Positions 1-36,848 of a stretch of 36,848 nt of DNA are shown here, in pieces. The stretch covers positions 1-36,848 of the forward strand of contig NVXP01000044.1 in assembly GCA_002733985.1 (NCBI GenBank), read 5' to 3'. The notes below the pieces were generated by a model. It saw nothing but the letters and a program-made list of their open reading frames with translations, was not told the origin of the DNA and did not search any database. Positions within the stretch are counted from its first letter, which is position 1. Every line of letters starts with the position of its first letter. Source of the stretch: Fluviicola sp. GTDB lineage: Bacteria > Bacteroidota > Bacteroidia > Flavobacteriales_D > Crocinitomicaceae. The translations under genes and the position numbers were made by a program.

Positions 1-39
1 TAACCACTAACCACTAACCACTAACCATTAATTACTAAC
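1..39. repeat. 7-bp tandem repeat (TAACCAC)n at window edge
   Basis: Three perfect TAACCAC units (1-21) are followed by two degenerate ones (TAACCAT, TAATTAC) and a partial TAAC that abuts the ATG at 40. The array may extend leftwards beyond the window. Because the unit is 7 bp and contains TAA, it puts stop codons in every forward frame. The ATG of the next gene lies at the repeat edge, so the repeat sits where the ribosome-binding or promoter region should be. Confidence 0.8.
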
Positions 40-606
40 ATGTTAAGAGAAGACTATATTAAAATTTGTTCGGTATGTTTGAACAAATCTTTCAACCCTA
101 AGATTGGTATCATTTGTGGAATAACGAATGAGCCAGCCGATTTTAAAGGAAATTGTGCAGATTACAAAGAAGATGAAACAGCAGTTAAACATGAAGTTCT
201 TCGAGAAAACCATGACAAGAAAGAAGCGAAGGGAACGATTAATAAAGGTCGGATCGCTTTATTTGTTGTCGGTTCGCTCTATTTATTTGTAGGTTTTTAT
301 GAGGCATTTATTATTCTTGGAGCTGATATAATCTTTGGAATTATTGACTGGGTAGTTGCTGGAGTTTTTATTGGTTTGGGAATTTGGTCATATAAAAAAG
401 CATCACTGGCGTTGATAATCGGGCTCGGGTTTTATGTAGCAATCATACTCTTGTTGGCTGTGATTGATCCGATCACCATTGTCCAAGGTATTATTTTGAA
501 GATCATCATTATTGTTTGTTTGGTATATGCTATTTCAACAGCTCGCGCAGATGAAGCAAAGCAAAAAAAGCTATCAAGTAACGATGATTTATTGGATCAG
601 CTTTGA
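40..606 (+). CDS. Four-cysteine N-terminal motif membrane protein, function unknown
   Basis: This 188-residue protein starts with a cytoplasmic-looking Cys cluster (C10, C13, C26, C39; pattern CxxC-x12-C-x12-C) that could bind a metal, followed by a charged linker (about 45-68). About four hydrophobic segments follow (roughly 70-90, 96-116, 119-138, 144-165), and the tail is charged. Similar N-terminal cysteine motifs precede assorted membrane domains in Bacteroidota. I do not recognise the membrane part, so no function is assigned. The ATG at 40 directly follows the 7-bp repeats, which supply in-frame stops at 1 and 22, so the start cannot lie further upstream within the window. It is followed by a 92-bp gap before the next gene on the same strand. 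Confidence 0.75.
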   Translation: MLREDYIKICSVCLNKSFNPKIGIICGITNEPADFKGNCADYKEDETAVKHEVLRENHDKKEAKGTINKGRIALFVVGSLYLFVGFYEAFIILGADIIFGIIDWVVAGVFIGLGIWSYKKASLALIIGLGFYVAIILLLAVIDPITIVQGIILKIIIIVCLVYAISTARADEAKQKKLSSNDDLLDQL

Positions 607-678
607 ATCCGTATTTTTTAGAAATGCTTTGAGTTAGGGTTTTAGTTTTTATCAACCAAAATTGAGCGAAACTCAAAT

Positions 679-694
679 TTAACTGTACAGTTAA
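679..694. promoter_or_regulatory. Perfect 16-bp palindrome, putative operator
   Basis: TTAACTGTACAGTTAA is a perfect inverted repeat that ends 4 nt before the ATG at 699. An outer inverted repeat, TTTGAGTT (628-635) with AACTCAAA (670-677), lies just upstream. A perfect dyad at this place fits a binding site for a dimeric repressor; the regulator is not identified and no regulator gene is adjacent. A role in translation of the mRNA leader is an alternative. Confidence 0.45.
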
Positions 695-698
695 TTAT

Positions 699-2603
699 AT
701 GATGAAATCAATTTGTATCGGTATTGTCTTGATTTGGAGTTTGCTTGCCTGCGCGCAGTTGCCTATAACAACTTCTAAAATTCAATCCTTTGATGATTTC
801 AAAGCTCGAAGTTCACAGCCGCTCTATCAGAAATATGGTCAGGTATCAGCTGTTAAGGTTGTGTATGATAATCGAACGGATAAGCTTCATTTCATTTTTG
901 CTTCGGAATATAAATACCACCACGAGTTTTGTGAGGAAGAGTTGGGCTATTTCAAATCCCTGAATGACTTCAATGAAGAGAATTATTCAGGCGATAACTC
1001 TAGACAGTTTCTTTTGGCGAACATCAATTATTACCGTGCAATCGACAAATTTGGGCTGGAATTGGGACCAACAGATCGAATGAATGCCGCGCACTTGGAG
1101 AAATTGTTTTCTGCTGTCAAAAAGGATGTTTATTTCGTGAATAAATTCTATTTAATGTTGAGTACGGCTCACGTTATCTCGTTGAAACCAAAAATATCCA
1201 AAGAGATTCCACTTCTCACTCCTGGGGAAGTTTACTCAAATCAAACCTATCAACCTTTGTCGAAGTATACAAATTATGGGAGAGTGGTGATTGTTAGAAA
1301 CTGGAAAGAGCAATCAAAGGACATTCGCTCAACCGATATTTTGCTATTGGAAGATATTCCTCCGAGTTTTCCACTAGTCGCTGGGGTAGTGGTGACGCAG
1401 TTTCAGACACCGCTTAGTCATGTTTCGCTACTTGGACAGAATCGGAAAATTCCCGTTTGTGCATATTCGAAACTTTTTGAAAACAAGGACCTTCTTGCGC
1501 TCGAAGGGAAAATCGTTAAATATACAGTAGAGCAGGATACATTCAGATTGGAAATTGCTGATGTGACCTTAAATGGAATTGAGAGAAGTCGTTCTCCAAT
1601 CAAGTTGAAATGTGACTATTCACAGGATACATTGATCGCTGCGGAATATTTGAGAGAACGCCACAGTAAAAGTGTCGGAAATAAAGCTGCGAATTTTGGC
1701 TTGCTCATGGACTATTCAGAGAAAATTGACTTCAAGACACCTGAGTCAGCGTTCGCTATTCCATTTTCATTCTATAAAAAACACACGATTCTATCTGGGA
1801 TTGATCCTCTTTTGGTTCAACTCTTACAGAAAGACAACCTGAACCGCGATCAAGGTTCTATTGAGCATGATTTACGGTTGATCCGAGACAAAATAATGAA
1901 CACGCCAGTTGATCCCATTCTCATGGCAAATATTGAAAAAATGATTCTTCGATTGGGAGATTACCGTCGATTACGGTTTCGTTCATCGACGAATGCTGAG
2001 GATCGAAAAGGTTTTTCTGGTGCAGGACTCTACTCTTCTAAGACAGGAGAATTGGGCAGCGAAAAGAAACCAATCGACCGTGCAATCAAACAAGTTTGGG
2101 CAAGTTTGTGGTCATATGGAGCATTTATGGAGCGCGAGGCCTTCAATATTGATCATAAAACAGTCGCAATGGGAATTTTGGCGCATCGATCATTTCCAAA
2201 TGAAGAAGTGAATGGCGTAGCGATTACGACAAATTTATACCGAGATAATTACTTGGGGTTTGTAGTAAACGCACAATTGGGGAATGAAAATGTGGTTGAT
2301 CCTACAAACGGTGTTACATGTGATCAACTGATCTGTTATCCAGATGAAAAAGTGTCAGGGTACGGCAGAAATGGAGGAAGCATTGACATCATTACTTATT
2401 CAAGTTTGAACAATGGTAAATTGGTCATGACGGATGATGAAATCAAAGACTTGGCGAATGTCCTCGAACGAATAAAACGGCAATACCTCAGAAAGCATTA
2501 CACGGATAAATCCTATTTGAATTTTGGCTTGGATCTTGAATTTAAGTTAGATGCGAATACACGTCAGCTGTACATCAAACAAATGCGGATATTCAATAAT
2601 TGA
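699..2603 (+). CDS. Exported PEP-synthase/PPDK-like protein (phosphohistidine domain then ATP-grasp)
   Basis: The 634-residue protein begins with a signal sequence and a plausible lipobox (LLAC, C18). A swivelling phosphohistidine-type domain follows, with TPLSHVSLLGQ and candidate phospho-His H241. A PEP/pyruvate-binding ATP-grasp domain comes next: VGNKAANFGLL near 325-335 resembles the VGGKxANLGEM start of PEP synthase, LRFRSSTNAED near 424-436 matches the nucleotide-binding RSS...ED motif, and an acidic LDLEFKLD plus YIKQMRIF close the domain. Pyruvate phosphate dikinase, PEP synthase and rifampin phosphotransferase carry the ATP-grasp first and the His domain later, so the order here is reversed. 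The predicted export is odd for an ATP-dependent fold, because the periplasm and surface lack ATP. The reaction is unknown. A second ATG at 702 is an equivalent start. A perfect palindrome lies directly upstream, and the gene converges with the RDD gene. Confidence 0.75.
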   Translation: MMKSICIGIVLIWSLLACAQLPITTSKIQSFDDFKARSSQPLYQKYGQVSAVKVVYDNRTDKLHFIFASEYKYHHEFCEEELGYFKSLNDFNEENYSGDNSRQFLLANINYYRAIDKFGLELGPTDRMNAAHLEKLFSAVKKDVYFVNKFYLMLSTAHVISLKPKISKEIPLLTPGEVYSNQTYQPLSKYTNYGRVVIVRNWKEQSKDIRSTDILLLEDIPPSFPLVAGVVVTQFQTPLSHVSLLGQNRKIPVCAYSKLFENKDLLALEGKIVKYTVEQDTFRLEIADVTLNGIERSRSPIKLKCDYSQDTLIAAEYLRERHSKSVGNKAANFGLLMDYSEKIDFKTPESAFAIPFSFYKKHTILSGIDPLLVQLLQKDNLNRDQGSIEHDLRLIRDKIMNTPVDPILMANIEKMILRLGDYRRLRFRSSTNAEDRKGFSGAGLYSSKTGELGSEKKPIDRAIKQVWASLWSYGAFMEREAFNIDHKTVAMGILAHRSFPNEEVNGVAITTNLYRDNYLGFVVNAQLGNENVVDPTNGVTCDQLICYPDEKVSGYGRNGGSIDIITYSSLNNGKLVMTDDEIKDLANVLERIKRQYLRKHYTDKSYLNFGLDLEFKLDANTRQLYIKQMRIFNN

Positions 2604-2623
2604 GGTAATAACTCGATTTTCAC

Positions 2624-2998
2624 TCACTTTGGTACTTTAACTAATCTAGTTTGAGATAAAATATCGTGAATCCCTTGATCTCCTCCCGTTAAATATGAAA
2701 ATGTATCAAATGGTGACGCCAGCCTTAGAATTGTTCGAGCCAAAATATGAAGGAAATGAGGTCGTTTATTTTTAACGGAAATTACCTTTGTTTTTGTGAC
2801 CATCTTGCCAAGTGTTTGGTTTATCGATAATTCCAAAATGAAATAATAGGCAGTGAACACGAGAACAGGAAAGAAATAGGAATGCGTAAACCTACTCGGA
2901 ATTTGGAAAAAAATAGTTGCAAGAATAGAAATAGCAACTGTGTCAATGATGTAATTGATCAATCGATCATTTTTCGATACTCCATCTACTTTTTTCAT
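2624..2998 (-). CDS. RDD-family small membrane protein
   Basis: The 124-residue protein has the signature of the RDD family: an early Arg-Leu...Asp segment (RLINYIIDTVAIS, near 12-24), a second hydrophobic segment (about 42-58), NQTLGKMVTKTKVI near 60-73, and ILARTILRLASPFD near 84-97. RDD proteins are integral membrane proteins, some linked to ion or compatible-solute exchange, but most are unassigned. It starts 2 nt after the stop of the subtilase gene on the same strand, so the two are probably co-transcribed. It converges with the PPDK-like gene across a 20-bp gap with only a weak 5-bp stem. Confidence 0.75.
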   Translation of the reverse strand: MKKVDGVSKNDRLINYIIDTVAISILATIFFQIPSRFTHSYFFPVLVFTAYYFILELSINQTLGKMVTKTKVISVKNKRPHFLHILARTILRLASPFDTFSYLTGGDQGIHDILSQTRLVKVPK

Positions 2999-3000
2999 TG

Positions 3001-5163
3001 CTACTGAACTACAAATTTCTGTTGCTCCACTTTTCCATTGTGAATGATACGAACAAAGTACATTCCAGCGTTCAATCCTGAAACTGGAATCAGGTGAACA
3101 GATTCAGCTTCAAGCACAACAGCGCCATTTACATCAAGAATCTTAATTGAGTTGATTGATTCAGAAGTTAATCCACTCAAAGTAATTGTTTCGGCTGCTG
3201 GATTTGGATAAACAGACCACTTCAAATCCTGCTCGATGTCCACGGTTCCAAGAATTCCAAGCGCTAACTGAACAGCATGATACGCATTGATTTTTCCATG
3301 TCCCCAATATTCATCTCCATCTGCAGGAAGAACTCCTGTGTGGTTGTCTTCGCGAGCTGTTTGAATGATAATGTCTTTTACTTGAGCTGGAGTGAGAGTA
3401 GGGTTAGCATCCAAAATCAATGCAACGACACCAGCAACTACAGGCGATGACATGGATGTTCCACTCAATTTAGCAAAACCATATGTTCTTCCGTTGAAGT
3501 CAACACTAGCTATTGAAGTGTACGCCGCATCGGTATAAGATGACATGGATGATCCAACTTGAATTCCTGGTGCTGAAATGTCTGGTTTAAGTGTGTCATT
3601 AATCAATGGACCAACACTTGAGAAGTTCGCAAGTGCACCTCCAGCAAGCGTACCTCCGCCGGTATAAAAATTGGCGGCATATGCAGCAACTGTAATCGCA
3701 GAGAATGAACAGGCTGGTGCTCCAATTCCATACAAATCGTTTCCTGCAGTATAACCAGATCCCAAAGATGAGAAGGGCATTCCCCAGTTTCCAACATCTG
3801 ATGTTAATTCAGTGACGTTCCAATAGTGAACAGTTCCAGATGTAGCTTGAGATTTTAATACGATTCTGTAGCTTCCTGATGGACGTTTAACACGCAACCT
3901 TGCCTGAGGTCGTCCGTTTGTAGGATAAGCTGCATCGCACGAAAGATTGAAAAATACGGTATCTGTTCCAACAACAACAAAGCTATCAATGTAACTGGTC
4001 GTTGTAGCTGTCGAATAATAAGCACTTTCGGCGAGCAAGACATTTGATGTATTCATTATTTTTATTCCTATTGAATAAGGTTCTCCAGGCGTTCCCCAAC
4101 TCTGAATGCTTTGTCCCCAAAGAGTTGTGAGTGTTGATGAATTGTAAAAATTAATTCGTGTGAGCAATGAATCTGCGGCAAAGTCCTTTTTGATATGAAA
4201 GTCGGCACCACCGTTGTTCCCCGCTGAAGTCACAAATACAACTCCAAGACTTGAGTAATTGTCTAGCGCTTGACTAAGTAATGAAGTTCCATCAATTGAT
4301 TGCATGTGATATAATCCCCAGCTCATGTTAACGACCAAGCGTTTTCCTTCAGCATCTGCTTTGTTGTACATCCATTCCCAAGCATCTAAAACAGCGCTTT
4401 CATCGACTAAAAATGTTGTAAATAAGTAATTTGATTCGAATGCAATTCCTCGGTAAATTGTTCCGGCACCACTTCCTCCGGCAATTCCTGCAACGTGTGA
4501 GCCATGCGTAGCATATGAATAAATATTCGCTGTGTCCGATCCAACGTTTTGAAATTCCGTTGGAGTAGTGTATTCAGTACCGTATGCGTATCCGGATGGA
4601 GCAGGACCAGAATTTTTAAACTGATCCCAAGCTGCAAGAATTCGCGTATCGGCAAGTAAAGTATCGTAATACATAGGTGAGGAATAATCAAATCCCCAAT
4701 CGGTGATTCCAATGATAACATCTTTTCCTGTATATCCTTCCGGTAAATTGGCGCCCATCCAAACACTATCTGCACGAACATCACCAGGAACTTTACTCAA
4801 TAAGGGTTTGATTTTTCCCGCAATCTCGATGTAGGTGAAATTTACATCAGTTAGAATAGTTGAAAGTTCGTTAACAGGACATTTGAAACTAACAATGTCA
4901 TTGATTCGTGATCCTACTAATATTCCTCGGTTTTCTAATTCAGTCTGATTAAATTGAGCAGATGCTTTAGCAAGAAAAGCTACGTATTCCTGATCATTGA
5001 TTTTATTTACCGCAAAACGATTTCGAATTACATCAGAAACTTCACCGTGTGATTGTTGAAATTCGCTTAGAAGAAATTGAACATCTGCGCGTGTATTCCC
5101 GCTAGATTGAACCTGTGAAAGTCCTGCGAATGGTAATAGTAGAAGGATTAGAATGATTCTCAT
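3001..5163 (-). CDS. S8 subtilisin-like serine protease with T9SS sorting domain
   Basis: A signal peptide (MRIILILLLLPFAGLSQ) leads into a prodomain-like region (about 25-130) and a peptidase S8 domain. The catalytic triad is visible as D155 (IGITDWGFDY), H220 (THGSHVAG) and S570 (SGTSMSSP), with the oxyanion residue N316 (SAGNNGG). A stretch of about 250 residues, including a beta-rich insert around 330-480, separates N316 from S570, as in many secreted subtilases. Residues from about 647 (KWSVYPNPAAETI) to 720 form a type A T9SS C-terminal sorting domain ending in a KxxV-type tail. The protein is therefore expected to cross the outer membrane by T9SS and act at the surface or outside. Its substrate is unknown. 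It leads the pair with the RDD gene. Confidence 0.93.
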   Translation of the reverse strand: MRIILILLLLPFAGLSQVQSSGNTRADVQFLLSEFQQSHGEVSDVIRNRFAVNKINDQEYVAFLAKASAQFNQTELENRGILVGSRINDIVSFKCPVNELSTILTDVNFTYIEIAGKIKPLLSKVPGDVRADSVWMGANLPEGYTGKDVIIGITDWGFDYSSPMYYDTLLADTRILAAWDQFKNSGPAPSGYAYGTEYTTPTEFQNVGSDTANIYSYATHGSHVAGIAGGSGAGTIYRGIAFESNYLFTTFLVDESAVLDAWEWMYNKADAEGKRLVVNMSWGLYHMQSIDGTSLLSQALDNYSSLGVVFVTSAGNNGGADFHIKKDFAADSLLTRINFYNSSTLTTLWGQSIQSWGTPGEPYSIGIKIMNTSNVLLAESAYYSTATTTSYIDSFVVVGTDTVFFNLSCDAAYPTNGRPQARLRVKRPSGSYRIVLKSQATSGTVHYWNVTELTSDVGNWGMPFSSLGSGYTAGNDLYGIGAPACSFSAITVAAYAANFYTGGGTLAGGALANFSSVGPLINDTLKPDISAPGIQVGSSMSSYTDAAYTSIASVDFNGRTYGFAKLSGTSMSSPVVAGVVALILDANPTLTPAQVKDIIIQTAREDNHTGVLPADGDEYWGHGKINAYHAVQLALGILGTVDIEQDLKWSVYPNPAAETITLSGLTSESINSIKILDVNGAVVLEAESVHLIPVSGLNAGMYFVRIIHNGKVEQQKFVVQ

Positions 5164-5239
5164 AACTCAATTGTGTTTCAAATTGCAAGTTACGGGAAAA
5201 GTTCGGTGAAATGAAGTTGGATTGATGCTTGAAGGAATA

Positions 5240-6001
5240 TCAAGTAGGTTCCCACGTTTTTAATTCAACTCCATCTTGGCTTACTTCTAAATAAGTGTTA
5301 TAATTGATCCACTCACCAAGATTGTAATAGGTTGAAGACTCGTTCAGTTTAATTTCAAGTGGCAAATGACGATGTCCGAAGATGAAATTGTCAATGTGTT
5401 CTTTTTCAAGCATTTCCTGGCAGAAAAGTACTAGCCATTCGTTGGAATCGCCTAAATATTTCTCGTCATCGCTACCCGTTTGAGCGCGACTAGATTGTGA
5501 TGATTTTGAAGCCAACCAAATTCCAAAATTTGGATGCAATCGAGCGAAGCACCATTGACAAAATCGATTAGCGAAGACTTTCTTAATGAACTTATATCCT
5601 CGATCTCCAGGACCAAGACCATCGCCGTGACCAATGAAATATTTCTTACCAAAAAATTCCCGTTGAATTGGTTCACGATAAAGCTGAATCCCTAATTCTT
5701 GAGGTAAGTAATCGAAAATCCACATGTCGTGATTCCCCGTGAAGACGTGAATTGGAATTCCTTGATCCGTTAATTCTGCAATTTTTCCTTGTAAGCGAAC
5801 AAAACCTTTTGGGATAGCACGTTTGTATTCAAACCAGAAATCGAAAATATCTCCAACAAGGTAAATTTCTTGAGCGGAGTCTTTGATATGGTCAAGCCAA
5901 GCAACAATCCTTTTTTCTCGAACCAAGCTCGCTTCGTAAGATGGAGCTCCAAGGTGAAAATCAGATGCGAAATAAATACGTTTGTCAGAAGAGTCTGTCA
6001 T
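5240..6001 (-). CDS. lpxH: UDP-2,3-diacylglucosamine diphosphatase (LpxH-type)
   Basis: This calcineurin-like metallophosphoesterase cleaves UDP-2,3-diacylglucosamine to lipid X in lipid A synthesis, at the inner-membrane surface. The 253 residues match the family length. Metal-site motifs are in order: D14xH16 (SDFHLG), G50-D51 (VGDIFDFWFEY), N90-H91 (TGNHD), H125 (GHGDG) and H210xH212 (GHRH). A Cys/Arg-rich helical cap near 135-160 fits the LpxH lid. It is the last gene of a long minus-strand run, 2 nt after the first TlpA-like gene. lpxK sits five genes upstream in the same run, which supports the lipid A role over a generic phosphoesterase. Confidence 0.87.
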   Translation of the reverse strand: MTDSSDKRIYFASDFHLGAPSYEASLVREKRIVAWLDHIKDSAQEIYLVGDIFDFWFEYKRAIPKGFVRLQGKIAELTDQGIPIHVFTGNHDMWIFDYLPQELGIQLYREPIQREFFGKKYFIGHGDGLGPGDRGYKFIKKVFANRFCQWCFARLHPNFGIWLASKSSQSSRAQTGSDDEKYLGDSNEWLVLFCQEMLEKEHIDNFIFGHRHLPLEIKLNESSTYYNLGEWINYNTYLEVSQDGVELKTWEPT

Positions 6002-6003
6002 TT

Positions 6004-7113
6004 CTAGTGCCCAAAGATGCGCATTAATTCTACTTCTAGCTCATGAGCGCGAAGCTTTGTTTTGATGATATTTCCCTCCTTGTCAATAAGAACAGTGAAA
6101 GGAATTCCGCGTACGTTGTACAATTTTGGGACTCTACTTGACCAAAAACCAAGATCACTCACGTGATTCGGCCAAGACAAACCGTCTTTTTGAATGGCAG
6201 CTTCCCATCGAGCTTTGTCCTTATCCAATGAAACGCTCATTATCGTGAATCCTTCGTCTTTGTATTTTTCATACAACTTAACAACCGCAGGGTTTTCTCT
6301 TCGACAGGGACCACACCAAGATGCCCAGAAATCTAGAAGAACGATATTTCCACGTAAATCTGAAAGCTTCATTGTTGTCCCATCAGGTTTTTTCTCTTCG
6401 AAATCAGGCGCTTCTTTTCCTACAGCTAAAATATTTAGTGCTTCTTGGATCTTCATTTGCTGATCAAACTCAACAGAAACTTGTTGAATTGTTGGAGATT
6501 CAGGGAAAGCTTTGATTAGTTGACTTGCCAATGATTTGTACGTAGCAAAATCTTCAGCAGGATTTATTTCTCTAAAAGCAGGGTAGAGGGCCGCTGAATT
6601 TCCATGTCGTGCGACGAAATTTTGTTTTTGGCTCTTAAAGCGATTGAACTCAGCAGACATGACTTGACTTATCGAATCTGATAGAGCAGGGTTTTCATTG
6701 ATTTTTTGTCCCGCTTCAGCACTTAGTCTTTGCCAATCTGACACCATTCTAATGTACTGAATCAAATCATGCGATTCTTGAGAATTGACAACGTTCAAAA
6801 ATTGGTCAACATTTCTTCCGTCACCATACATTTTGATATTCGAATCCTTTCTAAGAATAATAGGAACGTGCATTTTTCCAAATCGGATCACGTAGTAATT
6901 AGGAGCTGGAACAGTTCCTTCTAGTTCGAAGTTTCCATCTTCCGATAATGCTGCACCAATAAAATCAGTGTAATTTGTTCCTCCCAAGTACTGAGAAACG
7001 AAGATAGAATCCTCGCCAGTTTTGAAAATCATTCCTGATACTTTTACATTTGTGACTTGTGCATAGAAGCCACCAGTCAATGCAAGTAGGAGAATAAGTG
7101 CTGTAAATTTCAT
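6004..7113 (-). CDS. TlpA-like thioredoxin with DUF4369-type N-terminal domain (secreted)
   Basis: The 369-residue protein has a signal peptide (about 1-18) without a lipobox, so it is probably soluble in the periplasm. The N-terminal beta-rich region (about 22-110) looks like DUF4369. A helical linker follows, and the C-terminal AhpC/TSA-Redoxin domain has the active site W266-C267-G268-P269-C270. Members act as thiol-disulfide oxidoreductases that reduce periplasmic or outer-membrane proteins; the partner is unknown. The cis-Pro equivalent is in RGIPFT near the end. It is a paralogue of the gene just upstream (8-nt gap), with closely matching active-site blocks. Confidence 0.85.
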   Translation of the reverse strand: MKFTALILLLALTGGFYAQVTNVKVSGMIFKTGEDSIFVSQYLGGTNYTDFIGAALSEDGNFELEGTVPAPNYYVIRFGKMHVPIILRKDSNIKMYGDGRNVDQFLNVVNSQESHDLIQYIRMVSDWQRLSAEAGQKINENPALSDSISQVMSAEFNRFKSQKQNFVARHGNSAALYPAFREINPAEDFATYKSLASQLIKAFPESPTIQQVSVEFDQQMKIQEALNILAVGKEAPDFEEKKPDGTTMKLSDLRGNIVLLDFWASWCGPCRRENPAVVKLYEKYKDEGFTIMSVSLDKDKARWEAAIQKDGLSWPNHVSDLGFWSSRVPKLYNVRGIPFTVLIDKEGNIIKTKLRAHELEVELMRIFGH

Positions 7114-7121
7114 AATTCTAA

Positions 7122-8318
7122 TTATTTAGAAAATATCTCATTCAATTTTTGTTCCAATTCTGCGCCGCGAAGTCCAATGTTGATAATTTTACCTTTTGGG
7201 TCAACCAAAACAGTGTGTGGAATTCCTTTTATTTGATACGCCTGAACGACTGGTGAATTCCATCGACTTAAGTCGCTTACATGGTTTGGCCAAACAAGAC
7301 CATCAGCAGCAATTGCACCTAACCAGGCGTCTTTATTTTCATCCAGAGATACTGAATAAACAGTAAAACCTTTGTTCTTGTACATGTTGTAAAGTCGAAT
7401 CACATTTGGATTTTCTCTTCTACAAGGTCCACACCATGAGGCCCAAAAATCAACCAATACATAGTTTCCACGAAGTGAGGACAGTGTAAGTTGTGATCCA
7501 TTTGCTCGAGGAAGGGAAATTTCTGGTGCATTTTTTCCAACCATGGCTACATTTCCGATGTGCTGATTGTACATCGTCTCAACCTGTGCGGCTTGTTGTG
7601 CCATTGCTTCAGTCATTTTGGCTCCTGGATAAGATTCTTCAAATGCACGCGCGACATTAGCCAGAATATCTAAGTTGGCTGGATCCCAACTTTCAAATCC
7701 CATTTGCGGAGTGATTGCGGAGGAAAGTACAATGTTGTATGGATTCCCCGGATCGCTAGTCATCACGCTTTTTGAAAACTCATCCACTGGCTTTTTAATC
7801 GCTATGAATCGTTTCGTTAATTCTTCATCTGAAATTTTACCCTTCAGTCGCTGTAATTCCTCTTGTTCCTTATGGAATCTTGCAAAGATTGGTGTGTATT
7901 CCGTCATTGCTTTTGTCCAAGTTCCTCCAGATAGTTTTGGTGCAGAAATGAAGCTCTCTTTCGAAGCCTTCATCGTAATCTTGTCATCTGGTAAGAGCGT
8001 TAAAACAATCAGTTCGTCGCCCTGATCTCCCAAACGAAGTTGATAAATACCCAAACCTGGAATATTCCCAGACAATTTGAATTTCCCGTACTCGTCCAAT
8101 TGAGTCGCTGCAATTTTCACAACTCCTTGTTGCGTCATTGCCTCTAAGTACAGGTTTTGTCGAGCTGCGTGATCAACTACTCCAGAAATTGAAAAATTTT
8201 CAGGAAGAGCACTTTCTTGGACCGTTGCATCGTCCTCTAATGGATCAATTGTAGCTTCATCTCCACAAGAGAAGAGTACCAAAGACAAAATAAATAGTCC
8301 AAATATGTTCTTTATCAT
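7122..8318 (-). CDS. TlpA-like thioredoxin lipoprotein with DUF4369-type N-terminal domain
   Basis: The 398-residue paralogue of the next gene has a lipoprotein signal (LVLFSC, C18), a beta-rich N-terminal domain (about 40-130), a long helical middle and a Redoxin domain with W295-C296-G297-P298-C299. The downstream motif KGIPHTV carries the expected cis-proline. It is predicted to be a membrane-anchored thiol-disulfide oxidoreductase facing the periplasm. Its ATG overlaps the gatB stop by 4 nt (8315-8318), indicating translational coupling. The anchored/soluble difference between the two copies suggests divided roles, for example electron relay between partners, but that is inference. Confidence 0.85.
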   Translation of the reverse strand: MIKNIFGLFILSLVLFSCGDEATIDPLEDDATVQESALPENFSISGVVDHAARQNLYLEAMTQQGVVKIAATQLDEYGKFKLSGNIPGLGIYQLRLGDQGDELIVLTLLPDDKITMKASKESFISAPKLSGGTWTKAMTEYTPIFARFHKEQEELQRLKGKISDEELTKRFIAIKKPVDEFSKSVMTSDPGNPYNIVLSSAITPQMGFESWDPANLDILANVARAFEESYPGAKMTEAMAQQAAQVETMYNQHIGNVAMVGKNAPEISLPRANGSQLTLSSLRGNYVLVDFWASWCGPCRRENPNVIRLYNMYKNKGFTVYSVSLDENKDAWLGAIAADGLVWPNHVSDLSRWNSPVVQAYQIKGIPHTVLVDPKGKIINIGLRGAELEQKLNEIFSK

Positions 8319-9775
8319 AACTGATCTAATGTTTTTCGCATTAATTGGTTGGCTGCTTTTGGATCTGCCTTACCTTTAGATATGCGCATAAGCTGTCCCA
8401 TTAAGAAACCAACGAGTTGTTTCTCGCCATTCTTATAACGATCAATCTCGTCAGGGTGTTGCTTAATCACTTCGTGAATAAATGCTAAAATTGAATCTTC
8501 ATTGGAATCTTGAATTAAGTTCAATTTTTCAGCAATAGCTGAGGGCGTTTTTGCTTGATCCTTGAGCATTTCAGGGAATAACTTCTGAGAAGCTAATGTG
8601 CTCGATACTTTTCCTTCGTCGATTAATGCAATCAATGCTGCGAGACTGTCGGTCGAAATTGGGAAGTTCTCAATTTCTTGTCCTGTTGCATTCAAGTATG
8701 ACTTCACATCACCCATGATCCAGTTAGCCGCAGCTTTGTAATTACTAGTTTTGGTGATTAGATCTTCATAGAAGAGTGCGATGTTCTTCGCATCGGTTAA
8801 GTTATATGCGTCGTATTCTGATAATTTCAATTCATTCGTGTACTTCAAGAATAAATCCCTTGGAAGTGCAGGCATTTTGGATCGAATAGCAGCAATCGTA
8901 TCTTCCTTAACTGAGATTGGCTGTAAATCTGGCTCAGGGAAAAAACGGTAATCGTTTGCGGCTTCTTTCGAACGCATCGAAATGGTACGATTCCTCAATG
9001 CATCAAATGAACGGGTTTCTTGAGCGATCGTTTCGCCTTTTTCAACCTTTTCAATTTGGCGCTCTATTTCGAATTCAATGGCTTTTTGAACATTTCGAAT
9101 CGAGTTCATGTTTTTCACCTCGACTTTCATTCCGAATTCTGGCGCACCAAATAATCGAACTGAAACATTTGCATCGCAACGCATAGAACCTTCTTCCATG
9201 TTACCATCACAAATGTCAAGGTAGCGAACCAATTTTCGAACCTCGGTTACAAAATTGTACGCCTCGGTAGAGGAACGCAAATCAGGTTCTGTTACAATTT
9301 CCAATAGAGGAGTTCCAGCACGGTTCAAATCTACAAGTGTATCATATACATCCACGTCGTGCATGCTTTTCCCAGCATCCTCTTCCATGTGAATTCGCGT
9401 CAAGTTGATTCTCTTCTCTTTTCCAGCCTCGTCCTTGATGAAAATGTGTCCACCCGTACAAATAGGAGTCAAATCCTGTGTAATTTGATATCCTTTCGGA
9501 AGATCGGGATAGAAATAATTTTTACGCGCAAAATATTGTGATTCCGCAATATCAGAATCGAATGCAAGACCTAAACGGATCGCATATTCAATCGTCTTTT
9601 TGTTCATCATTGGAAGTGTTCCAGGATGTCCGAGCGTAATTGCACTAACATTCGTATTTGGAACAGCTCCATATTCGTTGATATCGTTGGAGTACGCTTT
9701 TGTCTTAGTCAACATTTGTGCATGGATCTCCAATCCTATTACAACTTCGTATTTTTCTCTCACCTCAGGTGTCAT
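8315..9775 (-). CDS. gatB: Asp-tRNA(Asn)/Glu-tRNA(Gln) amidotransferase subunit B
   Basis: GatB is the kinase/transferase subunit of the GatCAB complex, which converts Glu-tRNA(Gln) or Asp-tRNA(Asn) to the amidated form. The 486-residue length is typical. The N-terminal signature VVIGLEIHAQM (about 11-21) is clear, as are LGHPGTLPMMN, the DLNRAGTPLLEIVTEPD motif and EEGSMRCDANVSVR. The C-terminal third, ending around LMRKTLDQL, is the helical YqeY/GatB tail that contacts tRNA. gatA and gatC are not in the window. It lies 2 nt after the nucleoside phosphorylase and overlaps the TlpA lipoprotein gene by 4 nt. Confidence 0.97.
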   Translation of the reverse strand: MTPEVREKYEVVIGLEIHAQMLTKTKAYSNDINEYGAVPNTNVSAITLGHPGTLPMMNKKTIEYAIRLGLAFDSDIAESQYFARKNYFYPDLPKGYQITQDLTPICTGGHIFIKDEAGKEKRINLTRIHMEEDAGKSMHDVDVYDTLVDLNRAGTPLLEIVTEPDLRSSTEAYNFVTEVRKLVRYLDICDGNMEEGSMRCDANVSVRLFGAPEFGMKVEVKNMNSIRNVQKAIEFEIERQIEKVEKGETIAQETRSFDALRNRTISMRSKEAANDYRFFPEPDLQPISVKEDTIAAIRSKMPALPRDLFLKYTNELKLSEYDAYNLTDAKNIALFYEDLITKTSNYKAAANWIMGDVKSYLNATGQEIENFPISTDSLAALIALIDEGKVSSTLASQKLFPEMLKDQAKTPSAIAEKLNLIQDSNEDSILAFIHEVIKQHPDEIDRYKNGEKQLVGFLMGQLMRISKGKADPKAANQLMRKTLDQL

Positions 9776-9777
9776 AC

Positions 9778-10596
9778 TTATACTCTTGAAATCAATTCTT
9801 TCATAATTAACGTCATTTTCGGTTCTGCTTTACTCGCAACCGCAATAACATCTTCTACACTTACTTCTTGGATTTTCCCCGGTACGCCTAAATCAGTGAT
9901 GATTGAGATCGCAAAACAAGGAATGCTCATGTGACGTGCAACAATCACTTCTGGAACTGTTGACATACCTACGGTATCAGCACCAATTGCACGAACATAA
10001 TTGTATTCAGCAGGAGTTTCAAGTGTTGGTCCTGTTAAACCAGCATAGGTTCCCGTTGATACGAAAATATCATTTTCTTTAGCGATCTCCTTTGCTAGAG
10101 CAATCATCTTATGGCAATAAGGTTCACTCATATCTGGGAAGCGAGGTCCTAGTTCATCAATGTTTTTACCAATTAGTGGATGAGCAGGGAAGAGGTTGAT
10201 GTGATCATCTTGAATCATGATTTCACCGATTTCCATTGCTGGATTAACTCCACCAGATGCGTTACTGACAAACAAACGTTCAATTCCTAGAAACTTCATC
10301 ACGCGAACAGGGAACGTACATTCCTGCATTGTGTATCCTTCATAGAAATGGAATCGACCTTGCATCGCCATGACTTTCTTTCCTCCAAGTTCACCAAAAA
10401 TCAACTTTCCTGAATGACTTTGAACAGTCGAAACGGGGAAGTGAGGAATGTCCTTGTAAGAAATTTCATCAATGATATTGATTTCACTGACCAATCCACC
10501 AAGTCCAGTTCCTAGGATAATTCCTATTGTTGGTTCAACGTTTGTACGTGTCTTGATGTAGTCGTGGGATTCTTTAAACTTATCTAAAATATTCAT
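9778..10596 (-). CDS. Purine nucleoside phosphorylase (trimeric type)
   Basis: The enzyme phosphorolyses inosine/guanosine to the base and ribose-1-phosphate in cytosolic purine salvage. The 272 residues match the trimeric PNP/MTAP family. Visible motifs are the phosphate-binding ILGTGLGGL (about 27-35), HSGKL, the MQGRFHFYEGY loop, the SNASGGVNP purine-site segment and the MSTVPEVIVARH specificity segment. A Glu upstream in the LTGPTLETPAEY segment fits a purine phosphorylase of this family. The start overlaps the 3' end of lpxK by 17 nt. punA would be the likely symbol, but specificity cannot be fixed from sequence alone. Confidence 0.92.
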   Translation of the reverse strand: MNILDKFKESHDYIKTRTNVEPTIGIILGTGLGGLVSEINIIDEISYKDIPHFPVSTVQSHSGKLIFGELGGKKVMAMQGRFHFYEGYTMQECTFPVRVMKFLGIERLFVSNASGGVNPAMEIGEIMIQDDHINLFPAHPLIGKNIDELGPRFPDMSEPYCHKMIALAKEIAKENDIFVSTGTYAGLTGPTLETPAEYNYVRAIGADTVGMSTVPEVIVARHMSIPCFAISIITDLGVPGKIQEVSVEDVIAVASKAEPKMTLIMKELISRV

Positions 10597-11608
10597 CTAA
10601 AAGCGAGTTAAATGTTTTTTGATTTTTAATTCTTACTGTAATTGGTTGATAGTGCCATGCATTTTTTTTGTCGAAAACTTCATCAAATTGTTGCAATCTC
10701 ATGTAGTCTTTTTCCGTTGTAATGATGACTTTATTCTCGGAAGCGAATTTACCAAATTTTTCATGAATTGCCTTGATATCAGCAGTACTATAATTATGAT
10801 GATCTGGAAAAGCCATTAGCTCCACCGTGCATTTACTCTTCCAGTAATCGACGAGAGGAGTGGGATTTCCTATTCCAGTGACGATCAAAGCGTGTTCTAT
10901 TTCGTTTGTTTGAGCTTGGTTCGAGAATGACACTAAATCGTTGTATTCAAGGGATGAGAAAAATACCCGTTTTGCATCGAAGCCAAGTTTCCTGATAATT
11001 AATGATTCTTCATTACTGGGGATTTCACTTGGAGATTTGCTTACAACGACAATATCTGCTCGATTTTTACCTGCCTTCCATTCTCTTAAATTTCCTGTAG
11101 GAAGCATGAAATCATCAGAAAAAAGATCATTAAATGGTGTAATTAGAATAGAAAAACCGGCAGAAACAGCTCTGTGCTGAAATGCATCATCCAGAATAAT
11201 CAATTCATTTTTGGGAAATTGATTGATTATGTGGTCCACACCTTCCTTTCTTTTTTCGGCAAGAACAACCTTGATTTTACCTGGATAACGCTGAACGTAT
11301 TGCAAGGGTTCATCTCCAATTTCAGATGCAGTCGATTGATCAGAAGCAACAATGAGTCCATCCGTTTTACGACCATATCCGCGACTGAGAATCGATAGTT
11401 GCGTGTTCTTTGATAAGAAATACTGTATCAGGTAATCAACATGAGGAGTTTTCCCCGTACCACCGACAGATAAGTTCCCAACTGTGATTGATTTTTTTGG
11501 AATCCGATAAGATTTCAGAATGCTCCAATCGTAGGCTTTATTACGAAGAAAAGTAATAACACCATACAGCCAACTAAATGGCAAAAGGAGCCAACGAATC
11601 ACTTTCAT
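10580..11608 (-). CDS. lpxK: Tetraacyldisaccharide 4'-kinase
   Basis: LpxK phosphorylates the 4' position of the tetraacyl disaccharide to give lipid IVA on the inner-membrane cytosolic face. The 342 residues have the hydrophobic N-terminal helix (WLLLPFSWLYGVITFLRN, about 6-23) that embeds in the membrane. The characteristic P-loop VGNLSVGGTGKTPHV (43-57) follows, then LSRGYGRKT, GDEPLQY, the DDAFQHR motif and TEKDYMRL near the C terminus. It precedes PNP with a 17-nt overlap and follows the DUF4956 gene by 9 nt, in the same run as lpxH. Confidence 0.95.
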   Translation of the reverse strand: MKVIRWLLLPFSWLYGVITFLRNKAYDWSILKSYRIPKKSITVGNLSVGGTGKTPHVDYLIQYFLSKNTQLSILSRGYGRKTDGLIVASDQSTASEIGDEPLQYVQRYPGKIKVVLAEKRKEGVDHIINQFPKNELIILDDAFQHRAVSAGFSILITPFNDLFSDDFMLPTGNLREWKAGKNRADIVVVSKSPSEIPSNEESLIIRKLGFDAKRVFFSSLEYNDLVSFSNQAQTNEIEHALIVTGIGNPTPLVDYWKSKCTVELMAFPDHHNYSTADIKAIHEKFGKFASENKVIITTEKDYMRLQQFDEVFDKKNAWHYQPITVRIKNQKTFNSLLDEYFR

Positions 11609-11617
11609 GAATATAGA

Positions 11618-12274
11618 TCAAGCACTTAAATCTGTAACATTCTGGTCTTCAGAATAAAAGAAGATTCGTACTTGAGCAGTATCATCTAGGAAGTTAATTT
11701 TCCCTATTTCAAAACGGTTAATCTGTAGTCCAGTTCTTTCTTGAAGATCATCCATCATTTCCTTTTGTCTGCCTGGTACTATCAAATCGATTTTTTCGTA
11801 GACAATTGTTTTACGTGTTTCATGTTTTAAAAGGAAAACACGTTCCAATCCAAAGGTTAGAGCCACTAATGATACATTAATAACTGCCATTTCAGCAACA
11901 CTTACCTTATTTGAGGATAGCGAATTGATTACACTGACACCAATAATCAGAAACAAATAGGTCATTTCTTTTATTTCGATGGCATCGGTTCGATATCGTA
12001 TAATACCAAATATGGCAAATAATGCAAAGCCCATTCCATTGTCAATATCTAACTTCTTTAGACTAAAGCACAGGAAGAAAATGATTGTTCCAAGCAGGAA
12101 ATAGGTGAATAAATAATCCTTTCTCTTTGCTATCGGATAATACAAGTATCGAATGATAATTGTAATGAAAAAAGAATTTATCGCTAATCTTAATAACAAT
12201 GTATAAAAGTCTTTATCGAACCACGAGAAGTTGATTAGTTCTTCGAATGACATGGGAATGGTACTAAGTAGCAT
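11618..12274 (-). CDS. DUF4956 multi-pass membrane protein
   Basis: The 218-residue protein has about four transmembrane segments (roughly 25-45, 52-70, 76-92, 100-145) and a soluble C-terminal domain (about 155-218). The conserved block FGIIRYRTDAIEIKEMTYLFL is typical of DUF4956. The start as given (12274) overlaps the VTC gene by 11 nt; an internal Met at residue 8 (12253) would remove the overlap. DUF4956 genes commonly neighbour VTC-domain genes, as here, which suggests a joint membrane function whose chemistry is not established in bacteria. Confidence 0.82.
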   Translation of the reverse strand: MLLSTIPMSFEELINFSWFDKDFYTLLLRLAINSFFITIIIRYLYYPIAKRKDYLFTYFLLGTIIFFLCFSLKKLDIDNGMGFALFAIFGIIRYRTDAIEIKEMTYLFLIIGVSVINSLSSNKVSVAEMAVINVSLVALTFGLERVFLLKHETRKTIVYEKIDLIVPGRQKEMMDDLQERTGLQINRFEIGKINFLDDTAQVRIFFYSEDQNVTDLSA

Positions 12275-13034
12275 CTGTTTTTAGTTTATTAATTTTTAAT
12301 ATTTTTTTCTTAAATCGATTGTATTTCACATCCACATCTTGCGAAAGTTGAAGAATTCCAATACAGTATTTACTCAGGCGAAGCGGTCGAATCTGCCGTT
12401 CCTTCATTAAACGAAAGAAGGGTGATTTTCGTGATACTTTCGCTTGTTTTAGTTCAGCGATGGCAATATAATCCAAATCCGCAGTTTGGTTGTCTTTTCT
12501 GAAACTTAAATCTAAATCGAGCGTGAGTCGCTCAGGTAATACTTTACCAACAAGAGTTATTCGTTTGTAGTTGTTGACTAATGTTGGGATTAAATCTTTA
12601 GTAAACGAAAGATCAACGGACTCGTCAATGAATTTCACATGTTCCGTTGGTAGAACCTCGTACAATTCATCTGAAGGAATTCGCATTTTATTGGTTCTTC
12701 CTTTATACTTATGTTTGATTTCTAAGAAGGATATGTCGGAATCCAAGTATTTTCGGTATCGAATTTTTACTCGGTTCAAGCGTTTTTTATGATGGTCATG
12801 GTAGAAATCTAACTCTTCGCTGTCGTAATAAAGGCTCTCATAAGAACAAATAGATTTTCCAACTATTTCAACGACATGATAGTGCTCATTTAAGAGAGGT
12901 AGGACTTCTTCGAGCTGCTCATTTGTTAAAACAAATTTGGTGTCAACACGATTCATCAATTTTACATTGTCCATATCTCCCAAGCCAATTTTTGAGAAGG
13001 GTGCAAGAAGTTGTTGGATATGTAAACTAGACAT
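12264..13034 (-). CDS. VTC-domain protein (triphosphate-tunnel, polyphosphate polymerase-like)
   Basis: The 256 residues match the VTC domain, whose yeast form (Vtc4) makes polyphosphate from ATP inside a charged beta-barrel tunnel. Visible tunnel motifs are NRVDTKFVL (about 28-36), the YESLYYDSEELDFYHDHH segment, RLNRVKIRYRKY (basic strand), FLEIKHKYKGR with alternating Glu/Lys, LTLDLDLSFR, and AELKQAK. There is no SPX domain and no membrane segment, so the membrane partner is presumably the adjacent DUF4956 protein. It is the first gene of the minus-strand run leading to lpxK and lpxH. A strong promoter match lies immediately upstream. Confidence 0.85.
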   Translation of the reverse strand: MSSLHIQQLLAPFSKIGLGDMDNVKLMNRVDTKFVLTNEQLEEVLPLLNEHYHVVEIVGKSICSYESLYYDSEELDFYHDHHKKRLNRVKIRYRKYLDSDISFLEIKHKYKGRTNKMRIPSDELYEVLPTEHVKFIDESVDLSFTKDLIPTLVNNYKRITLVGKVLPERLTLDLDLSFRKDNQTADLDYIAIAELKQAKVSRKSPFFRLMKERQIRPLRLSKYCIGILQLSQDVDVKYNRFKKKILKINKLKTDAT

Positions 13035-13039
13035 TAATT

Positions 13040-13069
13040 CAAAGTTAAACTATTGTTTGACACGGGCAA
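13040..13069 (-). promoter_or_regulatory. Bacteroidota-type promoter for the VTC-lpxK run
   Basis: On the minus strand TTG (13069-13067), a 19-nt spacer and TAACTTTG (13047-13040) match the TTG-N19-TAnnTTTG consensus. The -7 box ends only 5 nt before the ATG at 13034, so the transcript would be leaderless or nearly so, unless translation starts further in. Confidence 0.5.
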
Positions 13070-13214
13070 GATATTCTGCATAAATAGATTTATTGTTAAA
13101 TGGTATTCCTACCGATATTCTATATTAGTTGCTGACTTCAATAGAAACTTGCGGAACGCAACAATCATTTATTACTAGATCATTTTGTGCGGTTATTTCT
13201 CGTGATGTTCGGCT

Positions 13215-14291
13215 TTATTTAAGCATGTTCACATGACCTGAATACTCTCTAAACTCATCAGTATCAATTGACTTCAATCGTATTTTCCAGATGTAAATTC
13301 CTGCTTTAACATAGTTTCCGTTAAGTGTCCCATCCCAACCTTGTTCGAGGTCATGCGATTCAAAAACGAGTTGTCCCCAACGATCAAAAACGAAAAAGTC
13401 ATAGGCTTGACCGTCAACATTACTAATTACTGGATCGAAAGTATTGTTAAATTCATCCGCATCTGGCGTGAAAGAGTTCGGAACCCAAATGGTGAATTCG
13501 TCACGAACTTCTACAAAATGGCAAACTGTGTCTTCACATGTAGTTTTATTTAATGCGATTAAGCAAACTTCATAATTAGCTCCAAGGAAGGGTAATTCTA
13601 GATTAAGATCTGTTTCTGTGCTTGTGAAATCAAAATTTGGTCCTTGAACTGTCCAAATATAATTGGTTGAATTCGTAGAACTATTGAATGTGATAAATTC
13701 GTTGTCTGGAAGTGACATTTCACCTGGAATGTTTGCAAAGTTTGCAACTGGACCTTCTTCAGGTTGGATTATTACAGTTTCAGTGATTTCGCATCCCGCA
13801 GCATTTCCAGCCATTAAGGTATAGTTTCCAGCACAAAGGTTTTGGAAATCTCCAATAGGATTGATAACACCATCAAGACCGTATTTTGTCGCTCCTAAGG
13901 CGCTTGCTTGAACGGATCCGATACATTGATTAGGAATACATCCAGCATCAGTTGTTACAATTGACTGAAAAATAATGTCTGCAGGTTCAGAGAGAACAGA
14001 AGCACTTAATGCAGGTACACATCCATTGGCATCAGTTACTTGTACAGCATATGTTCCGGTGCACAAGCCGTTCAATTGATTTGTGTTTGCTCCAATCGGG
14101 TCTCCTTGGTCATCAACCCACTGAAATGTGTAAGGTGCAACACCACCGGAAGGAGTGGCTAAAATGGAACCATTACAATCACCAAAACAACTAGGATCAG
14201 TTGGGGCGAGTACGACAGAGCATTGAGAGTTTGCAGAAAAGGAGATAAGGATCAACCCGAAAATCGGGAGACAATTGAGTTTTAGTTTCAT
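13215..14291 (-). CDS. Cell-surface protein with SprB-like repeats and gliding-motility C-terminal domain
   Basis: A signal peptide (about 1-22) is followed by two Cys-bracketed SprB-type repeats. The first (about 24-92) contains CFGDCNGSI, GGVAPYTFQW and GTYAVQVTDANGC; the second (about 118-175) is more degenerate. A PKD-like segment (about 185-262) and a type B T9SS C-terminal domain follow (about 270-358; WVPNSFTPDADEFNN, FFVFDRWGQLVFES, GWDGTLNG, AGIYIWKI). At 358 residues it is short for this adhesin class. It is expected at the cell surface; its ligand is unknown. It appears to be monocistronic, with a hairpin between it and the upstream GH3 gene. Confidence 0.87.
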   Translation of the reverse strand: MKLKLNCLPIFGLILISFSANSQCSVVLAPTDPSCFGDCNGSILATPSGGVAPYTFQWVDDQGDPIGANTNQLNGLCTGTYAVQVTDANGCVPALSASVLSEPADIIFQSIVTTDAGCIPNQCIGSVQASALGATKYGLDGVINPIGDFQNLCAGNYTLMAGNAAGCEITETVIIQPEEGPVANFANIPGEMSLPDNEFITFNSSTNSTNYIWTVQGPNFDFTSTETDLNLELPFLGANYEVCLIALNKTTCEDTVCHFVEVRDEFTIWVPNSFTPDADEFNNTFDPVISNVDGQAYDFFVFDRWGQLVFESHDLEQGWDGTLNGNYVKAGIYIWKIRLKSIDTDEFREYSGHVNMLK

Positions 14292-14335
14292 AGTTCAATT
14301 CGTTCTAGTTTGATAATAACAGTTTGTTTTTATTC

Positions 14336-14358
14336 AAAAGCGATGAGTAGTCGCTTTT
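14336..14358. terminator. Hairpin terminator between GH3 and surface-protein genes
   Basis: AAAAGCGA (14336-14343), loop TGAGTAG and TCGCTTTT (14351-14358) form a perfect 8-bp stem whose U-rich arm works on either strand. It lies 74 nt past the end of the GH3 gene and before the ATG of the surface-protein gene. The stem sequence is the same as in the terminator after fabI. Confidence 0.6.
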
Positions 14359-14431
14359 CATTAGTTAATCGTTGTCCATGTTAGAAAAGTTGCTTTTATG
14401 TATTAAAAGGGTTATAAAAATGCGAAATTAC

Positions 14432-15565
14432 TTATTCAATTAAGCCGAGGCAAATTTTCATTCGAATAATTCTCTTGACAGAATCATCAACGCCCTGTTT
14501 AAAAGATGCATCCGACTTATATTCTTTTAAGATTGCTTGATGTGCTTTTTCAGCGTCTTTTGGCATCAGGATAATGTCACACCCGGCTGCTATTGCTTTT
14601 ACGTCAGCCCCAGGGATTTTGACAATTCCGCCCATACCCATTGCATCGGTAATAATCAAACCTTTGAAGCCTAAACTATCACGTAATAAACCTTGAAGGA
14701 TTACCTTCGATGTTGTTGCTGGTGCACCAAAGGTGTTGTATTTCTCATTATTCTTTACTGCTAAGTGTCCAACCATAACTGACAGTACACCTTTGTCAAT
14801 TAGCGGTGGGTAATATTGAACTTCCTTTAGTTCACCATCTATCATTTGAAGGGATTTGTGCGTGTCTCCAGAAACCAAGCCATGTCCAGGGAAGTGCTTT
14901 GCAGTTGCAATGATATTTTGAGATTGAGTTTGCTGAATAAAAGCATCAGAAAATGGAACAATATTTTCAGGATTTGTTCCAAAACCTCGATAACCAACAG
15001 TTTTGTTTTTGGATTGATCTACAACTGGGGAAAAATTATAGTTGATTCCAATATCATTTAGATCATCTGAAATAGATTTTGTTGCTGCGGTTACTTCATC
15101 CTCGGAAACAAGTAAATTGGCTTTTTTTACAGTTTTAGATCCAATGATTTTTCTGTTTACGAGAGAAGGTTCCGCATCCGCAGAATAGAAAAACGGTAAT
15201 TGCCCCAGTTTTTTTGCCCGTTCATTGTATTCAACCACCCAGTTGGTGAATTGTTGCTTTGTTCCATTAAGTAGAAGGATTCCTCCGATATAATTGTTGT
15301 CAATTAAGTATTTAATTCTCGTCTCAGAATGACCTAATCGGCCCGCAGCGGGCATAATTAATTGTGCAACACGTGATTCAGCACTCAGCGTTTCAAAAAC
15401 GCTGTCAACTTTTTTAGATAAGTCCGAGCGATTGCTTAGAAAGGAGTTTAGTTCGATCGGCCCTAAAACTTCTTCAGGCTCACTTGTTAAAATTGAAGTT
15501 GGTTCTTGTCCGCAAGCATGAAACAATACAGACATTGCCAAGAATACTAAATGTAAATTTCTCAT
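14432..15565 (-). CDS. GH3-family beta-N-acetylhexosaminidase, probable lipoprotein
   Basis: The 377-residue protein has an export signal ending in HAC (C18, weak lipobox). The glycoside hydrolase family 3 core is NagZ-like: IMPAAG...GGILLLNG, AKHFPGHG (K223, H224), the D234-T-H236 dyad expected to supply the acid/base His of hexosaminidases, and the nucleophile D307 in IITDAMGMGG. GH3 hexosaminidases release terminal GlcNAc, typically in peptidoglycan recycling. Export of this copy suggests trimming of muropeptides or other GlcNAc glycans in the periplasm or at the surface. The C-terminal beta-lactamase-like domain found in some Bacteroidota GH3 proteins is absent. It is divergent from radC. 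Confidence 0.87.
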   Translation of the reverse strand: MRNLHLVFLAMSVLFHACGQEPTSILTSEPEEVLGPIELNSFLSNRSDLSKKVDSVFETLSAESRVAQLIMPAAGRLGHSETRIKYLIDNNYIGGILLLNGTKQQFTNWVVEYNERAKKLGQLPFFYSADAEPSLVNRKIIGSKTVKKANLLVSEDEVTAATKSISDDLNDIGINYNFSPVVDQSKNKTVGYRGFGTNPENIVPFSDAFIQQTQSQNIIATAKHFPGHGLVSGDTHKSLQMIDGELKEVQYYPPLIDKGVLSVMVGHLAVKNNEKYNTFGAPATTSKVILQGLLRDSLGFKGLIITDAMGMGGIVKIPGADVKAIAAGCDIILMPKDAEKAHQAILKEYKSDASFKQGVDDSVKRIIRMKICLGLIE

Positions 15566-15581
15566 AGTTGTTATTCTAACA

Positions 15582-15615
15582 CAAAATTAGTTCCAAAGAA
15601 TGCGCGCCCGATCAA
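15582..15615 (-). promoter_or_regulatory. Promoter for the GH3 gene
   Basis: On the minus strand TTG (15615-15613), a 23-nt spacer and TAATTTTG (15589-15582) fit the Bacteroidota consensus, with the ATG 16 nt beyond the -7 box. The -33 region overlaps an 11-bp inverted repeat, AACAAGTTGTT (15614-15624). Confidence 0.4.
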
Positions 15616-15667
15616 CAAGTTGTTAAACTTTGCATGTGCAATTGTCAATAAGTGGCTGGGTGAATGG

Positions 15668-15698
15668 TTTGAAAACCGAAAAGGAATGATTATCTTCA
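15668..15698 (+). promoter_or_regulatory. Possible promoter for radC
   Basis: TTTG (15668-15671), a 19-nt spacer and TATCTTCA (15691-15698) give an imperfect match (TTCA instead of TTTG) at the right distance from the ATG at 15720. Confidence 0.3.
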
Positions 15699-15719
15699 TT
15701 TAAACCTATACCTACAGTT

Positions 15720-16406
15720 ATGTCTACCACTATTAAATCGATGCCCGTAAGTGAGCGTCCGCGTGAAAAATTATTAAATAAAGGGCGCGACTTTATCTCG
15801 AACACAGAATTAATTGCCTTGCTTATCGGATCCGGTACTAGAAATCAAAGTGCTATAGAAATCGCCTCAATAATTCTAAAGGATTCGAATAACGACTTAC
15901 AAGAATTGGCTAAAAAGTCAATTAGTGATTTAAAGAAGTTCAAAGGAATAGGTGATGCTAAAGCAATTTTAATTTATTCAGCACTTGAACTAGGGCGGAG
16001 AAAACCACTTTCTGAAGCTGCAAAGTATACAAGGTTGACATGCTCTCGGCATTGTTATGAATTCCTTTATCCTTATTTCGCTGATTTGACTCATGAAGAA
16101 TTTTACGCGGTTTATGTAAACAGAAATAATAAAATCATGGCAGTGCGTCAAATTTCGAAAGGAGGCTTGTCTGGAACGGTAGCAGATGGAAAAGTTATTT
16201 TCCAAAAGGCTTTAGAGGCCAGAGCAACGGGAATTGTTATAGCTCACAATCATCCCAGTGGAGTTGCAGATCCAAGTCCTGCTGATATGCACTTGACGAA
16301 ATCCTTACATAAATTTGGATTGATGATCGATTTACAAATCTTGGATCATCTCATCATTACAGACAATAACTACTTTAGTTTTGCGGATGAAGGCCTTTTG
16401 GGTTGA
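15720..16406 (+). CDS. radC: RadC-family JAB/MPN metalloprotein
   Basis: The 228 residues match the family length. An N-terminal helix-hairpin-helix-like region (about 15-95; SERPREKLL, FKGIGDAKA) precedes the JAB/MPN domain with the JAMM metal motif H176-N-H178-PSG...D189 (HNHPSGVADPSPAD). RadC was named for DNA repair, but its biochemical role is unsettled. The last 24 codons (16332-16403) recur, diverged, at 18336-18407, directly before the wecB-like gene. The ancestral order was probably radC followed immediately by that gene. The copy here is full length and intact. Confidence 0.95.
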   Translation: MSTTIKSMPVSERPREKLLNKGRDFISNTELIALLIGSGTRNQSAIEIASIILKDSNNDLQELAKKSISDLKKFKGIGDAKAILIYSALELGRRKPLSEAAKYTRLTCSRHCYEFLYPYFADLTHEEFYAVYVNRNNKIMAVRQISKGGLSGTVADGKVIFQKALEARATGIVIAHNHPSGVADPSPADMHLTKSLHKFGLMIDLQILDHLIITDNNYFSFADEGLLG

Positions 16407-16493
16407 TTGCATACTTTAGTATTAATCCCTCAATTATATGGTCAAGTGAATCACTGAATAGCTTAGAATAAATGGTGTTCTAATCCCCTCCAA

Positions 16494-16524
16494 TTTGGTA
16501 ATCGAAGTTGATTGACTATATTTG
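16494..16524 (+). promoter_or_regulatory. Promoter of the inserted acyltransferase-deacetylase cassette
   Basis: TTTG (16494-16497), a 19-nt spacer and TATATTTG (16517-16524) are a full match to the Bacteroidota consensus. A TTG codon at 16522 that could be read as a start lies inside the -7 box, so translation should begin at the ATG at 16579, leaving a leader of roughly 45-50 nt. The 172-bp gap after radC otherwise holds nothing recognisable. Confidence 0.6.
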
Positions 16525-16578
16525 GCTGCGTCTCAAAAGTGCAACAAATTTAGGCGCTCAACACCTTTGTTATTGATT

Positions 16579-17571
16579 ATGAGAAACGTAGGATCTGTCA
16601 TCTTGGCTTTTTTTCCATCATTTATTCATGTAAATATAAGAAGGTTGTTAGGCCAAAAGATTGGTAAAGGAGCCAAGATAAAATTTGGAACTTTGATCTT
16701 GTCGAGAAAGATTGAGATTGGTGCTCGGTCTAAAATTGGTCCTTTTGCTATCGTTAAATCAAAAGACCTTCGAGTAGGTGAGGACTCAATAATCAAGTCA
16801 CTCGCATTTGTGATTTCAAGAAAAATTCGAATTGATAGTTATGTGCATATTGCGCCTTTGTGTATAATAAAAGGTGGGTTTGGCATGAACTCTTCATTTG
16901 AAATCTCGGATCATAGTAGAATTTTCCCATTTTGTTGGATCGATTGTGCTGAGGGTGTTAAGATTGGAAACAATGTTGGAATTGGTGGATTTTCACTTTT
17001 GTTTACTCATGGTGTTTGGTCCAATTTTGTAGATGGTGGTCCCGTTTCTTTCAAACCAATTGAAATAGGAAACAACGTTTGGTTGCCATGGCGTGTTTTT
17101 ATTCTTCCAGGTGTTAAGATTGGTAATAATGTTATTGTTGGAGCAAATTCTCTAATTAATAAATCTATTGATGATAACTCTTTAACGGCAGGGTCACCTG
17201 CTAAGCATATTAGATACCTTGAAGAGACAAATTCTGAAGAAAAGAGAGCACGTTTTATTGAGATTCTTAATGAGTATGCAAAACAGCTCAATTTCGAGCA
17301 CGACAGCACTAATTGTGTAGTTGAAAACCATCAATTGCATTTTAATGATTATAATCTTTCAATAGACGACTGCTCTGGATTAAAGAGAGGTGATTTATTG
17401 GTCTCATTATCAGTTGAAAGTGAAGATCAAATGAAGGAACTGAGAAATAAAGAGATATCCATTTTTGATTACAGTACTTTAACGATCCACTTGAATAAAC
17501 CTCATAAATTCACCAAAGAGTTTGTTCCTTTTTTGCGAAAATTTGGGGTGAGATTATACGAGAACAAATAA
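16579..17571 (+). CDS. Left-handed beta-helix (hexapeptide repeat) acyltransferase with extra C-terminal domain
   Basis: From the ATG at 16579 the protein has 330 residues. Repeating hexapeptides such as IGKGAKIKFG, IEIGARSKIG, LRVGEDSII and VKIGNNVGIG build a left-handed beta helix over about 25-205. A catalytic-type His occurs in LLFTHGVW, and the coil VKIGNNVIVGANSLI ends in AGSPAKHIR, as in WbbJ/maltose-type O-acetyltransferases. The donor is probably acetyl-CoA and the acceptor a surface sugar, but neither can be read from the sequence. Beyond the helix, about 100 extra residues (from LNFEHDSTNC to the end) form an unrecognised domain. It has its own promoter and lies 12 nt before a NodB-like gene. 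Both genes sit between the two radC 3' ends, which suggests acquisition by transfer. Confidence 0.83.
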   Translation: MRNVGSVILAFFPSFIHVNIRRLLGQKIGKGAKIKFGTLILSRKIEIGARSKIGPFAIVKSKDLRVGEDSIIKSLAFVISRKIRIDSYVHIAPLCIIKGGFGMNSSFEISDHSRIFPFCWIDCAEGVKIGNNVGIGGFSLLFTHGVWSNFVDGGPVSFKPIEIGNNVWLPWRVFILPGVKIGNNVIVGANSLINKSIDDNSLTAGSPAKHIRYLEETNSEEKRARFIEILNEYAKQLNFEHDSTNCVVENHQLHFNDYNLSIDDCSGLKRGDLLVSLSVESEDQMKELRNKEISIFDYSTLTIHLNKPHKFTKEFVPFLRKFGVRLYENK

Positions 17572-17583
17572 TATACGATACCT

Positions 17584-18297
17584 ATGCCTTTAATTCTTAG
17601 AGTAGATGTAGACAAGCCTTATGGTCGATCAAATATGCTCCAGAAAGTTTTAAGTAAGACTCGTGAGGATCTTTGGTTTCCGGCAATAAATATGATTGGG
17701 TACTTGTCTACATCAGAAGCGCTGCTTGATTATTGTAATCAGAATGATATCCGAGGGATCTTTTATTTTAGAAATTGTACTTCCCCAAATTCAAAAATTA
17801 AAGGGTTGATGGCGAAAGGAAACCATGCCTTTGGTTTTCATGCAGAGAACACAAGAACAACAGAAACATTTCAAAGTGAACTAAGTAGTATGAAGAAAAG
17901 TGTTCCTAATGGAATGCTTCATTCGTTTACAAAGCATGGATCTGGGAAATTAAAACTTGGGAAAAACCATTATCCTCCTTATGAACCTGAAAAATATAAA
18001 GAGTGGGTTCAAACAATGGGAGTCCCATTTTATTTTGGCAATGAGGTAGTTGAGGAGATGGATGATTTTAGCCCCGTTGATGGTTTTTACCCAAAAATGT
18101 TCTGGCTCAAGAAAGAATATAGAATAGAATCTTTTGCCACAATCGAAGATGTGATTTCTGCAGCAAAAACTGAAACAGTACCTATTATCATTCACCCTGC
18201 GAATTTTGTAGCAGACACCTTTGTGAATAGTGAGTTAAAACGTCTAGTTGATTTATCCAAGGAAAACAACATTGATTGGATAACTGAGATGAGCTAA
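17584..18297 (+). CDS. NodB-like polysaccharide deacetylase-type protein (inserted cassette)
   Basis: The 237-residue protein opens with RVDVDKPYG (D8, D10), the usual Asp-Asp position of carbohydrate esterase 4 (NodB) folds. GFHAENTR (H86) could supply a metal His, and IIIHPANFV near 201-209 matches the C-terminal His motif. There is no signal peptide, so it probably acts in the cytosol on a nucleotide- or lipid-linked sugar. The family removes N- or O-acyl groups from glycans; this copy is divergent and the substrate is unknown. It pairs with the acyltransferase 12 nt upstream and is followed by 37 bp of non-homologous sequence and then the radC remnant. Confidence 0.72.
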   Translation: MPLILRVDVDKPYGRSNMLQKVLSKTREDLWFPAINMIGYLSTSEALLDYCNQNDIRGIFYFRNCTSPNSKIKGLMAKGNHAFGFHAENTRTTETFQSELSSMKKSVPNGMLHSFTKHGSGKLKLGKNHYPPYEPEKYKEWVQTMGVPFYFGNEVVEEMDDFSPVDGFYPKMFWLKKEYRIESFATIEDVISAAKTETVPIIIHPANFVADTFVNSELKRLVDLSKENNIDWITEMS

Positions 18298-18334
18298 ATG
18301 TTCTAGTCAAAAGCAAACTAAATTCAACATCCGT

Positions 18335-18410
18335 TTTACAAATTTTAAAGCATCTGATCATTACAGACAATAATTACTTTAGTTTTGCAGACGAAGGTAT
18401 ACTTGGATAA
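18335..18410 (+). pseudogene. Remnant of the 3' end of a second radC allele
   Basis: The 76 nt align without gaps to the end of the intact radC (16331-16406) with 61 identities. Translated in frame they give 24 codons plus a stop; 22 of 24 residues are the same (HLIITDNNYFSFADEG is shared). Of 11 differing sense codons, 9 are synonymous, so the two alleles diverged while still coding. Homology ends abruptly upstream of 18335, and the stop codon directly touches the ATG of the wecB-like gene at 18411. This is a recombination scar, not a gene. A TAGTTTTG element inside it (18380-18387) could serve as the -7 box for the downstream operon. Confidence 0.85.
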
Positions 18411-19565
18411 ATGAATCAACGAAAGAAAATTATTACGATTGTAGGTGCACGACCACAAATTATTAAGTCATCTGCAATAAGTAGAGCAGTTCAAAATGTA
18501 TTCTCAGAGCAACTGGAGGAAATAATTGTTCACACTGGGCAGCATTATGATGAGAACATGTCAAAAGTTTTCTTCGAAGAGATGAATATCCCAACTCCAC
18601 ACTATAACTTACAAGTTGGAAGTGGGTCTCATGGTCAGCAAACTGCTCGAATGCTGGAAGGACTAGAAACTATTTTTCTAGATGAAAAACCTGACGGAGT
18701 TGTTGTCTACGGCGATACTAATTCAACGATTGCTGGAGCGTTAGCAGCTGCGAAGATTTATATTCCTGTAATTCATATTGAAGCTGGATTAAGAAGTTTC
18801 AACAAAGCGATGCCTGAAGAATTGAATCGTATTTCATGTGATCATATGTCTACGTTATTGTTCACCCCCACAGAAACCGGATTAACGAATCTGTCGAACG
18901 AAGGCTTTAAATTAGATCATTCGCCAAAAGCAACGATCGATTCTCCCAATGTCTATCATTGTGGAGATATTATGTACGACAACAGTTTGCATTTTTCAAA
19001 AGTTGCAGATCAATTCTCGTCAATTCTTGAAAAAGAAGGATTAAAAGTGAATGAGTTTGTTCTCATGACTGTCCACAGAGATACCAACACTGATATCGCT
19101 GAAAACCTAGAAGCAATCTTTAGTGCCGTTGATGAATTGTCAAAAGAGCACAATATGACCTTTGTTCTTCCTTTGCACCCTCGAACGAAAAGTAAATTGG
19201 AATCTCAATTATCAGAAAGTTTGTACCAACAAGTGATGCATTCTGAATTGATCAAAATAATTGATCCAGTAGGGTTCATGGATATTATCGTATTGGAAAA
19301 GAACGCATGCATGGTTGTTTCTGATAGTGGAGGCTTGCAGAAAGAGTCTTTTTTCTTTGAAAAGCCATGTGTAATCTTGCGTGAACAAACTGAATGGATA
19401 GAGATTGTTGAGAATGGAAATGCTATTCTTACTGGAGCAAATCACGACAAAATAATTGATGCGTTTAACACCTTATTTCAACGAGAAAACTTCACTTATC
19501 CTAGTTTTTATGGTGATGGGAAAGCTGCAGAATTTATTTGCGGTAAAATAGTTGACGAAATTTAA
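18411..19565 (+). CDS. wecB: UDP-N-acetylglucosamine 2-epimerase (non-hydrolysing)
   Basis: This cytosolic enzyme interconverts UDP-GlcNAc and UDP-ManNAc for surface polysaccharide synthesis. The 384 residues match WecB/MnaA. Family motifs are VGARPQIIK (11-19), HTGQHYDENMS (41-51), GDTNST (D102), HIEAGLR (E124), PEELNRISCDH (E137), and SDSGGLQKES near 305-314. D102, E124 and E137 correspond by motif to E. coli D95, E117 and E131. It starts directly after the radC remnant stop and lies 3 nt before a polysaccharide deacetylase gene. The symbol is by family; a related 2-epimerase acting on another UDP-sugar is possible. Confidence 0.88.
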   Translation: MNQRKKIITIVGARPQIIKSSAISRAVQNVFSEQLEEIIVHTGQHYDENMSKVFFEEMNIPTPHYNLQVGSGSHGQQTARMLEGLETIFLDEKPDGVVVYGDTNSTIAGALAAAKIYIPVIHIEAGLRSFNKAMPEELNRISCDHMSTLLFTPTETGLTNLSNEGFKLDHSPKATIDSPNVYHCGDIMYDNSLHFSKVADQFSSILEKEGLKVNEFVLMTVHRDTNTDIAENLEAIFSAVDELSKEHNMTFVLPLHPRTKSKLESQLSESLYQQVMHSELIKIIDPVGFMDIIVLEKNACMVVSDSGGLQKESFFFEKPCVILREQTEWIEIVENGNAILTGANHDKIIDAFNTLFQRENFTYPSFYGDGKAAEFICGKIVDEI

Positions 19566-19568
19566 TAG

Positions 19569-20837
19569 ATGACTCATATTTATGTTGATCAGATATCGCC
19601 CCGAATCAAATATACGTTTGAATTCATTTTTGGATCGCGTGGATTGACATATACGCTGACGGATGATACATCAGCTCAAGTGGACTTGTCTTACTCACAG
19701 AATAGTATTGATTTTCCTTCTGCGCTTCCAATGGCAGCTTTTATGTTGAATGGAAAAGTGGAGCAAATAGCCCCTGAAGTATCAAAATACTCAGTTGATT
19801 TAGAGTGTTTTTCCTTTAATTCAATCGTTGATCCGATCGCTTCGATTTTTTATTTACTCTCGCGCTACGAAGAATATATTTGTCAGGAAACAGATGAATA
19901 TGGACGATTTCCATTAAAAGAATCAAGCGCACCTAAGAACTGGCTCATGAAGTCGATGTGTGATCGGTGGGCGGAAGAAATACTATCCTTGGCTGGAGTA
20001 AATGGAATTCCTCAGGGAAGAAAGGTGAAAATCATTCCATCATTTGATATTGATAATACCTACGCTTACAAGCTTAAGTCGGGTAAACGAAAATGGATGT
20101 CAATTTTCAAGGACCTTCTTAAGTTCAATTTTAACCGTATTCAAGAAAGAAGAGCTGTACTAAAGGGAGGTGAAAATGACCCTTACGATACCTTTTCGAA
20201 GATTAGATCTGTTCATAAACGATTTCCAGAGACAAAAGTGTTTTGGTTGATTGGGAAATGGGGTAAAAAGGACAGGAATATTTCAATTCAGAACGCGGAA
20301 CACCGGAAGTTGATTAAATCGTTATCCGATGATGGCATTGATATCGGTTTGCATCCAAGTTTTGGGTCTTTTCAAAGAAAAGAAACGATTACTCAGGAGA
20401 AGAAGGAACTCGAATCTGTTTGTGGAAAAGAAATTGCATTGTCGCGACAGCATTTTTTACGTTTTCAAGTGTCAACAACCTTATCAGATCTAAATTCAAT
20501 AGGATTCACTGATGAGTATTCAATGGGATTCGCCGAGCACCCTGGATTTAGATCAGGTACAGCCAGACCACATCAATGGTTCGATTTACGCACGAACAAA
20601 ACAACCGAATTAATTATTCATCCTTTTGCATACATGGACGGAACATTGCGTGAGTATATGCAGTTGTCTATCGAAGATAGTAAGAGAATAATTCGTCAAT
20701 TGTATGACGAGGTAAACCGCTATGGAGGAGATTTCATTTTTATCTGGCACAATGAAACAATTGGTGACTACGGAAATTGGAAAGGTTGGAGCGAAGTCTT
20801 GGATTTCACATTATCTTTAGAGGATGAATCGAACTAG
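19569..20837 (+). CDS. Polysaccharide deacetylase-family protein with N-terminal accessory domain
   Basis: The 422-residue protein has an N-terminal region of about 150 residues (including IASIFYLLSRYEEY, 90-103, and GRFPLKES), typical of the accessory domain preceding Bacteroidota polysaccharide deacetylases. A NodB-like domain follows, with IIPSFDIDNTYAYK (D160, D162), DIGLHPSFGS, RQHFLRF, LIIHPFAYMDGTL and FIWHNETIGD. There is no signal peptide, so a cytosolic action on a precursor glycan is likely. It follows the epimerase by 3 nt and overlaps the DUF423 gene by 14 nt. It shares its fold with the deacetylase in the inserted cassette but is much longer. Confidence 0.83.
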   Translation: MTHIYVDQISPRIKYTFEFIFGSRGLTYTLTDDTSAQVDLSYSQNSIDFPSALPMAAFMLNGKVEQIAPEVSKYSVDLECFSFNSIVDPIASIFYLLSRYEEYICQETDEYGRFPLKESSAPKNWLMKSMCDRWAEEILSLAGVNGIPQGRKVKIIPSFDIDNTYAYKLKSGKRKWMSIFKDLLKFNFNRIQERRAVLKGGENDPYDTFSKIRSVHKRFPETKVFWLIGKWGKKDRNISIQNAEHRKLIKSLSDDGIDIGLHPSFGSFQRKETITQEKKELESVCGKEIALSRQHFLRFQVSTTLSDLNSIGFTDEYSMGFAEHPGFRSGTARPHQWFDLRTNKTTELIIHPFAYMDGTLREYMQLSIEDSKRIIRQLYDEVNRYGGDFIFIWHNETIGDYGNWKGWSEVLDFTLSLEDESN

Positions 20838-21222
20838 TGTCATTACTGGAATTATATTAATCGTTATTGCCATTGTCTTAGGTGCTTTTGGCGCGCATGC
20901 CTTGAAAGATAAACTATCTGCTGCCCAATTGAGTTCGTTTGAAGTTGGTGTGAGGTATCAAATGTATCATGGTTTGGCCTTGCTTTCGGTAGGACTTGCA
21001 GCTAGTCAATTGAAGTTTTCATTGAAAATATTTAATCGAATGATCATTATTGGAACGATCGCTTTTTGTCTTTCAATATATTTACTCGCAATGAAAGACT
21101 TGATGGGAGTTAAGCTGTCATTTTTGGGCCCAGTAACACCAATTGGAGGGGTTTTTCTAATCATTTCATGGATCATTTTGCTGCTTAAATTTATTCGTTC
21201 AAATCCTAAGCAGGCAGTATGA
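20824..21222 (+). CDS. DUF423 small membrane protein
   Basis: The 132-residue protein with four hydrophobic segments carries the family signature LGAFGAHALKDKL and SSFEVGVRYQMYHGLALL (about 20-56). DUF423 (YgdD-like) proteins are conserved inner-membrane proteins without an assigned function. It overlaps the deacetylase gene by 14 nt and the MBL gene by 4 nt (21219-21222), so it is translated as part of the same operon. Confidence 0.9.
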   Translation: MNRTSVITGIILIVIAIVLGAFGAHALKDKLSAAQLSSFEVGVRYQMYHGLALLSVGLAASQLKFSLKIFNRMIIIGTIAFCLSIYLLAMKDLMGVKLSFLGPVTPIGGVFLIISWIILLLKFIRSNPKQAV

Positions 21223-21989
21223 AAATAACAATGCTCGGTACGGGAACCTCACAAGGTGTACCTGTAATAGCGTGTGATTGCAAGGTCTGTACTTCAACGG
21301 ATGAACGCGATAGTCGTTTGCGTTGTTCCGTACTTATTTCAATTGGAGAGGAGAATTACTGCATTGATAGCGGCCCCGATTTCCGTCAACAAATGCTTCG
21401 AGAACAAGTAAAAACGCTTTCCGGAATCATATTTACGCACGAACACAAGGATCATGTTGCTGGTCTGGATGATGTTCGAGCATTTAATTTCCGTGAGAAA
21501 AAGGACATGGACATTTATTGTTCTACTTCTGTGGAGACAGCGTTAAGAAGAGAGTTTCATTATGCTTTTGCAGAAGATAAGTATCCTGGGGTTCCAAGTT
21601 TGAACATTATTCCAATTGATACGAGTCCATTTAAGCTCACAAATGGAGTAGAGATTATTCCTATTGAGGTGTTCCATTACGAGATGCCTGTACTTGGTTT
21701 TCGAATTGGTGATTTCACATACATAACTGACGCTAAAACAGTCTCTGAAGAGGAGAAGGCTAAAATTTATGGAAGTGAAATTCTTGTTGTGAATGCCTTA
21801 AGAAAAGAAGAGCATATTTCACATTTCAATCTGGAAGAAGCACTTGCATTTATTGCTGAGGTCAATCCTAAAAAAGCCTATTTAACACATATATCGCACT
21901 TATTTGGAACGCACGAAGAAATTTTGTCGATGCTTCCTCCAAATGTTTATCCAGCATACGATGGTCTAACATTCGATCTTAAATCTTAG
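21219..21989 (+). CDS. MBL-fold metallohydrolase (PhnP-like)
   Basis: The 256-residue protein has the metallo-beta-lactamase metal motif H74-E-H76-K-D78-H79 (FTHEHKDH), an early Cys cluster CDCKVC (19-24) that may bind a structural zinc, the GTGTSQGVP turn (7-15) of PhnP-type members, YITDAKTVS, and YLTHISHLFGTHEE near the end. PhnP hydrolyses cyclic ribose phosphates, but no phosphonate genes are nearby and the substrate is unassigned. Its ATG overlaps the DUF423 stop. It is probably the last gene of the wecB operon. Confidence 0.87.
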   Translation: MKITMLGTGTSQGVPVIACDCKVCTSTDERDSRLRCSVLISIGEENYCIDSGPDFRQQMLREQVKTLSGIIFTHEHKDHVAGLDDVRAFNFREKKDMDIYCSTSVETALRREFHYAFAEDKYPGVPSLNIIPIDTSPFKLTNGVEIIPIEVFHYEMPVLGFRIGDFTYITDAKTVSEEEKAKIYGSEILVVNALRKEEHISHFNLEEALAFIAEVNPKKAYLTHISHLFGTHEEILSMLPPNVYPAYDGLTFDLKS

Positions 21990-22018
21990 TACCACGTCCG
22001 CATATTATTCTAAATTTG
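21986..22018 (+). promoter_or_regulatory. Promoter for fabI
   Basis: TAAATTTG (22011-22018) is a full -7 box match 19 nt before the ATG at 22038. The -33 side is weak (TTAG at 21986-21989, 21-nt spacing) and overlaps the stop region of the MBL gene. Confidence 0.42.
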
Positions 22019-22037
22019 TACACCTAAAGTTTTAGAC

Positions 22038-22850
22038 ATGGCAAACAATTTATTGAAAGGAAAAAGAGGAATTATCTTTGGAGCACTTAATGAGCAGTCA
22101 ATTGCTTGGAAAGTAGCACAACGAGCTCACGAAGAAGGAGCAACCTTTGTTTTGACAAATGCACCAATCGCAATGCGAATGGGAGAAATCAATGAACTCG
22201 CGAAGCAAACAGGAAGCGAAGTTATTCCTGCAGATGCTACAAGCGTTGAAGATTTAGAAAATTTAATTTCAAAGTCGATGGAGATTTTGGGAGGAAAATT
22301 GGATTTTATTCTTCACTCAATTGGAATGTCTGTGAATGTCCGTAAAGGAAGACATTATACCAATGAAAATTACGATTGGACGATGAAAGGATTAGATGTT
22401 TCGGCACTTTCTTTTCACAAAGTGATGCAGATATCGAAAAAAATGGATGCAGTCAATGATTGGGGATCTATTATTGCTCTGACATACATTGCAGCGCAAA
22501 AGGTATTCCCTGATTACAACGATATGGCAGATAATAAATCTTATTTGGAGTCAATTGCGCGTAGTTTCGGTTATCATTATGGAGTTGATAATAATGTTCG
22601 TGTGAACACAATTTCACAATCTCCAACAATGACAACGGCAGGTTCTGGAGTGAAAGGATTCAATGAATTCATCAATTACGCAGAACAAATGTCTCCTTTG
22701 GGGAACGCTTCAGCAATGGCATGTGCTGATTACTGTATGGTAATGTTCTCAGATTTAACGAGATATGTTACAATGCAGAATTTGTACCACGATGGTGGAT
22801 TCTCAAACACGGGAGTTACACAATCTGTGATCGAGAAATTCGGTAAATAA
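22038..22850 (+). CDS. fabI: Enoyl-[acyl-carrier-protein] reductase (NADH)
   Basis: FabI performs the last reduction of each fatty-acid elongation cycle. The 270 residues fit the short-chain dehydrogenase-like FabI family. They show the divergent dinucleotide-binding start IIFGALNEQSIAWKVAQ (about 12-28), DATSVEDLE, LHSIGMS, and the catalytic Tyr-x6-Lys in PDYNDMADNKSYLE. The segment SQSPTMTTAGSGVKGF covers the substrate loop; many family members have SAGPIRTLA there, so this is a diverged version common in Bacteroidota. It has its own promoter and a clear terminator, so it is probably a single transcription unit. Confidence 0.93.
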   Translation: MANNLLKGKRGIIFGALNEQSIAWKVAQRAHEEGATFVLTNAPIAMRMGEINELAKQTGSEVIPADATSVEDLENLISKSMEILGGKLDFILHSIGMSVNVRKGRHYTNENYDWTMKGLDVSALSFHKVMQISKKMDAVNDWGSIIALTYIAAQKVFPDYNDMADNKSYLESIARSFGYHYGVDNNVRVNTISQSPTMTTAGSGVKGFNEFINYAEQMSPLGNASAMACADYCMVMFSDLTRYVTMQNLYHDGGFSNTGVTQSVIEKFGK

Positions 22851-22872
22851 GTTCTTATAGATAACATTATTG

Positions 22873-22902
22873 AAAAGCGATCCTATGGGGTCGCTTTTTT
22901 TT
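22873..22902 (+). terminator. Rho-independent terminator after fabI
   Basis: AAAAGCGATCC (22873-22883), loop TATG and GGGTCGCTTTT (22888-22898) form an 11-bp stem with one G-U pair, followed by further T residues to 22902. It begins 22 nt after the fabI stop. Confidence 0.85.
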
Positions 22903-22915
22903 ATGCATGCATAAC

Positions 22916-22946
22916 TTGTTCGTGGATAATCTTTTCTCTAGTTTTG
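22916..22946 (+). promoter_or_regulatory. Promoter for the exported esterase
   Basis: TTG (22916-22918), a 20-nt spacer and TAGTTTTG (22939-22946) match the Bacteroidota consensus, 16 nt before the ATG at 22963 and just after the fabI terminator. Confidence 0.55.
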
Positions 22947-22962
22947 TGACTTTAAATACAAC

Positions 22963-24627
22963 ATGAGATCAATCCTAATTACTCTTTGCTTAGTCTTTTT
23001 ACACCAGTTTTCTATTGGTCAATGCGATACTAATCGTTACGTAAACCCAATTTTCACTTCTGTTTACAAACATTCAAATGTCAAATATGGCGAAGCGCCG
23101 GTTTGGAGTATTCCATATTATAATACGGATCTCTTTATGGACATCTATGAGCCAATTGGGGATCTGTTAACGAAGCGACCTCTGATGTTGTGGGTTCATC
23201 CAGGTGGTTTTTTATTGGGGGATAAAGAAGCAGATGACATGGTGGCTTTGTGTGATAGCTTTGCTCGAAGAGGTTACGTTACAGCCTCCATCGGATATCG
23301 TTTGGGATTCAATCCATTGTCATCGAATTCGGCTGAACGTGCCGTTTATCGTGGAACACAAGATGTCAGAGCAGCAATTCGCTATTTAATGGAATATTCT
23401 GATGTGTTTGACATTGATACGAATCATATTTTTCTCGGAGGAAGCAGTGCTGGTGGTGTTGCAACTCTGCATGTCGCATATATTGATCAAGACGAAGTTC
23501 CTACTTCAACAGAAGGTGGTGTTTTCGGAAATGATTTGGGTTGTTTGGATTGCACAGGGAATACTTATTCACATGAAATTTCACTTGCAGGAATAGTAAA
23601 TATGTGGGGAGCAATTGGCGATTCTACGTGGATTGATGCTGATGAAACAATACCTGCATTGTTAATTCATGGAGTGGAGGATGGTGTCGTTCCTTTTGGA
23701 GTTGGGCATGCTTTTGGAGTGAGCACCACACCTGTTTCTCACGGGTCACGTTCTGTTCATAACCGATTGGATTCTCTTGGAATTGATCATGGATTTTTAC
23801 CATTCGTAGGACAAGATCATGAGCCTCATGGAACTTCAAATGGCTATTTTTCTGCACCACCGACTCCATATTGGGATACAATTTTCAATGCTGTAAATGA
23901 TCATTACTTTGCTCAGCTTAAACCGAATGAAGCAAGTGTTTTTGGAGATGAAATCGTCTGCGATAATGATATGGTTTGGTATTCTGTAGATATTAATCCC
24001 AATGAATCAGCTTGTTGGATTGTTGAAAACGGGACCATCATCGAAAATTTAAGAGATTCAGTTCTTGTTGAATGGATACAAGGTACTGGATCTGTTTCTG
24101 CTCGAATTAAAAGCACATTAGACGCTGTGTCGGATGAAAGTACAGTGTCAGTAGAAATAAAAGAATTGCCAAATAGCATTTTTACTTACGTAGTCGATGG
24201 AGCAATGGTTTCTTTTGATATGTCAAGTCCTGAAATCTCTAATGTCGATTGGAGTTTTGGAGATTACATGTCTGGAAATGGACAAGTGGTCGAACATTTC
24301 TTTTCTGAAGAAGGAAGTTACGAAGTTGGTGTTAGTGTAACGGGAACAAATGCGTGCGTCAATCAATCTTCGCAGCTAATTTCAGTGTATGAGGGGGAGA
24401 TTCGTTTCGGTATTTATCCAAACCCAACGGAGAACGAACTTCATTTAGTCAACGTTCCAAAAGGAGCAAAGGTGATTATCACTGATGCCCTAGGGAAGAA
24501 GTTAATGAAGACGAAAGTTTCTGAAACTGAAGTTTTGATAGAGGTAAAGGATTATCGAGCTGGAGTCTACTTCGTAACGGTTGTTTATGCTGGTGATCGT
24601 CAAACGAAACGCTTCGTGAAAAAATAG
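22963..24627 (+). CDS. Exported alpha/beta-hydrolase (esterase) with PKD-like and T9SS sorting domains
   Basis: A signal peptide (about 1-19) precedes an alpha/beta-hydrolase domain (about 45-325) of the carboxylesterase/BD-FAE type. It has the oxyanion segment WVHPGGF, the nucleophile S162 in GSSAG (160-164), an acid in HGVEDGVVPF and a His in GQDHEPHG. A PKD-like beta domain (about 400-475; VDWSFGDY, HFFSEEGSYEV) and a type A T9SS sorting domain (about 480-554; YPNPTENELHLV, AGVYFVTVVY, KRFVKK end) follow. It probably hydrolyses esters on polysaccharides or other external substrates. It converges with the GH92 gene, leaving 16 bp between stops. Confidence 0.87.
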   Translation: MRSILITLCLVFLHQFSIGQCDTNRYVNPIFTSVYKHSNVKYGEAPVWSIPYYNTDLFMDIYEPIGDLLTKRPLMLWVHPGGFLLGDKEADDMVALCDSFARRGYVTASIGYRLGFNPLSSNSAERAVYRGTQDVRAAIRYLMEYSDVFDIDTNHIFLGGSSAGGVATLHVAYIDQDEVPTSTEGGVFGNDLGCLDCTGNTYSHEISLAGIVNMWGAIGDSTWIDADETIPALLIHGVEDGVVPFGVGHAFGVSTTPVSHGSRSVHNRLDSLGIDHGFLPFVGQDHEPHGTSNGYFSAPPTPYWDTIFNAVNDHYFAQLKPNEASVFGDEIVCDNDMVWYSVDINPNESACWIVENGTIIENLRDSVLVEWIQGTGSVSARIKSTLDAVSDESTVSVEIKELPNSIFTYVVDGAMVSFDMSSPEISNVDWSFGDYMSGNGQVVEHFFSEEGSYEVGVSVTGTNACVNQSSQLISVYEGEIRFGIYPNPTENELHLVNVPKGAKVIITDALGKKLMKTKVSETEVLIEVKDYRAGVYFVTVVYAGDRQTKRFVKK

Positions 24628-24649
24628 ACTTTATCTTTCCAATCTATTT
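24622..24649. terminator. Possible bidirectional terminator between convergent genes
   Basis: AAATAGA (24622-24628) and TCTATTT (24643-24649) can pair across a 14-nt loop between the esterase and GH92 stop codons. The stem is short and A/T-rich, and both arms lie partly within coding ends. Confidence 0.3.
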
Positions 24650-26962
24650 AGGGGAATTGTCCATTTCAAAAACAATCCGTCCTCCATTCATAATATCATC
24701 GTGCATTAACGTGGTGCCTTTTATTCTTTTCCCATTTACTGAAACACTCTTGACATAGATGTTTTCTTTGCTTTGGTTATTTGCTAGGATCGTCAACGTT
24801 TTTCCGTTATTCAAATGAATAATTGCTTCTTTCACCAAGGGACTTCCCAAGGCATAACTTGGAGAACCCGGTGTTACAGGGTAGAAGCCTAAAGCACTAA
24901 AAACATACCACGCACTCATTTGGCCAGCGTCATCATTTCCACATAAACCTTCAACAGTAGGAGCGTACATTGAATTCATTATCATTCGAACACGTTCTTG
25001 GGTTTTTTCAGGATGCCCCGTCCAATTGTATAAATAGGGAATATGATGACCCGGTTCATTTCCATGAACATAATTCCCAATAATCCCGTCACGGGTAATG
25101 TCCTCATGTTGTGCAATGTATTTTTCGTCAATGTCCATTGTAAACAAAGAATCCAAATGCTGAGTTAAGCGTTCTTTTCCTCCCATCATTTTAACCATTT
25201 GATCAACATTCTGTGGAACGTACAATCCATAATTCCATGCATTTCCTTCAATAAATCCTTGTCCATGTGTATCCATTGGGTCAAAGTTTGAACGAAAATT
25301 CCCGTCAGATAATCGGGGTCTCATGTAACCACTTTTCGGATCGAAAACGTTTTTATAATATTCTGAACGTTCTGCAAACTCCTTATTAATTTTAGTATCA
25401 TCAACATGATTAGCCATTTGTGCTATACACCAGTCATTGTAAGCATATTCTAAGGTTATTGATACAGATGAGTGATTTTTGTCGTCGGGAACATATTTGA
25501 AATCAATATAATCTCCCAAGCCATCAAAATACCTCACATTGGCTGTGCTGACAGAAGCTCTTAACGCTCGGTCACGGTCAAAATCACCTACGTCTTTGGC
25601 CATGGCGTCAGCAATAACAGAGGTCGCATGATAGCCAATCATACACCAGTTTTCGTTGGCATAGTGGCTCCAAATTGGAAGCATACCATGAACACTTTGG
25701 TCCTGATGCGCCAACATCGATTTGATCATATCGTTGTTGCGGTCTGGTTGAGTAATATTGAATAATGGGTGCAAGGCTCTATAAGTGTCCCAAAGAGAGA
25801 AAACTGTATAGTTTGTGAAGCCATCAGATGTATGAATGTTTTGATCCAATCCCCTGTACTGACCATCTACGTCTTCATATAAGATTGGCGACAAATTCGT
25901 GTGGTATAGAGCAGTATAGAAATTTATTTTATCTCCTTCATTGATCGTCGTAACTTCTATTTTAGAAAGTTCATCGTTCCATTTTTTCTTGGTTTCCTCT
26001 CTTGTTTTATTGAAGTCCCAGTGAGGAATTTCAGCTTTTAAATTCTTCAAAGCTCCAGCGGAACTTACAGAAGATAGTGCGAATTTTATGTTGATTTTTT
26101 CACCTTCCTCAGTGTCAAAGTTGAAATAGGCTCGGATGTCTTTACCTGCCATCTCTGGGAAATTTTCTTCTTGATTAAAACGTCTGTAAAAGCCATCGTA
26201 TTTTATTTCATCGTATTTCTTATGACCATAACTTTTAAAGGGCTTTGAAAAATGCATGGCAAAAAACACTTTTTTATCTCTTGCCCAGCCTTTTGTTTGT
26301 CTGTATCCAGTAATTAATGAATCATTTTCTACCCGAATAAAGGTCCAAACATTTTTATTGTCATGGTGATACACATTGTAAAGCATGTCCAAAATGATAT
26401 GAGCATCATCCGACTTTGGAAAGGTATATTGGTGAAATCCAACGCGTTCACTGGCCGTAAGTTCAGCCTTTATTTTATAGCTGTCCAAATCAACTTTGTA
26501 ATAGCCCGGAGAAGCTTCTTCTGTTTTGTGCGAGAAAGTGGAATAAAATCCCTTATTCCCTTCTTTATTTTCAAGTGGTTCTAGTTCCAAGTCTCCCGTT
26601 GTTGGCATAACCAGAAAGTCCCCTAAATCAGAATGTCCAGTACCACTCAGGTTTGTATGTGCAAATCCAAGAATTGTCGAATCTTGATATTGATATCCAG
26701 CACAGTATTCATACGTTTTACTGTTATAGCTGCCATCTTCCTTAAACATGATTTCAAAATTCGTCTGCGGACTCAACTGTACCATTCCAAATGGGGCCGT
26801 AGCTCCTGGAAAGACATGTCCCATCTTACTTGTTCCAATGAATGGATTCACGAATTGCGTATAATCTTTTTCTGTTGATTGGTGGGCTGTCTCGTTCTTC
26901 GAAGTTTGTTTGCTACAAGAGATCAGAAGAGCTAAACCTAAGAATATTGCTGTGTTTTTCAT
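24644..26962 (-). CDS. GH92 alpha-mannosidase, lipoprotein
   Basis: The 772-residue protein has a lipoprotein signal (LISC, C16) and covers the full GH92 family: the N-terminal beta-sandwich begins VNPFIGTSKMGHVFPGATAPFGMVQLSP (split as VNPFIGT, about 37-43, and GATAPFGMVQLSP). The (alpha/alpha)6 catalytic part has SLWDTYRALHPL, the HGNEPGHHIPYLYNW block and GNDDAGQMSAWYVFSALGF, whose acidic residues belong to the conserved catalytic/calcium sites. GH92 enzymes are Ca-dependent exo-mannosidases, mostly alpha-1,2. No SusC/SusD genes are nearby, so it is not part of an obvious polysaccharide utilisation locus. The linkage specificity is inferred from the family only. Confidence 0.93.
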   Translation of the reverse strand: MKNTAIFLGLALLISCSKQTSKNETAHQSTEKDYTQFVNPFIGTSKMGHVFPGATAPFGMVQLSPQTNFEIMFKEDGSYNSKTYEYCAGYQYQDSTILGFAHTNLSGTGHSDLGDFLVMPTTGDLELEPLENKEGNKGFYSTFSHKTEEASPGYYKVDLDSYKIKAELTASERVGFHQYTFPKSDDAHIILDMLYNVYHHDNKNVWTFIRVENDSLITGYRQTKGWARDKKVFFAMHFSKPFKSYGHKKYDEIKYDGFYRRFNQEENFPEMAGKDIRAYFNFDTEEGEKINIKFALSSVSSAGALKNLKAEIPHWDFNKTREETKKKWNDELSKIEVTTINEGDKINFYTALYHTNLSPILYEDVDGQYRGLDQNIHTSDGFTNYTVFSLWDTYRALHPLFNITQPDRNNDMIKSMLAHQDQSVHGMLPIWSHYANENWCMIGYHATSVIADAMAKDVGDFDRDRALRASVSTANVRYFDGLGDYIDFKYVPDDKNHSSVSITLEYAYNDWCIAQMANHVDDTKINKEFAERSEYYKNVFDPKSGYMRPRLSDGNFRSNFDPMDTHGQGFIEGNAWNYGLYVPQNVDQMVKMMGGKERLTQHLDSLFTMDIDEKYIAQHEDITRDGIIGNYVHGNEPGHHIPYLYNWTGHPEKTQERVRMIMNSMYAPTVEGLCGNDDAGQMSAWYVFSALGFYPVTPGSPSYALGSPLVKEAIIHLNNGKTLTILANNQSKENIYVKSVSVNGKRIKGTTLMHDDIMNGGRIVFEMDNSPK

Positions 26963-27079
26963 GTTTTGTGGAATCGCGTAAACGTGGATGAAATTATATA
27001 TAATTCAACAACTACTTCTTCTGTAGAGGAAATGATGTCCTTTTATATGCTAAAATGGTCGTTTTTCTTGTCTTTTGTG

Positions 27080-27114
27080 TTGAGAGAATAGAATAAAATA
27101 AGGGTTTAATTTTG
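27080..27114 (+). promoter_or_regulatory. Promoter for the two beta-barrel genes
   Basis: TTG (27080-27082), a 24-nt spacer and TAATTTTG (27107-27114) resemble the Bacteroidota consensus, although the spacer is long. The -7 box lies within the left arm and loop start of the inverted repeat at 27100-27132. Confidence 0.38.
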
Positions 27115-27132
27115 CTGAAAAATTGAACCCTT
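27100..27132. promoter_or_regulatory. Long inverted repeat overlapping a promoter
   Basis: AAGGGTTTAATTTT (27100-27113) pairs with AAAATTGAACCCTT (27119-27132), 14 bp with one G-U type mismatch, around a 5-nt loop. It lies in the 222-bp gap between the divergent GH92 and beta-barrel genes, where no upstream gene needs a terminator. It could be an operator, or a leader hairpin of the barrel transcript. Confidence 0.55.
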
Positions 27133-27184
27133 ACAAGAAGTTGACTGTTTTTTCGTTTTATAAAGATCAACCAATCCTTTGAAA

Positions 27185-27799
27185 ATGAAAAATCTCCTCA
27201 TCCTTTTGGTGCTTTCACCTACTATATTGTTTTCTCAAGAACTTCAATTAAAGAATTCACGTAGTGGCATTCTCTCTCTTGGAGTGCGATCCACAGTAAG
27301 TGCGTTCAATGGTCATGAAGATGAATCTCCTGGCTTTGGTATAGGTGGTCAATTCCGATTGCAATTTGCAGATCGAGTTAACTCTGATTGGTTTGTTGAT
27401 TACATCACAAGTGATATTTCGAATGTGGCATCGCGAACAGATTATCACATTGGTTGGAGTGTTTTGTACTATTTGACGAAGGATCCTGCGACTCGTTTGA
27501 GGCCTTATTTGTTAGCAGGGCATTGTTTCGATTACACAATATTCCAAGATCATTCAAACGTGTTTTTACGAAAAGAACGCTTTAGTTCTGCTGTTCAGGT
27601 TGGGGGAGGAGTGCATTTCAATTTGACTCCAAGATTGGATCTTTCCTTTGTCACGCAGTACATGCTCCACCTTGGAAATGAAATTCACACTGAAGTTTCT
27701 AACGGTCACCTTGAATTCCAAGATGAAGAAGGCTCGAGCTTTGAAGGGCACCTTTTGTTTCACTTAAGTATTAACTACAAACTTGCTGATCTATGGTAA
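27185..27799 (+). CDS. Predicted outer-membrane beta-barrel protein
   Basis: Starting at the ATG at 27185, the 204-residue protein has a signal peptide (MKNLLILLVLSPTILFSQ). Alternating amphipathic strands with aromatic ends follow through the rest of the chain (FGIGGQFRLQF, DWFVDYITS, YHIGWSVLYYLT, LRPYLLAGHCF, FSSAVQVGGGVHF, LDLSFVTQYML, GHLLFHLSINYKL). It resembles OmpW/OmpA-type eight-stranded barrels found across Bacteroidota. The function is unknown. A TTG at 27179 would add two residues but is less plausible. The stop overlaps the start of the next gene by 7 nt, so the two are translationally coupled. Confidence 0.75.
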   Translation: MKNLLILLVLSPTILFSQELQLKNSRSGILSLGVRSTVSAFNGHEDESPGFGIGGQFRLQFADRVNSDWFVDYITSDISNVASRTDYHIGWSVLYYLTKDPATRLRPYLLAGHCFDYTIFQDHSNVFLRKERFSSAVQVGGGVHFNLTPRLDLSFVTQYMLHLGNEIHTEVSNGHLEFQDEEGSSFEGHLLFHLSINYKLADLW

Positions 27800-28350
27800 A
27801 TCGAATTCTTTGCGTGATGTTCATTTCAATTGGTCATTACACGTCAGCACAAGATCAATACATTCAACCTGGATTATTAGCTGCTTCGATCACCTATTCT
27901 CCATCAGTAATGTTGAATCATGCTGAAAGCAATTTCTATGTGACCGGATTTGCAGAATATTTCTTGGATGAACATTTCAGTTTTCGCAGTGATACATATT
28001 TGTTTTTGAATAGTCAGAATGAGAATGCCTTGATTAAGGACGGGGCACGATCTTATTTCGGAATTGCCTATCATTTGAATAAAGGGAATTGGGATGGGAG
28101 TATTGGTTTTCAACCTGGACTTACTATAATGAATAGGAAAGACTCTTTTCTTCATCCAAAAATTGAACCTTCAGCTGCGTTAAGGATAGGAACAACGTAT
28201 TATGTTTGGAAGTATTTTCACTTCTTTGCAAACTTGACGTACACGCGATCAAAATTAGCCGTGTTTGAGCGAGGTTCACTAGCAACAGATGAATTGATCC
28301 TTTCTGCGGGATTGGGTTTTCAAATTGCAACAAAAAGGAGCAAAAAATAA
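27793..28350 (+). CDS. Predicted outer-membrane beta-barrel protein, second of pair
   Basis: The 185-residue protein has a signal peptide (about 1-19, ending YTSAQ) and repeated beta strands (GLLAASITYSP, NFYVTGFAEYFL, FSFRSDTYLFL, SYFGIAYHL, WDGSIGFQPGLTIM, PSAALRIGTTYYVW, FHFFANLTYTR, LILSAGLGFQI). It looks like another small outer-membrane barrel, different in sequence from its upstream partner. Overlapping frames suggest that the two are made together and perhaps work together. No known family is recognised with confidence. Confidence 0.7.
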   Translation: MVNRILCVMFISIGHYTSAQDQYIQPGLLAASITYSPSVMLNHAESNFYVTGFAEYFLDEHFSFRSDTYLFLNSQNENALIKDGARSYFGIAYHLNKGNWDGSIGFQPGLTIMNRKDSFLHPKIEPSAALRIGTTYYVWKYFHFFANLTYTRSKLAVFERGSLATDELILSAGLGFQIATKRSKK

Positions 28351-28394
28351 CCGACGCCAAATGACGCCGGCTATGGAATAGATTTATTTACGTA

Positions 28395-28826
28395 TTACAA
28401 CAATTTTCCATCATTAAGGAAAATCGTTTTTTCCATGTTGATATAGTCGTTGATAGTAGCTTCAAACTTAATTTTATCGCCTTCCTTTAAAGATTTGGTT
28501 TTTTCAATTTCGTCTCCAATGAACATTACGTTGACACCGTATTTGGCATATGGCTTGTCACCTTCTAGGTTAATAAATTTTATCTCAAACCCAGTAACAT
28601 CGTTTCGTACTATATTAGTCACGTCTTCAATGGTTCCTTCCATTTTGATTGTTTGACCGTCTAAGTCTGTGTTGCCGAAATCTTTCATGCTGTATCCGCT
28701 TGTGTATTCGTCATGAAATTCTTTTGGAGAATAAACTTTATTTGGATCAACTTCTCCTCCTCCACAGCTAGTAAGGAAAAGTGTTGAAAAAAGAGCGATA
28801 ATGATTAAAAATGGTGTTGTTTTCAT
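28395..28826 (-). CDS. Small OB-fold-like lipoprotein
   Basis: From the ATG at 28826 this is a 143-residue protein with a textbook lipoprotein signal (FLTSC, C21, then GGG). The mature part has the strand pattern of a small OB-fold (IKMEGTIEDV, GFEIKFINL, YGVNVMFIG, EGDKIKFEATINDYI, MEKTIFLNDGKLL), similar to the tRNA_anti-like/OB-fold putative lipoproteins of Bacteroidota. The ligand is unknown. The frame stays open 33 codons upstream to 28925, but that extension would bury the signal peptide. A -7 box also lies upstream of 28826. Confidence 0.72.
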   Translation of the reverse strand: MKTTPFLIIIALFSTLFLTSCGGGEVDPNKVYSPKEFHDEYTSGYSMKDFGNTDLDGQTIKMEGTIEDVTNIVRNDVTGFEIKFINLEGDKPYAKYGVNVMFIGDEIEKTKSLKEGDKIKFEATINDYINMEKTIFLNDGKLL

Positions 28827-28850
28827 TGTTTTTTTGTTAGTTATTATCGG

Positions 28851-28858
28851 CAAATGTA
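28851..28858 (-). promoter_or_regulatory. -7 promoter element of the OB-fold lipoprotein
   Basis: On the minus strand TACATTTG (28858-28851) matches TAnnTTTG, 24 nt before the ATG at 28826. No good -33 element was seen at the usual distance. Confidence 0.33.
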
Positions 28859-28952
28859 GAGACAGAAAACTTCCTTTTTTGGGGAGATGCGTGAACGTTG
28901 AACATTTATGAGTAAACGCCAGCATTCAATGTGTTTTCGCAAATGCACTTAA

Positions 28953-29708
28953 CTAAATACTGCTCAAATGGTCTAGAAACAACTCACGTTTTCGAATGGA
29001 AAGAGGTACGGTACTGAGATCGTTCATTATTATTGCTCCTCCTTCGCGTTTATCGAAACGCAAAAAATGAGTCATATTTATCATGTGCGATTTGTGCGAT
29101 CGGAAGAAGTTGTTATCCAACAATATTGATGCGAATTCTTTTAACGTTTTTGAGACCAGAATTTTCTCACCGTTTGTTAAATAGAATGTTGTGTAGTTCG
29201 AACTTGCTTCGCAGCGAATAATATTTTTTATAGTTACAATCTGAATGAATTCGGAAGTACGAAGGACAATTTTCTTCGGTTCTTTTGAGATCATATTTCT
29301 CTTTAAAACATTTATCTGTTCGATGAGAAATTTATTTTGAGAAATAGATTGTTGATTGATTCGCTGGAAAGTCTGAATCAGATCTTCAGGAGATACTGGT
29401 TTGAGTAAAAAATCGATAGCACTTGCTTTAATAGACTGAAGGGCATACCCAGAGTGTGAAGTTACAATGACAAGGTGAAAATCATGATTTACAATTTGTT
29501 GTAATAGTTCGAAACCAGTTCTTTCTTTATCAAGTTCGATGTCGAGCATTAGAATGTCAACGTCTCCATTAGTGAGCAATTCAATTCCTGAGTCAAAGGT
29601 GTTTGCAACTTTAACGGATGATACATATTCCTTACAGAAACGAATGAGTAATTTTTTTAATAGCTCACCAAGATCAACTTCATTTTCTATGATTACAATA
29701 TTATACAT
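28953..29708 (-). CDS. LytTR-family response regulator
   Basis: The 251-residue protein has a receiver domain (about 1-120) with phospho-acceptor D56 (MLDIELD), acidic residues E8/E10 in place of the usual Asp-Asp/Glu pair, T83 and K103 (LLKPVSPEDL). A LytTR DNA-binding domain follows (about 145-250; IIRCEASSNYTTFYL, FFRSHKSHMINMTHFLRF, VPLSIRKRELF). Activators of this class bind direct repeats upstream of targets, often exopolysaccharide or envelope genes. Its gene starts 3 nt after the sensor kinase gene, so the two form a two-component system. The targets are unknown. Confidence 0.93.
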   Translation of the reverse strand: MYNIVIIENEVDLGELLKKLLIRFCKEYVSSVKVANTFDSGIELLTNGDVDILMLDIELDKERTGFELLQQIVNHDFHLVIVTSHSGYALQSIKASAIDFLLKPVSPEDLIQTFQRINQQSISQNKFLIEQINVLKRNMISKEPKKIVLRTSEFIQIVTIKNIIRCEASSNYTTFYLTNGEKILVSKTLKEFASILLDNNFFRSHKSHMINMTHFLRFDKREGGAIIMNDLSTVPLSIRKRELFLDHLSSI

Positions 29709-29711
29709 GGA

Positions 29712-31589
29712 TTAATTTTTGTGTACAAACTTCAATGAAACGGTAGTTCCTTGATCATTAGATTGCTGATTCAATATATTCAAGCTAATATTTATCTTCT
29801 TACTTCTCTTGATGTTTTCGATTCTCTCTTGAGTTATTTGAATAGCATGTGATCGGTGTTCCTTTTTCTTTTGTAAATCTTGCAGGTTAAATCCGGGCCC
29901 GCTATCGGTTATTTGCATCAGCAATCCATCTGAATTATTTTTAATTTCGATCAGTATGAAACCTTTTTCTTCAAAAGCTTCAATGCCATGAATTATTGAA
30001 TTTTCAATATGCGGTTGAAGTAACATCGGTGGAATTTCTATTTCTTCCAAAGAAATAGTAGGGTCAATCTTGATCTCATAATTCAACTTGTCTTTTAATC
30101 GCATTTTATGAAGCCAAAGAAAATTGTCCATTAAGTCGATTTCTTGTTGCAGATCAATTGTTTCCTGTCTGGAACTGTCTAGAATGTGTCGCATCAACTT
30201 AGAGAATTTTGAAATATAGATGTATCCATCTTCTATTTCGTTCGACAAAATGTAGCTTCCTATTGTTGAAAGTGAATTGAAAATAAAATGTGGATTCATC
30301 TGTGTCCGAAGTAAGGTCTGTTCAGCCTTCAACATGTTCATTTCTGCTTTTTCACGTTTACGTTTTAAGTACAAAATTATGAAACCAGCTATTAGGATTA
30401 AGAGTAAGCTAATTCCAATGAAGAAGTAGGTTCTCAGTCTTGATAGCCTCTGATTTAGCGTTATTTCTTCTTGTAATTGATCATTGTTTCTGAGAATTTC
30501 TTGAGTCTCATACTTAACTTCAATGTCTTTGATTGCTTCGGCTTTCGATTCGCTAAACCTACTGTGCATAACGCTATCGTATAGTGCAATGTAGTGCATA
30601 CTGGAATCGCTGTTAATTGAAGCGTAGGAAATGGCCAAGTGTTTATAAATGTCATTCGACTTTTTGAATTGTTTGTGCCGATTCATGTGCTTCTCTGCAA
30701 TGGTCAGATAGTAAATGGCAGAATCCAAATCTCCTTTTTTGACACATTGTATGCCTTTCATAAACCGACTCAATAATATCCCGTAGCTACTTTTAAGCTC
30801 TTGGCTATTCCGCAAAATTTTGTTCAAATAATGTTCCGTCGAATCAGTGTTATAAAAGCCGGATTCCTTATCGCTGTATATGTTGGTGAGATTGTAGGCC
30901 GCGATTATTATTGATTCTGATCTCTTCAGGGCAGTGTTTATTTTGTAAGCTTGAGTGTGATATTTTATTGTCTTGTCGAAATTTTTAAGCTGATAGTAGC
31001 AGTTTCCTAATTGAGAAAAACCATTAGCAATGTAAACTGAGTCACGACGGGTTAAAGTGTCATTATTGGTAGATAGCTTAATTATTTTTCTTGAGTACAG
31101 TAGAGCATTTTTGTAATCTCCCATATCGCTGTACGACGCATTAATGATACTCAAAGCAATTCTTTCGTCTCGGTTTAGTTTTCTTAAGACGTCTAATTCT
31201 TTAAAGCCATAGTAAATGGAAGAATCATAATTCCCAATAGAGAAGTGAACGGTACTTAGTGAGTGATGACTCATGGCGATGTCGGCGTCAGGAGTTTTTG
31301 ATGCTAAGTTTAAACTTTTCCAGCCATAGAGTAGAGCTGAATCTAACATTCCCTGCTTTCTGAAAATACTCGCTTTATCTCCGTATCTAAAGGAAAGTCT
31401 TTTTGGGGAATTCACTTCATTTTCCAAAAGTTGGATAGAACGATTACACCAATACTGTGCAGAGTCATAGTCCGATAGATAGTGTCTTACAAAGTTGTTC
31501 TCAAATTCTTTTTCCTGTTGTGCGAAGTCATTTTGTCCAAATGAGAAGAGGGAACCAAAACATAGAATCAACAGAAATATCGTGCGCAT
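29712..31589 (-). CDS. TPR-containing sensor histidine kinase (LytS/HisKA_5-like)
   Basis: The 625-residue protein has a signal sequence (about 1-18) and a periplasmic TPR solenoid (about 20-350) with repeats such as NGFSQLGNCYYQLKNFDKTI and YGWKSLNLASKTP. A coiled segment, one transmembrane helix (about 388-409) and a cytoplasmic kinase core follow. The kinase has the family motif QMNPHFIFNSL with phospho-acceptor H434 and a short HATPase (NSIIHGIE, ITDSGPGF). The TPR region probably senses protein or peptide partners in the periplasm, but the signal is unknown. It is co-transcribed with the LytTR regulator 3 nt downstream. Confidence 0.92.
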   Translation of the reverse strand: MRTIFLLILCFGSLFSFGQNDFAQQEKEFENNFVRHYLSDYDSAQYWCNRSIQLLENEVNSPKRLSFRYGDKASIFRKQGMLDSALLYGWKSLNLASKTPDADIAMSHHSLSTVHFSIGNYDSSIYYGFKELDVLRKLNRDERIALSIINASYSDMGDYKNALLYSRKIIKLSTNNDTLTRRDSVYIANGFSQLGNCYYQLKNFDKTIKYHTQAYKINTALKRSESIIIAAYNLTNIYSDKESGFYNTDSTEHYLNKILRNSQELKSSYGILLSRFMKGIQCVKKGDLDSAIYYLTIAEKHMNRHKQFKKSNDIYKHLAISYASINSDSSMHYIALYDSVMHSRFSESKAEAIKDIEVKYETQEILRNNDQLQEEITLNQRLSRLRTYFFIGISLLLILIAGFIILYLKRKREKAEMNMLKAEQTLLRTQMNPHFIFNSLSTIGSYILSNEIEDGYIYISKFSKLMRHILDSSRQETIDLQQEIDLMDNFLWLHKMRLKDKLNYEIKIDPTISLEEIEIPPMLLQPHIENSIIHGIEAFEEKGFILIEIKNNSDGLLMQITDSGPGFNLQDLQKKKEHRSHAIQITQERIENIKRSKKINISLNILNQQSNDQGTTVSLKFVHKN

Positions 31590-31721
31590 GGATTGAGTTT
31601 TTTGTAAAGATCAAACGAAAGTCGATTGCTTGAATAATGGATACTACTGTGTTTAGTAATGACAATGATTAATGTCCAATTTTATTCTAAGTTGGATAAT
31701 AAAGGACTAATAAGATCGAGT

Positions 31722-34283
31722 CTAAACCAATCCTTTACTCGCTAATAATGCTTCAAGTGTATTTTCATCAGCGTACAATACATCGCGGGCTTTACTTCCT
31801 TTGAACGGACCGATAATTCCCATTGCTTCCAACTGATCAACAATTCGACCAGCTCTATTGTATCCTAATTTTAACTTACGCTGCAACAAACTTGCAGATC
31901 CTTGCTGGTGAAGAACAACAATACGCGCAGCATCAGGGAAGAGGGCGTCTAATTCGTTCTTATCCATATCTCCACCTCCAGACTCAGCGCTTTCTCCAAC
32001 GTATTCGGGTAGTATGAAAGCATCAGAATAACCACGCTGGTCTCCAATGTATGAACAGATGGCATCAACTTCTGGCGTATCAACAAATCCACATTGCAAG
32101 CGTACCAAGTCTTGACCTGTACTGATCAACATGTCACCGCGTCCAATCAATTGATCGGCTCCATTTCCATCCAAGATTGTTCTTGAATCGATTTTTGAAA
32201 GTACACGGAATGCGATACGAGCAGGGAAGTTGGCTTTAATCATACCGGTAATTACGTTTACCGAAGGACGCTGCGTTGCAACAATTAAGTGAATTCCAAT
32301 GGCCCGAGCTAATTGAGCAATACGTGCAATTGGGTGTTCAACTTCTTTTCCTGCAGTCATGATCAAATCAGCGAACTCATCAATCAAAACAACAATATAT
32401 GGCAGGAATTGATGTCCGTTTTCAGGATTCAATTTCCGTGCAATGAATTTGGCATTGTATTCTTTGATATTACGCACTTGCGCTTTTTTCAAGAGCTCAT
32501 AACGATCATCCATTTCGATACATAGCGAGTTCAGCGTAGCCACAACCTTTGTAACATCCGTAATAATCGCTTCTTCCTCGCCTGGTAATTTTGCTAAGAA
32601 ATGACGTTCAATTCTATTGAAAAGTGTCAATTCAACCTTTTTTGGATCGATAAGTACGAATTTAACCTGTGCAGGGTGTTTTTTGTAGAGAATAGATACC
32701 AGAATCGCATTCAATCCAACTGATTTACCTTGACCAGTTGCTCCAGCGACAAGTAAGTGAGGTAATTTCGTGAGGTCGAATGTATATGTTTCGTTAGTGA
32801 TCGTTTTTCCCATTACAATAGGCAATTCATAATCACTCTCTTGGAATTTCTTCGAAGCAATAAGAGAATGCATGCTTACCATGTCAGGACTGCTATTTGG
32901 AACTTCAATACCAATTGTTCCTTTTCCTGGGATCGGAGCAATAATTCGAATTCCAAGTGCAGCTAAACTTAAGGCAATATCATCTTCCAAATTTTTAATC
33001 TTCGAAATTCGAACCCCTGGTGCTGGGACGATTTCGTACAAGGTAACTGTTGGTCCAACCGTTGCCATGATTTTTGAAATCTCAATCTTGTAATTAGATA
33101 AAGTCTCAACAATTTTATTCTTATTCGCTTCGAGTTCAGCTTTACTGACAGATGGGCCTTTGCTGACATACTCCTTTAATAAATCGAGGGGAGGGAGTGT
33201 ATAGCTCGAGAGATCTAATTTTGGATCATATTCACCAAATTCCTCTACCTTTTCATTCACCTCTTCTTTTGAAAGAATATCATCTTGATTTTCTGTAGCA
33301 ATTTTCACAGAGAAATCGCTGTCTTCTGTAGTCTCCAGTTCTAGCTCCATTTCCATTTCTGGTTCAGGCTCTGGTTCATTGATTGTGAAGTCTGTATTTC
33401 CTGTTTCGTCGATTACTTCTGATTCAAATTCGTTTTCTTTAGATTCTGAGAAGTCGACCACACTTGCTACTTCTTCTTCTAGTTTTTGTTCTTCTTTGAT
33501 TGTGTTGATAACGGCCAAATCTTCGTTCTTCAGAATTTTGTTCTCAATTTCTTGACGTTCCACCTGGGCCTCTTCTTCTTCTTCTTCTGATCGTTTGAAC
33601 CAGTTGACAATTTTCCCGAGGTTTAAGTTGAATAAAATGAGTGCGAATAGGTATCCAATCGCCAAAATCAGAACAATCGCGCCAAATCTACCAAGTGTTA
33701 ATTTGAACCAATCATTGATTTGATAACCAAATGTTCCTCCCAAATAATTTACTTGATTTGCGAAGTAACCGAAAAAGATACTCAACCAAACGGTAGATAA
33801 AACAGCTGTAGAAAGCGTTTTTCTGATTGGAAGTAATTCGGTGTTTAGTAATAATTTTATCGATAGAATGAAAGTGAAAAAAGGCAGGGCAAAGGAAGAA
33901 ATCCCGAACCATCGATAAACGAGTAGGTGAGAAGTCCAAGCTCCAAATTTCCCAAGCCAGTTTGAAACAGGAACATCGCTCGCCTCAAACAGGAATTCAA
34001 AAAATCCTTTATTAATTAATCGATTCTGATCCTCTTGCCAAGTGAACAGGTAGGAGAAAATAGCTAAGAAGATGAAAAATGAAAAAATCAAAAAACCAAC
34101 GCCAATACTCGTTTTCACTTTCTTTTTATTGAATCGATCTTTCAACTGCTGAAGAGGAGAACTAGCTGATTTCTTGGGGGCTTTTTTCTTGCGCGTTCCA
34201 TTCGTCGACTTTGCTTTCGTTTTTTTCTCCTTCCCTTGAGTTGCGTTATCGTCTTTCGCTATGTATTCGTTGTCTAATGCCAT
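31722..34283 (-). CDS. ftsK: DNA translocase FtsK/SpoIIIE
   Basis: FtsK pumps chromosomal DNA at the division septum and couples segregation to cell division. The 853-residue protein has a basic N terminus, about four transmembrane helices (roughly 60-220), an acidic Glu-rich linker (about 230-350) and the alpha-beta motor. The motor has Walker A GATGQGKS (about 508-515), the VLIDPKKVELTLF strand, the Walker B region IVVLIDEFADLIMTAG and ATQRPSVNVITG. The C-terminal winged-helix gamma domain (about 785-850; LQRKLKLGYNRAGRIVDQLEAMGIIG) reads KOPS-type DNA motifs. The linker is short compared with E. coli FtsK. The gene follows the secreted-protein gene by 96 bp. Confidence 0.97.
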   Translation of the reverse strand: MALDNEYIAKDDNATQGKEKKTKAKSTNGTRKKKAPKKSASSPLQQLKDRFNKKKVKTSIGVGFLIFSFFIFLAIFSYLFTWQEDQNRLINKGFFEFLFEASDVPVSNWLGKFGAWTSHLLVYRWFGISSFALPFFTFILSIKLLLNTELLPIRKTLSTAVLSTVWLSIFFGYFANQVNYLGGTFGYQINDWFKLTLGRFGAIVLILAIGYLFALILFNLNLGKIVNWFKRSEEEEEEAQVERQEIENKILKNEDLAVINTIKEEQKLEEEVASVVDFSESKENEFESEVIDETGNTDFTINEPEPEPEMEMELELETTEDSDFSVKIATENQDDILSKEEVNEKVEEFGEYDPKLDLSSYTLPPLDLLKEYVSKGPSVSKAELEANKNKIVETLSNYKIEISKIMATVGPTVTLYEIVPAPGVRISKIKNLEDDIALSLAALGIRIIAPIPGKGTIGIEVPNSSPDMVSMHSLIASKKFQESDYELPIVMGKTITNETYTFDLTKLPHLLVAGATGQGKSVGLNAILVSILYKKHPAQVKFVLIDPKKVELTLFNRIERHFLAKLPGEEEAIITDVTKVVATLNSLCIEMDDRYELLKKAQVRNIKEYNAKFIARKLNPENGHQFLPYIVVLIDEFADLIMTAGKEVEHPIARIAQLARAIGIHLIVATQRPSVNVITGMIKANFPARIAFRVLSKIDSRTILDGNGADQLIGRGDMLISTGQDLVRLQCGFVDTPEVDAICSYIGDQRGYSDAFILPEYVGESAESGGGDMDKNELDALFPDAARIVVLHQQGSASLLQRKLKLGYNRAGRIVDQLEAMGIIGPFKGSKARDVLYADENTLEALLASKGLV

Positions 34284-34379
34284 TCTTGGAGCTATATCTT
34301 ACGAAGATAGGTAGGATTCACGCGCACACGAGGAAGCGTTTCAGTAACTATACACAACGAACTGTTAGTTCTGTGTGAG

Positions 34380-35075
34380 TTATTCTCCGCCGTTTCCAGC
34401 TTTCGAATCAATCATCTTATCCATGAAGTCATCAAAGCTAACTCGTTCAAAGTCAGAAGGTATTCCGAAAAGATCGTGCTTAGGAGTGTATTCGTTGATT
34501 TTCACTAATTCATAATCGAATATAGCATCAGGTGTAATCACACTGTATTTAGTAGGAATTCCATTGATTTCTGGATAGGCATTAACCATTTCTGTCGAAT
34601 ACCCCTTCATGTACAAAAACTCAATTGGTTCTCCAAAATCTGGATTTGAAACCACTAATCGATTCATTTTCCTTCCAAGTAATCTCTTTTTACCACATTT
34701 CTTCTTGAATACATAATTATCAGCCTCAACTGCTGCAGTGTCTGTCGCTTGTGCTTTCTCTTGCGCTTCCGACTCGTCCATCTGAATGGCAAATTTTCCG
34801 AAATCCGTTTCCAGTAAGAGATAGGATTTATCCATATGCATGTGCTTGATGGCAACCTGTTTACCCAAGCTCTTTGTGAAATTCTCGATGCGAACGATCG
34901 TGTCATTTGAATAAACAATCATTCGATTGTCTGGGACTAAATCTTTAAGTGATGAATCACGAACACTAATTTTATATTCCAACATTCCAGAGAAAGACTT
35001 CGCCTTTTTCGACTGGCTAAAACCAATGATTGGAAGTGCCAAAACGAGTGTAATCAAGAGAATAAAGTTGCGCAT
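34380..35075 (-). CDS. Secreted protein of unknown function (DUF4412/GLPGLI-like)
   Basis: The 231-residue protein has a signal peptide (about 1-20, GFSQ). The beta-rich mature domain starts FSGMLEYKISV and contains MIVYSNDTIVRIENFT, IKHMHMDKSYLLLETDFGK and the late segment FLYMKGYSTEMVNAYP. This pattern recalls the DUF4412/GLPGLI group of Bacteroidota exported proteins that begin with a beta hairpin of the form GxxxYxxxV. An Ala/Glu-rich linker (about 120-135) interrupts it. No enzyme motif is visible. It lies upstream of ftsK on the same strand with a weak inverted repeat between them, and is divergent from arginase. Confidence 0.55.
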   Translation of the reverse strand: MRNFILLITLVLALPIIGFSQSKKAKSFSGMLEYKISVRDSSLKDLVPDNRMIVYSNDTIVRIENFTKSLGKQVAIKHMHMDKSYLLLETDFGKFAIQMDESEAQEKAQATDTAAVEADNYVFKKKCGKKRLLGRKMNRLVVSNPDFGEPIEFLYMKGYSTEMVNAYPEINGIPTKYSVITPDAIFDYELVKINEYTPKHDLFGIPSDFERVSFDDFMDKMIDSKAGNGGE

Positions 35076-35150
35076 AGAATTCGGTTGTTTCTTGTTGAAC
35101 GGATTTGAAGCGTTAAAGTTACTAAACAGGAATCGTGAAACACCCGTTTA

Positions 35151-35185
35151 TTGTCGATTTTAGCGTGCAAATTATAGTATTTTTG
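35151..35185 (+). promoter_or_regulatory. Promoter for the arginase-argS pair
   Basis: TTG (35151-35153), a 24-nt spacer and TATTTTTG (35178-35185) approximate the Bacteroidota consensus, 17 nt before the ATG at 35203. The spacer is slightly long. Confidence 0.42.
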
Positions 35186-35202
35186 CCGAACAATCGAATC
35201 TT

Positions 35203-36153
35203 ATGAAGGAGTTACAATTAATCATTAATTCATCGGAAATTACAGCAGGTACTCGTGGTTCATCTCTCGGGCCAGATGCTGTAATCACTGCGGCACGAAA
35301 AAAGGAAAATTATTTCTTCCGAGATCATCCAATAATGAGAATTGAAAATGAGAATCAAATGCTCGATACAGAGGTGAAATACCATTTCGCAAAACGCATT
35401 GAAGGATTGGTTCAAGTATTTAGTCGGATTTCAAAAGCAGTAGAACAGACATTGGAAAATGGAAAGTTCCCCTATGTTTTGGCTTCCGATCATGGCTCCG
35501 CAGGAGGAACGATTGCTGGTATTAAATCTGCTTATCCGAATAAACGACTTGGCGTGATTTGGATAGATGCACACGGTGATTTACACACTCCATACACGAC
35601 ACCTTCAGGAAATATGCATGGCATGCCTTTGGCAACTGCTCTTGGAGAAGATAATTTAGAATGTCGCTCGAATGATCCTCATGCAGATATCATTAAGAAC
35701 TGGAACATCTTGAAAAATACAGGAATTGAAGGTCCTAAGTTGAAACCTGAAGATCTTGTGTTTATTGGCGTTCGTGATACGGAAGAACAAGAAGATGCAA
35801 TTATTGAGAGGTATAGGATTACAAATCACACGGTTGAAACCGTTCGCGCTGAGGGTGTATCAGAAATAGTAAAGAAGTCATTGGACCAATTGTCAGATTG
35901 CGATATCATTTATGTCTCTTTCGATGTGGATTCAATGGATCCTGAATTAACTTCCTACGGAACTGGAACACCAGTGGCAAACGGAATAAGTCCTGAAGAG
36001 GCGCACGAATTTTTATGTGCATTTGGACAAGAAGAGAAATTAGTATGCATGGAGTTTGTTGAAGTGAACCCATGTTTGGATAATAAACAAAATAGAATGG
36101 CTGAAATCACCTTCGACTTGTTCGAGGCAGCAGCCAATTCAATCAAGAAATAA
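35203..36153 (+). CDS. Arginase
   Basis: The 316-residue ureohydrolase has all six Mn-ligand positions of the family: H97 (ASDHGSAGG), D122/H124/D126 (IDAHGDLHT) and D241/D243 (FDVDSMDP). The substrate loop HTPYTTPSGNMHGMPLA (about 128-143) resembles the HTDINTPxTTxSGNLHG region of arginases rather than that of agmatinase or formimidoylglutamase. It would convert L-arginine to ornithine and urea in the cytosol. Its stop overlaps the argS start by one nt (TAATG), so arginine breakdown and arginine charging are made from one transcript. Other ureohydrolase substrates remain possible. Confidence 0.87.
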   Translation: MKELQLIINSSEITAGTRGSSLGPDAVITAARKKENYFFRDHPIMRIENENQMLDTEVKYHFAKRIEGLVQVFSRISKAVEQTLENGKFPYVLASDHGSAGGTIAGIKSAYPNKRLGVIWIDAHGDLHTPYTTPSGNMHGMPLATALGEDNLECRSNDPHADIIKNWNILKNTGIEGPKLKPEDLVFIGVRDTEEQEDAIIERYRITNHTVETVRAEGVSEIVKKSLDQLSDCDIIYVSFDVDSMDPELTSYGTGTPVANGISPEEAHEFLCAFGQEEKLVCMEFVEVNPCLDNKQNRMAEITFDLFEAAANSIKK

Positions 36154-36848
36154 TGGAATCAAACATAAAAAAGGCCTTAATCGATAATTCTGAAGCGCTT
36201 TTCGGAGTAGTAATCGAGGAATCAACGATTCAATTTCAGAAAACACGAAAAGATGTAAATGGAGATTTGACTCTTGTCACGTTTCCTTTTGTGAAAATAT
36301 TGCGATGCTCTCCAGTTGAAGCTGGAAATAAGATTGGGGCATTTTTAGCTGATGCGATAGAGGAAATTGATTCGTGCGAAGCGATAAATGGTTTCTTAAA
36401 CATCGTATTGTCTGATGCGTTTTGGATCGATAAATTAGATGTCGTTTCAAAAAATAAACAATACGGATTTTCTGCTCCAGGTTCTAAACCAACAATAATG
36501 GTTGAGTATTCTTCACCGAATACAAATAAACCATTGCACCTTGGCCATCTCCGAAATAACTTTTTAGGTTACTCTGTAGCTGAGATCTTAAAAGCTAATG
36601 GACACAAAGTGGTAAAAACACAGATCATTAATGATCGTGGAATCCACATCTGTAAAAGTATGTTGGCTTGGGAGCGTTTTTCTCCAATGGATGAAACTGG
36701 GAAACGTGAAACGCCAGAATCGACTGGAATGAAAGGCGATAAACTTGTTGGGAAATACTACGTTATTTTCGATAAGGAAATGAATGCCGAAGCAAAGGAA
36801 ATTATCCAAGCTTGGAATGAGGATAAGTTTGATGGTTTTGAAACAGAG
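36153..36848 (+). CDS. argS: Arginyl-tRNA synthetase (5' part; runs off the window)
   Basis: The first 232 codons are present and the frame is open to the window end. An N-terminal Add-1-like domain (about 1-105), which binds the tRNA D-loop, precedes the class I catalytic domain. The catalytic domain carries VEYSSPNTNKPLHLGHLRNN, where H129-L-G-H132 is the HIGH ATP-binding signature and the SPN segment is typical of ArgRS. QIINDRGIH follows, also conserved in the family. The ATG overlaps the arginase stop (TAATG), which defines the start and implies translational coupling. Confidence 0.95.
   Translation, partial: MESNIKKALIDNSEALFGVVIEESTIQFQKTRKDVNGDLTLVTFPFVKILRCSPVEAGNKIGAFLADAIEEIDSCEAINGFLNIVLSDAFWIDKLDVVSKNKQYGFSAPGSKPTIMVEYSSPNTNKPLHLGHLRNNFLGYSVAEILKANGHKVVKTQIINDRGIHICKSMLAWERFSPMDETGKRETPESTGMKGDKLVGKYYVIFDKEMNAEAKEIIQAWNEDKFDGFETE

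Follow-up and report, generated by a model that had tools for sequence, protein, structure and literature searches.

By its gene order, the two-gene unit behind radC in this Fluviicola genome was inserted between radC and wecB in the lineage of the sequenced strain: an acyltransferase gene and a deacetylase-like gene, headed by a promoter-like sequence, lie between two copies of the radC 3' end. We read the arrangement as a gene end with two purposes that was divided between a coding copy and a control copy. The whole stretch of 36,848 nucleotides analysed is referred to as the window and the genome it comes from as W (G000 in our set); the copy that completes radC (16331-16406) is called the intact tail and the downstream copy (18335-18410) the remnant. 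All features described below lie on the forward strand.

The radC gene itself (15720-16406), a gene of the DNA-repair type, is intact and encodes a 228-aa protein of the UPF0758/RadC family (PF04002, E 1.4e-37; PF20582; NCBIfam PRK00024 above its cut-off). A direct count of its last 76 nt against the remnant gave 61/76 identities without gaps and hence 15 nucleotide exchanges, and a repeat search of the window recovered a direct repeat of 85 nt at 79% identity, with a spacing of 2004, at both radC ends. The longest identical run between the two copies is 17 nt; the best unrelated 76-mer match in the window, both strands included, is 39/76. Both copies read in frame up to the stop, 22 of 24 residues are alike (the differing ones being D to K and L to I), and 9 of the 11 differing sense codons are synonymous, so every count that the original prediction had given for this repeat was reproduced. 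Whole-genome matches across 60 genomes showed a tail-only copy beside a full radC in W only. Behind 91 scanned tails no second radC end was found at the protein level in the up to ~1.8 kb downstream that the scan covered, a range beyond which it is blind to copies; 28 of 92 tails had no sugar gene within 40 nt.

In relatives, the junction is compact. All 17 other genus genomes mapped in detail carry radC followed by wecB (12) or by a VimE-like gene (5), and the acyltransferase-deacetylase pair stands behind radC in none of these 17; for this reason we place the insertion in the W lineage, in agreement with what had been proposed from the window. More broadly, a sugar gene lies right behind radC in 25/25 genus relatives (18 wecB, 7 VimE-like). 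In one of the genomes, G024, radC has shrunk to approximately its last 44 codons and still precedes wecB. The W remnant is followed by a gene for a wecB-type non-hydrolysing UDP-GlcNAc 2-epimerase (18411-19565; Epimerase_2, E 1.4e-100; TIGR00236 above its cut-off), the ancestral radC neighbour, and then by the next gene in the ancestral order, encoding a VimE-like (DUF7033) deacetylase (19569-20837; PF23019; NF053580, E 4.8e-50). VimE is a putative deacetylase of the Wbp/Vim pathway for the T9SS linking sugar in Porphyromonas gingivalis (PMC7468200). The combination of a WecB-type epimerase and a VimE-like deacetylase behind the remnant resembles that pathway in similarity only, the VimE model NF053580 reaching 170 bits against a cut-off of 440.

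The insert begins with a 172-nt spacer (16407-16578) that has no counterpart in relatives, whose radC is directly followed by wecB or the VimE-like gene, and that appears to have arrived with the inserted genes. Pattern scans of the region ahead of the acyltransferase gene found a promoter-like sequence, TTG-N19-TATATTTG (16495-16524); the sigma-A -7 consensus is given as TAnnTTTG (PMC9723704). Its -7 part falls inside a 17/19 match to a stretch upstream of the acyltransferase gene of G008 (blastn, E 0.75 taken alone), and that stretch has the -7 box, not the full promoter-like pattern. The first inserted gene (16579-17571) is an intact ORF for a hexapeptide (LbH) acyltransferase of the sugar acyltransferase type (Pfam Hexapep, E 1e-14); its NCBIfam matches are of the WbbJ/WcaF type, all those shown being under their cut-offs. 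The second (17584-18297), also intact, encodes a 237-aa deacetylase-like protein whose predicted fold may be a divergent CE4/NodB-type barrel. Its AlphaFold2 model (pLDDT 84) has as best PDB match the peptidoglycan deacetylase 5jmu (E 6.4e-6, TM 0.54, rmsd 6.8), and the CE4 esterase 2c71 ranks eighth amid other barrels. The protein itself has no match in Pfam or NCBIfam, and none of five members of its family matched a CE4/NodB profile of Pfam up to E 1. The earlier label "NodB-like" draws on the predicted fold, with its best PDB match to a CE4 deacetylase, and not on profiles. At the right-hand junction lie 37 nt (18298-18334) in which local alignments showed no clear ungapped radC homology; extending the homology of the remnant upstream would require two gaps, and we do not claim it.

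The pair is not peculiar to W. A public scan found an acyltransferase gene directly upstream of the homologue of the 237-aa gene in 8 of 14 related loci, including contigs of G008, G163, G208 and G380, where both genes are adjacent in the same order within Bacteroidota polysaccharide clusters, unlike the W pair, which stands alone behind radC. Within the genus, the 237-aa protein occurs in 2 of 34 genomes, W and G008, and the G008 pair is read as part of the main polysaccharide cluster of that genome. A move of the pair from the main polysaccharide cluster of W itself was considered and not adopted. That cluster shares most of its gene order with the G008 cluster, and other ORFs fill the slot matching the G008 pair, but the inserted pair is only 54% identical to that of G008, and one of the slot ORFs (564 aa) has a homologue in a different context in G023. 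Base composition was also discarded as a sign of foreign origin: the inserted genes have a G+C of 0.347 and 0.361 (0.368-0.396 in eight other genes) and a GC3 of 0.287 and 0.303 (0.299-0.359), and 500-nt windows range over 0.33-0.37 in the insert and 0.35-0.39 in the flanks. The comparison of 16407-18334 with its flanks, which the original prediction had suggested, is therefore uninformative, with an insert slightly lower in G+C and overlapping ranges.

Similarity and position together indicate that the remnant is the resident radC end, since it matches the tails of the two closest relatives, G023 and G032, at 71/76 and abuts wecB exactly as the radC end does in both. This supports the polarity preferred from the outset, with the resident tail stranded ahead of wecB. 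The intact tail is the odd copy: it scores 62 in the same tail comparison and 62-64/76 over the tails of G023, G032, G013 and G008.

A foreign origin of the intact tail is favoured. In the tail tree, the remnant groups with G023 and G032 (78/91), apart from the intact tail. The free tail tree sets the intact tail beside G017 and G007 (69/73), with 69 nt that carry little signal. The tree tests are more permissive: a sister relationship of the two W tails is not rejected (p 0.084), nor is a grouping of W with G023 in the tree of the radC body (608 nt; AU p 0.285), so the suggested foreign radC 3' part is favoured and not demonstrated. A recombination breakpoint inside radC, sought on the same suggestion, was not demonstrable: the counts of site patterns change slightly over the last third of the gene, but the tree tests lend a break no support. 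None of the 14 related loci of the public scan has radC within the up to ~10 kb inspected on each side (several contigs being shorter), and hence none shows a donor with radC followed by the pair. The left-hand flank tree was built without pnp and the gene at 11618-12274. Neither of these groups W with G023 on its own, and recombination in the neighbourhood may thus reach beyond radC.

The foreign tail, and only that part of our best explanation, is rivalled by a local duplication, in which the insertion event itself doubled the resident radC end through a long target duplication or a template switch, and the intact tail, freed from the control function, diverged later while the remnant stayed conserved. 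Both tree tests allow this, the conservation pattern described below is compatible with it, and the C-terminal glycine codon of G023, G032, G013 and G008 is present in both W tails. Against it, besides the separation of the tails in the tail tree, the remnant shares with G023 and G032 GAC, GGT and ATA codons that are missing from the intact tail, so one copy would need about ten changes in 51 nt after the event. We consider such a duplication unlikely, if worth keeping in mind.

The retention of the remnant calls for an explanation of its own, and it may help to switch on wecB and not be mere debris. A 32-nt block (18360-18391) is identical in G023, G032 and the remnant, and contains TAGTTTTG (18380-18387), 23 nt ahead of wecB, as a candidate control element; we infer that the block belongs to a promoter or translation-start region. 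An exact-pattern search found it in 7 of 177 loci, all in W, G023 or G032. Over the last 17 codons, codons for the same residue differ in 4/16, 4/17 and 0/16 cases among G023, G013 and G008 and in 2/15 between G017 and G007, compared with 0.54-0.57 of such codons over the body of the gene; the four pairwise tests give p 0.018, 0.019, 1.6e-5 and 0.003. Against G023, G013 and G008, the remnant differs in 1/17, 3/16 and 3/17 such codons, and the intact tail in 7/16, 7/17 and 6/16, which is not significantly below its own body (p 0.21-0.44). The pattern of synonymous conservation is accordingly kept by the remnant and largely lost by the intact tail.

Among 2104 windows of ten genes in the genus, radC tail windows form the second-best conserved spot (ranks 7-10). 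Outside the genus (22 radC genes), the highest-placed tail window stands 17th among 217, and the best radC windows include codons 199-206, immediately upstream of the tail. On these comparisons, the radC end is unusually conserved at synonymous sites within the genus and not clearly so outside it. When the W clade is compared with G017/G007, conservation of the tail barely exceeds that of the body, which counts against a control role: same-residue codons differ in 7/14 and 8/15 cases for the remnant, 6/14 and 7/15 for G023, and 6/13 and 6/14 for the intact tail, with 0.55-0.64 in the bodies. The full TTG-N17-23-TAnnTTTG pattern is present in the tails of only 6 of the 25 genus relatives and absent from the remnant. 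The bare TAnnTTTG box occurs in 23/25 tails of the genus, and was dropped as proof of a promoter because it is common outside as well (10/39, and 13/28 among outside tails that lack a sugar gene in the following 40 nt). Since 7 of the 25 genus genomes have a VimE-like gene behind radC, any such element would not be specific to wecB. None of the papers searched joins radC, wecB and Bacteroidetes.

By its own terms, the original prediction would be refuted if the 76 nt were a conserved functional element ahead of wecB-like genes. Part of this applies: the synonymous conservation in the genus and the radC end kept in G024 together offer a reason why the remnant was retained. We tentatively propose, as a possibility that falls well short of probable, that in this genus the last ~50 nt of radC are shared between the code for the RadC C-terminus and putative control of the next surface-sugar gene, and that an insertion at this boundary would be viable only if the boundary was doubled; the insert would for that reason be bracketed by two copies whose functions have since divided.

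That control-copy part alone is challenged by the view that the remnant is plain debris and that its likeness to relatives reflects the constraint on radC up to the insertion. The changes in its first 25 nt, including D to K, are absent from the four close relatives, and the conservation seen in relatives could wholly predate the event. Decay has been uneven all the same: all five positions at which the remnant departs from G023 lie in its first 25 nt, leaving the last 51 unchanged (Fisher p 0.003, with the boundary picked after viewing the data), and the intact tail has ten differences from G023 in those 51 nt (p 0.001 against the remnant). We regard plain debris as a somewhat doubtful reading.

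Less probable still, and in our view distinctly unlikely, is a decayed site-specific element whose integrase used the radC 3' end as attachment site, which replaced that end by one it carried, in the manner of e14 at icd, and whose recombinase was later lost, leaving two cargo genes. The upstream icd end is brought by e14 itself. In Escherichia coli K-12 (icd/icdC), the duplicated gene end spans 165 bp with 12 nucleotide exchanges and two conservative residue replacements (PMC11148124). The radC locus, with 15 exchanges and two residue changes over 76 nt, has the same anatomy of an intact frame upstream and a gene-end duplicate across the insert. This anatomy, and the fact that radC is a known insertion site, make such an origin possible: ICEs and IMEs adjoin radC in Mesorhizobium (PMC8627217), and transposons and an island lie inside radC itself in Firmicutes (PMC11769447, PMC6008420). 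Those radC elements measure at least 5.8 kb (IMEs, PMC8627217) or carry transposases, unlike the W insert of only ~2 kb, and the longest identical core of the W repeat is 17 nt. Whereas e14 is a prophage, the only two genes between the W copies are for sugar modification, a normal pair of polysaccharide clusters. At W, unlike at icd, the ancestral next gene follows immediately on the displaced end, and none of the 25 genus relatives reuses the site, radC and the sugar gene being in direct contact in all of them. As had been noted from the sequence, no recombinase is visible: of the 36 window ORFs of at least 100 aa, 32 were compared with Pfam, without a match to any family of integrases, transposases or resolvases; the remaining four (4407, 7675, 9626 and 17007) lie across the same genes in different reading frames. 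The window has no tRNA. The earlier preference for a homology-assisted over a site-specific insertion thus retains the missing recombinase in its favour, but the documented use of radC as an insertion site makes a site-specific origin less remote than was implied. An assembly artefact joining two strains is highly improbable even in an assembly of 174 contigs, because the gene order beyond both repeat copies continues as in relatives and both copies are full-length with 15 differences and no shared run above 17 nt, which places the join outside a collapsed repeat.

A parallel for the preferred reading is homology-facilitated illegitimate recombination, proposed for the T6SS effector-immunity arrays of Vibrio cholerae (PMC5361080), which have a homology anchor at one end, an illegitimate join at the other and an ancestral segment shifted downstream. 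There, whole immunity genes were displaced and kept; in W, it is a 76-nt gene end. An anchor of this kind in W has no donor among the scanned loci (tail p 0.084, body p 0.285), and a candidate for the non-homologous joint would be the 37-nt stretch ahead of the remnant.

Taken together, these comparisons suggest a recombination route in which a small transcription unit (promoter-like sequence, acyltransferase gene and deacetylase-like gene) entered the radC-wecB junction in an ancestor of the strain, most likely when the cell took up DNA that carried the unit next to a radC 3' end. On one side this DNA would have paired with the resident radC, and on the other it would have been joined, with no homology, at a point just within the resident end of radC. 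Both ends would have stayed in the chromosome, the incoming tail completing radC and the resident tail being displaced to the front of wecB, where it would have been kept because the radC end in this genus would double as control sequence for the following gene. The upstream copy would then have kept the protein code while its synonymous sites drifted, and the downstream copy would have kept the conserved DNA block while drifting upstream of it. As a whole, this account of an insertion through a linked radC 3' end followed by a division of coding and control roles is plausible, although we place it a little short of probable.

Insertions that duplicate a gene end are usually taken as traces of integrases. 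If our account is true, there would be a second reason for both copies to persist, namely that the gene end holds the control sequence of the next gene, and selection would keep each copy for one task. The remnant would be dismissed as a fragment in routine annotation, which calls for caution. A sugar acyltransferase-deacetylase unit here turns up outside the usual Bacteroidota polysaccharide clusters. The W genome would, on the same condition, represent a natural separation of two information layers in one DNA segment, and its coding copy and control copy make up a small natural pair for testing.

The last 76 nt of radC (16331–16406, the intact tail) recur directly before wecB at 18335–18410 (the remnant) with 61/76 identities and no gaps, as established by a direct repeat search and a direct count; the top unrelated 76-mer match within the window reaches 39/76. 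Both copies run to the stop in frame, 22 of 24 residues are identical and 9 of the 11 differing sense codons are synonymous, all as originally predicted. Between them, a 172 nt spacer behind radC is followed by a hexapeptide-type acyltransferase (16579–17571) and a gene for a 237-aa protein (17584–18297) that ends 37 nt before the remnant. The 237-aa protein had no match in Pfam or NCBIfam; its structural model, built from 12 input sequences (pLDDT 84), had a CE4 peptidoglycan deacetylase as top PDB match (TM 0.54), with other barrels further down and a CE4 esterase at rank 8. The NodB-like label of the original prediction is therefore backed by the best fold match but not by any profile, and "divergent NodB-like" seems a fair but soft label for the modeled protein. 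The predicted absence of an integrase or transposase held, as none of the 32 window proteins scanned matched a recombinase family. Five nt past the intact radC stop, TACTTTAGT at 16412–16420 repeats 9 nt present in both tails, either by chance or as a trace of the joint.

The radC–wecB junction was compared across related genomes, as the original prediction had proposed. Of 17 radC loci, each from a different one of 17 other genus genomes, 12 have wecB and a VimE-like gene next after radC, and at the other five the VimE-like gene follows without wecB. The acyltransferase–deacetylase pair intervenes between radC and the next gene at none of them; this count leaves out an 18th mapped locus, the polysaccharide cluster of G008. 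The nagZ-like gene occupies the other side of radC in 15/17 loci; in the remaining two the contig begins within radC, and the contig of G013 stops just within wecB. The end of radC could be read in 25 genus genomes; there it is followed by wecB as the next sugar gene in 18 cases and by the VimE-like gene in seven, the start of that gene falling anywhere from 8 nt inside to 36 nt behind the radC end. Four genus genomes (G001, G003, G011, G027) gave no radC match, and that of G015 carries stops. Since the remnant adjoins wecB exactly as radC does in the two closest relatives, G023 and G032, and in G013 and G008, and the pair is absent from that junction in the relatives, the insertion is a derived state. 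In five congeners (L063 of G016, L064 of G012, L066 of G033, L067 of G021 and L068 of G026) wecB is absent between radC and the VimE-like gene, so the sugar genes at this junction vary.

The 237-aa partner is rare: it was found in 2/34 genus genomes, this one and G008, and in 5/399 genomes sampled from the order, these two included. A scan of named genomes gave 14 loci, eight with the acyltransferase directly upstream and none with radC nearby within the flanking DNA examined. From ORF translations, the surroundings of the pair in G008, G163 and G208 are read as polysaccharide genes. In the main polysaccharide cluster of the Fluviicola genome itself (contig 102, L100 8826–11417), ORFs of 564 and 273 aa stand where G008 has the pair; for the former, G023 carries a homologue (63%) in a different context.

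The remnant shares 71/76 positions with G023 and G032 and 68 with G013 and G008, against 62, 62, 63 and 64 for the intact tail. A concatenated left-hand tree (lpxK, a VTC-domain gene and the nagZ-like gene) joins this genome to G023 with a support of 99 and rejects G023+G013 (p = 0.004), and a right-hand tree of four genes groups it with G023+G032; the left-hand set omits pnp and the gene at 11618–12274, neither of which alone groups this genome with G023. The latter, a DUF4956 gene, places it with G017/G007 instead (0.895), a possible sign of additional recombination near the locus. Because the remnant and most flanking genes alike are nearest G023/G032, the intact tail is the odd copy, in line with the predicted polarity, in which the remnant is the resident tail. 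In the tail tree (69 nt) the remnant joins G023+G032 (78/91) and the intact tail falls beside G017+G007 (69/73), an implausible placement; neither uniting the two tails of this genome (p = 0.084) nor uniting all four (p = 0.073) is rejected. The radC body tree weakly places G023 with G013 (75/74), and W+G023, the grouping with this genome, is not rejected (p = 0.285). The predicted foreign origin of the intact tail is less certain than its status as the odd copy; in our judgement, a foreign tail that arrived with the insert is the likelier reading.

A codon-conservation scan (10 genus genes, 8 to 14 genomes each, 2104 overlapping 8-codon windows) placed the radC end second among all spots (ranks 7 to 10), behind one in lpxK; the fabI and pnp starts also scored high. 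The lpxK spot (gene at 10580–11608, alignment codons about 277–289, near ATTCATGAAAAATTTG) has the strongest synonymous conservation of all windows and is possibly another element hidden within coding sequence. In a set of 22 radC genes from outside the genus, no tail window ranked better than 17 of 217, and the top windows include codons 199–206, just upstream of the tail. Pairwise, 0.54–0.57 of same-residue codons differ in the radC body, against 4/16, 4/17 and 0/16 in the last 17 codons of the G023/G013/G008 pairs (p = 0.018, 0.019 and 1.6e-5) and 2/15 for the G017–G007 pair (p = 0.003). Compared with G023, G013 and G008, the remnant stays within this genus-tail range (1/17, 3/16, 3/17), and for the intact tail (7/16, 7/17, 6/16) the difference from its body (0.60, 0.58, 0.50) is not significant, its values still being numerically lower and 16 codons giving little power. 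Little of this effect can be seen when the clade of this genome is compared with G017/G007 (all copies 6/14 to 8/15, against 0.55–0.64 in the bodies). The five positions at which the remnant departs from G023 are confined to its first 25 nt, leaving the last 51 nt unchanged (p = 0.003, boundary picked post hoc), a stretch in which the intact tail has 10 changes. In G024 only the last ~44 codons of radC are left, between the nagZ-like gene and wecB (L059 7720–7851).

These patterns fit a dual-purpose gene end: the radC end would serve two purposes, and after the insertion each role would sit in one copy. Part of the remnant's conservation, however, would be accounted for by constraint that predates the insertion. 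The remnant carries TAGTTTTG at 18380–18387, which fits the flavobacterial −7 consensus TAnnTTTG (PMC9723704); a pattern scan found the full pattern, with TTG upstream, neither in the remnant nor in 19/25 relatives, and the −7 box alone is common in outside-genus radC tails (10/39 and 13/28). Any control role would thus be that of a promoter or, just as possibly, of a translation start. In G202, which belongs to a different genus within the family, radC and wecB are separated by an unrelated-looking position-holder of another kind, a different ORF (L122 750–1800; the wecB match lies 824 nt away), and the search gave no second radC tail; together with the lack of special tail conservation outside the genus, this single case is as the control-copy reading expects.

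Within the insert, TTG-N19-TATATTTG at 16495–16524 is promoter-like, one of nine such patterns on both strands of the window. A 17/19 match to the G008 stretch upstream of the same gene (E 0.75, weak alone) covers its −7 part; in G008 the −7 box is present and the full pattern absent. The acyltransferase and its deacetylase-like partner would serve to modify a surface sugar, beside the WecB-type epimerase and the VimE-like deacetylase; Porphyromonas VimE is described as the putative deacetylase in the linking-sugar pathway of secreted proteins (PMC7468200). A glycan shared by all four genes is a guess based on where they lie.

Taken as a whole, insertion of the pair with a foreign tail and a split of the dual-purpose radC end is our best explanation, held tentatively at slightly below an even chance. 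A decayed integrative element is unlikely: radC is a documented insertion site, with ICEs and IMEs adjacent to it in Mesorhizobium (PMC8627217), a transposon within it in Staphylococcus aureus, reported with the comment that integration into radC is frequent (PMC11769447), and both a transposon and an island within the gene in Macrococcus (PMC6008420), but here the recombinase is missing, the insert is small and the junction is uninterrupted in 25/25 genus relatives. These documented insertions raised the decayed element from distinctly improbable and lowered the best explanation from an even chance. Element e14 in icd has the same anatomy as the radC locus, except that the insert here has no recombinase (PMC11148124), and homology-anchored insertions of like anatomy are proposed for Vibrio T6SS clusters (PMC5361080).
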